DNA of 64,000 bases from Candidatus Saccharimonadota bacterium. GTDB lineage: Bacteria; Patescibacteriota; Saccharimonadia; Saccharimonadales; UBA4665. Both the position numbers and the translations under genes were made by a program. The stretch is from the NCBI GenBank assembly GCA_024635495.1, contig JAGXIT010000004.1:310001-374000 (forward strand), read 5' to 3'. Positions 1 to 64,000 of this stretch are shown piece after piece (the first letter of the stretch is position 1; each line of letters opens with the position of its first letter). Below the pieces are notes generated by a model. It searched no databases and was not told where the DNA came from. It saw only the letters and a program-made list of their open reading frames with translations.

Positions 1-374
1 TGCCCCTCTGCGTCGATAGATAAATGCTCTCGCGTATATGCTGCAGCCTCTTTAGATTTCGTCTTTGCGGCAAAATCCTTAATAACTTTGTCATTGTCCC
101 TTTTGGCTCGCAGACCTTCAATACCCGCTGCTAATATAAGCACTCCAGCTGTAGCATTTGCTCCGATAAATGCATCTTGTGAATGTTCTGTGCCGCTATT
201 TATATTCAGTCCACTTAGAGCTCCCGCCGCTACGCCCGCGACAAATAATCCACGTTGAATCTGCCTCGACACTTTTGTTCGTCTAGCTATGCGATCTTCG
301 AGGCTTTCTTGGGGGACCTCGCCATTAGTCTCAATGGGCGTTAGGTCTCGACCTAGATTATTTTGTTCACTCAT
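1..374 (-). CDS. Hypothetical membrane protein, 3' end beyond window edge
   Basis: Own translation of minus strand from ATG at 374: MSEQNNLGRDLTPIETNGEVPQESLEDRIARRTKVSRQIQRGLFVAGVAAGALSG..., open to position 1; TATAAT lies about 10 nt upstream of ATG. Confidence 0.7.
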   Translation of the reverse strand, partial: MSEQNNLGRDLTPIETNGEVPQESLEDRIARRTKVSRQIQRGLFVAGVAAGALSGLNINSGTEHSQDAFIGANATAGVLILAAGIEGLRAKRDNDKVIKDFAAKTKSKEAAAYTREHLSIDAEG

Positions 375-454
375 GTTGATAATTATTATAGCATTTTTTT
401 GGATTTTGTCTATATCACTAATATAGTGGTTTTCTTCTGTTATACTACTCTGAT

Positions 455-3019
455 ATGGGAAAAACAGTCACAAGATTATACAAACAATTTCAGCCTGAAT
501 CATACGATATCAAGTGGAACATTGACGAAAAAACCATGCGTTTTCGTGGTCACGTCACCATCAAGGGCAAAAAAGTCGGTCGGCCAAGCCAGAGGCTCAC
601 CTTCCACGCCAATGGACTCAAAATCAGCGAGGCAACCATCACGTCTCATAGCAAAAAGGGCGATCAAGTGCTCGCCATTACGCGTATCAATGCCCACAAA
701 AGCTTCCATGAGCTTCGTCTCCATACCGAAGAGATGGTCTATCCAGGTGCTTACACCGTAGATATCAGCTTCGAAGCACCGATTACTGATGGCATGACGG
801 GTATTTATCCCTGCTCCTTCAAGGACGGATCTGAAAATAAAAAACTTTTCGCAACGCAATTCGAAAGCCATCATGCCCGAGAGGCTTTCCCATGTATCGA
901 TGAGCCGGAAGCCAAGGCAGTATTCACCACGACAGTCGTGACAGAACCCGGGCTAGTAACCCTCGGCAATACTCCCATAGCTACACAGTTAGAGGCTAAG
1001 GGCAGGCTCGTCACCACGTTTGAACCATCGCCAAAGATGAGCTCGTATCTGCTCGCGTTCGTCGTCGGCGATATGCATAAAAAATCAGCCAAGACCAAGA
1101 GCGGTGTAGACGTAAATATATGGGCTACAACCGCCCAGCCAGCCAATGCGCTCGAAGCAGCGCTGGAATTTGCCGTTGGCTCGATTGAGTACTTCGAAGA
1201 ATACTTTGACGTGCCATATCCGTTGAAGAAAGCCGACCACGTCGCACTCCCAGATTTTAGTAGCGGTGCGATGGAAAACTGGGGGCTCATCACCTACCGC
1301 GAGCGTGTACTACTCGCTTATCCGGATGAGACTTCACAGAGCACCATAGAGCAAATCGCACTTGTCATCGCACACGAAACAAGCCATCAGTGGTTTGGCA
1401 ATCTCGTGACCATGCGCTGGTGGGATGACTTATGGCTCAATGAAAGCTTCGCAAATATGATGGAATACCAGGCTATTGATTCAATGAGGCCCGACTGGCA
1501 TGTGTGGCATGAGTTTGTTGCCGCAGAGGGCTTGAGCGCCTTCCGTCGTGATGCAGTCGCAGGTGTCCAGGCCGTGCATGTAGATGTGAATCACCCCGAC
1601 GAAATCAGCTCCTTGTTTGACCCAAGTATTGTATATGCCAAGGGCGGCCGACTTCTGTACATGCTCAAGAATTACATCGGTGAAAATGCTTTCCGAGCGG
1701 GTCTCAGCGCCTACTTTGCTAAGCATAAATACAGCAATACTACTGGTGATGATCTGTGGGCCGCGTTATCTGAAGCCAGCCATAAAGACATCAGCAGTTT
1801 TATGAGTCCATGGCTTGGTCGCTCGGGCTTTCCACTTTTGACCGTAGATCAAGAGGGTTCGAACGTCACGATTTCTCAGCAACAATTCCTCGATGATCCG
1901 AGCAAAGTCGACACCGAGCGTTTGTGGCCGGTACCATTATTTTCGAATGATACTTCGCAAGACATCATGACTGAGCGCGAAACCAGCCTAACCACTAAGC
2001 TACCAAGCTTCCTCGTGAATACTGGCGCACGTGGACATTACGTCGTCGATTACCGCTCTCCCGAAACAGAGCACTCAATCATCAAGAGCATACAAAACTT
2101 GTCTTTTGACGAGCCAGACAGGCTGATACTACTCAATAGCAGCTCTATGCTCGCGAAGGCTGGCATCGAGAGCTTCGGTCTGACCCTGGAATTGCTAGCC
2201 GCCTATGAGAACGAAGAAAGTGACCCGGTGTGGGGTATCATCGGCCTCGTAGTCGGAGAGGCTCGTCGTTTTATCAGTCTCGACGCGACACTCGAAGATG
2301 ACGTCAAGGCATTCATACGAACACTTATTGCAAAGCAATACAAACGGCTCGGCTGGCAGGGTGAAGCGAGCGAATCGACAGCAGACCAGAAACTCCGCAG
2401 CCTCATTATCGGGCTTGGAGCGTACGCAGAATATAGTGATATTACTGCCAAGGCTACAAAACTATTTGCCGACTATACAGAGAAAGATACCGCACTTACC
2501 CCAGAGCTCCGCAGCACTATCATGTCTATTCCAGTGCGAGATGGCGATACGAAGGCCGTCGATTTCCTCGTTGGTCTCCACGACAGCACAAACAATAGTG
2601 AGCTCCAGAGCGATATATGTGATGCTCTCACCGATACCAAAGATCCCTCAGTGGCTGCACAGCTACTTGTACGACTGAAAGATTCAAAGCTGGTCAAGCC
2701 GCAAGACGTCGACCGCTGGCTCATCTATCTCATGCGGAATCGCTACACCCGCGATGTGGCATGGCAATGGATGGTTGATAACTGGGCTTGGCTCGAAGAG
2801 ACGTTCGGCAACGATAAGACCTACGACTATCTCCCCCGCTATGCCGCCAGTGTTGTGAGCACGCGCGCCTACGAGAAGAAATTCCACGATCTGTTTGATA
2901 GCAAGATAAACCAACCTATCCTCAAGCGGAACATCACCCTCGGTGGCGAAGAAATCGCCACACGCCTCGCCTGGCTAGAACGCGACCTCCCCGCCGTCCA
3001 AACCTTCTTCAAAAATTAA
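455..3019 (+). CDS. pepN: M1-family aminopeptidase (aminopeptidase N-like)
   Basis: GAMENWG motif and HETSHQWFGN...NESFAN zinc-binding motif; 854 aa. Confidence 0.95.
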   Translation: MGKTVTRLYKQFQPESYDIKWNIDEKTMRFRGHVTIKGKKVGRPSQRLTFHANGLKISEATITSHSKKGDQVLAITRINAHKSFHELRLHTEEMVYPGAYTVDISFEAPITDGMTGIYPCSFKDGSENKKLFATQFESHHAREAFPCIDEPEAKAVFTTTVVTEPGLVTLGNTPIATQLEAKGRLVTTFEPSPKMSSYLLAFVVGDMHKKSAKTKSGVDVNIWATTAQPANALEAALEFAVGSIEYFEEYFDVPYPLKKADHVALPDFSSGAMENWGLITYRERVLLAYPDETSQSTIEQIALVIAHETSHQWFGNLVTMRWWDDLWLNESFANMMEYQAIDSMRPDWHVWHEFVAAEGLSAFRRDAVAGVQAVHVDVNHPDEISSLFDPSIVYAKGGRLLYMLKNYIGENAFRAGLSAYFAKHKYSNTTGDDLWAALSEASHKDISSFMSPWLGRSGFPLLTVDQEGSNVTISQQQFLDDPSKVDTERLWPVPLFSNDTSQDIMTERETSLTTKLPSFLVNTGARGHYVVDYRSPETEHSIIKSIQNLSFDEPDRLILLNSSSMLAKAGIESFGLTLELLAAYENEESDPVWGIIGLVVGEARRFISLDATLEDDVKAFIRTLIAKQYKRLGWQGEASESTADQKLRSLIIGLGAYAEYSDITAKATKLFADYTEKDTALTPELRSTIMSIPVRDGDTKAVDFLVGLHDSTNNSELQSDICDALTDTKDPSVAAQLLVRLKDSKLVKPQDVDRWLIYLMRNRYTRDVAWQWMVDNWAWLEETFGNDKTYDYLPRYAASVVSTRAYEKKFHDLFDSKINQPILKRNITLGGEEIATRLAWLERDLPAVQTFFKN

Positions 3020-3137
3020 CGTTGTCTTTGTCCGCCCGGGCATGCCGCCAGTTGAGCGCTACTATTTTATAACCATGAGTTTCCAGATACTCAGCCGCAA
3101 TCTTCTCGGCATCGTGGCCATGACTATAATTCGTCAG
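3009..3137 (-). pseudogene. Truncated YraN/UPF0102-like N-terminal remnant
   Basis: Frame directly after rnhB reads LTNYSHGHDAEKIAAEYLETHGYKIVALNWRHARADKDNVNF*, similar to the YraN N-terminus; lacks the GEID-type catalytic part and an ATG; ends inside pepN 3' end. Confidence 0.55.
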
Positions 3138-3724
3138 GCCTGCCCTACAATCTTCTTGATCGGCTTGTACGACATCCGGTGGATGCTGCAAACCCCATGC
3201 GCTTGCAATGCCGCGATGTGTACGGCCGTGCCGTAGCCGACGTGCTTCTCGAACCCATACTGCGGATATTTTGCAGCCATATCTATCATGTAATTGTCAC
3301 GAGCGACCTTGGCAATGATACTGCCCGCACTCGCACTAGGCTCTGTTAGGTCAGCCTTGATGACCGCGCGCGCCATCGGCTCATCGGGCAAGTAATTGCT
3401 ATTGCCGTCTATGATAATCTCGACATCGCCAAGTGGCTCGCCGTGCACTTCTTCGTATCTCGTCCGCAAATCGTCCAATGCGCGGCTCATAGCCGTCTTG
3501 ACAGCGGTGGTAATACCGCTTGTGTCAATATCCCCCGGGTCAACCCACCCCAGGCCGTACCCAAGGGATTCCTCTCGTATAACGACATCAAGTACATCTC
3601 GTCTCTTTTTGCTGAGAAGCTTCGAGTCTTTGAGCCCCTCAATCGGCTCGTCGAGCAGCACGGCACCAGCCACGAGTGGCCCAGCCCAGCACCCCCTCCC
3701 AACTTCATCTATCCCAATTGTCAT
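3134..3724 (-). CDS. rnhB: Ribonuclease HII
   Basis: IGIDEVGRGCWAGPLVAGAVLL motif and SAGSIIAKVARD. Confidence 0.93.
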   Translation of the reverse strand: MTIGIDEVGRGCWAGPLVAGAVLLDEPIEGLKDSKLLSKKRRDVLDVVIREESLGYGLGWVDPGDIDTSGITTAVKTAMSRALDDLRTRYEEVHGEPLGDVEIIIDGNSNYLPDEPMARAVIKADLTEPSASAGSIIAKVARDNYMIDMAAKYPQYGFEKHVGYGTAVHIAALQAHGVCSIHRMSYKPIKKIVGQA

Positions 3725-3757
3725 AGCCTAAGGCTAGCGAATTTTCCGCACAAAAGC

Positions 3758-3785
3758 AAAACTCCCGAGAGATTCGGGAGTTTTT
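3758..3785 (-). terminator. Rho-independent terminator downstream of rplS
   Basis: AAAACTCCCGA-GAGAT-TCGGGAGTTTTT perfect stem with T/A tracts on both sides (potentially bidirectional). Confidence 0.85.
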
Positions 3786-3820
3786 GGAGTCAACTGACTT
3801 ATATAAGTGCTTATAAAGTT

Positions 3821-4348
3821 TTAGGCTTCTTTTTCGGAGTCTTCGTGAGCCGCGACAACAGCATCTTGCTTCGCTTTGAGCGCTGCTTCTTCTGCAGCCT
3901 TTTCGGCTTCGTGAATCTCAGCAAGCTTCGCATTTTCTTCGGCAAGCTTAGCTTCTTCCTCTTCAGCGTGTTTATCGACGACACCATTGACGGTCTGTCG
4001 GTCGAAGTCTACACCACTCAGTCGAGCAGCCTTACCGGAAAGCTTACGCATGTAGCTGAGGTAGTTTCGGCGAACTTTACTTCGCTTGGTTACTTCAATC
4101 TTCAGCACAAGTGGACTGTGGAGCAAAAAGCTCTTTTCTACACCGATACCGCTGGCGATACGTCGTACAGTGATACGGCTGGTGTGGCTATTTTTGCGCT
4201 CGGTTCGGATAACGAGACCCTGGAAGATCTGCACACGCTCTTTGGCACCTTCTTTAATTTTTTGGTGCACTTTAACCGTGTCACCACTGCGCACGTCGAC
4301 GACTGCGCCTTTTTTAAATGTATTGTCTAAGTCTTTGATAATTTCCAT
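3821..4348 (-). CDS. rplS: 50S ribosomal protein L19 with C-terminal charged extension
   Basis: GDTVKVHQKIKEGAKERVQIFQGLVIRTERKNSHTSRITVRRIASGIGVEKSFLLHSP; 175 aa. Confidence 0.95.
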   Translation of the reverse strand: MEIIKDLDNTFKKGAVVDVRSGDTVKVHQKIKEGAKERVQIFQGLVIRTERKNSHTSRITVRRIASGIGVEKSFLLHSPLVLKIEVTKRSKVRRNYLSYMRKLSGKAARLSGVDFDRQTVNGVVDKHAEEEEAKLAEENAKLAEIHEAEKAAEEAALKAKQDAVVAAHEDSEKEA

Positions 4349-4428
4349 AGTTGTGTGGACACCTTTAATAAATCTTTGCGTTCAATCAATTCTATCGCAT
4401 TTCACCCCTTAAAGCAAGTCTCTTCGAA

Positions 4429-6039
4429 TTATTCGATGACGCGGAAGACTTCTTGGAATGAAGTCTCGCCGGCTATCACGTGCAATATGGCATCGTGCAT
4501 CATTGTGCGCATACCACTTGCAACGGCCGCTTCTTCGATATCTTGACTCGAAATAATCTTCGTCCGGTCTTCGAGTAGTGCCCTGAGTGCCCCGGTCATC
4601 TGGAATTGCTCACGAATGGCGATTTGCCCCTTGTAGCCATAGGGATTTTCGGCCGAGCTGCCCGGCTTGTAGAAAGTCACACTGTCGAGGTTTGGCTTTT
4701 CGGTGCCTTCGGGCAGTGAATCTACAACCTTGCGGACGATTTCGAGCTCATGTTCGTTTGGCTCGTATGGTTGCTTGGTATTATCGTCGAGTTTACGTAT
4801 CAATCGCTGCGCCATCACGAGGCGAATCGCCGAGACGAATAATGGGTTCTGGCCTATCACATCACTGAGGCGGGTCAAGGCAGCGGCAGCTGAAGATGCG
4901 TGGAATGTCGATAGCACGAGGTGGCCGGTCAGGCTTGCCTGTAATGCAGTGCGGGCAGTGTCATTGTCTCGAATCTCGCCGACCATCACAATATCTGGGT
5001 CAAGGCGCAAGATGGCTCTTAGCTTCTCGGCGAATGATGTATCATCGTCTTTTTTCTCCTTGGTATTTACCGGTATCTGGGTAATGCCATCAAACTGGTA
5101 TTCGACTGGATCTTCGATGGTGATAATCTTGCGCTCATCGTTAGATAGGCTATTGAGCATTGAGTACAGTGTCGTGGTTTTACCTGAGCCGGTTGGACCA
5201 ACTGCAAGTACAAGGCCACTTGGCTTCGCGATGATGCCATCGACTACCTTTCGCTGATCGTCACTGAGGCCGAGTCTATCGAGTGTATACATCGCTCGGT
5301 CCATATTGAAAAGCCGCATCACGACATCCATGTTATGGATGGTAGGCACAGTCTCGAGACGAACATTGACGTCGACATCGGTACCATCGGCCATTTTGAC
5401 CTTCTGGGCAATATGGCCTTGCTGTGCGTAATCGGCGGCTGTGCTGACATTGCCAGAGCTGGCAACCGCGCCTATCAGCATGCGGTATTTATCTGCGTTG
5501 AGCGTGGCGATTGGGTGCAACACCCCGTCTATTCTTAGTCGTATACGAGTATCACCGGAGGTTGTCTCGATATGAATATCACTGGCGTTCAATCGGTGTG
5601 CCTGACTGACAAGGTAGGCCAGCATGTCATCGGCTCGGACTTGATTGAGCATTTCAGAGATTTCACCGACTAACGCCTTGGAATCGCCCTCGTTAATCTC
5701 GATATCTTGGTAGACCACCTTCTTCGGTGGGTCGTATAGATTCATATAGTCCTTGAACCCTGCATCGGAGATGAGATTGAAGCGAATCTTTTGATCAGTA
5801 AAATGATTCGTCAGCGAATTCATCGTCTGCTGTGATGTCGTGGTCGTGATGCCGAAGAGAATATTGCTCTTGTCGGTCTCTAGGGGGATGATGCGATACT
5901 GCCGCATCTGATCGATACTGATGACGTCACGAAACAGTGGCTTTTCAGCCATAGCCGACGTATCGGTGTACGCGACATTCAGCAATTGTGCACGGCGTTG
6001 GGTGGCCTGCTCTTCGTCATGGCGAGCGTCTTGACTCAT
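4429..6039 (-). CDS. GspE/PilB-type secretion or type IV pilus ATPase
   Basis: Walker A GPTGSGKTTTLYS, IIGEVEDPVEYQ-like ITIEDPVEYQ, VGEIRDNDTA; start MSQDARH (alternative 6045). Confidence 0.92.
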   Translation of the reverse strand: MSQDARHDEEQATQRRAQLLNVAYTDTSAMAEKPLFRDVISIDQMRQYRIIPLETDKSNILFGITTTTSQQTMNSLTNHFTDQKIRFNLISDAGFKDYMNLYDPPKKVVYQDIEINEGDSKALVGEISEMLNQVRADDMLAYLVSQAHRLNASDIHIETTSGDTRIRLRIDGVLHPIATLNADKYRMLIGAVASSGNVSTAADYAQQGHIAQKVKMADGTDVDVNVRLETVPTIHNMDVVMRLFNMDRAMYTLDRLGLSDDQRKVVDGIIAKPSGLVLAVGPTGSGKTTTLYSMLNSLSNDERKIITIEDPVEYQFDGITQIPVNTKEKKDDDTSFAEKLRAILRLDPDIVMVGEIRDNDTARTALQASLTGHLVLSTFHASSAAAALTRLSDVIGQNPLFVSAIRLVMAQRLIRKLDDNTKQPYEPNEHELEIVRKVVDSLPEGTEKPNLDSVTFYKPGSSAENPYGYKGQIAIREQFQMTGALRALLEDRTKIISSQDIEEAAVASGMRTMMHDAILHVIAGETSFQEVFRVIE

Positions 6040-6129
6040 ATGCATGTAGTATAGCGGTTATGCTTCAGGAGTAAAAGTAGCTAGTGGAGTTTTGAGCAGA
6101 ATCGACCAAACGACGTATACTGAGATACT

Positions 6130-6633
6130 ATGACAGACATCGTCCTTATCGCCCACGATATACGCAGCACACATAATGTGGGCGCCCTACTACGTACGGC
6201 AGAGTGCATGGGTGTCAGCCATATCTACTTCACCGGCTACACACCGTATCCTGAGGCACCACATGATGAACGCCTGCCGCACGAACGGAGAAAGTTGAGC
6301 AGCCAAATAGACAAAACTGCGCTCGGAGCTGCAAAGCTCGTCGACTGGTCACACGAAACGGATATCGATGAGCTACTTGCGCGTATCAAAGAGCAGGGCT
6401 GCGTTGTGGCGGCACTGGAGCAGACGAAAGATAGTTTGTCACTGCCCTCTTGGCAGCCACCTACGAGAGTTGCGCTCATCATCGGGCGTGAAGTCGAAGG
6501 CATCGACCCTTCACTCTTGGCGCAGTGCGATGTAACACTTGAAATACCACAATTTGGTAAAAAAGAATCGCTCAATGTTATCCAAGCAACAGCGATGGCG
6601 TTATACCATATGCGGTTTGCGCCGAAGCCCTAA
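6130..6633 (+). CDS. SpoU/TrmH-family RNA methyltransferase
   Basis: DIRSTHNVGALLRTAECMGV...ALIIGREVEGI...IPQFGKKESLNV motifs. Confidence 0.9.
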   Translation: MTDIVLIAHDIRSTHNVGALLRTAECMGVSHIYFTGYTPYPEAPHDERLPHERRKLSSQIDKTALGAAKLVDWSHETDIDELLARIKEQGCVVAALEQTKDSLSLPSWQPPTRVALIIGREVEGIDPSLLAQCDVTLEIPQFGKKESLNVIQATAMALYHMRFAPKP

Positions 6634-6671
6634 GTATGCTATGTTAAATCATAGGTAACGATTAAATACAA

Positions 6672-7745
6672 ATGACACTCACTAAGACAAAACAACGTCG
6701 CCCAGCTGCGCATCAAAAGAAGCGAGCCGCCATGCATCACAAGCGGTCGAGTCGCTATGCCAACACGTATTGGCCGTATTTGCCTATCGTCGCTATTGTC
6801 ACCCTGGGAGTTGTACTGAATTCATGGCTCGGCGGGATGAACCGAAACGTACTCGGCTATGCTACCGACATGACTGTCTCTGGCCTGCTAACTGGTACCA
6901 ATCAGCAACGTGCTGCCAATGGCCTCGGGGCACTTGCGCTCAATACCAAGCTCAATTCTGCCGCTCAAGCCAAAGCCCAAGACATGATGAATAATGATTA
7001 CTGGTCACACATCTCACCGACTGGTGTCACTCCTTGGTACTGGATAACACAGGCCGGCTACAGCTACTTGGCCGCTGGCGAAAACTTAGCCTACGGATTC
7101 GCAACTTCATCAGATACCATGACTGGCTGGATGAACAGCCCGGGTCACCGTGCAAATATCCTCAATACTTCCTACAAAGAAGTTGGCTTCGGTGTCGTCA
7201 ATGCACCAAACTACCAATCGACTGGGCCGCAAACTATCGTCGTTGCCATGTACGGCGATCCATATGTTGCACCAATCGCAAAAGCTACCACACCAACCAC
7301 CACAACGACCACAACTACGACGACTCAACAGACCACTCCTGCTCCAACTCCAACCCCAACCCCAACCCCAGAACCAAAGCCAGTTACCGGCCCAACCAAG
7401 GCAGATACCGATACCGCCACTCCAGAAAACACCAAGACCACCAACGGCAACACCAAAGAATATGCATCAACCGGCGGAACATCAGCTGCCGAGCCGGTCA
7501 GCTCAAAAGGTGTCAGTCGTATCGAAGTGCTGAACGCAGCAAATGTCTCGTTTTCACAATTTGCGATCAGCATGATTGTATCGATAGCCCTACTACTCTT
7601 CTTGCTCCGTCATAGCCTTGCTTGGCATAAAGTAATTGTGAGAGGTGAGAAATTCATCCTGCACCACCCACTGCTCGATATTGCATTCGTCGCAATTATC
7701 ACACTCGGCGTAATACTCATGCAGACTACTGGCACAATTCGATAG
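6672..7745 (+). CDS. CAP/SCP-domain surface protein with Thr/Pro-rich linker and C-terminal TM segments
   Basis: QRAANGLGALALNTKLNSAAQAKAQDMMNNDYWSHISPTG...GENLAYGF...GWMNSPGHRANILN; TTTTTTTTTT/PTPTPTP linker; C-terminal hydrophobic helices. Confidence 0.88.
   Translation: MTLTKTKQRRPAAHQKKRAAMHHKRSSRYANTYWPYLPIVAIVTLGVVLNSWLGGMNRNVLGYATDMTVSGLLTGTNQQRAANGLGALALNTKLNSAAQAKAQDMMNNDYWSHISPTGVTPWYWITQAGYSYLAAGENLAYGFATSSDTMTGWMNSPGHRANILNTSYKEVGFGVVNAPNYQSTGPQTIVVAMYGDPYVAPIAKATTPTTTTTTTTTTQQTTPAPTPTPTPTPEPKPVTGPTKADTDTATPENTKTTNGNTKEYASTGGTSAAEPVSSKGVSRIEVLNAANVSFSQFAISMIVSIALLLFLLRHSLAWHKVIVRGEKFILHHPLLDIAFVAIITLGVILMQTTGTIR
7288..7375. repeat. Low-complexity Thr/Pro coding repeat (acnacn / ccaacc)
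   Basis: Direct reading: accaccacaacgaccacaactacgacg...ccaactccaaccccaaccccaacccc. Confidence 0.85.
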
Positions 7746-7751
7746 ATTACT

Positions 7752-10700
7752 TTACTGTAAGCGGACGTTTTCGGTACCAACTAGGTTCGATAGCGCTTCG
7801 ATTGTGTCCTCGTCTGCCATGACTTTGCTCGGTAGTTTTACTGCTTGTTTGGCGGTGTCAGGTCCGAGCACTAGAACTACTTCGAGAGGGCCCGACCGCT
7901 CATCTACCAGCACTTTTAACTTCTGTAGCAGATCAGTATCATTGCTATTAATTAGACGAATATATAGTCTCTCTGGCGTTTTTCTCTCAACCTTGTCCGC
8001 GGCAACAACCTTCTTCAACTTAACAGGTTTGGGTACTTTCTTTTTGTGCCCAGTGGCCTCATAAGCAGCAGCCTGTTCATGAGTAATCTCTCGTGCTTCG
8101 TCAACCATAACTTTTACTTCTTTACTCTGGGTGCCATCACGCTCCTTGGCGCTGACTTTTCCGCGGATGATAACGACTCTATCGCGCTCCCATAGGCCAA
8201 GCGTCTGCTGAAATGCCGAGGGAAATAATATGACTTCAATCTCACCATATTCGTCTTCGAGTTTCACGAAAGCCATTTTCTGGCCCTTCTTGGTGACTAT
8301 TTCACGGGCATCGGTAATTGATCCGCCGATGACAACCGCGCGACTATCATGCTCTGGCTTGATAAGATTAATCGGTGTCGTTTGCTCAGCCAATATAGCT
8401 GAAAAGGAATCAAGCGGGCGCTGGCTCAAATATAGGCCAAGAAGCTCGCGCTCCCATAACAGGAGTTCTCGTGGCGTGTGAGTCACATCTGGCGCAAGTA
8501 GTTTGAGTGTTGGGCGAGCCGACAGACCATTGTCCATAGCCACGCCAAACAAATCTGTTTGTCCGCTCGCTCGTTCTTTTTGCAGCCGCTGCCCATAGGC
8601 GAGGATAGTCTCTAGATTGTGGAGTAGCGTCGAACGATCAGTAAACACATCAAATGCGCCTGCTCGAGCCAGACTCTCGAGAGCCTTGCGATTTACAACC
8701 CGTGTATTTACAGCTGCGATAAAGTCTTCGATGGTCTTGAACTCCCCGATATCTTCACGAGCTCGCAGTATTTCGTCAACCGCGCCGTGGCCAACATTTT
8801 TGATGGCATTCATACCGAATCGAATTTGTTTCTTGTCTTTGACGATGGCAAATTCACCAAACGATTCATTGACGTCGGGAGATAATACTTCGATACCCAT
8901 CTTTTTACATTCTGCGATTTCGATAGCTAATCTATCGGTATCATCAAAATCACTCGTCATAAGAGCTGCCATGAAGGCATCCGGATAGTGTGCCTTGAGG
9001 TAGGCAGTCTGATACGCGATTAGACCATAGCAAGCAGCGTGCGATTTATTAAAACAATAGGCAGCAAAATCTTCGAGCTGTTTCCAGAATTGCTCCATCT
9101 TTGTTTGATCTGCGCCTGAGTGCGAAACAGCTCCGTCGATGAAATCCTTTTTCATCTTTCGGAGTACATCCATTTTCTTTTTTCCGATGGCCTTACGGAG
9201 CGTGTCAGCCTGGCCACCCGTAAAACCAGAGAGGTCTTTGCTGATTTGCATGACTTGCTCCTGATAAACAAGCACGCCATAGGTGCTCTCAAGGGAGTCT
9301 TTCATTCCTGAATGTACGTAGGTGATTTTACTTTCACCGTGTTTGCGGGCAATGAATTCATCGATAAACTGCATTGGTCCAGGTCGGTAGAGGGCTACCA
9401 TTGCGATAATGTCCTCGAAAACAGATGGTTTCAGTTGCTTGAGGTACCGCTTCATACCGGCTGATTCTAATTGAAAGACACCGGTTGTTTCTCCGCGACT
9501 GAGCAGTTCGAAAGTTGCTTCGTCATCAAGCGGGATCGTATTGATATCGATATCATCGCCATACACTCTTTTGACTATTCGAAGAGCATTCTTGATAGTC
9601 GTCAGGTTGGATAAGCCTAAGAAGTCCATCTTAAGTAAGCCGATCTCTTCGATCGGGCCCATCGGATATTGTGTAGCAATGACGCCCTTCTGTGCCATCT
9701 CAAGAGGCACAAACTTCACAATGTCATCAGGGGCAATCACAACTCCTGCTGCATGGACACCATGGCTTCGGACTGTACCCTCGAGGATGATAGCTTCATC
9801 AAGCACACGCTTGCTCGTGTCGTTCGTTTCGTACTCGCGTCGTAAGTCGACATCGTCCTTTATGGAATCAGTCAATGGAATATGGCGACCCTGAACTGGC
9901 TGCGGGATCATCTTGGCAAGACGATCGGCTTCCGAATATGGGACTTCGAGTACGCGCGATACATCACGCACAGCGTTACGGGCATACATTCGACCGAATG
10001 TGACGATATTTGCGACACGCTCTTTGCCATATTTCTCTACACAATATTGGATGACTTCGTCACGACGAGTGTCTTGTATATCGATATCCACATCTGGCAT
10101 CGATATACGATCCGGGTTCAGAAAACGCTCGAACAGCAAGTCATATTTGAGAGGGTCAAGCTCGGTAATTTTTAATCCATAGGACACAATTGAACCGGCG
10201 GCGCTGCCACGGCCCGGCCCAAAGACGATACCGCGGTCTTTACCCCAATTGATAAAATCTTGAACAATCAAGAAATAGCCATCAAAACCCATGCTTTCGA
10301 TGATGCCAAGTTCGTACTCTACCCGCTCAAGTACTTCTTTATGTAGATGTTTTTTGGCGGCAGCAATGGTCATAGATTCGGTCTTTTGCTCACTGACGTC
10401 GCCATAGCGCCAAGCCAAACCACGGTAGACAAGCTCCTTAAGATACGAGTTCTCGCTCTCCCCCGACGGAACTGGGAATTTAGGGATAAGTATTTTTCCG
10501 AGCTCGATCTCAATATTGCAGCGATCGGCCACTATTTTTGTATTAGAGATGACCTCTGGGTGATCCTTGCCCCAACGCTCGATAAGGTCCTTGGGCGGAA
10601 TGACATGCAGTTGGTAATTTTTGAGGCTCATTCGCTTCTCGTCTGACAAATATGCACCAGTACCCACGCACAGTAGGATTTCATGAGCCTCTTGGTCTTC

Positions 10701-11408
10701 ATGCTTCAAATAGTGTGCATCACAGGTCAATACAACAGAGATATCTAGCTCTTTGCTGAGCTTAAAGATACCGTCGTTGACCTTCTTCTGCTCGGGACTG
10801 AAGAGTGGCGTATCTGGGTGGCCATGGTCTTGGACCTCGAAGTAATATCTATCCCCGAACACTCCCTTGTACCATGTGGCGACTTCTTTCGCCTTTGTGT
10901 AATCATCACTCTTGAGCGCATCGGCAATTTCTCCACCTAGACAGGCACTTGAAGCTATCAAACCTTCGTTGTACTGCTCGAGCAGCTCATGATCTATGCG
11001 CGGAAAATAATAAAAACCATCAAGGTTTGCGATGGTGCTTAACCGCATGAGATTCTGGTAGCCAGTTTCATTCATGGCAAGTAAGACTAAGTGATAGCGA
11101 TTTTTGTCTTTTTGCGGATCTTTGTCAGTATGACGGCGTTGAGCAACATAAGTTTCAATCCCAATGATTGGCTTAATATCTTGTGCTCTTGCCTCTTTAT
11201 AGAAGTCAATCGTCCCGCTTAGCGTACCGTGATCGGTCATAGCAACCGCTGACATGCCCTCTTCTTTTACGAAGTTGATGAGTTTTGGCACTTTCGTCAG
11301 GCCATCGAGTAAGCTGTATTCGGTGTGGTTATGTAGGTGCACGAAATCTGAAGCCTGCAAGGCTTCGCTCGTCGTCTTTGAATCGGCGGTTTTTTTTGCT
11401 ACCGCCAC
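7752..11408 (-). CDS. dnaE: DNA polymerase III alpha subunit (GTG start)
   Basis: FVHLHNHTEYSLLDGLTK PHP motif; GPGRGSAAGSIVSYGL; PDVDIDIQD; 1218 aa. Confidence 0.97.
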   Translation of the reverse strand: MAVAKKTADSKTTSEALQASDFVHLHNHTEYSLLDGLTKVPKLINFVKEEGMSAVAMTDHGTLSGTIDFYKEARAQDIKPIIGIETYVAQRRHTDKDPQKDKNRYHLVLLAMNETGYQNLMRLSTIANLDGFYYFPRIDHELLEQYNEGLIASSACLGGEIADALKSDDYTKAKEVATWYKGVFGDRYYFEVQDHGHPDTPLFSPEQKKVNDGIFKLSKELDISVVLTCDAHYLKHEDQEAHEILLCVGTGAYLSDEKRMSLKNYQLHVIPPKDLIERWGKDHPEVISNTKIVADRCNIEIELGKILIPKFPVPSGESENSYLKELVYRGLAWRYGDVSEQKTESMTIAAAKKHLHKEVLERVEYELGIIESMGFDGYFLIVQDFINWGKDRGIVFGPGRGSAAGSIVSYGLKITELDPLKYDLLFERFLNPDRISMPDVDIDIQDTRRDEVIQYCVEKYGKERVANIVTFGRMYARNAVRDVSRVLEVPYSEADRLAKMIPQPVQGRHIPLTDSIKDDVDLRREYETNDTSKRVLDEAIILEGTVRSHGVHAAGVVIAPDDIVKFVPLEMAQKGVIATQYPMGPIEEIGLLKMDFLGLSNLTTIKNALRIVKRVYGDDIDINTIPLDDEATFELLSRGETTGVFQLESAGMKRYLKQLKPSVFEDIIAMVALYRPGPMQFIDEFIARKHGESKITYVHSGMKDSLESTYGVLVYQEQVMQISKDLSGFTGGQADTLRKAIGKKKMDVLRKMKKDFIDGAVSHSGADQTKMEQFWKQLEDFAAYCFNKSHAACYGLIAYQTAYLKAHYPDAFMAALMTSDFDDTDRLAIEIAECKKMGIEVLSPDVNESFGEFAIVKDKKQIRFGMNAIKNVGHGAVDEILRAREDIGEFKTIEDFIAAVNTRVVNRKALESLARAGAFDVFTDRSTLLHNLETILAYGQRLQKERASGQTDLFGVAMDNGLSARPTLKLLAPDVTHTPRELLLWERELLGLYLSQRPLDSFSAILAEQTTPINLIKPEHDSRAVVIGGSITDAREIVTKKGQKMAFVKLEDEYGEIEVILFPSAFQQTLGLWERDRVVIIRGKVSAKERDGTQSKEVKVMVDEAREITHEQAAAYEATGHKKKVPKPVKLKKVVAADKVERKTPERLYIRLINSNDTDLLQKLKVLVDERSGPLEVVLVLGPDTAKQAVKLPSKVMADEDTIEALSNLVGTENVRLQ

Positions 11409-11484
11409 TATATCTGTCCCCTCATAACTACTCTAAATTATAACGTACAGTAGCTCTTGGCGTGCATTTCTCTTTTACAACAGC

Positions 11485-11509
11485 AAACCGCATACGGTGT
11501 ATGCGGTTT
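11485..11509 (-). terminator. Strong intergenic hairpin between the YtxH-like gene and dnaE
   Basis: AAACCGCATAC-GGT-GTATGCGGTTT, 11-bp perfect stem; no good U-tract. Confidence 0.55.
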
Positions 11510-11528
11510 GAAGTAAGTGTATAGATCG

Positions 11529-11948
11529 TTATTTCTTGAGATACGTGCGAAGATTCTCGATAGCTTTTGTAGCCTCAACAATCGCCTTCTGGAGGTCTTT
11601 GTCTTCTGCTTCACCGCTCTGGAGACTTTCGAGTACTGCAGTCGCTTTAAGCTTCGCGGTCTTGCCTTTTTCTACAGCTTCATCGAGTGAAATTTGGCCC
11701 TTGCCACGAAGGCTGCTTATGCGTTCAGTGCCTTCTGCGATGATATCATCGAGCTCAACATGCAGTTTCTTTAGCTCAGTTTCTGCGGCTGCATATGTTT
11801 CGGTTGCTTTCGCTTTGATGTCACCTCGAGTTTCTTTACCGCTCTTCGGTGCCGTCAAAATTCCCGCTACAAATCCAACTGCTGCTGCAAATGCGGCACC
11901 AATAGCAACATTCTTTGTTGCATTACCACTTTTCTTTGACTTGCCCAT
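11529..11948 (-). CDS. YtxH-like protein
   Basis: VAIGAAFAAAVGFVAGILTAPKSGKETR typical YtxH-type membrane/helical N-terminus. Confidence 0.7.
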   Translation of the reverse strand: MGKSKKSGNATKNVAIGAAFAAAVGFVAGILTAPKSGKETRGDIKAKATETYAAAETELKKLHVELDDIIAEGTERISSLRGKGQISLDEAVEKGKTAKLKATAVLESLQSGEAEDKDLQKAIVEATKAIENLRTYLKK

Positions 11949-11957
11949 GTGTACTCC

Positions 11958-12206
11958 TTATTTCTTCTTGTTAGCGACTTTTGTCACGAATGAAAGTAAT
12001 GTTTTAAGTATTACCGTAGCGCCAGCGTTGCGCTTAAGTGTTTCGCTGAGTTTCTCGGCAGCATCAACCAGCTGTTCACCCTTGGTCACCATCTGTCGGA
12101 GCGCTCTTACGAGTGCAACTGCCATTGAGACAACTACGATTGATAAAACGAGGAAAATACCAAGCAAGATACTTAGTATGAGTACGAGTATTTCAAATGC
12201 ATCCAT
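11958..12206 (-). CDS. Small membrane protein
   Basis: 82 aa with N-terminal hydrophobic helix; upstream TATAGT 6 nt before ATG. Confidence 0.65.
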   Translation of the reverse strand: MDAFEILVLILSILLGIFLVLSIVVVSMAVALVRALRQMVTKGEQLVDAAEKLSETLKRNAGATVILKTLLSFVTKVANKKK

Positions 12207-12252
12207 GCTTGTACTATACCACGGCTACCAGGAGTGTAAACAGTATAGGTGC

Positions 12253-13152
12253 CTAATTATTGGCTAATCGATTTTTGATATGCTCATGAAATGCCGGACC
12301 AAGCTCTGTATCAGCGAGTGCGAAGTCAACCACGGTCTTAAGATACTCAAGCTTATCGCCCGTATCATACCGCTTACCCTTAATCTCGCAGGCGTAGAAA
12401 TCATAGCCATCTTTAAGCATTGGATCTATGAGTGAATCTGTGACATAAAACTCTTGATTGGGCTGTAGAGTACTTAGCCCTTGTTCGATGTATTTGAAAA
12501 CATCTGGGGTCAAGAGATAGCCGCCCACTGCCGCAAAATCACTCGGTGCCCTATCTTTGCCCGGCTTCTCTATCACGCCGGTCATCTTCATGACATCATC
12601 TGTTATTTGCTCACCGGCAACGACACCATATTTCGCATAGTCACCATCCTGTTCTATACGCATACACGGTACGATACCCTGCCCGTACGTTTCATAGTGC
12701 GTAATCATCTGCTGAAACGCGTTTGGCTGGCCAACGGTTATGTCATCCGCAAATGCATAGATGAATGGCTCGTCGCCAAGAAGATGCGCTGCGTTCATCA
12801 CCGGCGTAGCAGTTCCATATGGACCCTTCTGTCGGATATACACAAAATTGGCGAGCTCTGAAATTTTTTCTATTTTGTCGATATACGGCTGTTTTTTTGG
12901 ACCACCCGCACGCAGGTTGCTTAGTAAATCTTCGTTTGGCAAGTCAAAGTGATCTTCGATAGCTCGCTTGTTGCTACTGCCTACGATTATGATATCCCTA
13001 ATACCTGCCGCGACCAGATCCTCAACAATATATTGGATGATTGGCTTGTCGATGAGCGGTAGCATTTCCTTGGGCATCGCCTTCGTTTGGGGTAAAAATC
13101 GAGTGCCGAATCCTGCCGCTGCGATAACTGCTTTTGTGACTGGTTTATGCAT
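12253..13152 (-). CDS. galU: UTP-glucose-1-phosphate uridylyltransferase
   Basis: KAVIAAAGFGTRFLPQTKAMPKEMLPLIDKPIIQYIVE. Confidence 0.95.
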   Translation of the reverse strand: MHKPVTKAVIAAAGFGTRFLPQTKAMPKEMLPLIDKPIIQYIVEDLVAAGIRDIIIVGSSNKRAIEDHFDLPNEDLLSNLRAGGPKKQPYIDKIEKISELANFVYIRQKGPYGTATPVMNAAHLLGDEPFIYAFADDITVGQPNAFQQMITHYETYGQGIVPCMRIEQDGDYAKYGVVAGEQITDDVMKMTGVIEKPGKDRAPSDFAAVGGYLLTPDVFKYIEQGLSTLQPNQEFYVTDSLIDPMLKDGYDFYACEIKGKRYDTGDKLEYLKTVVDFALADTELGPAFHEHIKNRLANN

Positions 13153-13167
13153 CAAATCTCCTTGGCT

Positions 13168-14607
13168 TTATATGCCTAATTGCTTTTTAATCAACTGAGT
13201 AGCGAGGGCTGGGTTTGCCTTACCCTGGCTTGCTTTCATAACTTGGCCCACGAGAAATCCGATCGCTTTCATCTCGCCATTCTTGACATCTTCTGCCGCC
13301 TTGGCATTATCTGCCAGAACTTGCGTGACGATTTCTGCCATAGCGCCTTCGTCTGATACTTGTATCAGGTTCTTTGATTCCGCAATTTTCTCTGGATCTT
13401 CGCCTGATTTGAGCATGTCACTCAAAACTTCTTTGGCGGCAGTCGAGCTAAGCTTGTTCTCACCGACCATCTCCGAAAGTGCCACTAATTTTTCTACGTC
13501 TACATCTACGACGACATCCTCGCCCTCTGGCTCTTCGCTCTGTGGCTGCATCAGCCAAAATGCAATGCGCTTGGCGTGTTCAGCACCGAAGCTTATGGCG
13601 CGCATGACCATTTTGGCAATAACTGGAGTCGCAAGAATGTCTTCACTAACAGCACCGGTTAAGCCAATTCCATCAAAGGCTTTTCGATAATCATCGGGTA
13701 AATCGGGCATAGATTTTTCAATTTCTCGTATGTAGGACTCCTCTAGGGTGACGGGCGGCAAATCTGGATCTGGCATGTAGCGATAATCGTGGGCATCTTC
13801 TTTGCTACGCTGCGAGAAAGTCTTGAGCTTAGCGTCGTCCCAGCCACGAGTTTCCTGGATGATTGGTTGACCCTTCTCTAGTAGTTCAATCTGGCGAGCT
13901 ACTTCGTATTCGACAGATTTTTCGACACTCTTGAAACTGTTCAAGTTCTTCGTCTCGGTACGGGTACCCAGTTCATCTGTTTTACTGACCGATACGTTCA
14001 CGTCGAAACGCATATTACCGTAGTAAAGGTTCGCGTCTGATACGTCAGCATAGCGCATACGCAGATAGAGCTCATGGGCATAGGCTTTTGCTTCAGCCGA
14101 GCTATGCATATCTGGTTCGCTCACGATTTCGAGTAGTGGTGTACCAGCACGGTTCAAGTCGACGAGGCTGTAATCGCTTCCGACAGGATGTGTTGATTTA
14201 CCCGCGTCTGCTTCGAGGTGGGCGCGAGTGATGCCGATGCGCCTCTTCTCGCCGTCGACGATAATATCGACGTGACCCCCAAGTACGATTGGCTCATCAA
14301 ATTGTGTAATCTGATAGCCCATCGGCAAGTCTGGGTAGAAATAGTGTTTACGATCAAATTTACTAAAGAGCTGTGGCTTCGTATCGAGTGCAAAGGCCGC
14401 CTTGGTCGCAAGCTCAACTGCTTTTTCATTGAGGACTGGTAGTGCCCCAGGTAAACCAAAATCGATATGATTCACAAGTGTATTTGGCGCAGCCGCGCGT
14501 GCATCATTATTCGCACCGCTAAAGAGTTTTGTCTTCGTCTTGAGTTGCACGTGACACTCGATGCCGATAGCGACTGTGTATTGATTACGGATGTCTTCGT
14601 TGCTCAT
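13168..14607 (-). CDS. gatB: Asp-tRNA(Asn)/Glu-tRNA(Gln) amidotransferase subunit B
   Basis: IGIECHVQLKTKTKLFSGA; YFYPDLPMGYQITQ; RAGTPLLEIVSEPD. Confidence 0.96.
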   Translation of the reverse strand: MSNEDIRNQYTVAIGIECHVQLKTKTKLFSGANNDARAAAPNTLVNHIDFGLPGALPVLNEKAVELATKAAFALDTKPQLFSKFDRKHYFYPDLPMGYQITQFDEPIVLGGHVDIIVDGEKRRIGITRAHLEADAGKSTHPVGSDYSLVDLNRAGTPLLEIVSEPDMHSSAEAKAYAHELYLRMRYADVSDANLYYGNMRFDVNVSVSKTDELGTRTETKNLNSFKSVEKSVEYEVARQIELLEKGQPIIQETRGWDDAKLKTFSQRSKEDAHDYRYMPDPDLPPVTLEESYIREIEKSMPDLPDDYRKAFDGIGLTGAVSEDILATPVIAKMVMRAISFGAEHAKRIAFWLMQPQSEEPEGEDVVVDVDVEKLVALSEMVGENKLSSTAAKEVLSDMLKSGEDPEKIAESKNLIQVSDEGAMAEIVTQVLADNAKAAEDVKNGEMKAIGFLVGQVMKASQGKANPALATQLIKKQLGI

Positions 14608-14609
14608 AT

Positions 14610-15026
14610 TTATAGTGCCCCCAGATCTTTGAGCGCATGCTTGATACCGAGCAAGGCGTCTTTCATATCACGCTCTTTGAGTCTGACATCATGCTCATGC
14701 ACGAGGCGATTTCGCAGTTTATGACCAAACCAAACATCGTCATTATCACTGATTTCGTGCTGAGCAGCGACTAGTCGCTCGCCCATTGTCTTCCCCTTAT
14801 ATTTGTGGGCCTTGAGCGCATGATCAAGCAGTTTGTCTGCATCGATAATAGCGAGCGGCCATGTCGCCTGATCGCCAAGTAGTTTCTGGAGTTCTAGCCA
14901 TTTTTCTTGGTAGTAGGGGGTGTTTAACTTACGTGAGCGTTTGGCGAAGATACTGGCAAAAATGAGCAAGAGTACGATGGCTATTCCCGCTGCTATTGCC
15001 GCTATTGAGAGCATTTGGTTATCCAT
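14610..15026 (-). CDS. Hypothetical membrane-anchored protein between gatA and gatB
   Basis: N-terminal TM helix then soluble domain WPLAIIDADKLLDHALKAHKYKGKTMGERLVAA...LRNRLVHE. Confidence 0.75.
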   Translation of the reverse strand: MDNQMLSIAAIAAGIAIVLLLIFASIFAKRSRKLNTPYYQEKWLELQKLLGDQATWPLAIIDADKLLDHALKAHKYKGKTMGERLVAAQHEISDNDDVWFGHKLRNRLVHEHDVRLKERDMKDALLGIKHALKDLGAL

Positions 15027-16446
15027 GAAGCAGCTCCTCTGTCTTGGCAGCAAAATTCAGAAGCTGGCGATCTTTTTTCTGCGCAGCGAAAAGCTGCAAG
15101 CCAACCGGTAGCCCATCAACCTCACCGCAAGGCAGGCTGATAGCCGGTATGCCAGCAAGATTTGCCGATACGGTCATAATATCACTCAGATACATCTGCA
15201 GTGGGTCGTCTGTATTTGCACCAATCTTGAAAGCGGGCATCGGCGCAGTGGGCCCAAGTAGGAAGTCATAGCTCTTGAACGCCGCTTCAAATTCATTGAT
15301 AACTTTCGTACGGACGGTTTGAGCCTTTTTATAATACGCATCGTAATAGCCGCTACTCAGCACATAGGTGCCTATCATGATTCGTCGCTTCGCTTCTGCC
15401 CCAAAACCTAGCTCACGCGTCTTGGTGTAGCTGTCGTGAAGGTCTGTTGCACCTGGCGTATTGTGACCGTAGCGTTGTCCATCATAACGGCTCAGGTTGC
15501 TACTGACTTCTGCTGGCGTCAAGACATAATAGACAGCTAACCCAAGCGGTAACGATGGCAGGCTTACTTCTTCTAGCTCAGCACCTGCTTGCCTCAATGA
15601 TTCGATTGCAGCTCGTATTCGCTCTGCTACCTTAGGGTCTAAACCCTCGCCCATATATTCAGTGATGATACCGACTTTTTTGCCAGAAATATCGATATTT
15701 TCGAGATCGTAGCCCTTTGGGTCACGTTCTATCGTCGTACTGTCACGTGAGTCTTTGCCCGCCATAATCTCGAGCACTAGTGCTGTGTCTTCGACACTGT
15801 TAGCGAGTGGGCCAACACAATCTAGGCTGCTGCCCATCGCAACCACACCGCTACGGCTGACAAGTCCATAGGTTGGCTTGTAGCCGACACAACCAGTGAA
15901 GCTGGCCGGTAAACGAATTGAGCCACCCGTGTCTGTTCCAAGTGCGAAAGGGACTAGCTCTAGCACGACACTTGCCGCTGAACCACCAGATGAACCACCC
16001 GGAACACGTGTCTTATCGCGAGGATTAAGGGTCGTGAAAAAGTCTGAGTTTTCGGTGCTTGAACCGTGAGCAAATGCATCGAGGTTCGCCTTGGCAACGC
16101 AGATTGCGCCCTCGGCTTCAAGTTTTTCGATGGCAGTCGACTGATATGGTGCGTTGAAACCACGCAGAATGTTACTTGCTGCTGTTGTCTCTGCTCCAAA
16201 CACGAGGAAATTATCTTTAGCGATAAATGGGACACCCGCGAGGCGGCCTACCTGCTCACCGGTTGCAACTCGAGCGTCAATTTTGACTGCGCGTTCACGG
16301 GCGGCAGCATCAAGCGTCACAATAATCGCCTTAAACTCTTCGTGTTTTGCGATAGCTGCAAGTGCTTGCTCGACGAGCTCAGTTGCCTTAGCTTGACCAG
16401 CGTTAACCTTAGCGGCTATCGTCGAGATAGACTGCCAACTACTCAT
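15019..16446 (-). CDS. gatA: Asp-tRNA(Asn)/Glu-tRNA(Gln) amidotransferase subunit A
   Basis: Amidase signature VPGGSSGGSAASV; FALGTDTGGSIRLPAS. Confidence 0.96.
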   Translation of the reverse strand: MSSWQSISTIAAKVNAGQAKATELVEQALAAIAKHEEFKAIIVTLDAAARERAVKIDARVATGEQVGRLAGVPFIAKDNFLVFGAETTAASNILRGFNAPYQSTAIEKLEAEGAICVAKANLDAFAHGSSTENSDFFTTLNPRDKTRVPGGSSGGSAASVVLELVPFALGTDTGGSIRLPASFTGCVGYKPTYGLVSRSGVVAMGSSLDCVGPLANSVEDTALVLEIMAGKDSRDSTTIERDPKGYDLENIDISGKKVGIITEYMGEGLDPKVAERIRAAIESLRQAGAELEEVSLPSLPLGLAVYYVLTPAEVSSNLSRYDGQRYGHNTPGATDLHDSYTKTRELGFGAEAKRRIMIGTYVLSSGYYDAYYKKAQTVRTKVINEFEAAFKSYDFLLGPTAPMPAFKIGANTDDPLQMYLSDIMTVSANLAGIPAISLPCGEVDGLPVGLQLFAAQKKDRQLLNFAAKTEELLHG

Positions 16447-16736
16447 CCAATCATCCTTTTGACTTTGAGCTGGCTTTTTTCGACAGAAGGGGCATTTTCT
16501 AGTAATTTCTCTGGGGCATATCCGTAATCGATGACTTCGTCCTTGCGCATCACATTTTTGAGACCAGTTACTTGGTTGGTTGGCTTTAGTCCTTCGACGT
16601 CAACGGTCGAAAGCTGCTCAACATATTGCAATATCTCACTTAACTCATTAGCGTAGGTTTCAACCTCTTGCTCGGTCAGATCTATGCGAGCAAGCCGAGC
16701 CAATTTTAAGACATCATCACGAGATAGTTTTGCCAT
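16443..16736 (-). CDS. gatC: Asp-tRNA(Asn)/Glu-tRNA(Gln) amidotransferase subunit C
   Basis: KLARLARIDLTEQEVETYANELSEILQYVEQLSTVDVEG. Confidence 0.93.
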   Translation of the reverse strand: MAKLSRDDVLKLARLARIDLTEQEVETYANELSEILQYVEQLSTVDVEGLKPTNQVTGLKNVMRKDEVIDYGYAPEKLLENAPSVEKSQLKVKRMIG

Positions 16737-16782
16737 TTAACCTAGTATAACAGCGATGTGAGAATCGAACAATGAATGCTAT

Positions 16783-18747
16783 TTACATCTTGGCTTTGAT
16801 GTCTGCAATGAGGTCGCGGAGCTCAGCTGCCTGCTCAAATTGCAAATTTGCTGCCGCAAGCTCCATCTGTCCGTTTAGGTCCTTTACGAGCGTTGCGTAC
16901 TCATCTTTCGGTATTTTTTTGAGATCAATTTTGGCACGTTTCGCCTCTGCTGACATTGTTGATTGCATGCGCTCTTCCACGATTCGCTTGATGCCCTCAG
17001 GCGTAATGCCATGTGCGGTATTGTAAGCTTCCTGGATCGCTCGCCGACGATTTGTCTCGTCGATTGCTCGCTTCATACTTTTCGTCACTTTATCTGCGTA
17101 CATAATCACGTGGCCTTCGATGTGTCGTGCGGCGCGGCCGATTGTCTGTACAAGTGCTTGCTCACTTCGGAGGAAGCCTTCTTTATCAGCATCAAGAATA
17201 GCGACAAGCGATACTTCCGGCAGGTCGAGCCCTTCCCGGAGAAGGTTGATCCCGACCAGTACGTCATAGACACCAAGGCGCAAATCACGCAAGATGTCGG
17301 TGCGATCAAGTGTGTCCACATCGCTGTGCAAATACGCTACCTTCATGTTTAATTCTTGGAGATATTCGGTGAGATCTTCGCTCATCCGCTTCGTCAAGGT
17401 TGTTATAAGCACACGCTGGCCTTTAGCAACCGTGTCTCGAATTTCCGCAATAAGATCATCAATCTGCCCTTCAATCGGCCGAACTTCAATATTCGGGTCA
17501 ATCAGCCCTGTCGGGCGAATCACCTGCTGGGCAGGCTCCGGACTGCGGCTAAGCTCATATTCTGCAGGTGTTGCGCTCACGTAGACGACTTGGTTAACGT
17601 GTCGCTCAAACTCGGTGAATGTCAGTGGCCGGTTATCAAGCGCGCTTGGCAGCCGAAAACCATGCTCAACCAGAACTTCCTTACGGGCCCGGTCGCCATT
17701 GAACATGCCTCGCACCTGCGGAATGCTCATGTGGCTTTCATCAACTAACATCAAAAAGTCATCCGGGAAATAATCAAGCAAGGTTGCTGGCTGCTCACCC
17801 GGCTCACGGTCAGTCAAATAACGGCTATAGTTTTCAATGCCCTTCACGAAGCCTGTTTCTTCGAGCATCTCAATATCAAAGCGAGTGCGTTGTGCAAGCC
17901 GCTGCGCCTCAAGTAGTTTATCCTGCTTCTTGAATGTGCCAAGCTGATCGGCAAGCTCATGTTCGATCTTGCCCAGTGCTACCTTGAGCTTTTCCTGTGG
18001 CGTGACATAGTGGCTGCCTGGGAATATTTTGTACTCGTCGAGATTCGCCATAATCTCACCAGTGAGTGGGTCAATCTTGACGATACGATCAACGTCATCT
18101 CCAAAAAACTCAAAACGATAGGCCCATTCTTCGCCGGCTGGGAATACATCTACGACGTCGCCACGTACACGAAAGGTGCTGCGGTGAAAATCTATATCAT
18201 TGCGTTGGTATTGGATATCTGTCAGCAATCGTAAGAAACGATCTCGTTTGAGTTTGCCGCCCTTTTTTACTTCAATCGAGAGCCCGTTGTAGTCTTCGAC
18301 GGAACCAATGCCATATATACAACTCACGCTGGCGACAATAAGCACGTCATCGCGGCTCAAGAGAGCGTCAGTTGCGGCGTGACGCAAACGGTCAATTTCT
18401 TCATTAATCGCGCTGTCCTTTTCGATGTATGTATCGCTTCGGGCGATATACGCCTCAGGCTGATAATAGTCGAAGTAACTGACAAAATAGTGCACAGCAT
18501 TGTCGGGGAAAAAGTTTTTGAATTCGGTATACAGCTGTGCGGCGAGTGTTTTGTTGTGGCTAAGCACGAGTGTAGGCTTCTGTACGTTTTGTACGAGGTT
18601 TGCCATCGTAAACGTCTTGCCAGAGCCGGTCACACCAAGTAACGTCTGTTCCTTGGTACCTTTATTCAGACCATCCGTCAGTGCGGCAATCGCACTTGGT
18701 TGGTCTCCGGTTGGCTTGTAGTCACTACGAAGTCTGAATTTTGCCAT
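16783..18747 (-). CDS. uvrB: Excinuclease ABC subunit B
   Basis: [20 protein letters not shown]...[16 protein letters not shown]; start revised from track 18978 to 18747, where TATACT sits 6 nt upstream. Confidence 0.96.
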
Positions 18748-18835
18748 CTTTACAGTATACGACGTGGTAGCCCCTATAGCCATCGCACTGATAGGTGTTT
18801 TAAAATTAGCCATAAGCACGTAGAATATGTAGGTG

Positions 18836-19510
18836 ATGAAAGATACAGAACAAAAAGTATGGGAAATCAGTGGCGAGCAAAAGTCAGTGATAGCCAGATC
18901 AACTCGTAAGCTTCGCACAAGTGATGAAGAGTTTGAAGACGCATTCAAAATTCTAAAGAAGTATCCCAAGCGTGTCACCTTCTTTGGCTCCGCTCGATTG
19001 TCCCCTCGGACGAAATACTACAAAATGGCACGCGAGCTTGCAGCCGAGCTGGCCGATGACGGGTTTGCCATTATTTCTGGTGGTGGTAATGGCATTATGG
19101 CAGCGAGTAATAGGGGTGCATTTGATGGGCTTGATGCTTCTATTGGCTTTAATATCAAGTTGCCCCACGAGCAGACCCTCAACCCCTACACGACAGACAA
19201 CTTGCAATTTAACTATTTCTTTACCCGCAAGGTGATGATGACATTTTATACCCACGCCATTATCTGCTTTCCGGGTGGTTTTGGTACATTAGACGAAACA
19301 TTTGAAGTCATTACACTTATTCAAACAGGCAAGATGGAGCGCATCCCCGTCATCCTCGTCGGCAAAAAATATTGGAAACCGATCGACAAATTCATTAAAA
19401 GCCATTTAGTTAAACCTGGCCTGATATCATCTGGTGACGAACGCATTTATACCGTCACTGAGGATTTTCGCGAAATACGCAAACTTATCAATAAAAGCTA
19501 TAACTCATAG
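18836..19510 (+). CDS. LOG-family protein (lysine decarboxylase-like Rossmann fold)
   Basis: [32 protein letters not shown] motifs. Confidence 0.88.
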
Positions 19511-19516
19511 CTACTT

Positions 19517-20752
19517 TTAGTTTTCAAATTCAAGCTCAGGCGAAAGCTCATCATCAAGACTGGTCACCATGACTGTCTGTAAATTGTCTTGATGTAGATA
19601 CCGAGCCAACAGCTCGCGTCCGAGTGACTCACGCATGTTGTTGAGTACTCGTCCGGTGTATTCTATTTTGTTACACACGCCGAGAGCGACATCTAATATA
19701 TTCAATGAGATGGCATCATCCCCATAGAGCAATCCCAGCATCTCGGTCTCTTCCCAGAATGACAATGCCGGATGCAGTTCTGATACAGCCGCTTCAATAT
19801 TATGCCAGGCTAGATCTTCTGGCTGCACGTGCGGTTCAAACACATCTGGGTGGTAGGCCGCATGACCGTGCCCATAAAACCAGTGCACCGATTTCCAAGA
19901 CAGTTTATCGCCGCCTACTTCAACTTCCGTGAGGGGCTCGTGAGCAATCGCGCCACTAACATTTTTGCCGAAATCTGGATGTACTTGCTGGAGTTTGATA
20001 TACGCGCTCAGTGCTCGCATGTCGTTCAACGCATGGAGAGCGAGTACAAAGGTCGTAATCGCAAGACCAGGCACATCCTGGCTCATAGGCAGTAAGACGA
20101 CCGTACCAAGCTCAGGAACATTTATAATGGTATGTCTGTGCTGTAAGGCATGGCTATCGGCAATACTTGGCCACTGTTTCGTACTAGGCATGACGAAATT
20201 TGGTCGTTTCGGCTCAAAATCTTTGGGCTGTAACTTTTCATATTCATGTATTCGCGCTTCTTGCCAATCAGCAGATTCAGTCATCTGGCAGGCGGCGAGT
20301 AGCTGTGCCATCGGCTCGTGCTTGAGCATACTGTCCATACTGCGGTAACCCAACCTCTTCATAGTTGCTTTTGGCTTGAGTTTTTTGATGATTTGTTTCA
20401 TCTTGCTCTGCTTGATGACGTACAAATCACTGTGTTGGTCTAGAGTTTTGAGCTTACGCTGTATATTTTGCAGAATCTCTACTGGCGGCATATCAGCTCG
20501 TATATCCAGACTCGCCCGTACACGAACTTCGTCTTTTCGCAGTCTTGCCTGTAGAGCTTCGTATAGTTCCGGACCTGTAGTATCTGCCGGGTCGAAACCA
20601 AGCTCCCGAATTTTTTGGCGTGTGGCGTGCATTATTTGTGTGGCAAGTCGTATGTCAGCACTCGGCGTGCCAGCAGCACGTTCAAGCTGCTGCAGTTGCA
20701 GTCGAAACGAAACCTCGTGTGCGCCCAATAATGTGCCTAATACCCTCGACAT
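19517..20752 (-). CDS. Hypothetical protein, 411 aa
   Basis: Long uninterrupted ORF; no family recognised. Confidence 0.75.
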   Translation of the reverse strand: MSRVLGTLLGAHEVSFRLQLQQLERAAGTPSADIRLATQIMHATRQKIRELGFDPADTTGPELYEALQARLRKDEVRVRASLDIRADMPPVEILQNIQRKLKTLDQHSDLYVIKQSKMKQIIKKLKPKATMKRLGYRSMDSMLKHEPMAQLLAACQMTESADWQEARIHEYEKLQPKDFEPKRPNFVMPSTKQWPSIADSHALQHRHTIINVPELGTVVLLPMSQDVPGLAITTFVLALHALNDMRALSAYIKLQQVHPDFGKNVSGAIAHEPLTEVEVGGDKLSWKSVHWFYGHGHAAYHPDVFEPHVQPEDLAWHNIEAAVSELHPALSFWEETEMLGLLYGDDAISLNILDVALGVCNKIEYTGRVLNNMRESLGRELLARYLHQDNLQTVMVTSLDDELSPELEFEN

Positions 20753-20799
20753 AGTTACCTCTAGATTATCACAAGCACAAACGTATCGGAAGAAATGCT

Positions 20800-21804
20800 C
20801 TACATGTCACTGACGTGGTACCAGTCCGGTGCTTTGGCGAGCCATTCTTCTAACTCATGTTCACTGAGTAAACCTGCTTGTGCGCCGACCTTCTGAACAA
20901 CGTTCATTGAATTGATTGGCGCCCATTGCAGTGCGCCCTCAAGGCCGTGGCCTTTTACGATAGCAGCGACAAATGTACTCGCAAACGCATCGCCCGCCCC
21001 AGTTCGGTCAACAGGGTCAGCTGGGTCAGGATAGAGTGGCATCTTGTAGCGATGCTCACCGTCAGACGCATAGGCACCATCAGGCCCATCAGTCACGATT
21101 ACGATTCGTGGCCCGAGCGCGTGCAACTTATCTATAAGGTCGTTGACATCTTCGTGGTTGCCACCGCCGACAACAACGGCTTCTTCGCGGTTAAGCACAA
21201 GCAGTTCTGAGCGTTCGTAGACTCGCTTTAGGCGTTCAGCACCCGCAGCCATCTGGAATGTACCTGGCTGGAATGCCATCTTGACGTCTGGGTGTTTGTC
21301 GAGCCAATCACAAACCTCGTCATGATAATCAATCGCGTGCTCGCTGATAGAGCTGAAGTATACCCAAGCTGGTATATCTTTATCGTGTAGTTGAGGCCAA
21401 CGGTAGTCGTATTCTTCGTGTTTAATGAGAATCGTACGTTCACTGTCGTAGCGCAGCACGAAGTGATAATTACTGGCTTTGTTTTTATGAGTCAAGACGA
21501 AACGCGTATCGACGTGCTCAGCGTGCAGTGCTGTAACGATGTCGCGACCATACTGATCATCACCGACGTTCGATGCAAAAGCTGTTTCGAGTCCTAAGCG
21601 GGTAAAGGCAACTGCTGCGTTACTCGCATTACCGACCGCATTAATAACGTCACGTCCGGAATATGGAATCTTCGTACCGAACTCCATGGCCAGTACTTTT
21701 TTACCATTTTCGTCCGTATAGGTCCACGCTTGGTCTTCTTGCAGATCAATAAAATCATCGATAACTACGTCACCGATACTAATGATGTCTAGTTTTTTAG
21801 TCAC
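20800..21804 (-). CDS. PfkB-family carbohydrate kinase (GTG start)
   Basis: GDVVIDDF...GNASNAAVAFTRLG...DRTGAGDAFASTF PfkB signatures. Confidence 0.92.
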   Translation of the reverse strand: MTKKLDIISIGDVVIDDFIDLQEDQAWTYTDENGKKVLAMEFGTKIPYSGRDVINAVGNASNAAVAFTRLGLETAFASNVGDDQYGRDIVTALHAEHVDTRFVLTHKNKASNYHFVLRYDSERTILIKHEEYDYRWPQLHDKDIPAWVYFSSISEHAIDYHDEVCDWLDKHPDVKMAFQPGTFQMAAGAERLKRVYERSELLVLNREEAVVVGGGNHEDVNDLIDKLHALGPRIVIVTDGPDGAYASDGEHRYKMPLYPDPADPVDRTGAGDAFASTFVAAIVKGHGLEGALQWAPINSMNVVQKVGAQAGLLSEHELEEWLAKAPDWYHVSDM

Positions 21805-21885
21805 ATTCCCACCTTTTTACTCATATTGCTTACGCTTATTGTGCCATAGTTACAAGCTAAGTCGCAAGCCCACATACTTTGTGGC

Positions 21886-22800
21886 TTAGACGACGGCTCG
21901 ACCAGCGGAATTGAAAGTAGCAAGTTTCTCTTCGACAACCTCCTGAACCGCCTCGACAACTTCACCATTCACGAGCTTTGAAACGCTGTACTCATCGGGG
22001 TGCTCAGTAAGCACCTTTTCGAGGGTTCTACGATAGGCGACACGCATATCACTATTGATATTTATCTTCGTCACGCCGATCTTGACCGCTGATTCAAAGA
22101 AGTGCCCGGGTGTACCGCTTCCGCCGTGTAGACTGATATTACAGTTCAGTGCATCACGAATCTGTTGGAGAAGCTCTAAGTCTAGCTTTTTAGGCACAGG
22201 GTATTTACCGTGAAGGTTGCCGACCGCGGCAGCATAGGTATCAATACCCGTTGCTTCTACAAATGCCCGCGCGCCATCAGGTGTACTAAAGGTCTTTTTG
22301 ATTTCTTCATAATCGATGTCCTCGGTATGCAGGTTTGATGAGCCGCCAAAATAATGTGGCTCGCTCTCAACCAGCGCACCAGTAAACTTAGCATACTCAA
22401 CTACTTCTTTGGTCGCGGCAATAATTTCTTCGTCACTTGCATCATGGTTAGCTTGGCTGACGTCAATATGAATAAACTCGTAGCCAGCATCGATACCTTT
22501 TTTTGCTTCTTCGACGGATGGACTATGGTCAAGATTAATATATATCTCTACGCCAAATTCATGCTTGATATTGTCGACGAGGTCCCGGACATTCTCAAGG
22601 CCAATGTCACTCACCTCTCCGTGACTAACTTCAACCAGCACAGGCGCATTCAGCTTCTGAGCAGCACGAGCGACGGCTTTGAGCGTCGGCTCGTCGTCGA
22701 GGTTAAATGCACCGAAGGCCCAATGCTCATTGCGAGCCTGTTCCATGCGGGCACGTGCTTTTGTACAGTTTGTTCTGACTTGTTGTAGTGTTATCGGCAT
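21886..22800 (-). CDS. fba: Class II fructose-bisphosphate aldolase
   Basis: INLDHSPSVEEAKKGIDAGYEFIHIDVS; VGNLHGKYP; SLHGGSGTPG. Confidence 0.93.
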   Translation of the reverse strand: MPITLQQVRTNCTKARARMEQARNEHWAFGAFNLDDEPTLKAVARAAQKLNAPVLVEVSHGEVSDIGLENVRDLVDNIKHEFGVEIYINLDHSPSVEEAKKGIDAGYEFIHIDVSQANHDASDEEIIAATKEVVEYAKFTGALVESEPHYFGGSSNLHTEDIDYEEIKKTFSTPDGARAFVEATGIDTYAAAVGNLHGKYPVPKKLDLELLQQIRDALNCNISLHGGSGTPGHFFESAVKIGVTKININSDMRVAYRRTLEKVLTEHPDEYSVSKLVNGEVVEAVQEVVEEKLATFNSAGRAVV

Positions 22801-22809
22801 AGTTTCTCC

Positions 22810-23793
22810 CTATTTTCTCTCATTTTTTTGCTCATGTACGTGGTGGGCGGCGAGGCGAATATGCTTGGCGTCGAGCCCAAAGTGCGCAAGTAGCTCAGCC
22901 GGTTCGCCTGATTCGCCGTAGCGGTCCTGCATACCGATTCGCTTCATTGGTGCTGGATAGTTTTCGCCGAGTAGTTCAGCGATAGCGCTACCCAGCCCAC
23001 CGATAATTTGCGCCTCTTCCACCGTGACGGCACAGCCCGTTTTACGCACGCTCTTCAGTATCGTTTCGGTGTCGAGCGGCTTGATGGTTGGCACATGCAC
23101 AACCTCAGCATCGATACCATCCTTGAATAACTTCTCGGCAGCTTCCATAGCTGGCGCTGTCATCGTACCGGTCGAAATAATTGTCACATCGCTTCCTTCT
23201 GCAAATACGTACGACTTGCCGATTTCAAACGGTGTTTTATCGGTCGTGATCACTGGCGTAGCCTCGCGGGCAACCCGCATGTAATTTGGCCTGTCGTCTT
23301 TTGCCATAGCGAGCGTCATCTTTTCGGCTTCAACTGCGTCACATGGGGCCATAACGACCATGCCTGGCATAGCGCGCATCAGCGCGATATCTTCGAGCAT
23401 TTGGTGGGTTGCGCCGTCAGGACCGGTATAGAGCCCGGCATGGGCGCCAATCACCTTGACGGGGACATGGTTTAGGCACGCGGTGGTCTTGATTTGTTCC
23501 CAGTTGCGCCCCGGGCTGAAGGCGGCATAGCTTGCAGTAAATGGCACTTTGCCAGTGAGCGCCAAACCTGCGGCGATAGTCACGAGATTTTGCTCGCCAA
23601 TCCCTACTTCGAAAAAGCGCTCAGGAAAAGCTGTGGCGAAACCATCCATTTTGACAGAACCAGTCAGGTCAGCGCAGAGTGCCACGACATTTGTGTCTAG
23701 TTCGCCGGCTTTTACTAGCCCCGTACCGAATCCGACGCGGATTGGGACCATGGCCAGCTTGTCTGAAAATTCAAGGATATGTAAGTCTTTCAT
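22810..23793 (-). CDS. Transketolase, C-terminal subunit
   Basis: VGIGEQNLVTIAAGLALTGKVPFTASYAAF...SVRKTGCAVTVEEAQIIGGLGSA. Confidence 0.94.
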   Translation of the reverse strand: MKDLHILEFSDKLAMVPIRVGFGTGLVKAGELDTNVVALCADLTGSVKMDGFATAFPERFFEVGIGEQNLVTIAAGLALTGKVPFTASYAAFSPGRNWEQIKTTACLNHVPVKVIGAHAGLYTGPDGATHQMLEDIALMRAMPGMVVMAPCDAVEAEKMTLAMAKDDRPNYMRVAREATPVITTDKTPFEIGKSYVFAEGSDVTIISTGTMTAPAMEAAEKLFKDGIDAEVVHVPTIKPLDTETILKSVRKTGCAVTVEEAQIIGGLGSAIAELLGENYPAPMKRIGMQDRYGESGEPAELLAHFGLDAKHIRLAAHHVHEQKNERK

Positions 23794-24650
23794 TATTCGT
23801 GCTCCCCCCGGATCTTGCCGCGAAGTGTGCGGAGCTCATGGAGCGCCTGCTTGGCCTGTTCGTGGTTCGGTGGCACACCGTGCCAATGATAATCTTGCTC
23901 CATAAAGTCGACACCCTTACCGGGAATAGTGTAGGCGATTATACACACCGGCTTCTCGACGATAGCTTTCGCCATAGTGAGGGCATCGATAACGGTTTCG
24001 ATGTCGTTGCCATCTATCTCGAGTACGTGCCAGCCGAAGCTCTCCCACTTTTTCTTGAGATCTTCGAGCGGCATCACAACTTCAGTCGGGCCATCAATCT
24101 GGATATTATTGCGGTCAACGATTACGGTCAGATTATTCAGGTTGTACTTCGGTGCAAACATAGCTGCTTCCCATATATTGCCCTCATTAAGCTCGCCATC
24201 ACCTGTCACGACATAGACATGACGCTGCTTTTGCTTGTCGAGGCGCATGCCGAGCGCTATGCCACAGCCTTGGCTCAAGCCACTGCCGAGTGGTCCGCTA
24301 GTGTTCTCAAGTCCTGGCAATTTCAAACGCTCTGGATGACCCTGAAGTCGCGAACCAAACTTGCGTAGTGTCAGGAGCTCTGATTTCGGGAAATAACCAG
24401 CTTCTGCCATAGTGGCGTACTGGACCGGCACACAATGGCCATTGCTGAGTAGCAATATATCACGTTCTTCCCAGGTGGGATTCTTCGGATCGATGCGCAT
24501 GACGTCGAAATACAATGCCGTAAAGATATCAGCCAGACCGAGCGGACCAGCGCTGTGCCCACTCCCAGCATGCTCGAGCATGCGAATAATACTTTCACGT
24601 ATGTTGACTGCTTTTTCCTCGAGCTGGATGATACTTTGTGTATTACTCAT
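23793..24650 (-). CDS. Transketolase, N-terminal subunit (TPP-binding)
   Basis: HAGSGHSAGPLGLADIFTALYF...VVTGDGELNEGNIWEAAMFA...VDRNNIQIDG. Confidence 0.95.
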   Translation of the reverse strand: MSNTQSIIQLEEKAVNIRESIIRMLEHAGSGHSAGPLGLADIFTALYFDVMRIDPKNPTWEERDILLLSNGHCVPVQYATMAEAGYFPKSELLTLRKFGSRLQGHPERLKLPGLENTSGPLGSGLSQGCGIALGMRLDKQKQRHVYVVTGDGELNEGNIWEAAMFAPKYNLNNLTVIVDRNNIQIDGPTEVVMPLEDLKKKWESFGWHVLEIDGNDIETVIDALTMAKAIVEKPVCIIAYTIPGKGVDFMEQDYHWHGVPPNHEQAKQALHELRTLRGKIRGEHE

Positions 24651-24676
24651 TCTGCTTACGATTATACATTGTTAGA

Positions 24677-24697
24677 AGGAGGTGGTACACCCCTCCT
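24677..24697. other. Intergenic hairpin between RPE and transketolase-N genes
   Basis: AGGAGG-T-GG-TACA-CC-CCTCCT; 8 bp with one bulge. Confidence 0.5.
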
Positions 24698-24711
24698 CAA
24701 TAGTCCAGGAG

Positions 24712-25362
24712 CTATGCGGCGTCTGTGCCGAGTGCGCGATGAATCTTGCGCCAGGCATCAAGTGGATCCTTACCGTGTAGATAGCCCCCGCAATTAATGA
24801 CATCGACGCCGCCATTGGCAAGCTGACGGGCATTTTCATCATTTGCGCCGCCATCCCAGCCAAACTCGAGCTGCGGCTTGATCTGCTTGAGTTGTGCAAT
24901 CTTATGTAGTAATCGAAAATCTGCTTTTCCACCGTTCTGGCCCAGTGAGCCTGAAAATATCAGCACATGGTCAATCACCTCAATCGCTGGGGTTATTGCC
25001 TCAACTGGGGTGTCTTGCAGTAGTGCCACGCCCACTTCTATGCCATGACCATGCATTTCTCGGGCAAATGCGAAGAAATCACCGTCAGCTTCGGCGTGAA
25101 TTATTACCATTTGTGGCGTCAGTGCCTTGAAGGCGGCGACATGCTCGAAAGGGTGCTTGAACATGACGTGTAGGTCGGCTCGGACTCCGGCCGGCCACCA
25201 GATATCTTCAACGGCTATTAGTTTTTTAGCAAATTCTCCATCGCCAAGGTCAATATGCACGCGCGTCGCATACTTAGCAATCTGCTCCATTTGCCTACGG
25301 TACTCGTCCTGATCATCAATCATGACCGTCGGGCAAACCGATATACCCACCGTTCCTGACAT
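24712..25362 (-). CDS. rpe: Ribulose-phosphate 3-epimerase-like protein
   Basis: VHIDLGDGEF...ADLHVMFKHP...GSLGQNGGKADFRLLHKIAQLK...GWDGGANDENARQLANGGVDVINCGGYL. Confidence 0.82.
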   Translation of the reverse strand: MSGTVGISVCPTVMIDDQDEYRRQMEQIAKYATRVHIDLGDGEFAKKLIAVEDIWWPAGVRADLHVMFKHPFEHVAAFKALTPQMVIIHAEADGDFFAFAREMHGHGIEVGVALLQDTPVEAITPAIEVIDHVLIFSGSLGQNGGKADFRLLHKIAQLKQIKPQLEFGWDGGANDENARQLANGGVDVINCGGYLHGKDPLDAWRKIHRALGTDAA

Positions 25363-25363
25363 A

Positions 25364-26311
25364 TTAGTGCCGTTTCTTTCGACTTAGGATTGCAATAACT
25401 CCGGTAAATATCGTCAAACCGCCAAGCATCAGCGCCCAGTTAAAGCCAAATGCGACCCAGATACTTTGGCTTGCATAGCTCGGAGTAATCCAAACGCTTA
25501 TAACCGAAGCGACTGCGCTGTATGTCAGGAAGCCAACGGCCCCCAGTAAGCAGCCGAAAAAGAAGCGCTCGAGTAAACGATGGTATTGTTTCCATATAAA
25601 ACTGAGACCTAGTAACAGATACAGTACTGGCAACAGCCAGACCGTCAACTGGTAGTATGTCCATGTATCCGTACTGACGTATGTAGAGGAACTCAGGTAG
25701 TTCTGAATAACAACCCCAATGTTAAAAAGATAGTACAACGCAATTGCAAACAAAAACGCAAGCTGCAAACGAGGGGAGACTAGGTCTTCTCGCGACATGA
25801 CGCCCTGTTGAGTAATGCCAGATTCTTGATCAAGCTTCTTGATTCTTCGGACGTGTCGCTCCTGGCCGCTAAACGGCTCGGTCAACCACAGGGACAAAGC
25901 TCGCTTCATCTGCTCGGTATCGAGGAAGCGGCTCGATAAGCTCAATACGTTTGCATCATTATGCTGTCGAGATAAACGTACTATCTCATACGGGTCAGTG
26001 CCTTTATGCCCTTCGGCATCGACTGGAGTTTTGGCTTTCTCGGGGCCGTAGAATACGGCTGCTCGAACTCCTGGCACACGGTTCGCCACCATAGCTTCAC
26101 CTTGGCCACTGCCACCCATAATAATAGCTCTTTCGCAGTCGCCCTGAGCCACTGCGTAAGCGGCTGGAAATATATAATCAGGGTAGTCATCATACGCGTC
26201 AAATTCTTTTGGGCCGAAGTAGACACACTCGTGGTTCTGACTTTCCAAATACGCTATCAGCTCTTTGATTGCCTCATACCCCGCGTGGTCAGTGGTAACT
26301 GCGATCTTCAT
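25364..26311 (-). CDS. RpiB/LacAB-family sugar-phosphate isomerase fused to a C-terminal multi-TM domain
   Basis: MKIAVTTDHAGYEAIKELI...IIMGGSGQGEAMVANRVPGVRAAV...HNDANVLSLSSRFLD followed by about four hydrophobic helices to ...AILSRKKRH. Confidence 0.88.
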   Translation of the reverse strand: MKIAVTTDHAGYEAIKELIAYLESQNHECVYFGPKEFDAYDDYPDYIFPAAYAVAQGDCERAIIMGGSGQGEAMVANRVPGVRAAVFYGPEKAKTPVDAEGHKGTDPYEIVRLSRQHNDANVLSLSSRFLDTEQMKRALSLWLTEPFSGQERHVRRIKKLDQESGITQQGVMSREDLVSPRLQLAFLFAIALYYLFNIGVVIQNYLSSSTYVSTDTWTYYQLTVWLLPVLYLLLGLSFIWKQYHRLLERFFFGCLLGAVGFLTYSAVASVISVWITPSYASQSIWVAFGFNWALMLGGLTIFTGVIAILSRKKRH

Positions 26312-26319
26312 ATCTATAC

Positions 26320-26766
26320 CTAATACCCGAGCTCGTCGAGCTCCTCTATACGCCGTTTAAATCGTGGGGCACCCGCAAATGGCGTCATTAGCCACGTATG
26401 CATAATCCCAACTAGCTGTTCAAAGTCCAAATCAGACGACAAACACAGCACATTTACATCATTATCATTTCGGGCAGTGCGTACATCGTCTTGGCTCCAG
26501 CCAACACAGGCCCTAATTCCCTTGAAGCGATTGGCAGCAATCGCCATTCCTTGACCGTGCCCAGAGACGAGAATACCTCGAACCTCGGTCGACGGGTCGC
26601 CTGCCATTCCCTGCACAACCTGTCCGGCGAATTGTGGGAAATCATTGTCCGGGTGCTTTTCATTGTCACCCTCATCGGCTACCTCATATCCGCCTCTGGC
26701 AAGATAATCGAGCAGTGTTTCCTTGAGGTCAAAGCCATTATGATCTGCACCGATATATATTTTCAT
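26320..26766 (-). CDS. rpiB: Ribose-5-phosphate isomerase B family protein
   Basis: MKIYIGADHNGFDLKETLLDYL...ILVSGHGQGMAIAANRFKGIRA...NDNDVNVLCLSSD. Confidence 0.9.
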   Translation of the reverse strand: MKIYIGADHNGFDLKETLLDYLARGGYEVADEGDNEKHPDNDFPQFAGQVVQGMAGDPSTEVRGILVSGHGQGMAIAANRFKGIRACVGWSQDDVRTARNDNDVNVLCLSSDLDFEQLVGIMHTWLMTPFAGAPRFKRRIEELDELGY

Positions 26767-26784
26767 ACTCTGCATTCCCACTTT

Positions 26785-27540
26785 TTATAAACTGTTACGT
26801 ATATAGAATACCATGAGCGGAATCCAACCTAGCACACCATATGCTCCGAGTGCGTAGACAATTATGAGTAAGCCTGCTGCAAAGATACCATCGCCAAGGT
26901 TTGTAACAAAAAGATTCAGCAGCAATGCGAGTGGGATGGCTACCAACCATGTCGTCAGTATGATGCTGAAACGTTTCTTGTTTCTTACGGTGGGCATGTA
27001 ACCATCGACAACACCTGCCTTATAGCGATTAACTGGCCGCTTGCTCTCTTCAGCAGCTTGGGCCGCTTCGGCAGCATCAGCCGATTCTCTTGCACGTAGC
27101 TCGGCAACGGCAGCCGCTACCGGTGCTTCTGGGTCAACATCTGTCGGTGCAATCACTTCGCCCTGCACGTCTGGCGCATCTTTTTTCACAGCACCATGTC
27201 GGGTCATCATGCGATCAAGCACTTCGCGAATCTCATCCATATGGACGGCAATAAACTGCGCGTCCGCCTCCTGGGTCGCTGTGTCGTGGGGAGACTTTGC
27301 TGGGTGAGCGTGAGCGGCAATATTGTGTGACTGCTCAGCGTCCGATACTGATGTACCGTTATCTTGACTACCTGGTGTGACCGTGCCGGGCTGGGCTAAC
27401 TGATTTGTGTAGCGAGCTAGAGCCTCATCAATCCGACGTTTCTTCTCTGCTTCTTGCTGTTCCTTTGTGGGCACACTCTGAGTAGCGACCGGTTGTACCT
27501 GCGGTTTGATAAGCTTGACTTGCTCATCCGACACGTCCAC
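26785..27540 (-). CDS. Hypothetical protein with C-terminal TM helices
   Basis: Charged/low-complexity N-terminus; FSIILTTWLVAIPLALLLNLFVTNLGDGIFAAGLLIIVYALGAYGVLGWI. Confidence 0.75.
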   Translation of the reverse strand: MDVSDEQVKLIKPQVQPVATQSVPTKEQQEAEKKRRIDEALARYTNQLAQPGTVTPGSQDNGTSVSDAEQSHNIAAHAHPAKSPHDTATQEADAQFIAVHMDEIREVLDRMMTRHGAVKKDAPDVQGEVIAPTDVDPEAPVAAAVAELRARESADAAEAAQAAEESKRPVNRYKAGVVDGYMPTVRNKKRFSIILTTWLVAIPLALLLNLFVTNLGDGIFAAGLLIIVYALGAYGVLGWIPLMVFYIRNSL

Positions 27541-27564
27541 TGCTGCTACTCCTTATTTACTTGA

Positions 27565-28581
27565 CTAGCTCTTGTGCAATGCTTTGCCAGCATCTGCGAC
27601 AACTTCAACCAGACGGTTGCTGTAACCCCACTCATTGTCGTACCAGACCATGACTTTTATCAGGTTTCCGTCGACGACTTTTGTGAGCAACAGGTCGACG
27701 ATACCGCTGTGGCTATTACCGATGTAGTCAGAGCTAACCAACGGTTCTTCACTGACGCCCAAAATACCTTGGTAGTACGGCTCTTTTGCAGCCTTTTTGA
27801 AGGCATTGTTCACGTCTTCGACGCTTACACTGCGCTTGAGGAGCGCCGTCACATCGCTGAGCGACACAACAGGTGTCGGTACACGAATACTCAGGCCATC
27901 GAACTTGCCCTTGAGCTGTGGCAGTGTCAACGCAGTAGCGATAGCAGCACCGGTCGTCGTTGGGACGATGTTTTCTGAAGCATTACGGCCCTCGCGCAAG
28001 TCTTTGGCTGGGGCATCTTGCAAGACCTGGCTTGCAGTGTAGCTGTGTATGGTTGTGAGCATGGATTTTTCGATACCGAATTCAGCATCGAGTACTGCCA
28101 TGACCGCACCGAGCGAATTGGTCGTACAGCTTGCGTTGCTGATAACTTCGGTTGCACCTTCGAGCTTGTCATCATTTGCACCCAATACAATCGTATCGAC
28201 GCCCTCGCTTTTGGTTGGTCCAGATATGACGACTCGTTTCGCACCCGCAGTGATGTGCTGTGACGCGCCATCTTTGTCAGCGAATCGGCCGGTACTCTCT
28301 ATGACGACATCGACACCCATTTTGCCCCATGGCAGTTGGCTCGGATCACGCTCCGAGAGAACACGAATGGCCTGCCCATCGACAATGATATTTTCATCGT
28401 CATGACTAACTTCACGGTCATAAGCGCCGTAGTTACTATCGTGCTTGAGCAGGTAGGCTAATGTCTTTGTATCGGTTAGGTCGTTTACAGCGACAACTTC
28501 TACGTCATCTCTAGCGAAGGCGATTTTGAAGGCGTTGCGCCCAATTCGCCCAAATCCGTTTATTGCTACTTTTGTCTTCAT
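27565..28581 (-). CDS. gap: Glyceraldehyde-3-phosphate dehydrogenase
   Basis: MKTKVAINGFGRIGRNAFK; SNASCTTNSLGAVMAVL; WYDNEWGYSNRL. Confidence 0.97.
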   Translation of the reverse strand: MKTKVAINGFGRIGRNAFKIAFARDDVEVVAVNDLTDTKTLAYLLKHDSNYGAYDREVSHDDENIIVDGQAIRVLSERDPSQLPWGKMGVDVVIESTGRFADKDGASQHITAGAKRVVISGPTKSEGVDTIVLGANDDKLEGATEVISNASCTTNSLGAVMAVLDAEFGIEKSMLTTIHSYTASQVLQDAPAKDLREGRNASENIVPTTTGAAIATALTLPQLKGKFDGLSIRVPTPVVSLSDVTALLKRSVSVEDVNNAFKKAAKEPYYQGILGVSEEPLVSSDYIGNSHSGIVDLLLTKVVDGNLIKVMVWYDNEWGYSNRLVEVVADAGKALHKS

Positions 28582-28683
28582 AAATTTCCCCACATAATTA
28601 GACTGGTTTTATAGTGCTTACGGTTTCATTGTAGTCAATCGGAACACTACTGACAAGGGGGTACATTTTTAGATGCCGGCTAT

Positions 28684-29082
28684 TTATAGTTGCGCTTGGT
28701 CTACGATGTCCACACTGACCAGGCCACTCAATGGGAAAGTGTAGCCGATTGGAGAGAACCTTTCAGGAGGAGTCTGTAGTTCAGTATTCGAAGCGATTTC
28801 TATTTTACCGTCAGCGCTAAGATTCACAACACGACCTTGGGATGAATGTAGTTGAGGTGCTTCAGAGCTTGGACCCACCGGAACGCTTGTTCTCTGAGGG
28901 CGATTCTTATCTGAGTGGGGCGTGGAAAATAGTGCAAACGCAGTGTAGCCTTTAACTTCCACGAATTCGCCCACAACACTACCGAGGCTTTTAATTAGCT
29001 CAGTACGTACTCGTTCAGCATCTTTGAGTAACGCACGTCGTCTTTCTATTTGGCTATTGATAGTATTTGGGGTATCTGTCAT
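28684..29082 (-). CDS. Hypothetical protein
   Basis: 132-aa ORF directly downstream of the pyrophosphatase gene. Confidence 0.55.
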   Translation of the reverse strand: MTDTPNTINSQIERRRALLKDAERVRTELIKSLGSVVGEFVEVKGYTAFALFSTPHSDKNRPQRTSVPVGPSSEAPQLHSSQGRVVNLSADGKIEIASNTELQTPPERFSPIGYTFPLSGLVSVDIVDQAQL

Positions 29083-29084
29083 AG

Positions 29085-29612
29085 CTATTTCTTGTAGCGT
29101 TCGATTGATTCGGCGATGATAGCCTTGGCAGCCTCGGCATCACCCCAACCTTCTACGACGGTCGTTCCGGGCTTCTTGAGGTCTTTGTAATGGCTAAAGT
29201 GTTCGGCAACCATCTGTTTCCAGCGCGCGCCCAAATCGTCGAGGGACTGAATCGAGTCACCGGTATTGCGGTCATCTGCCGGTACGACAACGACCTTGTG
29301 GTCAGCCTCACCGTCATCAATGAAGTTCATAACACCAATCACCCGAGCTTCAAGCCAAACGCCGGTTGGAATTGGCTCTGCGCAGACGACAAGCGTATCG
29401 AGCTCGTCACCATCTTCGTCGAGCGTCTGCGGGATGAAACCATAGTTCACCGGCTTGGCATAAATGCTTGGCTCCACGCGATCGAGCATGAAAGCAGCTC
29501 GCTTGCGATCCCACTCGATCTTCAGGAAGCTTCCTTGTGGAATCTCGACGACGGTATTGACGGTGCCATTTTGGTAATCGCCCGTTTCTAGTACTTTATT
29601 AAAATCTGCCAT
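29085..29612 (-). CDS. ppa: Inorganic pyrophosphatase
   Basis: EWDRKRAAFMLDRV...YGFIPQTLDEDGDELDTLVV; SD AAGGAG upstream of ATG. Confidence 0.95.
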   Translation of the reverse strand: MADFNKVLETGDYQNGTVNTVVEIPQGSFLKIEWDRKRAAFMLDRVEPSIYAKPVNYGFIPQTLDEDGDELDTLVVCAEPIPTGVWLEARVIGVMNFIDDGEADHKVVVVPADDRNTGDSIQSLDDLGARWKQMVAEHFSHYKDLKKPGTTVVEGWGDAEAAKAIIAESIERYKK

Positions 29613-29704
29613 ATATTCTCCTTTTGACTGCCTTTGCTATGTTCTATGAGAAGAATACATACGCTTCTTGCTCACAGGTGCTGATTTTATTGTACACTAA
29701 AGTT

Positions 29705-30382
29705 ATGAAAATCATTGGACACCGCGGCGCACGCCATTTACGACCAGACAATACTATCTCTGGTATCACCAAAGCCATCGAGCATCACGTCGACGCCGTA
29801 GAAGTAGATGTCCGCATGACCAAAGATCACGTAGCGGTCTTGCATCACGACGCGTATGTATCAGACCCAGATGGAGCTGAGCTAAGCATCCACAATACAA
29901 CCTATGCAGAGCTGCTCCGGCACAAGGCTGACCTTACACCGCTTGACCATGCTATCCGTGCGATTGGACACCGCTGCACGCTCATCATCGAGATTAAGCC
30001 AGGCGAGAAACCCCATAAAACTATCGAGATTATTCAGTACTACCTGGCAAAAGGTTGGCAGCTCGATGAGTTTGCGATTGCCTCGTTTGATCTCGCAATT
30101 TTGCAAAAAGTGAAGCGTGAGCTACCGCATGTACAACTAATCGTCAACGAAAATTGGTCGAGCATGAGAGCACGAAGCCGTGCCAATAGACTCGGCACGA
30201 AGCGCATCAATATGAGCCAACGCTGGTTGTGGCGAGGCTTCTTACGCATGATGTACCAGGGCGGCTGGGAGCTAAGTAGTTATCCATACCGGAAACATGG
30301 TCCTGAAGTACCACGTAGTTGGCACCGCTACCTCTACGCGACCATTACCGACCGACCGGAATCATATAGCAAAGCGTATTAA
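29705..30382 (+). CDS. Glycerophosphodiester phosphodiesterase family protein
   Basis: MKIIGHRGARHLRPDNTISGITKAIEHHVDAVEVDVRMTKDHVAVLHHD. Confidence 0.92.
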   Translation: MKIIGHRGARHLRPDNTISGITKAIEHHVDAVEVDVRMTKDHVAVLHHDAYVSDPDGAELSIHNTTYAELLRHKADLTPLDHAIRAIGHRCTLIIEIKPGEKPHKTIEIIQYYLAKGWQLDEFAIASFDLAILQKVKRELPHVQLIVNENWSSMRARSRANRLGTKRINMSQRWLWRGFLRMMYQGGWELSSYPYRKHGPEVPRSWHRYLYATITDRPESYSKAY

Positions 30383-30416
30383 GCAAGCTCGCCGCTGGTG
30401 ATGCTACACTAATGCC

Positions 30417-31091
30417 ATGCAAGTGACGTTCATAGATAAACAAGAGCTGGCACCCCAGGTGTGGCTCTACCGTTTTAAGCCGAAATCAACCCTCGATTTT
30501 ACGCCGGGGCAATATGCCCGCTTCACGTTTCCGTTTCATGTGGCCGATCCGCACGACCAGCAGCACCGAACGTTTTCGTTTGTATCTCACCCAAATAGTC
30601 CAGAGCTTTCTATCCTAACTCGCCTCGAAAAGCCCTACAGCGTATTCAAACAACCTCTCAGCCAGCTCGAATCGGGTGATATCATGCATATCGATGAGCC
30701 ACACGGCGATACGATTCTCCCCCGGCTCGATACTGTGCCGCTCGTATTTGTCGCGCAAGGTATCGCCCTCGCTTCGTATATCGCTATGTTGCAAGAGATT
30801 GCAGACCAGAAGCTCACACACCCGACCACCTTGCTCTGGGCCCACCGTGCAGACGATGCGCCACTAATAGGGCTTATGCCAGGAGGCGTACCGCTACAAG
30901 CCCGCCGCGAATTCACCTACCCAGAGAAGCTGACCGGGACACACATCGCCGAATATGACACACCGGATAGTCTCATCTACCTCTCTGGTGGGCAGCACTT
31001 CGTCGAGTCACTCGGAGCCGAGCTCGAAGCCAGCGGCATACCGCGCGAGCGGATTATCTATGATTACTATGAGGGCTATGCGGAGTTATAG
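30417..31091 (+). CDS. FAD/NAD(P)-binding oxidoreductase (ferredoxin reductase-like)
   Basis: FTPGQYARFTFPFH...HRTFSFVSHPNSPELSILTRL. Confidence 0.8.
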   Translation: MQVTFIDKQELAPQVWLYRFKPKSTLDFTPGQYARFTFPFHVADPHDQQHRTFSFVSHPNSPELSILTRLEKPYSVFKQPLSQLESGDIMHIDEPHGDTILPRLDTVPLVFVAQGIALASYIAMLQEIADQKLTHPTTLLWAHRADDAPLIGLMPGGVPLQARREFTYPEKLTGTHIAEYDTPDSLIYLSGGQHFVESLGAELEASGIPRERIIYDYYEGYAEL

Positions 31092-31623
31092 CGTCACCCC
31101 CAAACGGATCCCCATTTGGGAAATCATCAGCGCCCAGCCATGCTAGAGCGCCGATAGTACGTCTCATATATTTATCGAGTTGTTCAGTTGTTTCAATGTT
31201 GCCGTTACGATCTATTTGGCGGGCATACTTAACTGGTATTGGTTCACCAAGTAGCCACTCGTCTGTCTTGTCGATTTCATGAAGATTAAGGCGTAGCCCG
31301 TCCGAGTCTTCGTAGTTACTCAAAATAATACTGGTCTTTCGTACAATCGTGCGATTCAGGTTTATCCTAGCTGCAATCTTACTAAGGACGCTCATCGGCA
31401 CACTTGTCGCTTGTTCTGGCGTCCAGATTGCGAGTTTGATCTCTGCGGCGGGTTGCTGAGCTTGCGGATATCTCTTCTGATCAGTTCCGCGATGAGTGGT
31501 TGCAACTTGAGTGTAACCTGCTTCAACCATTTCTCGGTCAAAATATTGTTGCACCCTATCACTGACTTGCTGCGATAAATCAGCAAATGCTTCGGTGACG
31601 TATTCGTGTGAGAGCTCTGACAT
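31054..31623 (-). CDS. Hypothetical protein
   Basis: 189-aa ORF, TATAAT 7 nt upstream of ATG; 3' end overlaps the convergent oxidoreductase gene. Confidence 0.65.
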   Translation of the reverse strand: MSELSHEYVTEAFADLSQQVSDRVQQYFDREMVEAGYTQVATTHRGTDQKRYPQAQQPAAEIKLAIWTPEQATSVPMSVLSKIAARINLNRTIVRKTSIILSNYEDSDGLRLNLHEIDKTDEWLLGEPIPVKYARQIDRNGNIETTEQLDKYMRRTIGALAWLGADDFPNGDPFGGDAITPHSPHSNHR

Positions 31624-31673
31624 ACTTCAGATTATATCTATTTGTTAGGCGTTAACCATGTGCGTTTTACTGA

Positions 31674-32633
31674 TTAGGCTTCAAGCTGGATATCGTGGTG
31701 CCCCTCGAGGTACTCACGAATCTTGAGGGCTGCTGTAGCACCTTCGCCGACCGCGCTCGCGACCTGCATAGTCGCGCCACTACGGATATCGCCCGCTACA
31801 AAGACGCCTGGGATATTACTCATCAGGTTTTCATCGGTCTTCAGTAATCCAATCTCGTCGCTATCAATCTGGCCGTTCAGAAATTCGTTGTTTGGCTTGA
31901 GCCCGACGAAGACGAAGACGCCATCGGTTTCGATTTCTACTTGCTTACCTGCCTTCGTGTCAGTTCCGACCACCTTGAGTACCTTCGCTTCGTCACCGAC
32001 GATCTCGTCGGTTGTCGTTGCGAGATGCACCGTAATCTTGCCGTCATCGACAAACTTTTGGAGCTCTTGCTGCAATACTTCTGAGGCACGCATTTTGCTA
32101 CGTACCATAAGGTCGATGTGTGTGGCGAAACGGGTCAGGAACATTGCCTCTTGTACGGCAGAGTTGCCGCCACCGACTACAACTAGTCTTTTATCACGAT
32201 AAAACGCGCCATCGCAGGTAGCACAGTAGTGTACGCCACGGGCGTAGTATTTAGCCTCACCAGGAACACCAAGCTTCTTGTAATCACTGCCGGTCGCAAT
32301 CAATACAACCTTGGCGTACATGTCACCAGAAGTTGTTTCGAGCTTTTTCCACTCGCCTTCATCCTTCAGTGAGCTCACCTCAGCGAAGTCGATGACCGCT
32401 CCAAAGCGCTCGGCTTGCTTCTGGAGATTCGCAGCAAGCGTCAAGCCCTCGATACCATCAGGAAACCCTGGGTAGTTATCTACCATGTCGGTGACAGCTG
32501 CGAGGCCACCTGGCACGCCTTTTTCAAGCAATAAGGTGTCGATATCTTCTCTTGTCGTATAAATCGCTGCGCTCAAAGCCGCAGGACCTGCGCCAACCAT
32601 TATCACATCATGTTTGTTCTTCGTGTCACTCAC
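31674..32633 (-). CDS. trxB: Thioredoxin reductase (GTG start)
   Basis: VGAGPAALSAAIYTTRE; YCATCDGAFY redox motif; VFVAGDIRSG. Confidence 0.95.
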   Translation of the reverse strand: MSDTKNKHDVIMVGAGPAALSAAIYTTREDIDTLLLEKGVPGGLAAVTDMVDNYPGFPDGIEGLTLAANLQKQAERFGAVIDFAEVSSLKDEGEWKKLETTSGDMYAKVVLIATGSDYKKLGVPGEAKYYARGVHYCATCDGAFYRDKRLVVVGGGNSAVQEAMFLTRFATHIDLMVRSKMRASEVLQQELQKFVDDGKITVHLATTTDEIVGDEAKVLKVVGTDTKAGKQVEIETDGVFVFVGLKPNNEFLNGQIDSDEIGLLKTDENLMSNIPGVFVAGDIRSGATMQVASAVGEGATAALKIREYLEGHHDIQLEA

Positions 32634-32698
32634 TCTAATACCCCTCTCGTTTTCTCTATTGTACGCTACCCTTACGGCAACTGTATATTTCTATTTGC

Positions 32699-32719
32699 TA
32701 ATGTAAATAATTTACATTA
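32699..32719. promoter_or_regulatory. 21-bp palindrome upstream of trxB (candidate operator)
   Basis: TAATGTAAA-TAA-TTTACATTA perfect 9-bp arms. Confidence 0.5.
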
Positions 32720-32749
32720 AGCTCGTCCATTTGTCCAGTCTTTGGCTAT

Positions 32750-32784
32750 AAAAAAGGCGCCGAGACTGTGCGTGGGCGCCTTAA
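32750..32784 (-). terminator. Rho-independent terminator downstream of glutaredoxin gene
   Basis: Minus strand AAGGCGCCCACGCACAGTCTCGGCGCCTTTTTTATAG. Confidence 0.88.
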
Positions 32785-32802
32785 ATTTCAAGGTATGGCT
32801 AG

Positions 32803-33051
32803 CTATGCAATCGCTGGTGCAAGCTTCGCGAGGTTGTACCCGACCACGATGTGCTGACTCTCGTCCTGGCGAGTTACTACGGTAACAGGCACGGTCATTG
32901 CACCTGAAATCGCAAGTGCTTCCTGGCGGCGATGCGGTTCATCATCGAGATTAATCTCGTCGTAGGTGAAGCCTTTTGCCGCAAGGTATTTTTTAACCAT
33001 TGGGCAGTAAGCGCAGGTTTTTGTAGTGAATATAGTTATATTTTTGACCAT
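32803..33051 (-). CDS. Glutaredoxin-like protein
   Basis: MVKNITIFTTKTCAYCPMVKKYLAAKGF...MTVPVTVV; SD GGAGGGG upstream of revised start 33051. Confidence 0.9.
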   Translation of the reverse strand: MVKNITIFTTKTCAYCPMVKKYLAAKGFTYDEINLDDEPHRRQEALAISGAMTVPVTVVTRQDESQHIVVGYNLAKLAPAIA

Positions 33052-33250
33052 TTGAGTGTCCCCTCCACTTGGGATTCCAATTGATTTATTTTCGTTTTGG
33101 CAGTTGTGTATTTTCACTGTCTAAACTCGTACTAGGGAGTATACATAGCGTAAGCGATATCGTCAAGACGCTATATATTGTGTTTTTGTATACAATATTG
33201 CTGTATACCACTGATTCATAGTGCAGCTCTATTTGCCGCTTAAAGTGCGA

Positions 33251-33610
33251 TTACCCGTCGATTGAGACGAGTTCTATGTCAAAGACCAAATCGGCGTCTG
33301 CCGGGATGCCCGAGCCGTAGGGTGGCGTGCTGCCGTAGGCTTGATCGGCTGGGATGAGTAGGCGGCGCGTACCACCGACTTTCATGCCAGGTACGCCATC
33401 TGTCCAACCCTTAATAACACCACTCAACGGGAAGCTGATAGGGCGACCAAAATCCTTTGAGCTCTGAAATACTCCGCCGGTCTTCGCCACTGCACCTGTG
33501 TAGTGACAGGTTACGGTCGCACCGGGTTGTACTGTGTCGCCAGTGCCCTCTACTCTATCTGTAGTTTGTAGCTCTGCTACGCTATCCACTGGGGTAAAAT
33601 CATCAAGCAT
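33251..33610 (-). CDS. FKBP-type peptidyl-prolyl isomerase
   Basis: VTCHYTGAVAKTGGVFQSSKDFGRPISFPLSGVIKGWTDGVPGMKVGGTRRLLIPADQAYG. Confidence 0.94.
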   Translation of the reverse strand: MLDDFTPVDSVAELQTTDRVEGTGDTVQPGATVTCHYTGAVAKTGGVFQSSKDFGRPISFPLSGVIKGWTDGVPGMKVGGTRRLLIPADQAYGSTPPYGSGIPADADLVFDIELVSIDG

Positions 33611-33619
33611 TGTGCCTCC

Positions 33620-34177
33620 TTATTGAACGATATTTATGAGTCTCACGACAAATACGAGATCAGCGTTAGCTGGAATGATGCCAGCGCCAGCTTCACCGTA
33701 AGCCAGATTAGATGGGATCACGAGGCGACGGACACCGCCCTCTTTCATCCCAGAAACACCCACATCCCAACCAGGGATAACTTGGCCACCACCGAGCTCA
33801 AATTGGAAAAGATTATTCACACCGTAGTTATCGTCGAACTTCGTGCCATCGCTGGCCAGCGTACCGTAATATTTAACCTGTACACAGCTACCAATTTTGG
33901 CTGTTGCGCCATCGCCGACCTTCAAATCGGTCGTCTTGACATCAGTGATGTCACCGTCAGGTATAAAGGTGTCGGGCGGGCCAAGCTTGATATCTGTCGC
34001 GATGTTGCCATCGATAGCACAAGTGCTGGTCGTATCGTTTGCTGCAGTAGTGGTGCTGGCAGTATTGCCTCTCGTCATATCAACAATAACTCCAATAGTT
34101 AGAGCAAGCGAGGTGACGAGAAATACCGCAGCTCCGACTCCAGCAAAAATTCTTTGTCTCAGTGGCGTTGTAGCCAT
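33620..34177 (-). CDS. Membrane-anchored FKBP-type peptidyl-prolyl isomerase
   Basis: N-terminal TM helix; VQVKYYGTLASDGTKFDDNY...GQVIPGWDVGVSGMKEGGVRRLVIPSNLAYG. Confidence 0.93.
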   Translation of the reverse strand: MATTPLRQRIFAGVGAAVFLVTSLALTIGVIVDMTRGNTASTTTAANDTTSTCAIDGNIATDIKLGPPDTFIPDGDITDVKTTDLKVGDGATAKIGSCVQVKYYGTLASDGTKFDDNYGVNNLFQFELGGGQVIPGWDVGVSGMKEGGVRRLVIPSNLAYGEAGAGIIPANADLVFVVRLINIVQ

Positions 34178-34282
34178 AGTATGTAACCCTCCGATTTAGT
34201 CTTATGTAGTGTGCCACAAAATGTGCTTGCGAGACAAGATGGTGGCACGAAAGCACAACAACAGTATCTGTCGGCGTGATAG

Positions 34283-34585
34283 CTAGCCTACAGAGATTCT
34301 GAACCACAAAATGGCGATCAGCACCGCTGCGCCGAGCACCTTGCGAAACTGCGTTGAGCCAGCCGTCATCTCGAGCCAGCACCAGGTGAAGATAGCCCCG
34401 AAAAATACCAAACCAAACAAGTCAGACAGCTTGCCTGTCGTAAATAGCTGCAGAAAAGCTCCGGACATCGCGATGATGAGTGGCAAATTAGGCGTCTCGG
34501 CGAGAATAAGCTCGTTCTGTTCATTGCGAAAAAAACGGTGTGTCAAGCTGCGCTGTTGCGTAAGATTGCGACGTTCAGTCCTCAT
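34283..34585 (-). CDS. Small membrane protein
   Basis: 100-aa ORF with hydrophobic segments; upstream AAGGG SD. Confidence 0.6.
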   Translation of the reverse strand: MRTERRNLTQQRSLTHRFFRNEQNELILAETPNLPLIIAMSGAFLQLFTTGKLSDLFGLVFFGAIFTWCWLEMTAGSTQFRKVLGAAVLIAILWFRISVG

Positions 34586-34704
34586 GAGAATCCCTTCTAT
34601 ATTAGCTTAGGAAGTATAGCACCAAACGTATAGTAGCAAGTGGCGTACGCGATAAACCCAACTTAAGTTTGACTTACATAGGGTTTATGACGCGATTATC
34701 GTTA

Positions 34705-35370
34705 TTATTCAGACTGAGGATCGCTTTCGATAAGCTTCAATAGCTCACCGTCCCAATCGATTTCGATATCTGTCCCGATATCAGTCGTGAGGAGTAAGCC
34801 GTCTTGTAATATGCGCTCTGCGCCTTGTTCGCCCATATCACCCCGAAGACCTTTGTCGCTCGCGATTCTATATATGAGCCCAAAGGCTCGACGTATGTAC
34901 CGCTGACTCTCAGCGTCTACGGTAATGATTTGACACTGATCCATGATGAGTTTTCTAAGATCAGGATTACTGCGCAGCCCAATATCGCTATAATCTTCAA
35001 GAGATTTTCTGAAACTGGAACCACTAGGATCATCCTGGTTATTTGATGCTTTTTCTGCCTTTTTCACGAGGTTGTTGACATACTGCGTCATGCTGCTATC
35101 TGCTCCCTCCCTAGGAAAAAGACCAAGAGCAACCTCTAGGCCAAGCACCACACCGCGCATGTAGTTGTGTACTTCTGGGGGTATTTCTTCTTCGGTATCA
35201 TAGGTAACGTCACATATAAAATGTGCCAGCATGAACGTCTGCTCAAAAACTTGCGCATTTTGATATTTATCGATGAGCTCGTCGGTGTACTGCTTGGGCC
35301 CATGTAGGGTGAGTTGGAGCCAAAGCGCTTCGGCTGAGTTTTTTGGGCTGAGATATTCTTCGCCACTCAT
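34705..35370 (-). CDS. Orphan family A protein, member 1
   Basis: Shares LWLQL...GPKQYTDELIDKY / MRGVVLGLEVALGLFP / AESQRYIRRAFGLIYRI pattern with the 35406 and 46450 ORFs. Confidence 0.75.
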   Translation of the reverse strand: MSGEEYLSPKNSAEALWLQLTLHGPKQYTDELIDKYQNAQVFEQTFMLAHFICDVTYDTEEEIPPEVHNYMRGVVLGLEVALGLFPREGADSSMTQYVNNLVKKAEKASNNQDDPSGSSFRKSLEDYSDIGLRSNPDLRKLIMDQCQIITVDAESQRYIRRAFGLIYRIASDKGLRGDMGEQGAERILQDGLLLTTDIGTDIEIDWDGELLKLIESDPQSE

Positions 35371-35405
35371 ATATGTATACTGCCGTATCTATCACGAAAT
35401 GTGAC

Positions 35406-36065
35406 TTAGTGTCTTACCTCTGGTGTTTGATTGAAATGATTGATCAGCTCTGGGTCTAGGTTCAAGCCCTCAACAACTTCTATAAAAGCAATGTCGCGCC
35501 GAAGCCTATCCGCAACACCGCGACCCTGGGCCGCATATGCACTGTGGTGTCCCCAGGTGATGTGATGCATGATTCCAAACCCACTGCGCGCCAACTTTGC
35601 ACCCTCTGCAGTTCTTGCCAACTGCATACTTATGGTTTCCATCGGCTTGCTATACTGCGGCACTCGATCTGCTAGCTCCCCAAGCCCTCGGCTAACCACC
35701 GTGCGCCTCTTACTACGTGCATTCTCCTCGGGGCTACCATACGATAAACTATCATTAAGAATAGCGAGAATAATTTCAATTGAGTGAGCAATTTTTGCAT
35801 CTTCTCTTGAATCCGGGATGCCCACCGAGGTAAATACCCCAAGGCTTGTTCCTCTAGTGTAGTTGATTGTCGGCATATGGGTCAGCTCATCCTTCGTCTC
35901 TCCGCAGGCAATCGCAGCCAGTCTGAGTAGTGGCTCATGAAACTGAAAGCTTCTGAAGCCGGTGCGCAGCGTATCCGTAAAGGCTTGCATGCCTTGGGCG
36001 CGCAACTGCTCAACGAGCACATCGGGTGGCTGTTGGTCGCTATACGGTAAAGATTCTGATGACAT
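35406..36065 (-). CDS. Orphan family A protein, member 2
   Basis: VEQLRAQGMQAFTDTLRTGF / YTRGTSLGVFTSVGIPD / AEGAKLARSGFGIMHHI. Confidence 0.75.
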   Translation of the reverse strand: MSSESLPYSDQQPPDVLVEQLRAQGMQAFTDTLRTGFRSFQFHEPLLRLAAIACGETKDELTHMPTINYTRGTSLGVFTSVGIPDSREDAKIAHSIEIILAILNDSLSYGSPEENARSKRRTVVSRGLGELADRVPQYSKPMETISMQLARTAEGAKLARSGFGIMHHITWGHHSAYAAQGRGVADRLRRDIAFIEVVEGLNLDPELINHFNQTPEVRH

Positions 36066-36134
36066 ATGCCATACGATACCATAAATATGTAATAAAGTAA
36101 ATATAGCGAACGGCTGTAACTTGTCTATGAATAA

Positions 36135-36728
36135 CTAATCTTGACTTAGTATAAACGCAGTGGCTAGGCTGTGCTCTTTTCCGCTGGCGTGGATGGCGGT
36201 TTGCAGTTCCGCCAGCTCTCTGCCCAGAAGCTCTTGATCATACGGAGTGGTATCGCGGATAACCATATCTGGTTCGTTGGGCTCAACGAAATTCGGGTGC
36301 TCGACCACGCTTGATCCGCTCTCGCGGTCCGCACCATAGAATTCTAAAGTGTATGTATTTTGCAGACCATGATTTTCGAATCCCGCTTGGAGCAGAATTG
36401 TGCGTATAGCCACCGTATATGTTTCATGAGTATGCGTACCCGGGCTTCTGTCGTGCATATAGGTGATGTCAAATCGTTTTCCTGCGAATGACCATATTCG
36501 ACCCGAGCCACTATCTTTTGCTAAATATTCAAACAAACGGTGTACATATATGCCCTGACTGTCACACTCCGCGTTGGTATCTAAGGTCACGTTTGAGCTC
36601 AGTGACTCATGCAGTACGCTGTCGATGGCATGCGCAATAACCCCACATGACTGAAATTTCTCTAGTGGAGTTTGGGTATACTCTTCTTTGCCGCCAAATG
36701 GTGGCTGGTGGAGCGCTTCTACAGACAT
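36135..36728 (-). CDS. Hypothetical protein
   Basis: 197-aa ORF in accessory cluster, TATATT upstream of start. Confidence 0.65.
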   Translation of the reverse strand: MSVEALHQPPFGGKEEYTQTPLEKFQSCGVIAHAIDSVLHESLSSNVTLDTNAECDSQGIYVHRLFEYLAKDSGSGRIWSFAGKRFDITYMHDRSPGTHTHETYTVAIRTILLQAGFENHGLQNTYTLEFYGADRESGSSVVEHPNFVEPNEPDMVIRDTTPYDQELLGRELAELQTAIHASGKEHSLATAFILSQD

Positions 36729-36800
36729 AGGAAGTAATATAACCCCAATCTATAAAAAATGAAAAGAAAATACTTTGACAGGTTGTGGGATAATAATTTT

Positions 36801-37442
36801 ATGGCAATACAGCCCAATATCCCGCGCGAACCTATGCCGACGCTCATGACTAAAAAGATGAAAGCACGAGCAAATAGTATATTTGGCGCCGACAGTCAGG
36901 AAAAAAGTGCCCATCACTTACGAGCAATTACCCTAGGGTTGGCTTCTGTCGCAATCCGAGTTGATCAAAGTAAAGAAGATTGGTGGCGCATACGACGCCT
37001 GAAGGCTAGCGCACTCCTATTTGATGCTTGGAAAAAGACATTGACTGTACAACAATACGAGATACTTCTGGAAAATAAAGAGCCGAAAAGACGCTTTCTG
37101 TATGCGCCATTCTCCGCTACGTTCGCCTACAATCCGGCAGCACCAGACACAGAGCCCCGACATCTTCGGAGATTTGAGGACGATGCCAGAAAGGTTCGCA
37201 AATGCCAGCAAATACTGAAGCGCGTCGAGGGAGGCTCCCAGCGACACGACCCATTTCAGAACGACGGCGCACGCGCCTTGCTATCGGAGCTAGTGGAAGA
37301 GGCCTTACTGTACCAGCAACTCGGTGATCATGGAACCGAACCATATTTTGATCCGCAAATCATGGCTCAATTCGCCTTAGGCATCACCACCCTCGAAGCG
37401 CCCTCGAAGCCAAACGAAATAACACGAGCTGGCAATATTTAA
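36801..37442 (+). CDS. Orphan family B protein, member 1
   Basis: TKKMKARANSIFG...HHLRAITLGLASVAIRVDQ...RHDPFQNDGAR shared with 37472 ORF. Confidence 0.72.
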   Translation: MAIQPNIPREPMPTLMTKKMKARANSIFGADSQEKSAHHLRAITLGLASVAIRVDQSKEDWWRIRRLKASALLFDAWKKTLTVQQYEILLENKEPKRRFLYAPFSATFAYNPAAPDTEPRHLRRFEDDARKVRKCQQILKRVEGGSQRHDPFQNDGARALLSELVEEALLYQQLGDHGTEPYFDPQIMAQFALGITTLEAPSKPNEITRAGNI

Positions 37443-37471
37443 CTTTTTGTGGTGTTGTGTGGCATAATGGC

Positions 37472-38050
37472 ATGATGACACAACCAAAACCCATGAGTGA
37501 AAAGCTGGTGCATGCTGCAAAAAGCATCTTAAATCCGGGCGAAAACGACCGGTCGCACAAAATTAGAGCCGTCGAGGTACCACTGGGGCTGCTCGCGGTG
37601 CGGGTTGACCCGCCGAAGATAAGTCTCTATCGCGGGCACGGAACTTTCATCTGGGCTATCGTGGCAGATACCGAGAACCAAATACTGACGGTACAAAAGC
37701 ACGAGAAGCTGCCGGGCAAAAATCAAGTATTCAATACACACTTTAGACGAAATTTTGTACTGGACCCAGCCATCTTAGGGACTGGTCCTAGCGAAGTACC
37801 CTCAGGAAGACTACCCAAAAGTGACCGCACGGCAATAGCGACAAGCTTGAAAATAGCTGGCCGGTTCATCGATGGCTATAAAAGTCATGATCCATTCCAA
37901 GATGCCTGCGCTCGTAACTATTTCCTCGATATGGCCGGGCCTCTACACGAGGACGAGAAACTACTCACCGAGCTAAATTTCCACCCAGCAGTTATCGAAC
38001 AGTACCCTACCCTCGTAGCTAAACACGAGCTAGAACCCGAACAACATTAG
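37472..38050 (+). CDS. Orphan family B protein, member 2
   Basis: SEKLVHAAKSILN...HKIRAVEVPLGLLAVRVDP...SHDPFQDACAR. Confidence 0.72.
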   Translation: MMTQPKPMSEKLVHAAKSILNPGENDRSHKIRAVEVPLGLLAVRVDPPKISLYRGHGTFIWAIVADTENQILTVQKHEKLPGKNQVFNTHFRRNFVLDPAILGTGPSEVPSGRLPKSDRTAIATSLKIAGRFIDGYKSHDPFQDACARNYFLDMAGPLHEDEKLLTELNFHPAVIEQYPTLVAKHELEPEQH

Positions 38051-38059
38051 ACCCCCGGA

Positions 38060-38854
38060 TTAGTGCAGACCCGGGACTCGGTGAGGGAGTTGCGGAGCCT
38101 CCGTGTAGTGCGAACTGATGACTCTACTCATGACCGCCACTTTATTATCACTTTGTACTTCTTTAATTGGCTTTTCATGATAGCCTTTGAGCTCCTCGAG
38201 TGCTGCATCGATTTGTTCTGGCGAAAAGCCCTGGAAGTGCATATCCTCCCGAATAAGTGGCGTATCGTGCAGGCCAGAGTAAAGTATCTCCCTCGGCGCT
38301 GGGTCCATCACGATGTGTTGAGCGACCTTTGCCGCCGGTGAGGCTTCTGGGTGCTCAAGTCGAGACCAGTTCCTGAACTTAAACTCCCGCTCGAGTATTG
38401 CCAAAATTGGCAGAGTATACTGTCTATCTTCATAGAAAACTGTGTCAGGGTCAACCTTGGCGTCTTTCGCCACATCTTCCGGCACAATCGGGTAGTTGAA
38501 GTTGCCGACACTATAGCGTTCACGATAGTGTGGCCCCGTACTGTCCAGAACAACCAGCCTAGGACCGTTGGTAGCGTGCACAGTTTTTGGCAATACTATG
38601 CCTTGCGCTTTCCTTGTCTCAGCTTCAAAGTGCCTGCCAGATCTGACCATTATGGGCAAGAGGTCGCCCTCCAACTCATTGTAGGCGTCCATAACAACCT
38701 TGCCGATTCTCTCGGGCTGGACGATTTCATCTGGGCGCTCAACCATGGTTTGCAGCATTTTACTGACTGACTGTTCGTATGTCTCGTGTTGTACTACTGA
38801 CTCATGATGCGGCGCTATTGTGCCTTGTTGGACTTCTACGGCAAAAGTTGTCAT
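38060..38854 (-). CDS. Hypothetical protein
   Basis: 264-aa ORF from MTTFAVEVQQ; AGAAGGA-type SD. Confidence 0.7.
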   Translation of the reverse strand: MTTFAVEVQQGTIAPHHESVVQHETYEQSVSKMLQTMVERPDEIVQPERIGKVVMDAYNELEGDLLPIMVRSGRHFEAETRKAQGIVLPKTVHATNGPRLVVLDSTGPHYRERYSVGNFNYPIVPEDVAKDAKVDPDTVFYEDRQYTLPILAILEREFKFRNWSRLEHPEASPAAKVAQHIVMDPAPREILYSGLHDTPLIREDMHFQGFSPEQIDAALEELKGYHEKPIKEVQSDNKVAVMSRVISSHYTEAPQLPHRVPGLH

Positions 38855-39080
38855 TCCGATATTCCTTCTGTATACCGCCATACGCCGCTAGTTTGTATGT
38901 AGTGAGCGTAATGGTGGTGTTTGCTATACATGATGTGTTTATTTTGTAACCCTCATTAGCAACGTTACACCCCCTTCTCAGCTTTTTCTGTGAGATACAT
39001 TACAAACAACACTTTTAACGGGGGTAAAAATGCTTATGTGATATTGACTACTTTTTTATATTGTTTTAGAATAATTAATT

Positions 39081-39584
39081 ATGATATCTTTTGATAAACG
39101 GATAGAGATAGAAAGCTTTGAAATGCCTGCGGATATTGACGAGGCGCGTCACTCGCCCATCGGTGGACAGGTATTGAATTTACTATACGAGACGACCCAA
39201 TCTAGAAACCCGAAATTTGATAACAATGTAGCCGATGCACTTGCGGAGTTGGCCGATTCTGAGCTACTTGTCGCCTCGCCTCACAAATACAGGGATTATG
39301 TGTTGGGATTTGTGGCTACCCGTGCGACAGAATCTGACTCAGCTTTATCCATGGTTGAAGTTGTGCCATTTTTACGATCGAATCTCGATACTAAGCTAGC
39401 TGGAAGTGCTCTGAATGCATTACTCCGGACGGCCGAAGGCAATGCGACAGAAAACGACGCCGGTATAGTAGCCATACCGACACCAAAACATTCACACAAC
39501 AAGAATCTACTTAGCTCTCGAGGTTACAAACCAGTCGGCGGTTGGTGGCATAAGCACATGGAACTAGACCTCATCCATAGCTAG
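39081..39584 (+). CDS. GNAT-like acetyltransferase-type protein (weak)
   Basis: YVLGFVATRATES...VEVVPFLRSNLDTKLAGSALNALLRTAE...NKNLLSSRGYKPVGGWWHKHMEL resembles GNAT core layout. Confidence 0.55.
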   Translation: MISFDKRIEIESFEMPADIDEARHSPIGGQVLNLLYETTQSRNPKFDNNVADALAELADSELLVASPHKYRDYVLGFVATRATESDSALSMVEVVPFLRSNLDTKLAGSALNALLRTAEGNATENDAGIVAIPTPKHSHNKNLLSSRGYKPVGGWWHKHMELDLIHS

Positions 39585-39640
39585 GCTATCGCATCACTAG
39601 TCTCAAGACCCGTCTAGCTATGACTGTTATACTGAAGAGT

Positions 39641-40624
39641 ATGCAATATCGTACATTTTCAAATACCACACAAAAAGTTTCAGAAATAGGGCTCGGCACC
39701 TGGCAAATTGGCGGCTCTTGGGGTGACGTCGAGGACACCGAGGCGCACGCTATCCTACAAATGGCCGTCGACAATGGCGTCACGTTCTTCGACACCGCCG
39801 ATGTCTACGGCGATGGTCGCAGCGAGCGTTTGATTGGTGATTTCCTCAAATCTACCAATGCCGATATCTTCGTCGCCACCAAGCTTGGACGTGGCGGCAG
39901 TCCAGGCTGGCCTGAAAACTTCGAGCTCGACACCATGCGCGCTCATGCCCAGGCATCTGCCAAACGACTGGGCGTCGATACCCTAGACCTCATCCAATTG
40001 CACTGCATCCCGACAGAGGTTATGCGTGAGGGTGTCGTCTTTGACCACCTCCGCACCCTACAGTCCGAAGGCGTCATCACGCATTTCGGCGCCAGCGTCG
40101 AATCTGTCGAGGAGGGCCTCATCTGTCTCGAGCAAGAGGACTTAAGCTCACTCCAAGTTATCTTCAATATCTACCGCCAGAAGCCGATTACCGAGTTATT
40201 CGAACAAGCCAAGGCCAAGAACGTGTCGATTATCGTGCGCTTACCACTCGCGAGCGGCTTACTGAGTGGCAAGATGACCAAATCGACGACATTTGGCGCC
40301 GAAGACCACCGCAATTTCAACCGCGACGGCAAGTCCTTCAATGTCGGCGAGACATTCGCGGGGCTTCCATTCGAAAAGGGTGTAGAGCTCGCCGACGAGC
40401 TCAAGACGATGCTTCCAGACGGTATGACTATGCCGCAGCTTGCGCTGCGCTGGATACTCGACTTCGATGCCGTCACGACCGTAATACCTGGCGCCAGCCG
40501 CGAGTCACAAGTACTATCAAATACGTCCGCTTCAGATCTCCCGCCACTCTCACCTGAGCTTCACGCGAAGCTATCGAGCTGGTACGATGAAAGTGTCAAA
40601 GCCCACATCCGTGGCAAATATTAA
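39641..40624 (+). CDS. Aldo/keto reductase
   Basis: SEIGLGTWQIGG...GVTFFDTADVYGDGRSERLIGDFL...LDLIQLHCIP...TTVIPGASR. Confidence 0.94.
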   Translation: MQYRTFSNTTQKVSEIGLGTWQIGGSWGDVEDTEAHAILQMAVDNGVTFFDTADVYGDGRSERLIGDFLKSTNADIFVATKLGRGGSPGWPENFELDTMRAHAQASAKRLGVDTLDLIQLHCIPTEVMREGVVFDHLRTLQSEGVITHFGASVESVEEGLICLEQEDLSSLQVIFNIYRQKPITELFEQAKAKNVSIIVRLPLASGLLSGKMTKSTTFGAEDHRNFNRDGKSFNVGETFAGLPFEKGVELADELKTMLPDGMTMPQLALRWILDFDAVTTVIPGASRESQVLSNTSASDLPPLSPELHAKLSSWYDESVKAHIRGKY

Positions 40625-40645
40625 AAAGTAACAGATAGGATCTAC

Positions 40646-41443
40646 ATGCACGTACAGAACAAAGTTATCGTAGTCACCGGAGCCGGTGGTGGTATCGGCG
40701 GTGAGCTCGTCCGCAGCCTACTCGCTCGCGGAGCTAAAGTCGCAGCTGTCGACTTGCGTGAGGAGCCCCTACATCAACTTGCTGATGGCGTTGGCCAGAA
40801 TATCTCCATCCACGCCATGAATATCACGGATAAAGACGCCGTGGCTAAGCTACCCCAGCAAGTCATCGACGCTCACGGCTCTATCGACGGCGTCATCAAC
40901 TGCGCCGGCATCATCCAGCCCTTCGTGAAGGTAAACGATCTCGCCTACGATGCGATAGATAAGGTTGTGCAGGTGAATTTCTATGGCACGCTCTATATGA
41001 CCAAGGCATTTCTCCCCCACCTGCTCAAACGACCAGAAGCTCACATCGTCAATGTCTCGAGCATGGGCGGCTTCTTGCCAGTGCCAGGCCAAAGCATTTA
41101 TGGCGCCTCGAAGGCAGCGGTCAAACTCCTGACCGAAGGTTTGTATGCCGAGCTGCTCGACACGAATGTGCGTGTGAGTGTCGTATTCCCGGGTGCCACC
41201 AAGACGAACATTTCTGATAATTCTGGCGTCCCAGCTCCTGCCATGCCAGATGGTGACAAAGCCCAAGATTTCCCGATGCTCTCAGCAGAAGCCGCTGCAA
41301 AGATTATCGTCGATGGCATGGAGAAGAACAAGCCGCAGATATTCACTGGCAAAGATTCCAAGATGATGAATCGGCTCTACCGTCTGAACCCTGTCTCCGC
41401 GACCAAGCTTATCGCCAAGCAGATGAAGTCTCTACTGTCGTAG
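40646..41443 (+). CDS. Short-chain dehydrogenase/reductase
   Basis: VIVVTGAGGGIGGELVRSLLARGAKVAAVD; NCAG; YGASKAAVKLLTE. Confidence 0.94.
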   Translation: MHVQNKVIVVTGAGGGIGGELVRSLLARGAKVAAVDLREEPLHQLADGVGQNISIHAMNITDKDAVAKLPQQVIDAHGSIDGVINCAGIIQPFVKVNDLAYDAIDKVVQVNFYGTLYMTKAFLPHLLKRPEAHIVNVSSMGGFLPVPGQSIYGASKAAVKLLTEGLYAELLDTNVRVSVVFPGATKTNISDNSGVPAPAMPDGDKAQDFPMLSAEAAAKIIVDGMEKNKPQIFTGKDSKMMNRLYRLNPVSATKLIAKQMKSLLS

Positions 41444-41489
41444 CACCACAAGCCGCCGACTCAGCTCAAGATTCGGTAATTATTTCGAC

Positions 41490-41542
41490 GCTACTTCGTA
41501 GCTTGCACGAGTTACTTCTTGTCTGTAGCAACGAGAAGTAAC
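41490..41542. other. Two intergenic hairpins between SDR gene and convergent hypothetical gene
   Basis: GCTAC-TTC-GTAGC (41490-41502) and GTTACTTCT/AGAAGTAAC (41511-41519/41534-41542). Confidence 0.5.
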
Positions 41543-41616
41543 CAAGAAGTGCCAAGGCACACTGGGGCTGTGTACTACTTCTTCTAGCCTTTGATGACGA
41601 GAAAAACTACTGATTA

Positions 41617-42606
41617 TTAGCCTTCACGTTTTTGTAGCCGCTGGAGCAACATAATTGCTCGTTCTACATGCTCTTCGCGGGCTTTCGCTTCTGCTGTTTC
41701 ACGACGTAACTCGTGCGTTACCCTTTCGACGGAACCATCCTCCAATGCAGCAAGCTCTAGTCCGTAGCTTTTCTCAGGATCTGACTCGGTCGCATCCATG
41801 TAGGGCCACGTCCTGCCGCCTTTGCCCTGACCGGTAGGAACGTATACTGCAGATGCTGCAAACATATTTAGGGTACTCGCTCGCATCTGGCCCTCTAAGG
41901 CTGCAACTCTTTGTCTAGATTCAACGAACACGCCAGGGACCTTTGCTGCGGGTATATCCGAAAATACTGTCAATCTACGAGCCATCCGTTGATCCTCTGT
42001 TGAGATTTCTTTCATCGCACGACGCACTACTCGAGCAAGCTCAATCTGAGTTCTAGTGGTCTCTTGCATAGTCGCGTCTGGCAAAAGTATATTTTTTACG
42101 GCTGGGGCGAGGCCATTGTTTGCCTCACGCAGCGCATTGATGATGTTTAGATTGTAGTAGATATATGGATAATATTTTTCTAGGTCGTGTTCCCGGAGCT
42201 TCGTCTTTATTGTGTCTATCAGTTCGGCACTGCCCACCACCCACGTCTTCTCGTTCGGGTCGATTCGACCCATACGATTGTTCCGAATGAGTGAGGCGCC
42301 CTGTCCGGTCTCGGTTGCGATATGCCTTTGTATGCCATTCATGGCCACAGTACCTTCAGCGACGATGATTGGTACGTACACCCCTGTTGCCGCTTCGAAC
42401 CCATTGTCATTGTCCACATACGATGCTTCACCGTCGAGTTCGTAATGCTCTAGACTAGCGCCCGACTCACCTACGGTTGCAGTGGCGACATTTACCATTT
42501 TTATGCCTGGGTCTACGGGTGCATCTTGGACCGAAATCCAGCCCACGCGCTCACCGGCCAGCTCTGCTGAAAACTCTTTATCGACAACTTTCGTAAGCCT
42601 TTCCAT
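41617..42606 (-). CDS. Hypothetical protein, 329 aa
   Basis: Long ORF with SD AAGGGAG; no family recognised. Confidence 0.75.
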   Translation of the reverse strand: MERLTKVVDKEFSAELAGERVGWISVQDAPVDPGIKMVNVATATVGESGASLEHYELDGEASYVDNDNGFEAATGVYVPIIVAEGTVAMNGIQRHIATETGQGASLIRNNRMGRIDPNEKTWVVGSAELIDTIKTKLREHDLEKYYPYIYYNLNIINALREANNGLAPAVKNILLPDATMQETTRTQIELARVVRRAMKEISTEDQRMARRLTVFSDIPAAKVPGVFVESRQRVAALEGQMRASTLNMFAASAVYVPTGQGKGGRTWPYMDATESDPEKSYGLELAALEDGSVERVTHELRRETAEAKAREEHVERAIMLLQRLQKREG

Positions 42607-42684
42607 GAAACTCCCTTGTTATGTAATTGCACTCATTATCTGTTTGCGGTCATGTATTTGCAAGCATAACCACAATCAGGCGAA

Positions 42685-43125
42685 CTATTTGTCGAGCACT
42701 TTTGCCATGAGTACGCTACGCTCGGTAGCTTCACGCTCTACAGTGAAACCCATTTTCTGATAAAAGGGCGCTGCATCGTGCCATACAGATGCGAGCACAA
42801 TATCTGCCTGAGACGTCATGCCCTCTAGAGCTGTGGTCATGAGCGTACGAGCTATACCGCGGTACCGCGCATCCTCATCGACTGCGATATCCTCGATTTT
42901 GGCACACCTTCGCTCCGAGAAGACATCGTAGTGCACCATGCCAGCTATTTCACTATCCGGGCCTCTCACGACCCGATACTCGCCATAGTCCATGTAGAAA
43001 CGCTCTGGCGCTAACGCTTCGCTACCTGCGGCTATGCCACATAGGCGGAGCACTTGTGCCACGTCCGCCCGGCGTGCGGCTGATTCTTGATCCATCTCGG
43101 TCAAGCAGAAGTTTTCTACCAACAT
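42685..43125 (-). CDS. GNAT-family N-acetyltransferase
   Basis: KIEDIAVDEDARYRGIARTLMTTAL...ASVWHDAAPFYQKMGFTVE. Confidence 0.88.
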   Translation of the reverse strand: MLVENFCLTEMDQESAARRADVAQVLRLCGIAAGSEALAPERFYMDYGEYRVVRGPDSEIAGMVHYDVFSERRCAKIEDIAVDEDARYRGIARTLMTTALEGMTSQADIVLASVWHDAAPFYQKMGFTVEREATERSVLMAKVLDK

Positions 43126-43176
43126 GAAATATTATTATACCAGTTTTTATCCATTCCGCAACGTGTAGCCATCCCT

Positions 43177-44334
43177 TTACCGTTGAAAGGTCAGGACAAA
43201 CCATATCACGAGCACCACAATCGTTATGATGCCTGAAGTTGAAAGCCCTTTCTTGAGCTTCCTACCCTGAGGTGCGACTATATTCATTGCTCGATTGCCG
43301 ATTCGATCATCACTGTAGTTGTCTGCCTGTTTATCGATTTGTGGCAGTACTTTCTCTAGGACTGCGAAGAAATCTTTCAGGCGCGTCAAGATGCCAGCTT
43401 GTGTCGACGCAAGCGCAGATTTTTTTTGGCTGTAGAAATACAGTTTGTCATCGATTATCTCGGCATCAAACGCCCTCGAATCATCAATAAGCACCGCCAT
43501 GACATCCGGCGTGAAGATATAGCGTGCGTCTACTTGGTATTCACGCGGTCCATACAGAGTGAAATACTGGTCGAAATCGCCTTCCAGCGATATCACTTGG
43601 TTTTTGGCGATGTCGCTCGCGATATTACTCATGATATCCACGCCGAAAGCTCGCGTGTTATTTGCCTTGGCATCGAGCAGCATGTGCGGCAGCTTACGTT
43701 CTAGGCGCACGCACATATACAGCCAATCATATGTGTGGCTATTTTTCCCATAGCCAGTTGTGTACGTATATTTACCCATTTCTATAGCTGTATTGCCCTC
43801 TGCATCCAGCTTCTGTAGAATCTGACTCGCTGATCTTGAATGACCACTCTGAAAAATCTTACCGTTATGAACTGGATCCTTGGCGAAGAGCGTGAATACA
43901 AAGCCATTCTGGCTAGCAAACTTACTCAGTCGGATGCTTATCGCTTGGCCCGACTGAATAGCAACTAGTATGCCACCAATAATAGCCACAAAAGCACCAG
44001 CCAATATGAGCCCTTGCCCAAAAGCGGCCAGGGTCGCGGCTGCAGCTACGAGGCCGCCGACCCACAGAAAAAACCCTACTACTAGCCCACCTATCACGCC
44101 AATATTGACAAGCTTTTTACCGACGTGTGGCCCAATCCTCAGAACCGAACCGTACTTGGCAGTGTATGCAGCAGTATCTTCACTTACTACTGGGTCAGCC
44201 AGTGCAGAATAATCAATCTTTTGCATTGTTTGCGCCGTAGCTGGCGCTTGCGGTGGCGGCGTCGGCTGGATTGGTTGCGGAGCTGGGGTTGGTTGAATCG
44301 GCGTTGGGGTTTGTGGTATTAGTGTTGGTTCCAT
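43177..44334 (-). CDS. DUF3137-like membrane protein
   Basis: Pro/Gln-rich N-terminus, two central TM helices, C-terminal TM helix; domain layout resembles DUF3137 (recall only). Confidence 0.6.
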   Translation of the reverse strand: MEPTLIPQTPTPIQPTPAPQPIQPTPPPQAPATAQTMQKIDYSALADPVVSEDTAAYTAKYGSVLRIGPHVGKKLVNIGVIGGLVVGFFLWVGGLVAAAATLAAFGQGLILAGAFVAIIGGILVAIQSGQAISIRLSKFASQNGFVFTLFAKDPVHNGKIFQSGHSRSASQILQKLDAEGNTAIEMGKYTYTTGYGKNSHTYDWLYMCVRLERKLPHMLLDAKANNTRAFGVDIMSNIASDIAKNQVISLEGDFDQYFTLYGPREYQVDARYIFTPDVMAVLIDDSRAFDAEIIDDKLYFYSQKKSALASTQAGILTRLKDFFAVLEKVLPQIDKQADNYSDDRIGNRAMNIVAPQGRKLKKGLSTSGIITIVVLVIWFVLTFQR

Positions 44335-44434
44335 TTGCTCTTAAGTATACCGCGACTTGCGATACTGCTAATAATTATTTTTCCCAGTCTTTGATTATGA
44401 GGGTTTTGCCTATAAGCGAGGGGGTGTACGGCGC

Positions 44435-44869
44435 TTAACCGACGAGGTCAATTTCATGCTCACCGTGGAGCATTCGCTTTGCGACCACAGCATTCTGCAG
44501 AAGCTCCATAGCAGACACACCTATTGCTTCGCAGCGCTCTGCGTATGTCAATTGGCCAAGATACGGGCTATTATGGCTGAAATTGCGATGTATTTGCAAA
44601 AGCTTCGGTAGATAAGCCTTCGCTAGTGCCATATGCAGTTCGTTGGAGATAAACCTACCACTCTCTAGCAGATTCGCTTCTGCCAGTAGAGTCGAGTGCT
44701 TCAGGCTATCTTTTCTTGATAGTGAAGCCGTGCCCATCAAGCTATCGTTTGGCATCTCTTCTAGCGTATGGTGCACCATATCTATGCTAAATAACGCCAC
44801 TTCGCTTTCTTCTGGCTCGTAGGTAAACCCGAGCGGCTCCATAGTATCAGCGTACACATGCTCAATCAT
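44435..44869 (-). CDS. Hypothetical protein
   Basis: 144-aa ORF, TATAAT 7 nt upstream. Confidence 0.65.
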   Translation of the reverse strand: MIEHVYADTMEPLGFTYEPEESEVALFSIDMVHHTLEEMPNDSLMGTASLSRKDSLKHSTLLAEANLLESGRFISNELHMALAKAYLPKLLQIHRNFSHNSPYLGQLTYAERCEAIGVSAMELLQNAVVAKRMLHGEHEIDLVG

Positions 44870-45026
44870 TCAGTGTATTATATAACAACCCACAGTTTTT
44901 GCAAGCTTGTCATATTTAGTGGCTACTCCTCGCTTGCCGGGATAGGGTTCTAGCCTGTCTGTTTATCGCTCGGAAATGTTGGCCGTTATATTGACTGTTT
45001 AGCATTTGTATTTTATTATATGGCTT

Positions 45027-45863
45027 ATGCCTAGACCTGATGAATTTGATACGACTCGAGTCATGATGCTTGCGGATTTTAATGCGCAAGCACACGAAGC
45101 GTACCTCACTGCCTACGAAACCTATTTTGGCGATGAAATCCACGCAGCATATATCGGCAAACCGCTCGGTGCGCTGACGTTATCTGTGGCAAAAGTACTG
45201 ACAGATCCGGAGCACCGCGATGATCCCATTCGCGGTCAGCGGCTGACCGTAAGGCCTATGAGCAATGAAGATGCTGCTTTTGTACCAGCCCACCAAACGA
45301 TGGGTAGCATGCCAGAAGACGTGCACCGCTACTACGCGGCGACTGCAGCCAGCGTTTCGTCTATTCCAGTCCAGAAGAATCTTGATATCCGGTCCACCTT
45401 CCCTGTCGCAGGTGTCGCAGCAGATTACAAGGCAGCACTTACCGACGAATTGTTTAAGGGCCCCACTCATCACGTTGAAACGTTCTGGTTTATGGAGGAG
45501 CCCACCGAACACGGCCTTGCCCTCGGCAAGAAGTTTGCCAAGGAATCTCAGATGTACGCCAAGGCACGCGCACTCGATATACGAGCCAAATCGCCTGATT
45601 ACGGTAGGGCTATCATGAACGCTACTGGTATTAATATCGGGTTTGAGCTCGAGATGAGTAGTGACCTCCCTCTGAATGGTCATGAGCCAAAACCATGGCT
45701 CAATGCCTATGCAACCCAGATGGCCATAAACGCACAAACGTACGGCGCCATAGTTGAACGCTATGAAGCGCAAAATGGTATGGATGCAATCGTAGCGGAC
45801 TATCGAAATAAATACGATACAGCGCTTGCAGCTTACAACCGAGCCGAAAAGCTACTCGGCTAG
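45027..45863 (+). CDS. Hypothetical protein
   Basis: 278-aa ORF from MPRPDEFD. Confidence 0.7.
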   Translation: MPRPDEFDTTRVMMLADFNAQAHEAYLTAYETYFGDEIHAAYIGKPLGALTLSVAKVLTDPEHRDDPIRGQRLTVRPMSNEDAAFVPAHQTMGSMPEDVHRYYAATAASVSSIPVQKNLDIRSTFPVAGVAADYKAALTDELFKGPTHHVETFWFMEEPTEHGLALGKKFAKESQMYAKARALDIRAKSPDYGRAIMNATGINIGFELEMSSDLPLNGHEPKPWLNAYATQMAINAQTYGAIVERYEAQNGMDAIVADYRNKYDTALAAYNRAEKLLG

Positions 45864-45885
45864 CGCCATGGCTTGTCAATTATAC

Positions 45886-46350
45886 TCAGTAGAGGAACGG
45901 GAGGAGGCGTTTGGTGCGGAGAGCGTAGGCTTTGTAGTCGGGGAATTTCTGCTTGAGCAGCATTTCTTCGTAGCGTAACTTCGCCAGTAAATTTATAAGC
46001 AGTGCCAGCCACATCACCCACGCCAGCGTATCGGGACTATTCAGAACCCAGGCAAGTGTGGCGAGTAGTACGGAAGTGTACATCGGGTGGCGGATGAAGC
46101 GGTATGGTCCGCCCGTGTAAAGCCGCTGGCTGGTACGCACATCGGGGAAGACATTCACCTTGAGTCGCATAGTAGTGATAGCCCAGACACCGAGGGCAAT
46201 CGCTAGAATCGTCATAGTATTTTGGACCGCACCGCCCCGCACGCCAGCATGTAGCGCGATAGCGAATATCAGTATAAACTGCAGAGAGACAAAGAGGATT
46301 GAGTGCGGTCTGGATGCAGATTTTTTGTGTTGGTTTGGTGCCTCTATCAT
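45886..46350 (-). CDS. Isoprenylcysteine carboxyl methyltransferase/phospholipid methyltransferase-like membrane protein
   Basis: LYTGGPYRFIRHPMYTSVLLATLAWVL...RYEEMLLKQKFPDYKAYALRTKRLLPFLY; start revised to 46350. Confidence 0.87.
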   Translation of the reverse strand: MIEAPNQHKKSASRPHSILFVSLQFILIFAIALHAGVRGGAVQNTMTILAIALGVWAITTMRLKVNVFPDVRTSQRLYTGGPYRFIRHPMYTSVLLATLAWVLNSPDTLAWVMWLALLINLLAKLRYEEMLLKQKFPDYKAYALRTKRLLPFLY

Positions 46351-46449
46351 GAGCGTGATTTTAGCATAAGCCAAACACGAACAGAAATGGATCGTGCCTC
46401 GCTACGTGTATTCACCTGGGCACGTTCGCGATTTAAATTGCCCGGTGTA

Positions 46450-47109
46450 TTATCTTGGAACTTCAAAAGCGTCTAGCTTTGGCACGAGTATCGGATCATC
46501 AGCCATCAGTTCATTCCTGAACTCAATCGCTTCTTTGGCGTCACGTATTATGCGCTGGGCGGCGTCCAGGCTCGTAGAGTCATACATGCCCGCTAGCTCT
46601 GGGGTCTGGCTCGCGGCAAGTGTAAAGTGGTGCGCCAGCACGATGCCGCCAAGAACTAGGCGCTGTTCTGCCGCGTTAGGTGTGAGTAATTTAGTTGCGG
46701 AAATCATAGTGTCACCACTGTCAGATAGCTGACGAGAGATTTCACTTTCGGTTCCTAAAGCCAGGAATTCTTCCCGACTGAGTTTCGTGCCGGGAGCCTT
46801 TTCTGTCCGCTCACGAAGACTTCTCTGTATATATCTAGTGAGATGTAAGTCTGTGTGTTTTGGCAAGAAACCAACTGTATTCGTCAGACTAAGTGCGACC
46901 CCGCGCATAGCATGGCGACCTTCCGGTAAATATTCCGAGTCAAAACCACCGAGTGCTCGCCTAATGACCCTAGCAATAATGCCGTGTGATTCGCGTCCAA
47001 CAAATCGATCACTCAGTGCCTCTGTATATTCTATCGGCCCGTATGCTTGCAATTGATCCAGCAGCGCCTGACCTGGAGTTAATCCAGTTTGTACTATTTC
47101 GGTTGACAT
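46450..47109 (-). CDS. Orphan family A protein, member 3
   Basis: LDQLQAYGPIEYTEALSDRF / AMRGVALSLTNTVGFLPKH / AEQRLVLGGIVLAHHF; 15-nt leader shared with 36065 gene. Confidence 0.75.
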   Translation of the reverse strand: MSTEIVQTGLTPGQALLDQLQAYGPIEYTEALSDRFVGRESHGIIARVIRRALGGFDSEYLPEGRHAMRGVALSLTNTVGFLPKHTDLHLTRYIQRSLRERTEKAPGTKLSREEFLALGTESEISRQLSDSGDTMISATKLLTPNAAEQRLVLGGIVLAHHFTLAASQTPELAGMYDSTSLDAAQRIIRDAKEAIEFRNELMADDPILVPKLDAFEVPR

Positions 47110-47190
47110 GATTTGTACAATACCATAAATGCTACTGCTTGTAAATGGTTTAACCCCGTTGACGCTCAGTATGTTTGCCCGAACGAACCG

Positions 47191-49671
47191 CTATTCGGCG
47201 ATAGCGGACGCTATGCGCTCTAAGTACGACGTAACGTCGCTGTCTCTCAGCGTACTGGTGCTACTTGTGACTTTTATGCGCAGGGTAATTGTCTTCGACG
47301 TGTCATCTTCTGGTTGATAGATACTGACTACGTTTATTTGAGCAGAAACGTCAGGTTGTAAGCTGTCGTCGAGGGTTTTGCGCGCCAGTGCGTTGACATG
47401 TGCAAAGCTCGTATCTGCTGAAACCTTGAGTGAAATGTCTTGCGTGACATGAGGGAAACGACTGAGTGGGGTGTAGGTTTTGCCCTGCTGGAGGACGAGC
47501 AGCTTCGGTACGCTCAGCTCAAAGCCGGCGCAGTAGTCTGGGAGCTTGAAGGCCTTGCGCACACTTGGCAGGAATTCGCCGATGCGACCAATCGGCTCAT
47601 CGCCAATCATGACAGTCGTAGTACGACCCGGCGCAAAGTAAGCGGCCTTGGCGGCCATGCCTTTAGGCTCAAATGGCGCGTAACTGACTTGGTCGAGGAC
47701 ACCGAGTGAGTCGAGTAGCTCCTCGGCGAGGCGTTTCGCCTGGTAGAAGGCTGCTCCGTCGGCTTTCTTCGCTGCGACGACGCTCGCAACACACTCATAT
47801 TCCTTCGGCAGGCCTTCGTCGTCGAGTTCACCCTTGGTGTGGCCTTTGCCGAGTTCAAATAAGGCAAACTGGTCATGGCCCGTCTTGATATTGGCATGGA
47901 TGTGATCGAGTAGGCTCGGGATAAGCGTGAGGCGGTAGTACTGGAGATCTGGGCTGAGGGCGTTGCCGAGGCTGTAGGCGGTGGCTGGATCTTGGCCAGC
48001 ACCCTTGAGCGTGCGCTCGTGCACGAAACTATAGGTCAGTACTTCGTTGGCACCAGCGCCAGCGAGTACCTGGCGGATTGACTGCTTGAGCGCAATGCTC
48101 TGATTGCGTGAGGTTGGCTTGATGCTGCGCTGCGGGAGTTCACGAGGGAGCTTATCGAAGCCGTAGAGTCGGCCGACTTCTTCGACGATGTCTTCTGGTA
48201 GCTCGATATCTGTTCGCCAGAATGGCGCTGTCACGTGTAGTCCGTCGTCTTCGGGTACGCAGGCGAATTCAACATTGCGGAGTAGCCCGGCGATCGCTTC
48301 GTTGTCGAGTGAGAGTCCGAGTCGTTCGTTTATGAACGCCGGTGTGATTACCTGCTCGGCATGTATAGTCTGATCATCATGGGTAGCTTGAGGGTGAAGT
48401 AAGTCATGTACTGGGCTGGCCTGTGTGCCGCCGGCAACGTCAAAGATTGAGTTGAGCGCCAAGCCAACAGTTCGATCATTTTGCAGTGGCGATTGACCCT
48501 TATTGAACCTAGTGACAGCATCGGTGAAGAGACCGTGGCGCATACTCGTCTTGCGGATGGTATACATATCGAACGTGGCGGCCTCGAGCACGATGTGTTT
48601 GGTCTCACTCGAGACTTCACTATTGCCGCCACCCATGACACCACCGAGTCCGACTGGGCCTTCGCCGTCCACGATCACAATATCGTCTGCGGTGAGTTTG
48701 TACGTCTTATCATTGAGTAGCGTTACTCGCTCGCCATCACGAGCCATACGGGCACCAAGCGTGTGACCGCGTAGTTTGTCGTAGTCATACGCGTGGAGTG
48801 GCTGGCCGGTTATGAGCATGACGTAATTCGTGACATCGACGATATTATTTATCGGCTTGCTGCCGAGGGCGACAAGTGCGCACTGGAGCCAGAGCGGGCT
48901 GGGGCGTACTTCGATGTCTTTGATGGCGACCGCCATGAAGCGCGGTACCTTCTCGGTTGCGTCATTGGTAACTTCAAGCTCGAGACCTTCGCCGCTCGCA
49001 AAGCTTGGTAGTTTCCAGTACCAATCAGGGCTGGTGAATTTCTGGTGCTGGATACCGGCGATTTCGCGGGCGACACCAAGCTGCCCAAAGCAATCTGGGC
49101 GGTGGGTAAACATCTTGTTTTCGATATCAATAATAGTGTCATTGAGGCCAAACGCTTCAGCGAAGCTGGCACCGGGCTTGATAGGCGTAGTATATGGTCG
49201 CCACTCGTCGGCATTAATCTCGATAATGCCCTCGTGGTCAGAACCAATCGCCAGCTCATCGGCGGCGGCGAGCATGCCATTGCTCTTCACACCGCGGATT
49301 TCACGGGCATCGAGCACAAACGGCTTCTCGTCATCGAAGCTAGACGGCACAGTACTCTTGGGCGGTAACCACACAGCAAGCATGCCAGTGTGAGCATTCG
49401 GCGCGCCACAGACTATCTGGACGTGACCATCGCTATCGCGCTCGACATCATCCACGACACCATCGTCATCGACGATACAGACACTGAGCTTATCGGCATT
49501 GTCATGCTTGACGGCACTCAGGACTTTTACGATGACTGCGTCTTTGTACTTGGTCGCGAGGTCGGTAACTGCCTCGACACCGCCCAGCTGCTGATTGAGC
49601 ATATGGACGAGTTCATCTACTGGCACATCGACGGTAGTGTATTGTTTGACGGTATTTAGGCTAACTTTCAT
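47191..49671 (-). CDS. pheT: Phenylalanyl-tRNA synthetase beta subunit
   Basis: MKVSLNTVKQYTTVDV...tRNA-binding, B3/4 and B5 regions, C-terminal FDX-ACB FPHVTQDISLKV; start revised to 49671. Confidence 0.96.
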   Translation of the reverse strand: MKVSLNTVKQYTTVDVPVDELVHMLNQQLGGVEAVTDLATKYKDAVIVKVLSAVKHDNADKLSVCIVDDDGVVDDVERDSDGHVQIVCGAPNAHTGMLAVWLPPKSTVPSSFDDEKPFVLDAREIRGVKSNGMLAAADELAIGSDHEGIIEINADEWRPYTTPIKPGASFAEAFGLNDTIIDIENKMFTHRPDCFGQLGVAREIAGIQHQKFTSPDWYWKLPSFASGEGLELEVTNDATEKVPRFMAVAIKDIEVRPSPLWLQCALVALGSKPINNIVDVTNYVMLITGQPLHAYDYDKLRGHTLGARMARDGERVTLLNDKTYKLTADDIVIVDGEGPVGLGGVMGGGNSEVSSETKHIVLEAATFDMYTIRKTSMRHGLFTDAVTRFNKGQSPLQNDRTVGLALNSIFDVAGGTQASPVHDLLHPQATHDDQTIHAEQVITPAFINERLGLSLDNEAIAGLLRNVEFACVPEDDGLHVTAPFWRTDIELPEDIVEEVGRLYGFDKLPRELPQRSIKPTSRNQSIALKQSIRQVLAGAGANEVLTYSFVHERTLKGAGQDPATAYSLGNALSPDLQYYRLTLIPSLLDHIHANIKTGHDQFALFELGKGHTKGELDDEGLPKEYECVASVVAAKKADGAAFYQAKRLAEELLDSLGVLDQVSYAPFEPKGMAAKAAYFAPGRTTTVMIGDEPIGRIGEFLPSVRKAFKLPDYCAGFELSVPKLLVLQQGKTYTPLSRFPHVTQDISLKVSADTSFAHVNALARKTLDDSLQPDVSAQINVVSIYQPEDDTSKTITLRIKVTSSTSTLRDSDVTSYLERIASAIAE

Positions 49672-50123
49672 GATTGTACGCTCCGTATTTTTGCCTGAAT
49701 GGCATCGAGTTTTGCATCGTCCATGCGTGGGCCTTCGGCGGTTGTAATCCATCCGCGATAGTCTTCATTAAACTCGGTTATTTTAGACCAAATGTTTGTC
49801 GCATCGGCTAGTTTACCGTGGAGCGGAACAAGCTTCACATGCACGTGTGCCACGCCTGTTCCTTCTATGACCGTGGCGATTCGAGGCGTATCAAATGCCT
49901 TTTCGAGAATATTGGCTACTGTTTTTGTAGCAGTCATAAGTTCGTGGTATTCGCTGTCTTGCATAGCATAGGCATAGTCGCCAGGATTTTTCTTAGGTAC
50001 TAAGACCGTGAAACCGGGTGTGTTCGGGAATGGTGTCAAAAAGGCGAGGTGCTTTTCATCCTCCCAGACGGTCCAGGCGTGCATCTTACCTTCTACGATA
50101 TCGTCAAAAATAGTGCGCTGCAT
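49668..50123 (-). CDS. HIT-family protein
   Basis: GTGVAHVHVKLVPLHG histidine triad. Confidence 0.92.
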   Translation of the reverse strand: MQRTIFDDIVEGKMHAWTVWEDEKHLAFLTPFPNTPGFTVLVPKKNPGDYAYAMQDSEYHELMTATKTVANILEKAFDTPRIATVIEGTGVAHVHVKLVPLHGKLADATNIWSKITEFNEDYRGWITTAEGPRMDDAKLDAIQAKIRSVQS

Positions 50124-51166
50124 TAAAATTGCTCCAAGAAATCTAGTTTGGCGGACTGGAAATGGCGAACGTCTTCGATACCCTGCTTCATCATCACCAG
50201 ACGGTCGACACCGCAGCCGAAAGCAAAGCCGGTGTATTCATTTGGATCGACGCCAGCGGCCTTGAGCACGCTCGGATGAATCATGCCGCAGCCGAGGAGC
50301 TCAATCCAACCCTCTTGGCTACAAACGCTACAGCCCTTCTGTTCACAAAACGGACAGCTGAGGGCGAATTCGAAACTTGGCTCGGTGAATGGGAAGTAGA
50401 ATGGATTGACCCGAACTTCGAGCTGCTGACCATAGTATTCCTGCAGGAATTCTTGCAGTGTCGCGATAAGCATACCAGCGTGAACCCCTCGAGCGACGTA
50501 GACACCCTCGACTTGGTAGAAGGTGTGTTCGTGACGGGCATCGAGGTCTTCATTGCGAAAGACACGGTCAGGCACGATGGCGGCAATGGCTTCACCACGC
50601 TCAAGCTTGTCGATGTATTTCTTGATGGTGCGATTTTGCATAGTACTGGTGTGAGCTGGAGCGATGAGTGCATCGCCATCTGCGTCAGCCTCGACCGTCA
50701 TGAAGGTATCGTAATCGTCGCGCGCTGGGTGGCCCTTGGGGAAATTGAGCGACTCAAACATGTGATACTGGTCATCAATTTCTCTTGATTCCTCAGCAAC
50801 GAAGCCCATGCGACCGAAGATGTCGATAATCGTGGCGATTTCTTGCGTGAGTGGATGGGTCGTGCCCTGATCTGTTGGCAATAGGCTTGGGCGAGCGGCA
50901 TTTACATCCATCGGCGCGGTGACATCAAGTGGCGGCAGCTGCGCTTGCTCATCGGCTATAGCATCAACTTGGGCTTGGAGCTCAGTCCGAAGCGCATTTA
51001 CTTCTTGACCGAAAGTCGAGCGTTCTTCTGGGCTAAGCGTGCGAATCTGGTCGTACAGCCCTTTGAGCTCAGGGGCCTTCAAGATATCACTTTTCACTTC
51101 GAGTGAGGCAAAGCGCTCCGCAAGCACTGCGGCAACATCAGCAATCTGAGAATTGGTATAACTCAT
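50123..51166 (-). CDS. pheS: Phenylalanyl-tRNA synthetase alpha subunit
   Basis: HPLTQEIATIIDIFGRMGFVAEESREIDDQYHMFESLNFPKGHPARD; FAFGCGVDRLVMMKQGI. Confidence 0.96.
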   Translation of the reverse strand: MSYTNSQIADVAAVLAERFASLEVKSDILKAPELKGLYDQIRTLSPEERSTFGQEVNALRTELQAQVDAIADEQAQLPPLDVTAPMDVNAARPSLLPTDQGTTHPLTQEIATIIDIFGRMGFVAEESREIDDQYHMFESLNFPKGHPARDDYDTFMTVEADADGDALIAPAHTSTMQNRTIKKYIDKLERGEAIAAIVPDRVFRNEDLDARHEHTFYQVEGVYVARGVHAGMLIATLQEFLQEYYGQQLEVRVNPFYFPFTEPSFEFALSCPFCEQKGCSVCSQEGWIELLGCGMIHPSVLKAAGVDPNEYTGFAFGCGVDRLVMMKQGIEDVRHFQSAKLDFLEQF

Positions 51167-51233
51167 CTTGCAATTAGTATACCATCTGTACACCCGCAAA
51201 AAAGGGGGTGTAATGGATTTTTAAGCATTATCG

Positions 51234-51515
51234 TTAATATAGTGCGTTTATATCTGTATCGAGTGTCGAGACATCGAGGCTTGAATCGAGATCAGTTGCG
51301 ACATCACCGAGTGTCGTATCGGCTGCCTTGAGCGTAGTGTCGGCATCTATGACGGCTTGTTCTTGTGGGGTAGTGCCGTCTGCAGTCGCACTGGTACTCG
51401 TGGTGTCATTGGCTTGCATCACGCGGTAGCCAGTGAAGCCGACGATTCCGACGACAGCCACTATGAGTGCGATGGCGATGATGTGAGAAAATCCTTGGGT
51501 ATTGAGGCGCTTCAT
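51234..51515 (-). CDS. Small membrane/exported protein
   Basis: FSHIIAIALIVAVVGIVGFTGYRVMQAN TM helix. Confidence 0.65.
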   Translation of the reverse strand: MKRLNTQGFSHIIAIALIVAVVGIVGFTGYRVMQANDTTSTSATADGTTPQEQAVIDADTTLKAADTTLGDVATDLDSSLDVSTLDTDINALY

Positions 51516-52234
51516 TATTCAGTACCTCCTGTGGTTTCGGTTGTGTCTGTTTCTGGTGCGGTCGCGTGGACGAGAGCGACGAGGATATCGTGCAAGGCAG
51601 AACGGTAATCTCGAAGTGCCTGGCGAGCAGTTAGGCCAGCCTCCTTGATAGTAGCGAGATTGACAGCGACATCTGGGCTGCTACATTTGATGTCGGTAGC
51701 GACTGCTTGCATCGCGTCCACGGCATTAACTGCCGCTTGTTGCTTAGCATCGGCCGTGTCAGTCAGTTCTGCGAAGTTTGTGACTGTGACATTATTAGTC
51801 AACTGATAGGTCGTGAGCTTGGTGTAGGCGGTTTCGAGGCGTGTGATCTGTGTATCGCCAGCCTTGGAGAAGGCGCTGATTTTGTTATTGACTGCTTTTT
51901 CGCGGTTCTGGCAGATCTTTAGACGCTGGTCTTCGGTGCGCTGCGTCTTCTGGTCATTCAGGGTGGAGAGGGACTTTTGCGCCCGGTCTTTGGCAGCGCT
52001 AACTCTCTCTTGGACAGCTGCTCTATGCTCGTTCTCTGTTTCGTTCTCGATCTCGGTCTCGATCTCGGTCTCGGTTCCGTCAGTAGATGTAGTAGTGTCG
52101 CTCGATTCACTCTCGTTGTCCTCATGGGCGCTTGTCGGCGCATAGGTGATGAGTGGCAGCACGAGCAAGCTCAGCGCTGCGACAATGAACGCGCCTGACC
52201 GGAGCGACGTTTGTATATAGTCTGTATATTTCAT
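51515..52234 (-). CDS. Exported/anchored coiled-coil protein
   Basis: N-terminal signal/TM helix, ETEIETEIENETENE repeat, helical body. Confidence 0.7.
   Translation of the reverse strand: MKYTDYIQTSLRSGAFIVAALSLLVLPLITYAPTSAHEDNESESSDTTTSTDGTETEIETEIENETENEHRAAVQERVSAAKDRAQKSLSTLNDQKTQRTEDQRLKICQNREKAVNNKISAFSKAGDTQITRLETAYTKLTTYQLTNNVTVTNFAELTDTADAKQQAAVNAVDAMQAVATDIKCSSPDVAVNLATIKEAGLTARQALRDYRSALHDILVALVHATAPETDTTETTGGTE
52035..52080. repeat. Tandem hexamer-like repeat (gatctcggtctc units) in coding sequence
   Basis: ttctcgatctcggtctcgatctcggtctcggttcc encodes ETEIETEIENE. Confidence 0.75.
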
Positions 52235-52356
52235 GGTTATTAATACCTTCAGTTATGTTTGATGGTACTTATTAGTATATAACTGCTTATGATAATTGCA
52301 ATCGAGGTTATAGACTGAACAGTTGAGTCATCTGGTGAGTGCGCTATACTATGGGT

Positions 52357-52854
52357 ATGGCAAATTTTTCCTTCGACATCGTAAGTGAATATGACAAGGC
52401 CGAGATGAATAATGTCTTCGACCAATCCCAACGTGAACTGAGTAGTCGCTACGACTTCAAGGGCACCCCTGCGGAGCTCGACTGGATGGAAGACAAAAAA
52501 GGCATGAAAATAACCGGCAACGGTGAATGGCAGATTGATGCCATACTCGATATCGTCCGCAAGAAGCTCGCAGCCCGCACTATCAGCCAAAAAGTACTCG
52601 ACACATCACACGATATAACCGAATCGAATCTGAAAACGACGAAGGAAGTGCCTTTCAAGGCGGGCCTCGACCAAGAAAAAGCCAAAATGCTCACCAAGCT
52701 TATCCGTGAAGACTACCCCAAGGCAAAGACGCAAATTCAGGGAGATACCGTCCGTGTCACCAGCAACAGCAAAAACGATTTGCAATCAGTTATGCAGCTG
52801 ATTCGGAGCCACGACGAGCTCGAATTCCCCGTTAACTTCGATAACTTCCGTTAA
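52357..52854 (+). CDS. yajQ: YajQ-family nucleotide/cyclic-di-GMP-binding protein
   Basis: FSFDIVSEYDKAEMNNVFDQSQRELSSRYDFKGTPAEL. Confidence 0.94.
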   Translation: MANFSFDIVSEYDKAEMNNVFDQSQRELSSRYDFKGTPAELDWMEDKKGMKITGNGEWQIDAILDIVRKKLAARTISQKVLDTSHDITESNLKTTKEVPFKAGLDQEKAKMLTKLIREDYPKAKTQIQGDTVRVTSNSKNDLQSVMQLIRSHDELEFPVNFDNFR

Positions 52855-52904
52855 GCACACCCGTAGTGCTGGATTCATTGGCTCGATGTCGGTATGATGT
52901 AAGC

Positions 52905-54299
52905 ATGAGCGATACCGCACACGAGGACGATGCAGCAGAAGCAGTACAGCAGCCTACCACCGCAGAGACTATTGACCCTCCGCCAAAACCACTGTCACTC
53001 GAAGAAGAAGCGGTCGCCGTCTTGCGAGCAAATGACCGAGAAACACACACAATTCCAGCTGCAAATTTATACCCTCACCAGTGGCTCTGGGATAGTTGTT
53101 TCGTCGCCATCGGACTTCGACACATCGATATCGACCGAGCTCAGACAGAACTGACAAGTCTCATTGAAGGACAGTGGGCAGATGGCATGATGCCGAATAT
53201 TATTTTTTCAGAGGCGCCGGAGTATCGCCGCGATCGTAACTTTTGGCGCAGTTGGGTGAATCCAAATTCGCCCGATGGTGTCGCCACGAGCGGCATCACA
53301 CAGCCACCAATGCTAGCCGAAGCAGTCTGGCAGGTCGGCCAGAAGCTCAATCTCGCCGAACGGCGCAGCTGGTACAAACTCATGCTGCCACATATCGTCA
53401 GCTACCACGAGTGGCTATACGCCGACCGCGACCCACACGATGAGGGGCTCATACTGCTTGTCCACCCCTGGGAGACTGGCCTCGACAATACTCCAGCCTG
53501 GACGCACGAGCTACATGAACACCTCATGCCAAGCTGGATTAGCTTCATCCGCTGGGCGCATCTCGATACCGTGATTGGCTTCTTCCGGCGTGACCGCCAC
53601 TACATACCACCAGGACAGCGGCTCTCGACGCTCGAAACACTCAGCTACTTTGATGCCCAGCGACGGCTTCGTCGCAAAGGCTACAATACGCTCAAGATTC
53701 TTGATCATGGCCTCTTCAGTATCGAAGACCTGACATACAATTCGATTTTTATCCGAGCAAATACCAGGCTTCGTGAAATCGCCAAGACCATCCGGCATGA
53801 GCTGCCCGAAGAGCTTATTGCCAACATAGAGAAAAGCGAAAAGGCCCTACAAGGTCTCTACGATCCATACGCTCGAACATTTTGGTCACGCGATTTCATC
53901 ACTCACCGGCTGCTCAAACAACCAAGTATCGCCTCACTAATGCCACTCTATGCAGGTGTCGTCACAAAGGACCAGGCAGAACACATCGTCAAACAACTCG
54001 AAAACGAGCATGTGTTCGGGCCAGCCTTCCCAGTGCCGAGCGTGCCGCTGGATAGCCGAGATTTTGACCCGGACCGTTACTGGCAGGGACCGAGCTGGGT
54101 TAATACCAACTGGCTTATCATCGAAGGCTTGAAGCAATACGGATTTACGCATCACGCTCAGGCGCTCACCGACTCCACGCTCGAGATGGTACGAAATAGT
54201 GGCATGGCTGAGTACTTCGATCCAAATACTGGGGAGCCACTTGGCGCTCGTGATTTCTCCTGGACGGCTGCACTTACTGTTGACCTACTACGCTCGTGA
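52905..54299 (+). CDS. Glycoside hydrolase-like (MGH1/GH63/trehalase-type alpha/alpha barrel)
   Basis: LYPHQWLWDSCFVAIGLRHID...HPWETGLDNTPAW...DRYWQGPSWVNTNWLIIEGL. Confidence 0.82.
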   Translation: MSDTAHEDDAAEAVQQPTTAETIDPPPKPLSLEEEAVAVLRANDRETHTIPAANLYPHQWLWDSCFVAIGLRHIDIDRAQTELTSLIEGQWADGMMPNIIFSEAPEYRRDRNFWRSWVNPNSPDGVATSGITQPPMLAEAVWQVGQKLNLAERRSWYKLMLPHIVSYHEWLYADRDPHDEGLILLVHPWETGLDNTPAWTHELHEHLMPSWISFIRWAHLDTVIGFFRRDRHYIPPGQRLSTLETLSYFDAQRRLRRKGYNTLKILDHGLFSIEDLTYNSIFIRANTRLREIAKTIRHELPEELIANIEKSEKALQGLYDPYARTFWSRDFITHRLLKQPSIASLMPLYAGVVTKDQAEHIVKQLENEHVFGPAFPVPSVPLDSRDFDPDRYWQGPSWVNTNWLIIEGLKQYGFTHHAQALTDSTLEMVRNSGMAEYFDPNTGEPLGARDFSWTAALTVDLLRS

Positions 54300-54342
54300 T
54301 GTTCTCCTCTTTTTTTAATTTGCATGTGGTACACTTGATTTT

Positions 54343-55155
54343 ATGTTAGCTATTCTCCAGGCCATTGTCCTCGGAATCATCGAGGGCGTCAGTGAGTTCT
54401 TGCCTATTTCCAGTACTGGCCATTTGATTGTAGCCGAAAAAGCTATCGGCTTTCAGGATAACCACGATATATTCACCGTCGTCATCCAGGTCGGCGCCAT
54501 CGCAGCGGTCGTCTGGTTCTACCGCAAGGATTTATTACAGAAAACTCTCGGGCTCTTCAGGCGTGAAAAGATAGCGCTCAACTTTTGGAAAATATTAGTC
54601 ATCGGCACCATCCCTGCAGGTATTATCGGCTTATTGCTTGAGAAACATATGGGTTCAATCACGACACCACTCGTCGTCGCCATTTCATTGATACTCGGTG
54701 GTATCATCCTCTGGATTGTCGATCGCAAACCGGTCGAGCATAATGACGCTCCAGTTGAGCTCGACCAGATTTCGACCAAACAAGCGGCCCTCATCGGGCT
54801 CGGTCAATCAGTCGCCATCATCCCTGGCGTCTCACGCAGTGGCGCAACTATCGTCAGTGGACTGGCGACCAAACTCAACCGCCCGACAGCCACCGCTTTT
54901 TCATTTTACCTAAGTATCCCTGTGATGGTCGCTGCAAGCGGACTCAAGCTCGTCAAATACAATAGCGATTTGTCTGCGCTACCAGGTGGAACTGCCTCGC
55001 TCATCGTTGGACTTGTGGCTGCATTCATCACTGCGTTATTGGCAATATCGTGGTTGCTTCGCTATATCGTTCACCACAATTTCAAGCCATTTGCCTACTA
55101 TCGGATTGCGCTCGGCACGCTTATCTTGCTACTCTTGGCCGTTGGGCTTTTGTAG
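54343..55155 (+). CDS. uppP: Undecaprenyl-diphosphatase
   Basis: GIIEGVSEFLPISSTGHLIVAE; PGVSRSGATIVSGL. Confidence 0.96.
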   Translation: MLAILQAIVLGIIEGVSEFLPISSTGHLIVAEKAIGFQDNHDIFTVVIQVGAIAAVVWFYRKDLLQKTLGLFRREKIALNFWKILVIGTIPAGIIGLLLEKHMGSITTPLVVAISLILGGIILWIVDRKPVEHNDAPVELDQISTKQAALIGLGQSVAIIPGVSRSGATIVSGLATKLNRPTATAFSFYLSIPVMVAASGLKLVKYNSDLSALPGGTASLIVGLVAAFITALLAISWLLRYIVHHNFKPFAYYRIALGTLILLLLAVGLL

Positions 55156-55156
55156 C

Positions 55157-56053
55157 CTAGACCACGGTGAAGTTTTTGAGCTGCTGACGGACAGACCAAG
55201 CAAGGCCAACCAGTCCGGGTGGTAATTTGCGACCCTTGAGCGCCACAACACTCAAGCGCCGCTCAATCCGATACGGCTTACCAGAAACCCGTAGCATGTG
55301 CAGCTCGCCGATCTTTATCTTGTTCGCGACGATATGCTCTGGGAGTAACGTCACACCCCGACCACGCAATACCATCTGGATCATGATCTCCTGACTTGTC
55401 GAATAGAGAATCGTAGTCGTCCTGATCTGGTCTTGCTCAAGTGCCGACATGACGATACGGTGCGTCGTCGATGTCTGGACGTAGGCAATAAACGGCAACT
55501 GCCCACCAGCGTCGACGATAGCCTGAAACTCTGGTGCTGATGCGCTGTGGCAGACCAGCACCAGCTGCTCTATACCGACTGCAGCTGTTTGCAGCTTCGC
55601 ATCTTCGGTTGCACTCTCTACGACAACCGCTAAATCGATTTGATCACTCATCAGTGCCGCACGCAAGCTCGTGGAGTTCGTCACAAATAGTCCAAGCTCT
55701 GTTTGTTGTTCGAGGGTACGCAGCGGCTCCTCTTGGCTCGATAATAGTGAAGCGACGCTATCTATCATACCAATGCGCAGCTTGACCTTTTCTTCGCCCA
55801 AACCAGCCAGCACTAGTTGGAGATTATGATCGGTCGCACGGTGCTCAAGCGCTGAGCTGTAGACAATTTTGCCCGCTTCTGTCAGCGTGATGCCCTGTCG
55901 ACCTGAACTTTCAAGCAATTTTACCTTGAGAGATTTTTCAAGCTTGCCGATAGCGACACTGAGTGCAGGTTGAGAGATGTGCAGGTTCTTGGCAGCCTTG
56001 GTAAAGCTACCGGCTTCGACAAGTGCAGCATACTTCTGTAGACGGTCATCCAT
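55157..56053 (-). CDS. LysR-family transcriptional regulator
   Basis: KYAALVEAGSFTKAAKNLHISQPALSVAIGKLEKSLKVKLLES HTH. Confidence 0.93.
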   Translation of the reverse strand: MDDRLQKYAALVEAGSFTKAAKNLHISQPALSVAIGKLEKSLKVKLLESSGRQGITLTEAGKIVYSSALEHRATDHNLQLVLAGLGEEKVKLRIGMIDSVASLLSSQEEPLRTLEQQTELGLFVTNSTSLRAALMSDQIDLAVVVESATEDAKLQTAAVGIEQLVLVCHSASAPEFQAIVDAGGQLPFIAYVQTSTTHRIVMSALEQDQIRTTTILYSTSQEIMIQMVLRGRGVTLLPEHIVANKIKIGELHMLRVSGKPYRIERRLSVVALKGRKLPPGLVGLAWSVRQQLKNFTVV

Positions 56054-56139
56054 ATATTTTTATTATAGCAGTAGTAAATAGTATGTATTGGATTTATATA
56101 TATTTGACGCCTAGACTAGCAACAAAGGGGGAATTATAT

Positions 56140-57273
56140 ATGTCACAGAAACAATCTATTAAGGTAGCAGTCATCGGAGTTGGAAACTGTTTTTCCGCGC
56201 TCTACCAAGGGTTTGAATACTACCGCGAGCACGGCGAAGATAATATACCGGGCATCATGTTCGCCGATATTGGCGGCTATCGCACCAGTGATATCAAGGT
56301 CGTAGCGGCCTTCGATGTCGATCCACGTAAAGTCGGCAAGCCAGTTGGAGAAGCCATCTTCGCAGCGCCGAACTGTGCGCGAATGTTTCAAAAGGATGTG
56401 CCAGCAGGACCAGTAGTGCAAATGGGCAATACGCTCGATGGCGTCAGTGACTACATGCTTGAGCAGCCCGAGGATCTTGGCTTCCGCGTGAGCAAAGCCA
56501 AGTCAGTCGACGTCGTGAAGGTACTCAAAGAGAGTGGTGCAGACATCCTCATCAATTACTTGCCCGTGGGTTCACAGGAAGCCACTGAGTTCTACGCCCA
56601 AGCTGCTATCGATGCTGGTGTGGCATTTCTAAACTGTATACCCGTCTTCATCGCATCTGACCCGAAGTGGGAGCAGAAATTCATCGATGCCGGCTTGCCT
56701 CTTATAGGCGATGACATGCGGAGCCAGCTTGGCGCCAGTGTCGTCAGTCAAGTAATGCAGGAACTCGCGTTTGATCGTGGTATGGAAGTCGACTTCCACC
56801 AGCAAATCAACATCGGTGGCAATACTGACTTCAATAATATGATGGTGCAGACGCGACTTGCGAGTAAAAAGAAGAGCAAAGAGAATGTCATCCGAGCACA
56901 AAACGATATCCGTGGTATCGAGGTGCCAGAGCACAGCCTCTTCGCCGGCCCGAGCACCTACATCCCGTATCTCAAAGATAATAAGGTCGCCTACTTCAAT
57001 CTGCGTTTCCGTGGGTTCGGCGATGCGCCCGTCACGATGGATATAAAGCTATCTGTGCAAGACAGTGAGAATAGTGCAGGTGTCGTCATCGATGCGATTC
57101 GCTACCTCAAGGTTGCTCGTGAACTCGGCGTCGTCGGTGCCCTGCGTGGCCCGTCTGCCTGGACGCAAAAGACCCCGCCCGAGCAAATGATGTACGCCGA
57201 TGCCAAGCTAGAATGCAAAGCGCTCGCTAAGCGCGAACTAACTGCGGGCGTCAAACGCCAAGTCAAAGCCTAG
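56140..57273 (+). CDS. ino1: Myo-inositol-1-phosphate synthase
   Basis: IKVAVIGVGNCFSALYQGFEYY...NYLPVGSQEATEFYAQAAIDAGVAFLNCIPVFIAS...QINIGGNTDFNNM; SD AAGGGGG. Confidence 0.92.
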   Translation: MSQKQSIKVAVIGVGNCFSALYQGFEYYREHGEDNIPGIMFADIGGYRTSDIKVVAAFDVDPRKVGKPVGEAIFAAPNCARMFQKDVPAGPVVQMGNTLDGVSDYMLEQPEDLGFRVSKAKSVDVVKVLKESGADILINYLPVGSQEATEFYAQAAIDAGVAFLNCIPVFIASDPKWEQKFIDAGLPLIGDDMRSQLGASVVSQVMQELAFDRGMEVDFHQQINIGGNTDFNNMMVQTRLASKKKSKENVIRAQNDIRGIEVPEHSLFAGPSTYIPYLKDNKVAYFNLRFRGFGDAPVTMDIKLSVQDSENSAGVVIDAIRYLKVARELGVVGALRGPSAWTQKTPPEQMMYADAKLECKALAKRELTAGVKRQVKA

Positions 57274-57326
57274 GCCCACGACCTAGACCCATACTTTCGT
57301 CAGATTAACGGATGCGAATTTGTGAC

Positions 57327-57340
57327 AAATACTAGTATTT
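57327..57340. other. 14-bp perfect palindrome in intergenic region
   Basis: AAATACTAGTATTT. Confidence 0.4.
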
Positions 57341-57500
57341 TAATTAGTTATTTTTGAGATAATTCTGCATTTAGTTTTTTGAATATCGCAGGCTTTTGCT
57401 TTGAGTAGGTTGTGTCAAAAATTTGTTGCCATTTACCGTTTGCTTTATACGCTGCAGCGACTATACTTCCCCTACTCACCAGAAAACACATAAGGAATCC

Positions 57501-57947
57501 ATGTCAGCAATCAATTTTTACGATCATACCCATGAGGGCAAGCCGGTTACCATTGTCGGTGGCGATGAAATGGTGACGAGAGTGCTGACAAGTCAGCGTC
57601 TACGCATAGCGCTCGCGGAGTCTGGCATACGAGGACGAATCGTCGCAGATGAGCAGGAAGTTCCACCCCCACCGAAAAATTTCCGCTCGCACATTGAACG
57701 CATGCCCTTCCCGAGCGCCATACATCATGGATATATAGAACGAGAAATTGGTGGCCTTGCCCTGAGTGTTGAGCCGCCACTCGACGAGTTTACTCGAGCT
57801 ATTTTCAGCGATGAATATAATCAAGTCATAGGAGCTAAGCCTGTCGTCCACTCTGAGTTAGACGAGAAGTTCGATAGCAGTGAGTATGCGGTATTTACGA
57901 GTCAACCCAACCAAAGCGTAACTGCCCTACCGACAATGCCACGTTAG
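57501..57947 (+). CDS. Hypothetical protein
   Basis: ORF from MSAINFYDHT with SD AAGGA. Confidence 0.65.
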   Translation: MSAINFYDHTHEGKPVTIVGGDEMVTRVLTSQRLRIALAESGIRGRIVADEQEVPPPPKNFRSHIERMPFPSAIHHGYIEREIGGLALSVEPPLDEFTRAIFSDEYNQVIGAKPVVHSELDEKFDSSEYAVFTSQPNQSVTALPTMPR

Positions 57948-57982
57948 ATAGATATTTTGTTTTCTGACTACTCAAGATGCAC

Positions 57983-59047
57983 TTAAGATTCGTCGGTCGT
58001 TGGGCGGTCGAGCAAGAGCGGCTCGACACTCGGTGCCACATCGGTAATCTTCACGATATCACGGTCGATTTTGCCAAGCTCTTTGTACGTCGTATTGAAA
58101 TGCCCAACGGTCGTACCGAGACTATTCCCAAGCTTCTGCATGTAGGCATTGTGGGCCATCAGGTGTTTACTGAGGGCTTCGATATTTTTGCGGATCTTCT
58201 CGGTGTCTTTGTGGATTTCGATAGAGCGCAGCCCCTGCACAATAGTCTGTAGCATCGCACTAAGCGTACTCGGGCCGACGATGGTGACCTTCTTCTCGCT
58301 CGCATATTGGATGAGGTTGCGGCCGCTGACATTACCAAGCCCAACTTTGTTTGCGAGCAAGTCATAGTAGATCGCCTCGCTCGGGATAAACATCAGCGCC
58401 TGGTCGAGTGTACCCTTGCCTGGAAGTATGTATTTTGCAGTCTCGTCGATGCGACGCTTCAAATCTTCTTTGAATAACTTAGCGAGGGATTCTCGCTCTT
58501 CGGGCGTCTCGGTTTCGAGTAAGCGATTGTAATTTTCGAGGCTGAATTTACTATCTACTGGCAAGACTTTATCGTCAAGTATAATCGCTGCATCGACTAT
58601 CAAACCCTCGCCGAGTTTGTACTGCAGCTGGTAAGCGCCGGGGGGCAATGTGTTTTTGAGGATTTGGTCGAGGTAGTATTCGCCGATCACTCCACGCTGC
58701 TTTGGATTTTGCAGCACATTTTGTAGCATCTTGAGCTCGCCAGCGATATCCCCGACGTTTTTATTCGTCTTATCGAGCTCGGTTAGTTTCTCTGTGACGT
58801 CTTTGATAATCTTGGCACTAGCCTGAAATTGGGCCGTCATCTGCTTGTTGCTCGTGCCCAGCTGATCGCTGAGTTGCTGCTGCATGCCGTCTTTGAGCTT
58901 TGTGATGTCTTCTGAAAGGTTACGCAAATCCTCTTTGAGCATGAGCGAACTTTCGGTCGAGCTGGCTGGCTTGCGTAGCAACACATAGAAAAGCCCACCG
59001 GCTAAGGCCAACACAAGCACCGCGAGTAAAACCACCACTATTTCCAT
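57983..59047 (-). CDS. rmuC: RmuC-family protein
   Basis: N-terminal TM plus coiled coil; KQRGVIGEYYLDQILKN...PVDSKFSLENYNRLLE...GPSTLSAMLQTI. Confidence 0.92.
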   Translation of the reverse strand: MEIVVVLLAVLVLALAGGLFYVLLRKPASSTESSLMLKEDLRNLSEDITKLKDGMQQQLSDQLGTSNKQMTAQFQASAKIIKDVTEKLTELDKTNKNVGDIAGELKMLQNVLQNPKQRGVIGEYYLDQILKNTLPPGAYQLQYKLGEGLIVDAAIILDDKVLPVDSKFSLENYNRLLETETPEERESLAKLFKEDLKRRIDETAKYILPGKGTLDQALMFIPSEAIYYDLLANKVGLGNVSGRNLIQYASEKKVTIVGPSTLSAMLQTIVQGLRSIEIHKDTEKIRKNIEALSKHLMAHNAYMQKLGNSLGTTVGHFNTTYKELGKIDRDIVKITDVAPSVEPLLLDRPTTDES

Positions 59048-59068
59048 AGGTATAGTGTAGCAGAAATC

Positions 59069-59794
59069 CTAGATAAACCGCGTGAGAATAAACATGAGAG
59101 CAACGCCGGTCACAGTAAGGCTAACTGTCTTGTACGAAGCGGCGTGGCCGTGAGCCTGCGGCAAGATGTTACTAGCGGCGATATAGAGAAGGATTCCCGA
59201 GAAAAGTCCGAGATAGAATACCAGCGCCGTTTGTGAAAACGTGAATACCAAGCTCGTCAAACCACCGATAACGGGCATAATGATGACGACAGACATAAAT
59301 TTCTTAATATGGTCAACTTTGTTTTTGTGCAGGAGCATGAAGTTCGCAGTGTCAAAGCCATCGGCAAATCGGTGACCGATTACGGCGAGCGCTACTGCTG
59401 CACCGACGGCTGAACTTATCTGAAAACCAACACCAATGCTGAGGCCGTCAAAAAAACTATGAAGTGCCAGCGCAACTGCGCGAGCGAAGCCAAGCTTCGG
59501 GTGAGTGTGCGGAGTATAATCCGCCTCGGCATGTTCGTGTACTAAGATGAGTTTCTCGATGATATGGAAAGCCAAAAACCCAACAGTGAACATAAGCATC
59601 GGCCATACAAAATCTAATCCCTGGCTCTCGGCGCCCTCAAACAATTCGGGTAGTAAATCGAAGGCCACAAGCCCGAGCACTAGCCCTGCCGTCAGAGCCA
59701 TCGCCAGGTGTAATTGCTTGCGGCTGCGCAGTGCCGTGTAGCCCCCCAAGAGCGCGGCGAATGAGGCAATTACAGTGAGAATGAATACTAACAT
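59069..59794 (-). CDS. ZIP-family metal transporter
   Basis: ALALHSFFDGLSIGVGFQ...VIGHRFADGFDTANFML. Confidence 0.88.
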   Translation of the reverse strand: MLVFILTVIASFAALLGGYTALRSRKQLHLAMALTAGLVLGLVAFDLLPELFEGAESQGLDFVWPMLMFTVGFLAFHIIEKLILVHEHAEADYTPHTHPKLGFARAVALALHSFFDGLSIGVGFQISSAVGAAVALAVIGHRFADGFDTANFMLLHKNKVDHIKKFMSVVIIMPVIGGLTSLVFTFSQTALVFYLGLFSGILLYIAASNILPQAHGHAASYKTVSLTVTGVALMFILTRFI

Positions 59795-59823
59795 CCTTGT
59801 AGCGTAGTAGAGTTAGTATATTT

Positions 59824-59858
59824 CTGCAAATTTGTCGCAATAAATGTTAAAATTGCAG
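59824..59858. promoter_or_regulatory. Candidate operator: inverted repeat CTGCAAATTT...AAATTGCAG between ZIP and Fur genes
   Basis: Nearly perfect arms, immediately upstream of the fur-family start codon. Confidence 0.4.
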
Positions 59859-59859
59859 C

Positions 59860-60273
59860 ATGTCATCACAAACTATCTTCGAAAAATCATTGAAAGACGT
59901 ACACCAGAGCATCACCAAGCCACGGCAAGCGGTCTTTGATGCCCTACAGCACCACCAGAGCCTAACGACCGCACAGCTGATTGCAGCTTGCCCAGACGTA
60001 GATAGAGCAAGCGTCTACCGCACGGTTGATCTATTTGAGACGCTTGATATCGTGAAACGGATTCCGAATGGCTGGAAATATCGACTTGAGCTCGGAGAAG
60101 CATTTCTCGAGCATCACCACCACGCCACCTGTCGAATCTGTGGTGCCAGCATTGCCCTCCCCGAGAACCCGGCGCTCGAAAAAACCATGCAAGAACTCGC
60201 AGCTCGGCGCAGTTTCACCCTCGAATCACACCAGATAGAACTCGTCGGCATCTGCGAAGCCTGCACAAGCTAG
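59860..60273 (+). CDS. Fur-family metalloregulator (Fur/Zur/PerR)
   Basis: ADVDRASVYRTVDLFETLDIV-type HTH; HHHHATCRICG; GICEACTS. Confidence 0.92.
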   Translation: MSSQTIFEKSLKDVHQSITKPRQAVFDALQHHQSLTTAQLIAACPDVDRASVYRTVDLFETLDIVKRIPNGWKYRLELGEAFLEHHHHATCRICGASIALPENPALEKTMQELAARRSFTLESHQIELVGICEACTS

Positions 60274-60340
60274 TTCTCGGCCCGAAGCAGTAAGACAACA
60301 CATCCATGAAACCTAGGGATACATAACGACCGCCGGAGGC

Positions 60341-60619
60341 AACGGCGCATCGCGCCGGTTTTAGGGCGGGTAGAGAGTTTTTTGAATTCAGTTCAAAAAA
60401 CAAGGAGGGTAAGACCCTCCTTGGATATACTTGCTTTTAAAAAGTAGTAGACTTTTTAAAAGGGCCGGTAATTTCGACCCTTTTCGCGGAAACTATAACT
60501 AATTTCCATATGTATAATAGCGCGAATCACGGAAGTTGTAAGTGAGCAAAATTACTGAAATGTCTTGCTCGCAGGAGTATAATCCCGGTTACGCTGTATG
60601 CATTAATATAGTTGCATAC
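60341..60619. ncRNA. Candidate structured RNA or attenuator region (array of hairpins)
   Basis: Stems at 60341-60360, 60377-60401, 60402-60422, 60434-60462, 60458-60484, 60596-60619; no ORF. Confidence 0.4.
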
Positions 60620-60647
60620 TAACTCTCTTCCTAGGTATGCTATGCTG

Positions 60648-61442
60648 ATGAGTCTCGACTATTTTGCACATGGTATGCTCGGCAGACCATACCGATTACA
60701 TGTCACGCATCACGGTAAACGTGATGGACCGGTTGTCATACTCCTGCATGGCATCGCAGCCAGTAGCGAGGACTGGAATAAGGTGCTACCTCATCTCGAA
60801 AAAACTCATCATTGCATCACCATTGACCTGCTCGGTTTCGGTAAATCGCCAAAACCAGGCTGGGCTGAGTACACCATGCAAGACCACCTGCGTTCGATGT
60901 ACCACACTATAAATAAGCTTCGCCTCAAGCGAGATTTTGTACTCGTCGGTCACTCGCTCGGCGCACTATTAGCGGCCCGCTACGCCACGCAACACGAGCA
61001 AAATATCAATCGACTTTTACTGCTCAGTCCACCCGTCTACCCACCGCTCGATAGTATATCGAGACGCGGGGTACGCCAATTGACGGGTATACTACTCAAC
61101 ATCTATAAGCTCTTGCGGACGAATCCTCGGAGTACACCAGAGACCTTCCGAGCACTGACCTACGTCGCGCCAATCCCGCGCGCCGTCGTTAAACACCCAG
61201 ATATTTGGGTACCATTTATGCGCTCACTTAAGGAATGTATAGAGAAACAAACCATCCTTGGGGATGTCGCGCAGCTAACGCTTCCGATTGATGTCTTCCA
61301 CGGCACGCTTGATCAGGTTGTACTTGGGCCAAACGTAGAGCTCCTGGCGAAGGTAAATGTGCATATTCATGAATTTATGGGTACCCATGAGCTGACAGCT
61401 CGATATGGCAAGCTTGTCGCCCGCACGTTGACCGAAGAGTAA
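60648..61442 (+). CDS. Alpha/beta hydrolase
   Basis: VILLHGIAASSEDWNKVLPHL; LVGHSLGALLAARYA. Confidence 0.92.
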   Translation: MSLDYFAHGMLGRPYRLHVTHHGKRDGPVVILLHGIAASSEDWNKVLPHLEKTHHCITIDLLGFGKSPKPGWAEYTMQDHLRSMYHTINKLRLKRDFVLVGHSLGALLAARYATQHEQNINRLLLLSPPVYPPLDSISRRGVRQLTGILLNIYKLLRTNPRSTPETFRALTYVAPIPRAVVKHPDIWVPFMRSLKECIEKQTILGDVAQLTLPIDVFHGTLDQVVLGPNVELLAKVNVHIHEFMGTHELTARYGKLVARTLTEE

Positions 61443-61487
61443 CCTCGGATTGCCAAAGCATAAGCATCGTGCGAGAATACTACAGTA

Positions 61488-63164
61488 GTGGAATCAACAA
61501 TTTTTCTTCAGCTCGCAACCGTGCTGGCTATCGCAGCTGGTGTATCGACCATCATGCGTATTTTCCGCCAGCCACTCATTATCGGCTATATTCTATCTGG
61601 AATCATTACCGGCCCGGCATTGCTCGACATAATCCATAACCATGCCGCGTTCGAGTCATTTTCACAGATTGGCATTACGCTGTTGCTATTCATCGTCGGG
61701 CTTGGGCTCAACGTCAGCGTTATACGTAGCACCGGTAAGCCCGTGCTACTGGTATTCCTCATCAATCTCATTTTGGTTGGTGGCGTCAGTTTTGGAGTAA
61801 GTGAATGGCTCGGCTTCACGCAGACAGAAGCAGTGCTCGTGGCTATGGCTTTAATCTTCAGTAGTACGATTGTGGTTATCAAAAACCTTGTCGACAAGCG
61901 AGAGCAGCATCGTCTCTTTGGACAGATTACCGTGGGTATACTGCTCGTAGAGGACTTGGCTGCAACTATTGTGCTCTTGGTGCTTGCCACGCTCAATACT
62001 GGCAGCAGCAGCGAGCAACTTTTCGCCCTTGCTGGTAAGGGATTACTCCTCGCCGGCGGCATGGTATTCATGGGCTGGATCGTGATGTCGCGATTAGTCC
62101 GATTCTTCGCCGTCAATCAAGAGTTCCTATTTACCTTCGCGATTGCCTGGGCCTTTAGCGTGGCGGCACTGTTTGAGGTTGCTGGCTTCTCGATCGAAGT
62201 TGGGGCGCTATTCGCTGGTGTATCGCTAGCATCCCTGCCCTACGCCCAAGAGATTAGCACTCGACTGAAGCCTCTGCGCGACTTCTTCCTGCTCTTGTTC
62301 TTCATCGGCCTAGGTGGAACCATGACACTTGGTGGTCTACAAGAAGCGCTAGTGCCAGCAATCATTTTCTCGGCTATCGCAGTCATCCTTAAGCCGCTTA
62401 GCATCTCAGTCGGCCTCGGTGTGCTTGGCTATACTAAACAGACTGGTTTCAAGGCCGCATCGCACCTTTCGCAAATAAGCGAATTCTCTATCATCATGCT
62501 AGCACTTGCCGTCAGTCAAGGGCTGTCGAGTACGCTCGTGATGAATGTCGTCACGTTGACTGCCTTCATTACTATTGCACTATCATCGTACTTCATGAAA
62601 TATGATGATGAACTATTCCGCATGTTTAGCCGTACGCTCAGTATTTTTGAGCGCAAATCGGTGCGTCTCGATAGTGGTAAATCACCTGACTACAAAATGG
62701 TCCTTTTCGGCTATCACAAAGGCGGCCATGAGTTTATCAATACTTTCCGCGATATGCATAAGTCCTACGTCGTCATCGATTATGACCCAGAAGTCATTGA
62801 GACTCTCGAGCGTCAGCATATTCATCATATTTACGGCGATGCTACTGACTACGAAATGCTGGAAGAGCTTGGCGTCGGCAAGGCAGAGATGATCGTCAGT
62901 ATACTGCCTGGGCGCACTACGAATCGTGAATTACTGAAATACTATCTTTCAAAAAATCCAGACGGCATCTTTATTTGCCACGCCGCAGATTATGATACTG
63001 CTGCGGAGCTCTACGAAAATGGTGCTTCATACGTTATGCTTCCTCACTTTATTGGCTCAGAAAAGATGAGCGCCTTCATCCGCAAAAACGGCAATAGTAA
63101 GTCAGCCTTCGATGCCTACCGCAAGAACCACATCGTAGCACTTGGCAAAATGTCGTTGTTCTAA
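61488..63164 (+). CDS. KefB-type monovalent cation:proton antiporter with TrkA-N/RCK domain (GTG start)
   Basis: CPA2 membrane domain; MVLFGYHKGGHEFINTFRDMHKSYVVIDYDPEVIETLERQHIHHIYGDATD. Confidence 0.93.
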   Translation: MESTIFLQLATVLAIAAGVSTIMRIFRQPLIIGYILSGIITGPALLDIIHNHAAFESFSQIGITLLLFIVGLGLNVSVIRSTGKPVLLVFLINLILVGGVSFGVSEWLGFTQTEAVLVAMALIFSSTIVVIKNLVDKREQHRLFGQITVGILLVEDLAATIVLLVLATLNTGSSSEQLFALAGKGLLLAGGMVFMGWIVMSRLVRFFAVNQEFLFTFAIAWAFSVAALFEVAGFSIEVGALFAGVSLASLPYAQEISTRLKPLRDFFLLLFFIGLGGTMTLGGLQEALVPAIIFSAIAVILKPLSISVGLGVLGYTKQTGFKAASHLSQISEFSIIMLALAVSQGLSSTLVMNVVTLTAFITIALSSYFMKYDDELFRMFSRTLSIFERKSVRLDSGKSPDYKMVLFGYHKGGHEFINTFRDMHKSYVVIDYDPEVIETLERQHIHHIYGDATDYEMLEELGVGKAEMIVSILPGRTTNRELLKYYLSKNPDGIFICHAADYDTAAELYENGASYVMLPHFIGSEKMSAFIRKNGNSKSAFDAYRKNHIVALGKMSLF

Positions 63165-63220
63165 ATCACGGCCAGATTTGCGCTTTTGTAACGCAACATA
63201 TGTGATACACTAGCCGCAAC

Positions 63221-63901
63221 ATGAGAAAAAACTTTTTATACTATGATATTATATTGGCCCTTTTTGCGGTGGTGCTACTCATATCAAACATTGCGGCAAT
63301 CAAGCTAATCCAGTTTGGCCCAATCATCAGTGATGGCGGCGCTGTCCTATTCCCGTTGGCGTATATTCTCGGTGATATTCTAACGGAAGTCTACGGCTAC
63401 CGTTATGCTCGACGGGCTATATGGACTGGTTTTGCGAGTATGCTGCTGGCGGTGACGATATTCACGATTGTCCGATATCTGCCCGGCGCGGACGCCTGGT
63501 CTAGCCAGGGCGCTTATGTTGAGATCCTTGGCTTCTTCCCGCGCATTGTGCTGGCTAGCTTGGCTGCGTTCTTGATCGGCGAATTTTTGAACTCTTTTGT
63601 GCTTGCGAAACTCAAGGTCAAACAAAAAGGACAAAAACTATGGGTACGTTTGATAGGCTCTACGATTGTCGGTGAGTTTTTCGATACACTCGTTTTTGGG
63701 CTTATTGCATTCGGCGGCATCCTGACGGGCAACGATATGATTACGTATCTAATGATTGGCTGGGGCTTTAAGGTTGGCGTTGAGATCGTCTTCTTGCCCG
63801 TAACGTACCGTGTTATTGCATTCCTTAAAAAACGTGAAAAAGTTGATTATTACGACAAGAAAACGAAGTTCACTCCATTTTCATTGGGTGTTGATAAATA
63901 G
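63221..63901 (+). CDS. yhhQ: VUT/YhhQ-family queuosine-precursor transporter
   Basis: LLISNIAAIKLIQFGPIISDGGAVLFPLAYILGDILTEVYGYRYARRAIWTGF. Confidence 0.88.
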   Translation: MRKNFLYYDIILALFAVVLLISNIAAIKLIQFGPIISDGGAVLFPLAYILGDILTEVYGYRYARRAIWTGFASMLLAVTIFTIVRYLPGADAWSSQGAYVEILGFFPRIVLASLAAFLIGEFLNSFVLAKLKVKQKGQKLWVRLIGSTIVGEFFDTLVFGLIAFGGILTGNDMITYLMIGWGFKVGVEIVFLPVTYRVIAFLKKREKVDYYDKKTKFTPFSLGVDK

Positions 63902-64000
63902 TTATTTCCCGTAGTAGCGAGCGAGCCAAGCTTTCTTGAAACTCTTGAACGAACCATCCTCAATGGCATATCGCATTTGATCGACTAATCCAACGATGAA
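63902..64000 (-). CDS. tgt: tRNA-guanine transglycosylase, C-terminal end (gene continues past window)
   Basis: Own minus-strand translation FIVGLVDQMRYAIEDGSFKSFKKAWLARYYGK*, resembling the Tgt C-terminus. Confidence 0.72.
   Translation of the reverse strand, partial: FIVGLVDQMRYAIEDGSFKSFKKAWLARYYGK

Follow-up and report, generated by a model that had tools for sequence, protein, structure and literature searches.

A hairpin array between fur and a hydrolase gene in a Saccharibacteria genome: a copy of an interspersed repeat beside a predicted CRP/FNR-activated small-RNA gene

A run of hairpins between fur and a hydrolase gene

The window (the whole 64-kb stretch of DNA that was analysed) belongs to a genome of 0.82 Mb in 5 contigs, called here G000. 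It carries a ZIP-family metal transporter gene (59069..59794, minus strand, Pfam PF02535), oriented divergently from a Fur-family regulator gene, fur (59860..60273, plus strand, PF01475), and further on an alpha/beta hydrolase gene (60642..61442, plus strand, PF00561) with orthologues in relatives. The hairpins lie in the gap between fur and the hydrolase gene, two genes that have remained adjacent in four genus-mates. The genus sample consisted of seven genomes (G000-G006), a scan of genome contigs having yielded no additional member; the genus-mates are Candidatus Saccharibacteria MAGs (for example DOLJORAL78_51_182), and MAGs form the majority of the genomes compared.

An earlier note, made from the letters of the sequence, had described a single dense hairpin array in this gap, and all the stems that it listed are present: hairpin 1 (60341-60348/60352-60360, with one bulge), hairpin 2 (60377-60401, 10 bp), hairpin 3 (60401-60423, 10 bp including an outer C-G pair), hairpin 4 (60434-60462, 12 bp), hairpin 5 (60458-60464/60478-60484) and hairpin 6 (60596-60602/60613-60619). 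A further stem, at 60488-60507, had been overlooked. The cluster is far above chance, as the 395-nt gap contains three perfect stems of at least 9 bp, compared with a mean of 0.01 and a maximum of 1 in 300 dinucleotide shuffles. No comparable cluster was found elsewhere in the 64-kb window, which in total holds 9 stems of at least 8 bp (7-9 in shuffles). RNA folding of the gap gave z-scores of -3.9 for the plus strand and -5.9 for the minus strand relative to shuffles. The impression that no known RNA class is involved was borne out: in an Rfam scan of the window no family reached its gathering threshold, and permissive scans returned sub-threshold matches only.

Comparison with the gaps of four relatives divides the array in two. 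Matches to hairpins 1-3 occur at other sites in the genus, and these three constitute an element that we call E1, while hairpin 5 and the overlooked stem are common to all five gaps and constitute a second element, E2. The run of hairpins thus consists of two adjoining elements, one copy of a dispersed repeat and a predicted small-RNA gene. The structures of the array are selected, as the earlier note supposed, but they do not form one RNA, since hairpins 1-3 and hairpins 4-5 belong to separate elements. Hairpin 6 (60596..60619, plus strand) lies in the hydrolase leader, and no counterpart of it was found in relatives.

E1, a genus-specific repeat of three hairpins

The E1 copy of the locus occupies 60329..60424 on the plus strand. 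It comprises hairpin A (hairpin 1, 60341..60360), hairpin B (hairpin 2, 60377..60401), with the conserved tip GAATTCAnTTC, and hairpin C (hairpin 3, 60401..60423), all on the plus strand. In the consensus, ATGAGCRAAGCGAAC is followed by hairpin A, by CTTTAGGG with a G-rich linker, by hairpin B (GAATTCAnTTC) and by hairpin C, which ends in CTCCT. A covariance model, R1, was built from 12 copies (one training sequence, G003_C38c, was one base short, which left the searches unaffected); it recovers the copy of the locus with an E-value of 9e-8 in its own genome, E-values here resting on short calibrations. R1 matches show that E1, about 100 nt long, is interspersed, with 72 copies in six of the seven genus genomes: 5 (G000), 16, 13, 27, 4 and 7, and none in G006. 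The same search found no copy in 53 genomes of other genera.

The three hairpins are maintained as structures. In the alignment of 68 copies, 92% of cells pair over 67 distinct copies, and 17 of the 19 pairs show double changes; there are 160 such cells, against 44 after shuffling, and slid controls were all far lower. Covariation, which the earlier note had proposed to look for, was thus found in E1, as it was in the E2 terminator (below). G-T wobbles outnumber A-C mismatches (64 versus 26), which suggests that the strand as listed is the folding strand; kinship among the copies and the preference of the model for G-U make this a suggestive result only. The stem that had been noted for its SD-like and anti-SD-like arms is hairpin C; the arms are there, but they vary freely, with compensation, and hold no fixed SD.

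E1 sites are intergenic, in both orientations, beside differing genes, and single or in tandem; in G003 a tandem array of four adjoins the tmRNA gene (locus L113, 1501-1919). Genes that point into the 3' end of E1 have their stop codon at most 10 nt away in 16 of 23 cases, compared with 3 of 30 for the 5' end (hand tally). A role as a directional cis element or terminator was rejected, same-strand flanking gene pairs being split 22 versus 19 by E1 orientation (hand tally). Two copies, in L135 (1575-1690, 1740-1860) and L117 (G005:C26), contain a second structured sequence (GGTGAGG..GCAAGGGAATnTTCCGGTGnAAC..) inside hairpin C; in L135 this GGTGAGG..GCAAGGGAATnTTCCGGTGnAAC sequence interrupts a partial tRNA-like copy just upstream of an intact tRNA. 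In G001, E1 copies (L088, L105) are embedded in another repeat, ..GTCATCTTGAGC..GAGCGAAGC....GAAAGATC.., which resembles the E1 5' end.

E1 is missing from the fur-hydrolase gap of G004, G005 and G006, where the locus is kept, and G001 has a copy at the matching position. Many copies at unrelated sites, together with empty sites in relatives, are what a mobile repeat leaves behind. Judged by these empty sites, E1 is dispensable for the fur/hydrolase locus. Direct repeats flank 6 of the 13 copies in G002 (31, 36, 44, 59, 97 and 111 bp), and none are clear in the other genomes. Gene 3' ends or terminators make up these repeats, whose second copy starts no more than about 7 nt from hairpin C. The G002 flanks look like the traces of recent E1 insertion with long duplications; local tandem duplication or MAG assembly effects may also have produced them.

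Mobilization of E1 as a REP-type element by RAYT proteins is possible, if unlikely. It would account for short interspersed palindromes in a genus in which all seven genomes encode RAYT-type Y1 transposases. However, no convincing E1 match was found beside the 13 genus RAYT loci examined, G006 has RAYT and no E1, and the small REP layout is absent from E1. The G000 RAYT gene (L160, G000:C1:60700-66900) sits between two copies of TCTATGGGTCCGTCCT, probably the RAYT's own repeat and unrelated to E1. Reverse transcription, in the manner of SINEs, was rejected as the mover, as PF00078 is absent from G000 and from G002-G006. Alternatively, E1 might be a mobile element, non-autonomous and active in the recent past, whose insertions fall beside stop codons and terminators and leave unusually long, variable target duplications of 31-111 bp, a proposal that we regard as rather doubtful. 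If it were true, E1 would move without a genomic reverse transcriptase and without a linked transposase, that is, in an undescribed way.

E2, a predicted small-RNA gene and its promoter

E2 is predicted to encode an RNA of about 52 nt (60458..60509, minus strand, start uncertain by about 2 nt), made of a 5' hairpin, GGAAA...UUUCC (60488..60507), which is the stem overlooked earlier, and an intrinsic terminator, which is hairpin 5 (60458..60484, symmetric). Its gene is convergent with fur, and the ZIP gene lies downstream on the same strand. Upstream of the predicted start are a -10 box, TATTAT (60514..60519), and, beyond a 17-nt spacer, a -35 box, CTTACA (60537..60542), both on the minus strand. 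The -35 region is overlapped by a CRP/FNR-type palindrome, AGTGA-N6-TTACT (60541..60556), which is centred at -41.5 both for E2 (minus) and for the hydrolase gene (plus). A promoter predicted for the latter, CTGAAA-17-TATAAT, covers 60555..60583 on the plus strand. Both TATAAT boxes pointed out in the earlier note, at 60513 and 60578, are in the sequence; the one at 60578 is a plausible -10 box for the hydrolase gene, and the one at 60513 overlaps the complement of the E2 -10 box.

A model built from five E2 copies (R2) found E2 once per genome in six genus genomes, including G002, which had been held out. G003 has no E2, its fur contig ending at that point. In G002, fur has been lost and the hydrolase gene is 4 kb away, and E2 is retained. 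A search of 93 family genomes with R2 added two copies, in G068 and G069 (genus g9). The ZIP-fur-E2 order is kept in G068; in G069 neither ZIP nor fur adjoins E2, and the hydrolase gene is not adjacent either. Taken at the level of gene order, these genomes show E2 to be independent of fur, of E1 and of the hydrolase gene.

First, the promoter is conserved. On the minus strand of all six genus copies, a -35 box, 17 nt, a -10 box (TANNNT) and the hairpin follow one another, and a palindrome [AT]GTRA-N6-TYAC[AT] is centred exactly at -41.5. G068 and G069, which were found by their hairpins alone, the promoter bases being outside the search model, carry AGTAAGAATTATTACT and TGTAAAAATTATTACT at the position of the palindrome, so that GTRA-N6-TYAC at -41.5 and a 17-nt spacer are present in 8 of 8 genomes from two genera. 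As far as sequence goes, the geometry of the E2 promoter is the class II CRP/FNR (NtcA-type) layout. Second, the RNA structure is conserved. In the terminator, double changes are observed at 5 of the 10 pairs over eight genomes, with 9 double-change cells against 2.9 after shuffling, more than in any slid control, in a comparison of eight close copies. The stem of the 5' hairpin is nearly invariant; its support is therefore conservation and not covariation. Fold energy picks no strand for E2 except in G000, and wobble counts are near balance (5 versus 3); the strand of E2 is set, among these sequence features, by the promoter and not by fold energy. E2 thus has its own promoter and intrinsic terminator, is intergenic and is conserved with covariation, as expected of a small-RNA gene, the RNA itself being predicted.

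A third model, R3, which includes the promoter, was searched in 393 genomes of the order and added three convincing distant copies, in G111, G105 and G139 (family f24). These share a hairpin, GGAAGTGTGAGGCTTCC (L272, L273, L275), across three genera and two families, and their terminators are unrelated. Their neighbours are ZIP (G111), ZIP and the hydrolase gene (G105), and Fur (G139). The palindrome is exactly at -41.5 with a 17-nt spacer in G111, shifted by one and imperfect in G139, and weak in G105. The distant copies may be members of the E2 gene family, or parallel genes at one locus; the weakest R3 matches, G289 and G242, look like chance.

CRP-type HTH proteins (HTH_Crp_2) are encoded in 7 of 7 genus genomes; one of them is the CRP-like protein at G000:C1:251311, which has two paralogues. 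The seven genomes contain 26 instances of the full class II promoter pattern, compared with 4 of the reversed control, and in G006, G003, G001 and G000 the pattern precedes the gene of a conserved basic protein of 44-53 aa (L252, L246, L244 and L242), in which the motif ..RPRS..EL..VVxRFEAKWQRRRR.. was observed. The window contains a second exact match, at 38962-39004 on the minus strand, upstream of a 273-aa ORF. Together with E2, these further promoters of like design make the CRP/FNR regulon of the group mappable from sequence.

Working of the locus and comparison with known systems

We consider it probable that the gap combines an E1 repeat copy with a CRP/FNR-activated minus-strand E2 RNA of about 52 nt, the terminator being shared with fur and the palindrome with the hydrolase gene. 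E1 would have inserted between fur and its neighbour. An activator of the CRP/FNR family would bind the 60541-60556 palindrome at -41.5 and recruit RNA polymerase to the -10 box TATTAT; the transcript would start near 60509, fold its 5' hairpin and end at the 60458-60484 terminator, giving about 52 nt. Because it is symmetric, this terminator could also end the convergent fur mRNA, and in the species of G000 the palindrome would also serve the divergent hydrolase promoter (-10 at 60578). Transcription of E2, the acting CRP/FNR protein and an action of the RNA in trans are what we infer from these features. A small regulatory RNA is the likeliest role of E2 on present evidence; the RNA is predicted to be almost wholly paired, which would leave little seed for pairing in trans. 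Two other readings of E2 were rejected, that of a leaderless small ORF, since sequence inspection showed no conserved reading frames, and that of an operator palindrome with hairpin 1 as its source, since loop lengths are variable.

The main rival follows from the ZIP gene being the next gene on the E2 strand in most genomes, namely in six genus genomes, G068, G111 and G105, at 40-110 nt where fur does not intervene. E2 would then be an attenuated ZIP 5' leader, in which a CRP-driven transcript mostly stops and sometimes reads through, antisense to fur, into ZIP. The gene order in G002, G111 and G105 in particular means that E2 could be a terminated leader and not a free small RNA. We nevertheless judge this unlikely: fur separates E2 from ZIP in most genomes, G069 and G139 have no ZIP downstream, and inspection revealed no anti-terminator that would compete for pairing with the 5' hairpin.

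It is very unlikely that E2 is only a bidirectional fur terminator followed by a plus-strand hydrolase promoter, with no separate RNA. The hairpin is indeed symmetric and flanked by A/T, but a plus-strand class II -10 box before the hydrolase gene is found in G000 and G005 only (two of six genomes), while all eight genomes keep the minus-strand geometry, and E2 persists in G002 without fur or an adjacent hydrolase gene and in G069 without either. A plus-strand reading of E2 itself was rejected, as fewer genomes fit.

That the whole gap is one attenuator or riboswitch with mutually exclusive hairpins 4 and 5, as the earlier note proposed, is extremely improbable: the right arm of hairpin 4 (60451-60462) and the left arm of hairpin 5 (60458-60464) do share 5 nt, but this is so in only three of six genus genomes (G000, and also G001 and G005), E1 is absent from three relatives and no Rfam family matches. 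Hairpin 4 itself (60434..60462), an A+T hairpin beside the E2 terminator to which no strand was assigned, is retained in G000, G001 and G005, weak in G006 and absent from G002 and G004. Hairpin 5 can form its G-C core without the bases that overlap hairpin 4, and with hairpin 4 missing in two genomes an obligate switch is unlikely.

In conclusion, E2 appears, from its sequence features, to be a previously undescribed small-RNA gene switched on by a CRP/FNR-type activator. A literature search on E1 and E2 themselves found nothing, and full-text searching turned up no publication that brought together small or noncoding RNAs and Saccharibacteria or CPR. As a predicted small-RNA gene E2 is open to testing, and the switch that turns it on can be read from the sequence. 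E1 shows that a structured repeat can still be expanding in a genome that has undergone reduction, and an array of hairpins in a gap of this kind may prove to consist of more than one element.

REP/BIME and other bacterial interspersed palindromic repeats are short, intergenic, palindromic, present in many copies and sometimes in tandem (PMC2817692). E1 resembles them in being short, intergenic, palindromic, multi-copy and at times tandem, and differs from them in its length of about 100 nt, its three hairpins, its lack of linkage to RAYT genes and the direct repeats of 31-111 bp that flank copies in one genome. In the class II promoters of cyanobacterial NtcA, GTAN8TAC is centred near -41.5 (PMC3898017). 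Similarly, E2 has a GTR-N8-YAC dyad at -41.5 and N22 to TAN3T; unlike NtcA, its predicted regulator is an uncharacterised CRP/FNR paralogue. CyaR and FnrS are small RNAs of enterobacteria that are activated by CRP and FNR. Like them, E2, which is known from sequence, is short and intergenic, with an intrinsic terminator and a CRP/FNR-type promoter; unlike them, it would produce an RNA of only about 52 nt, almost fully paired, in a host-dependent lineage of Saccharibacteria.
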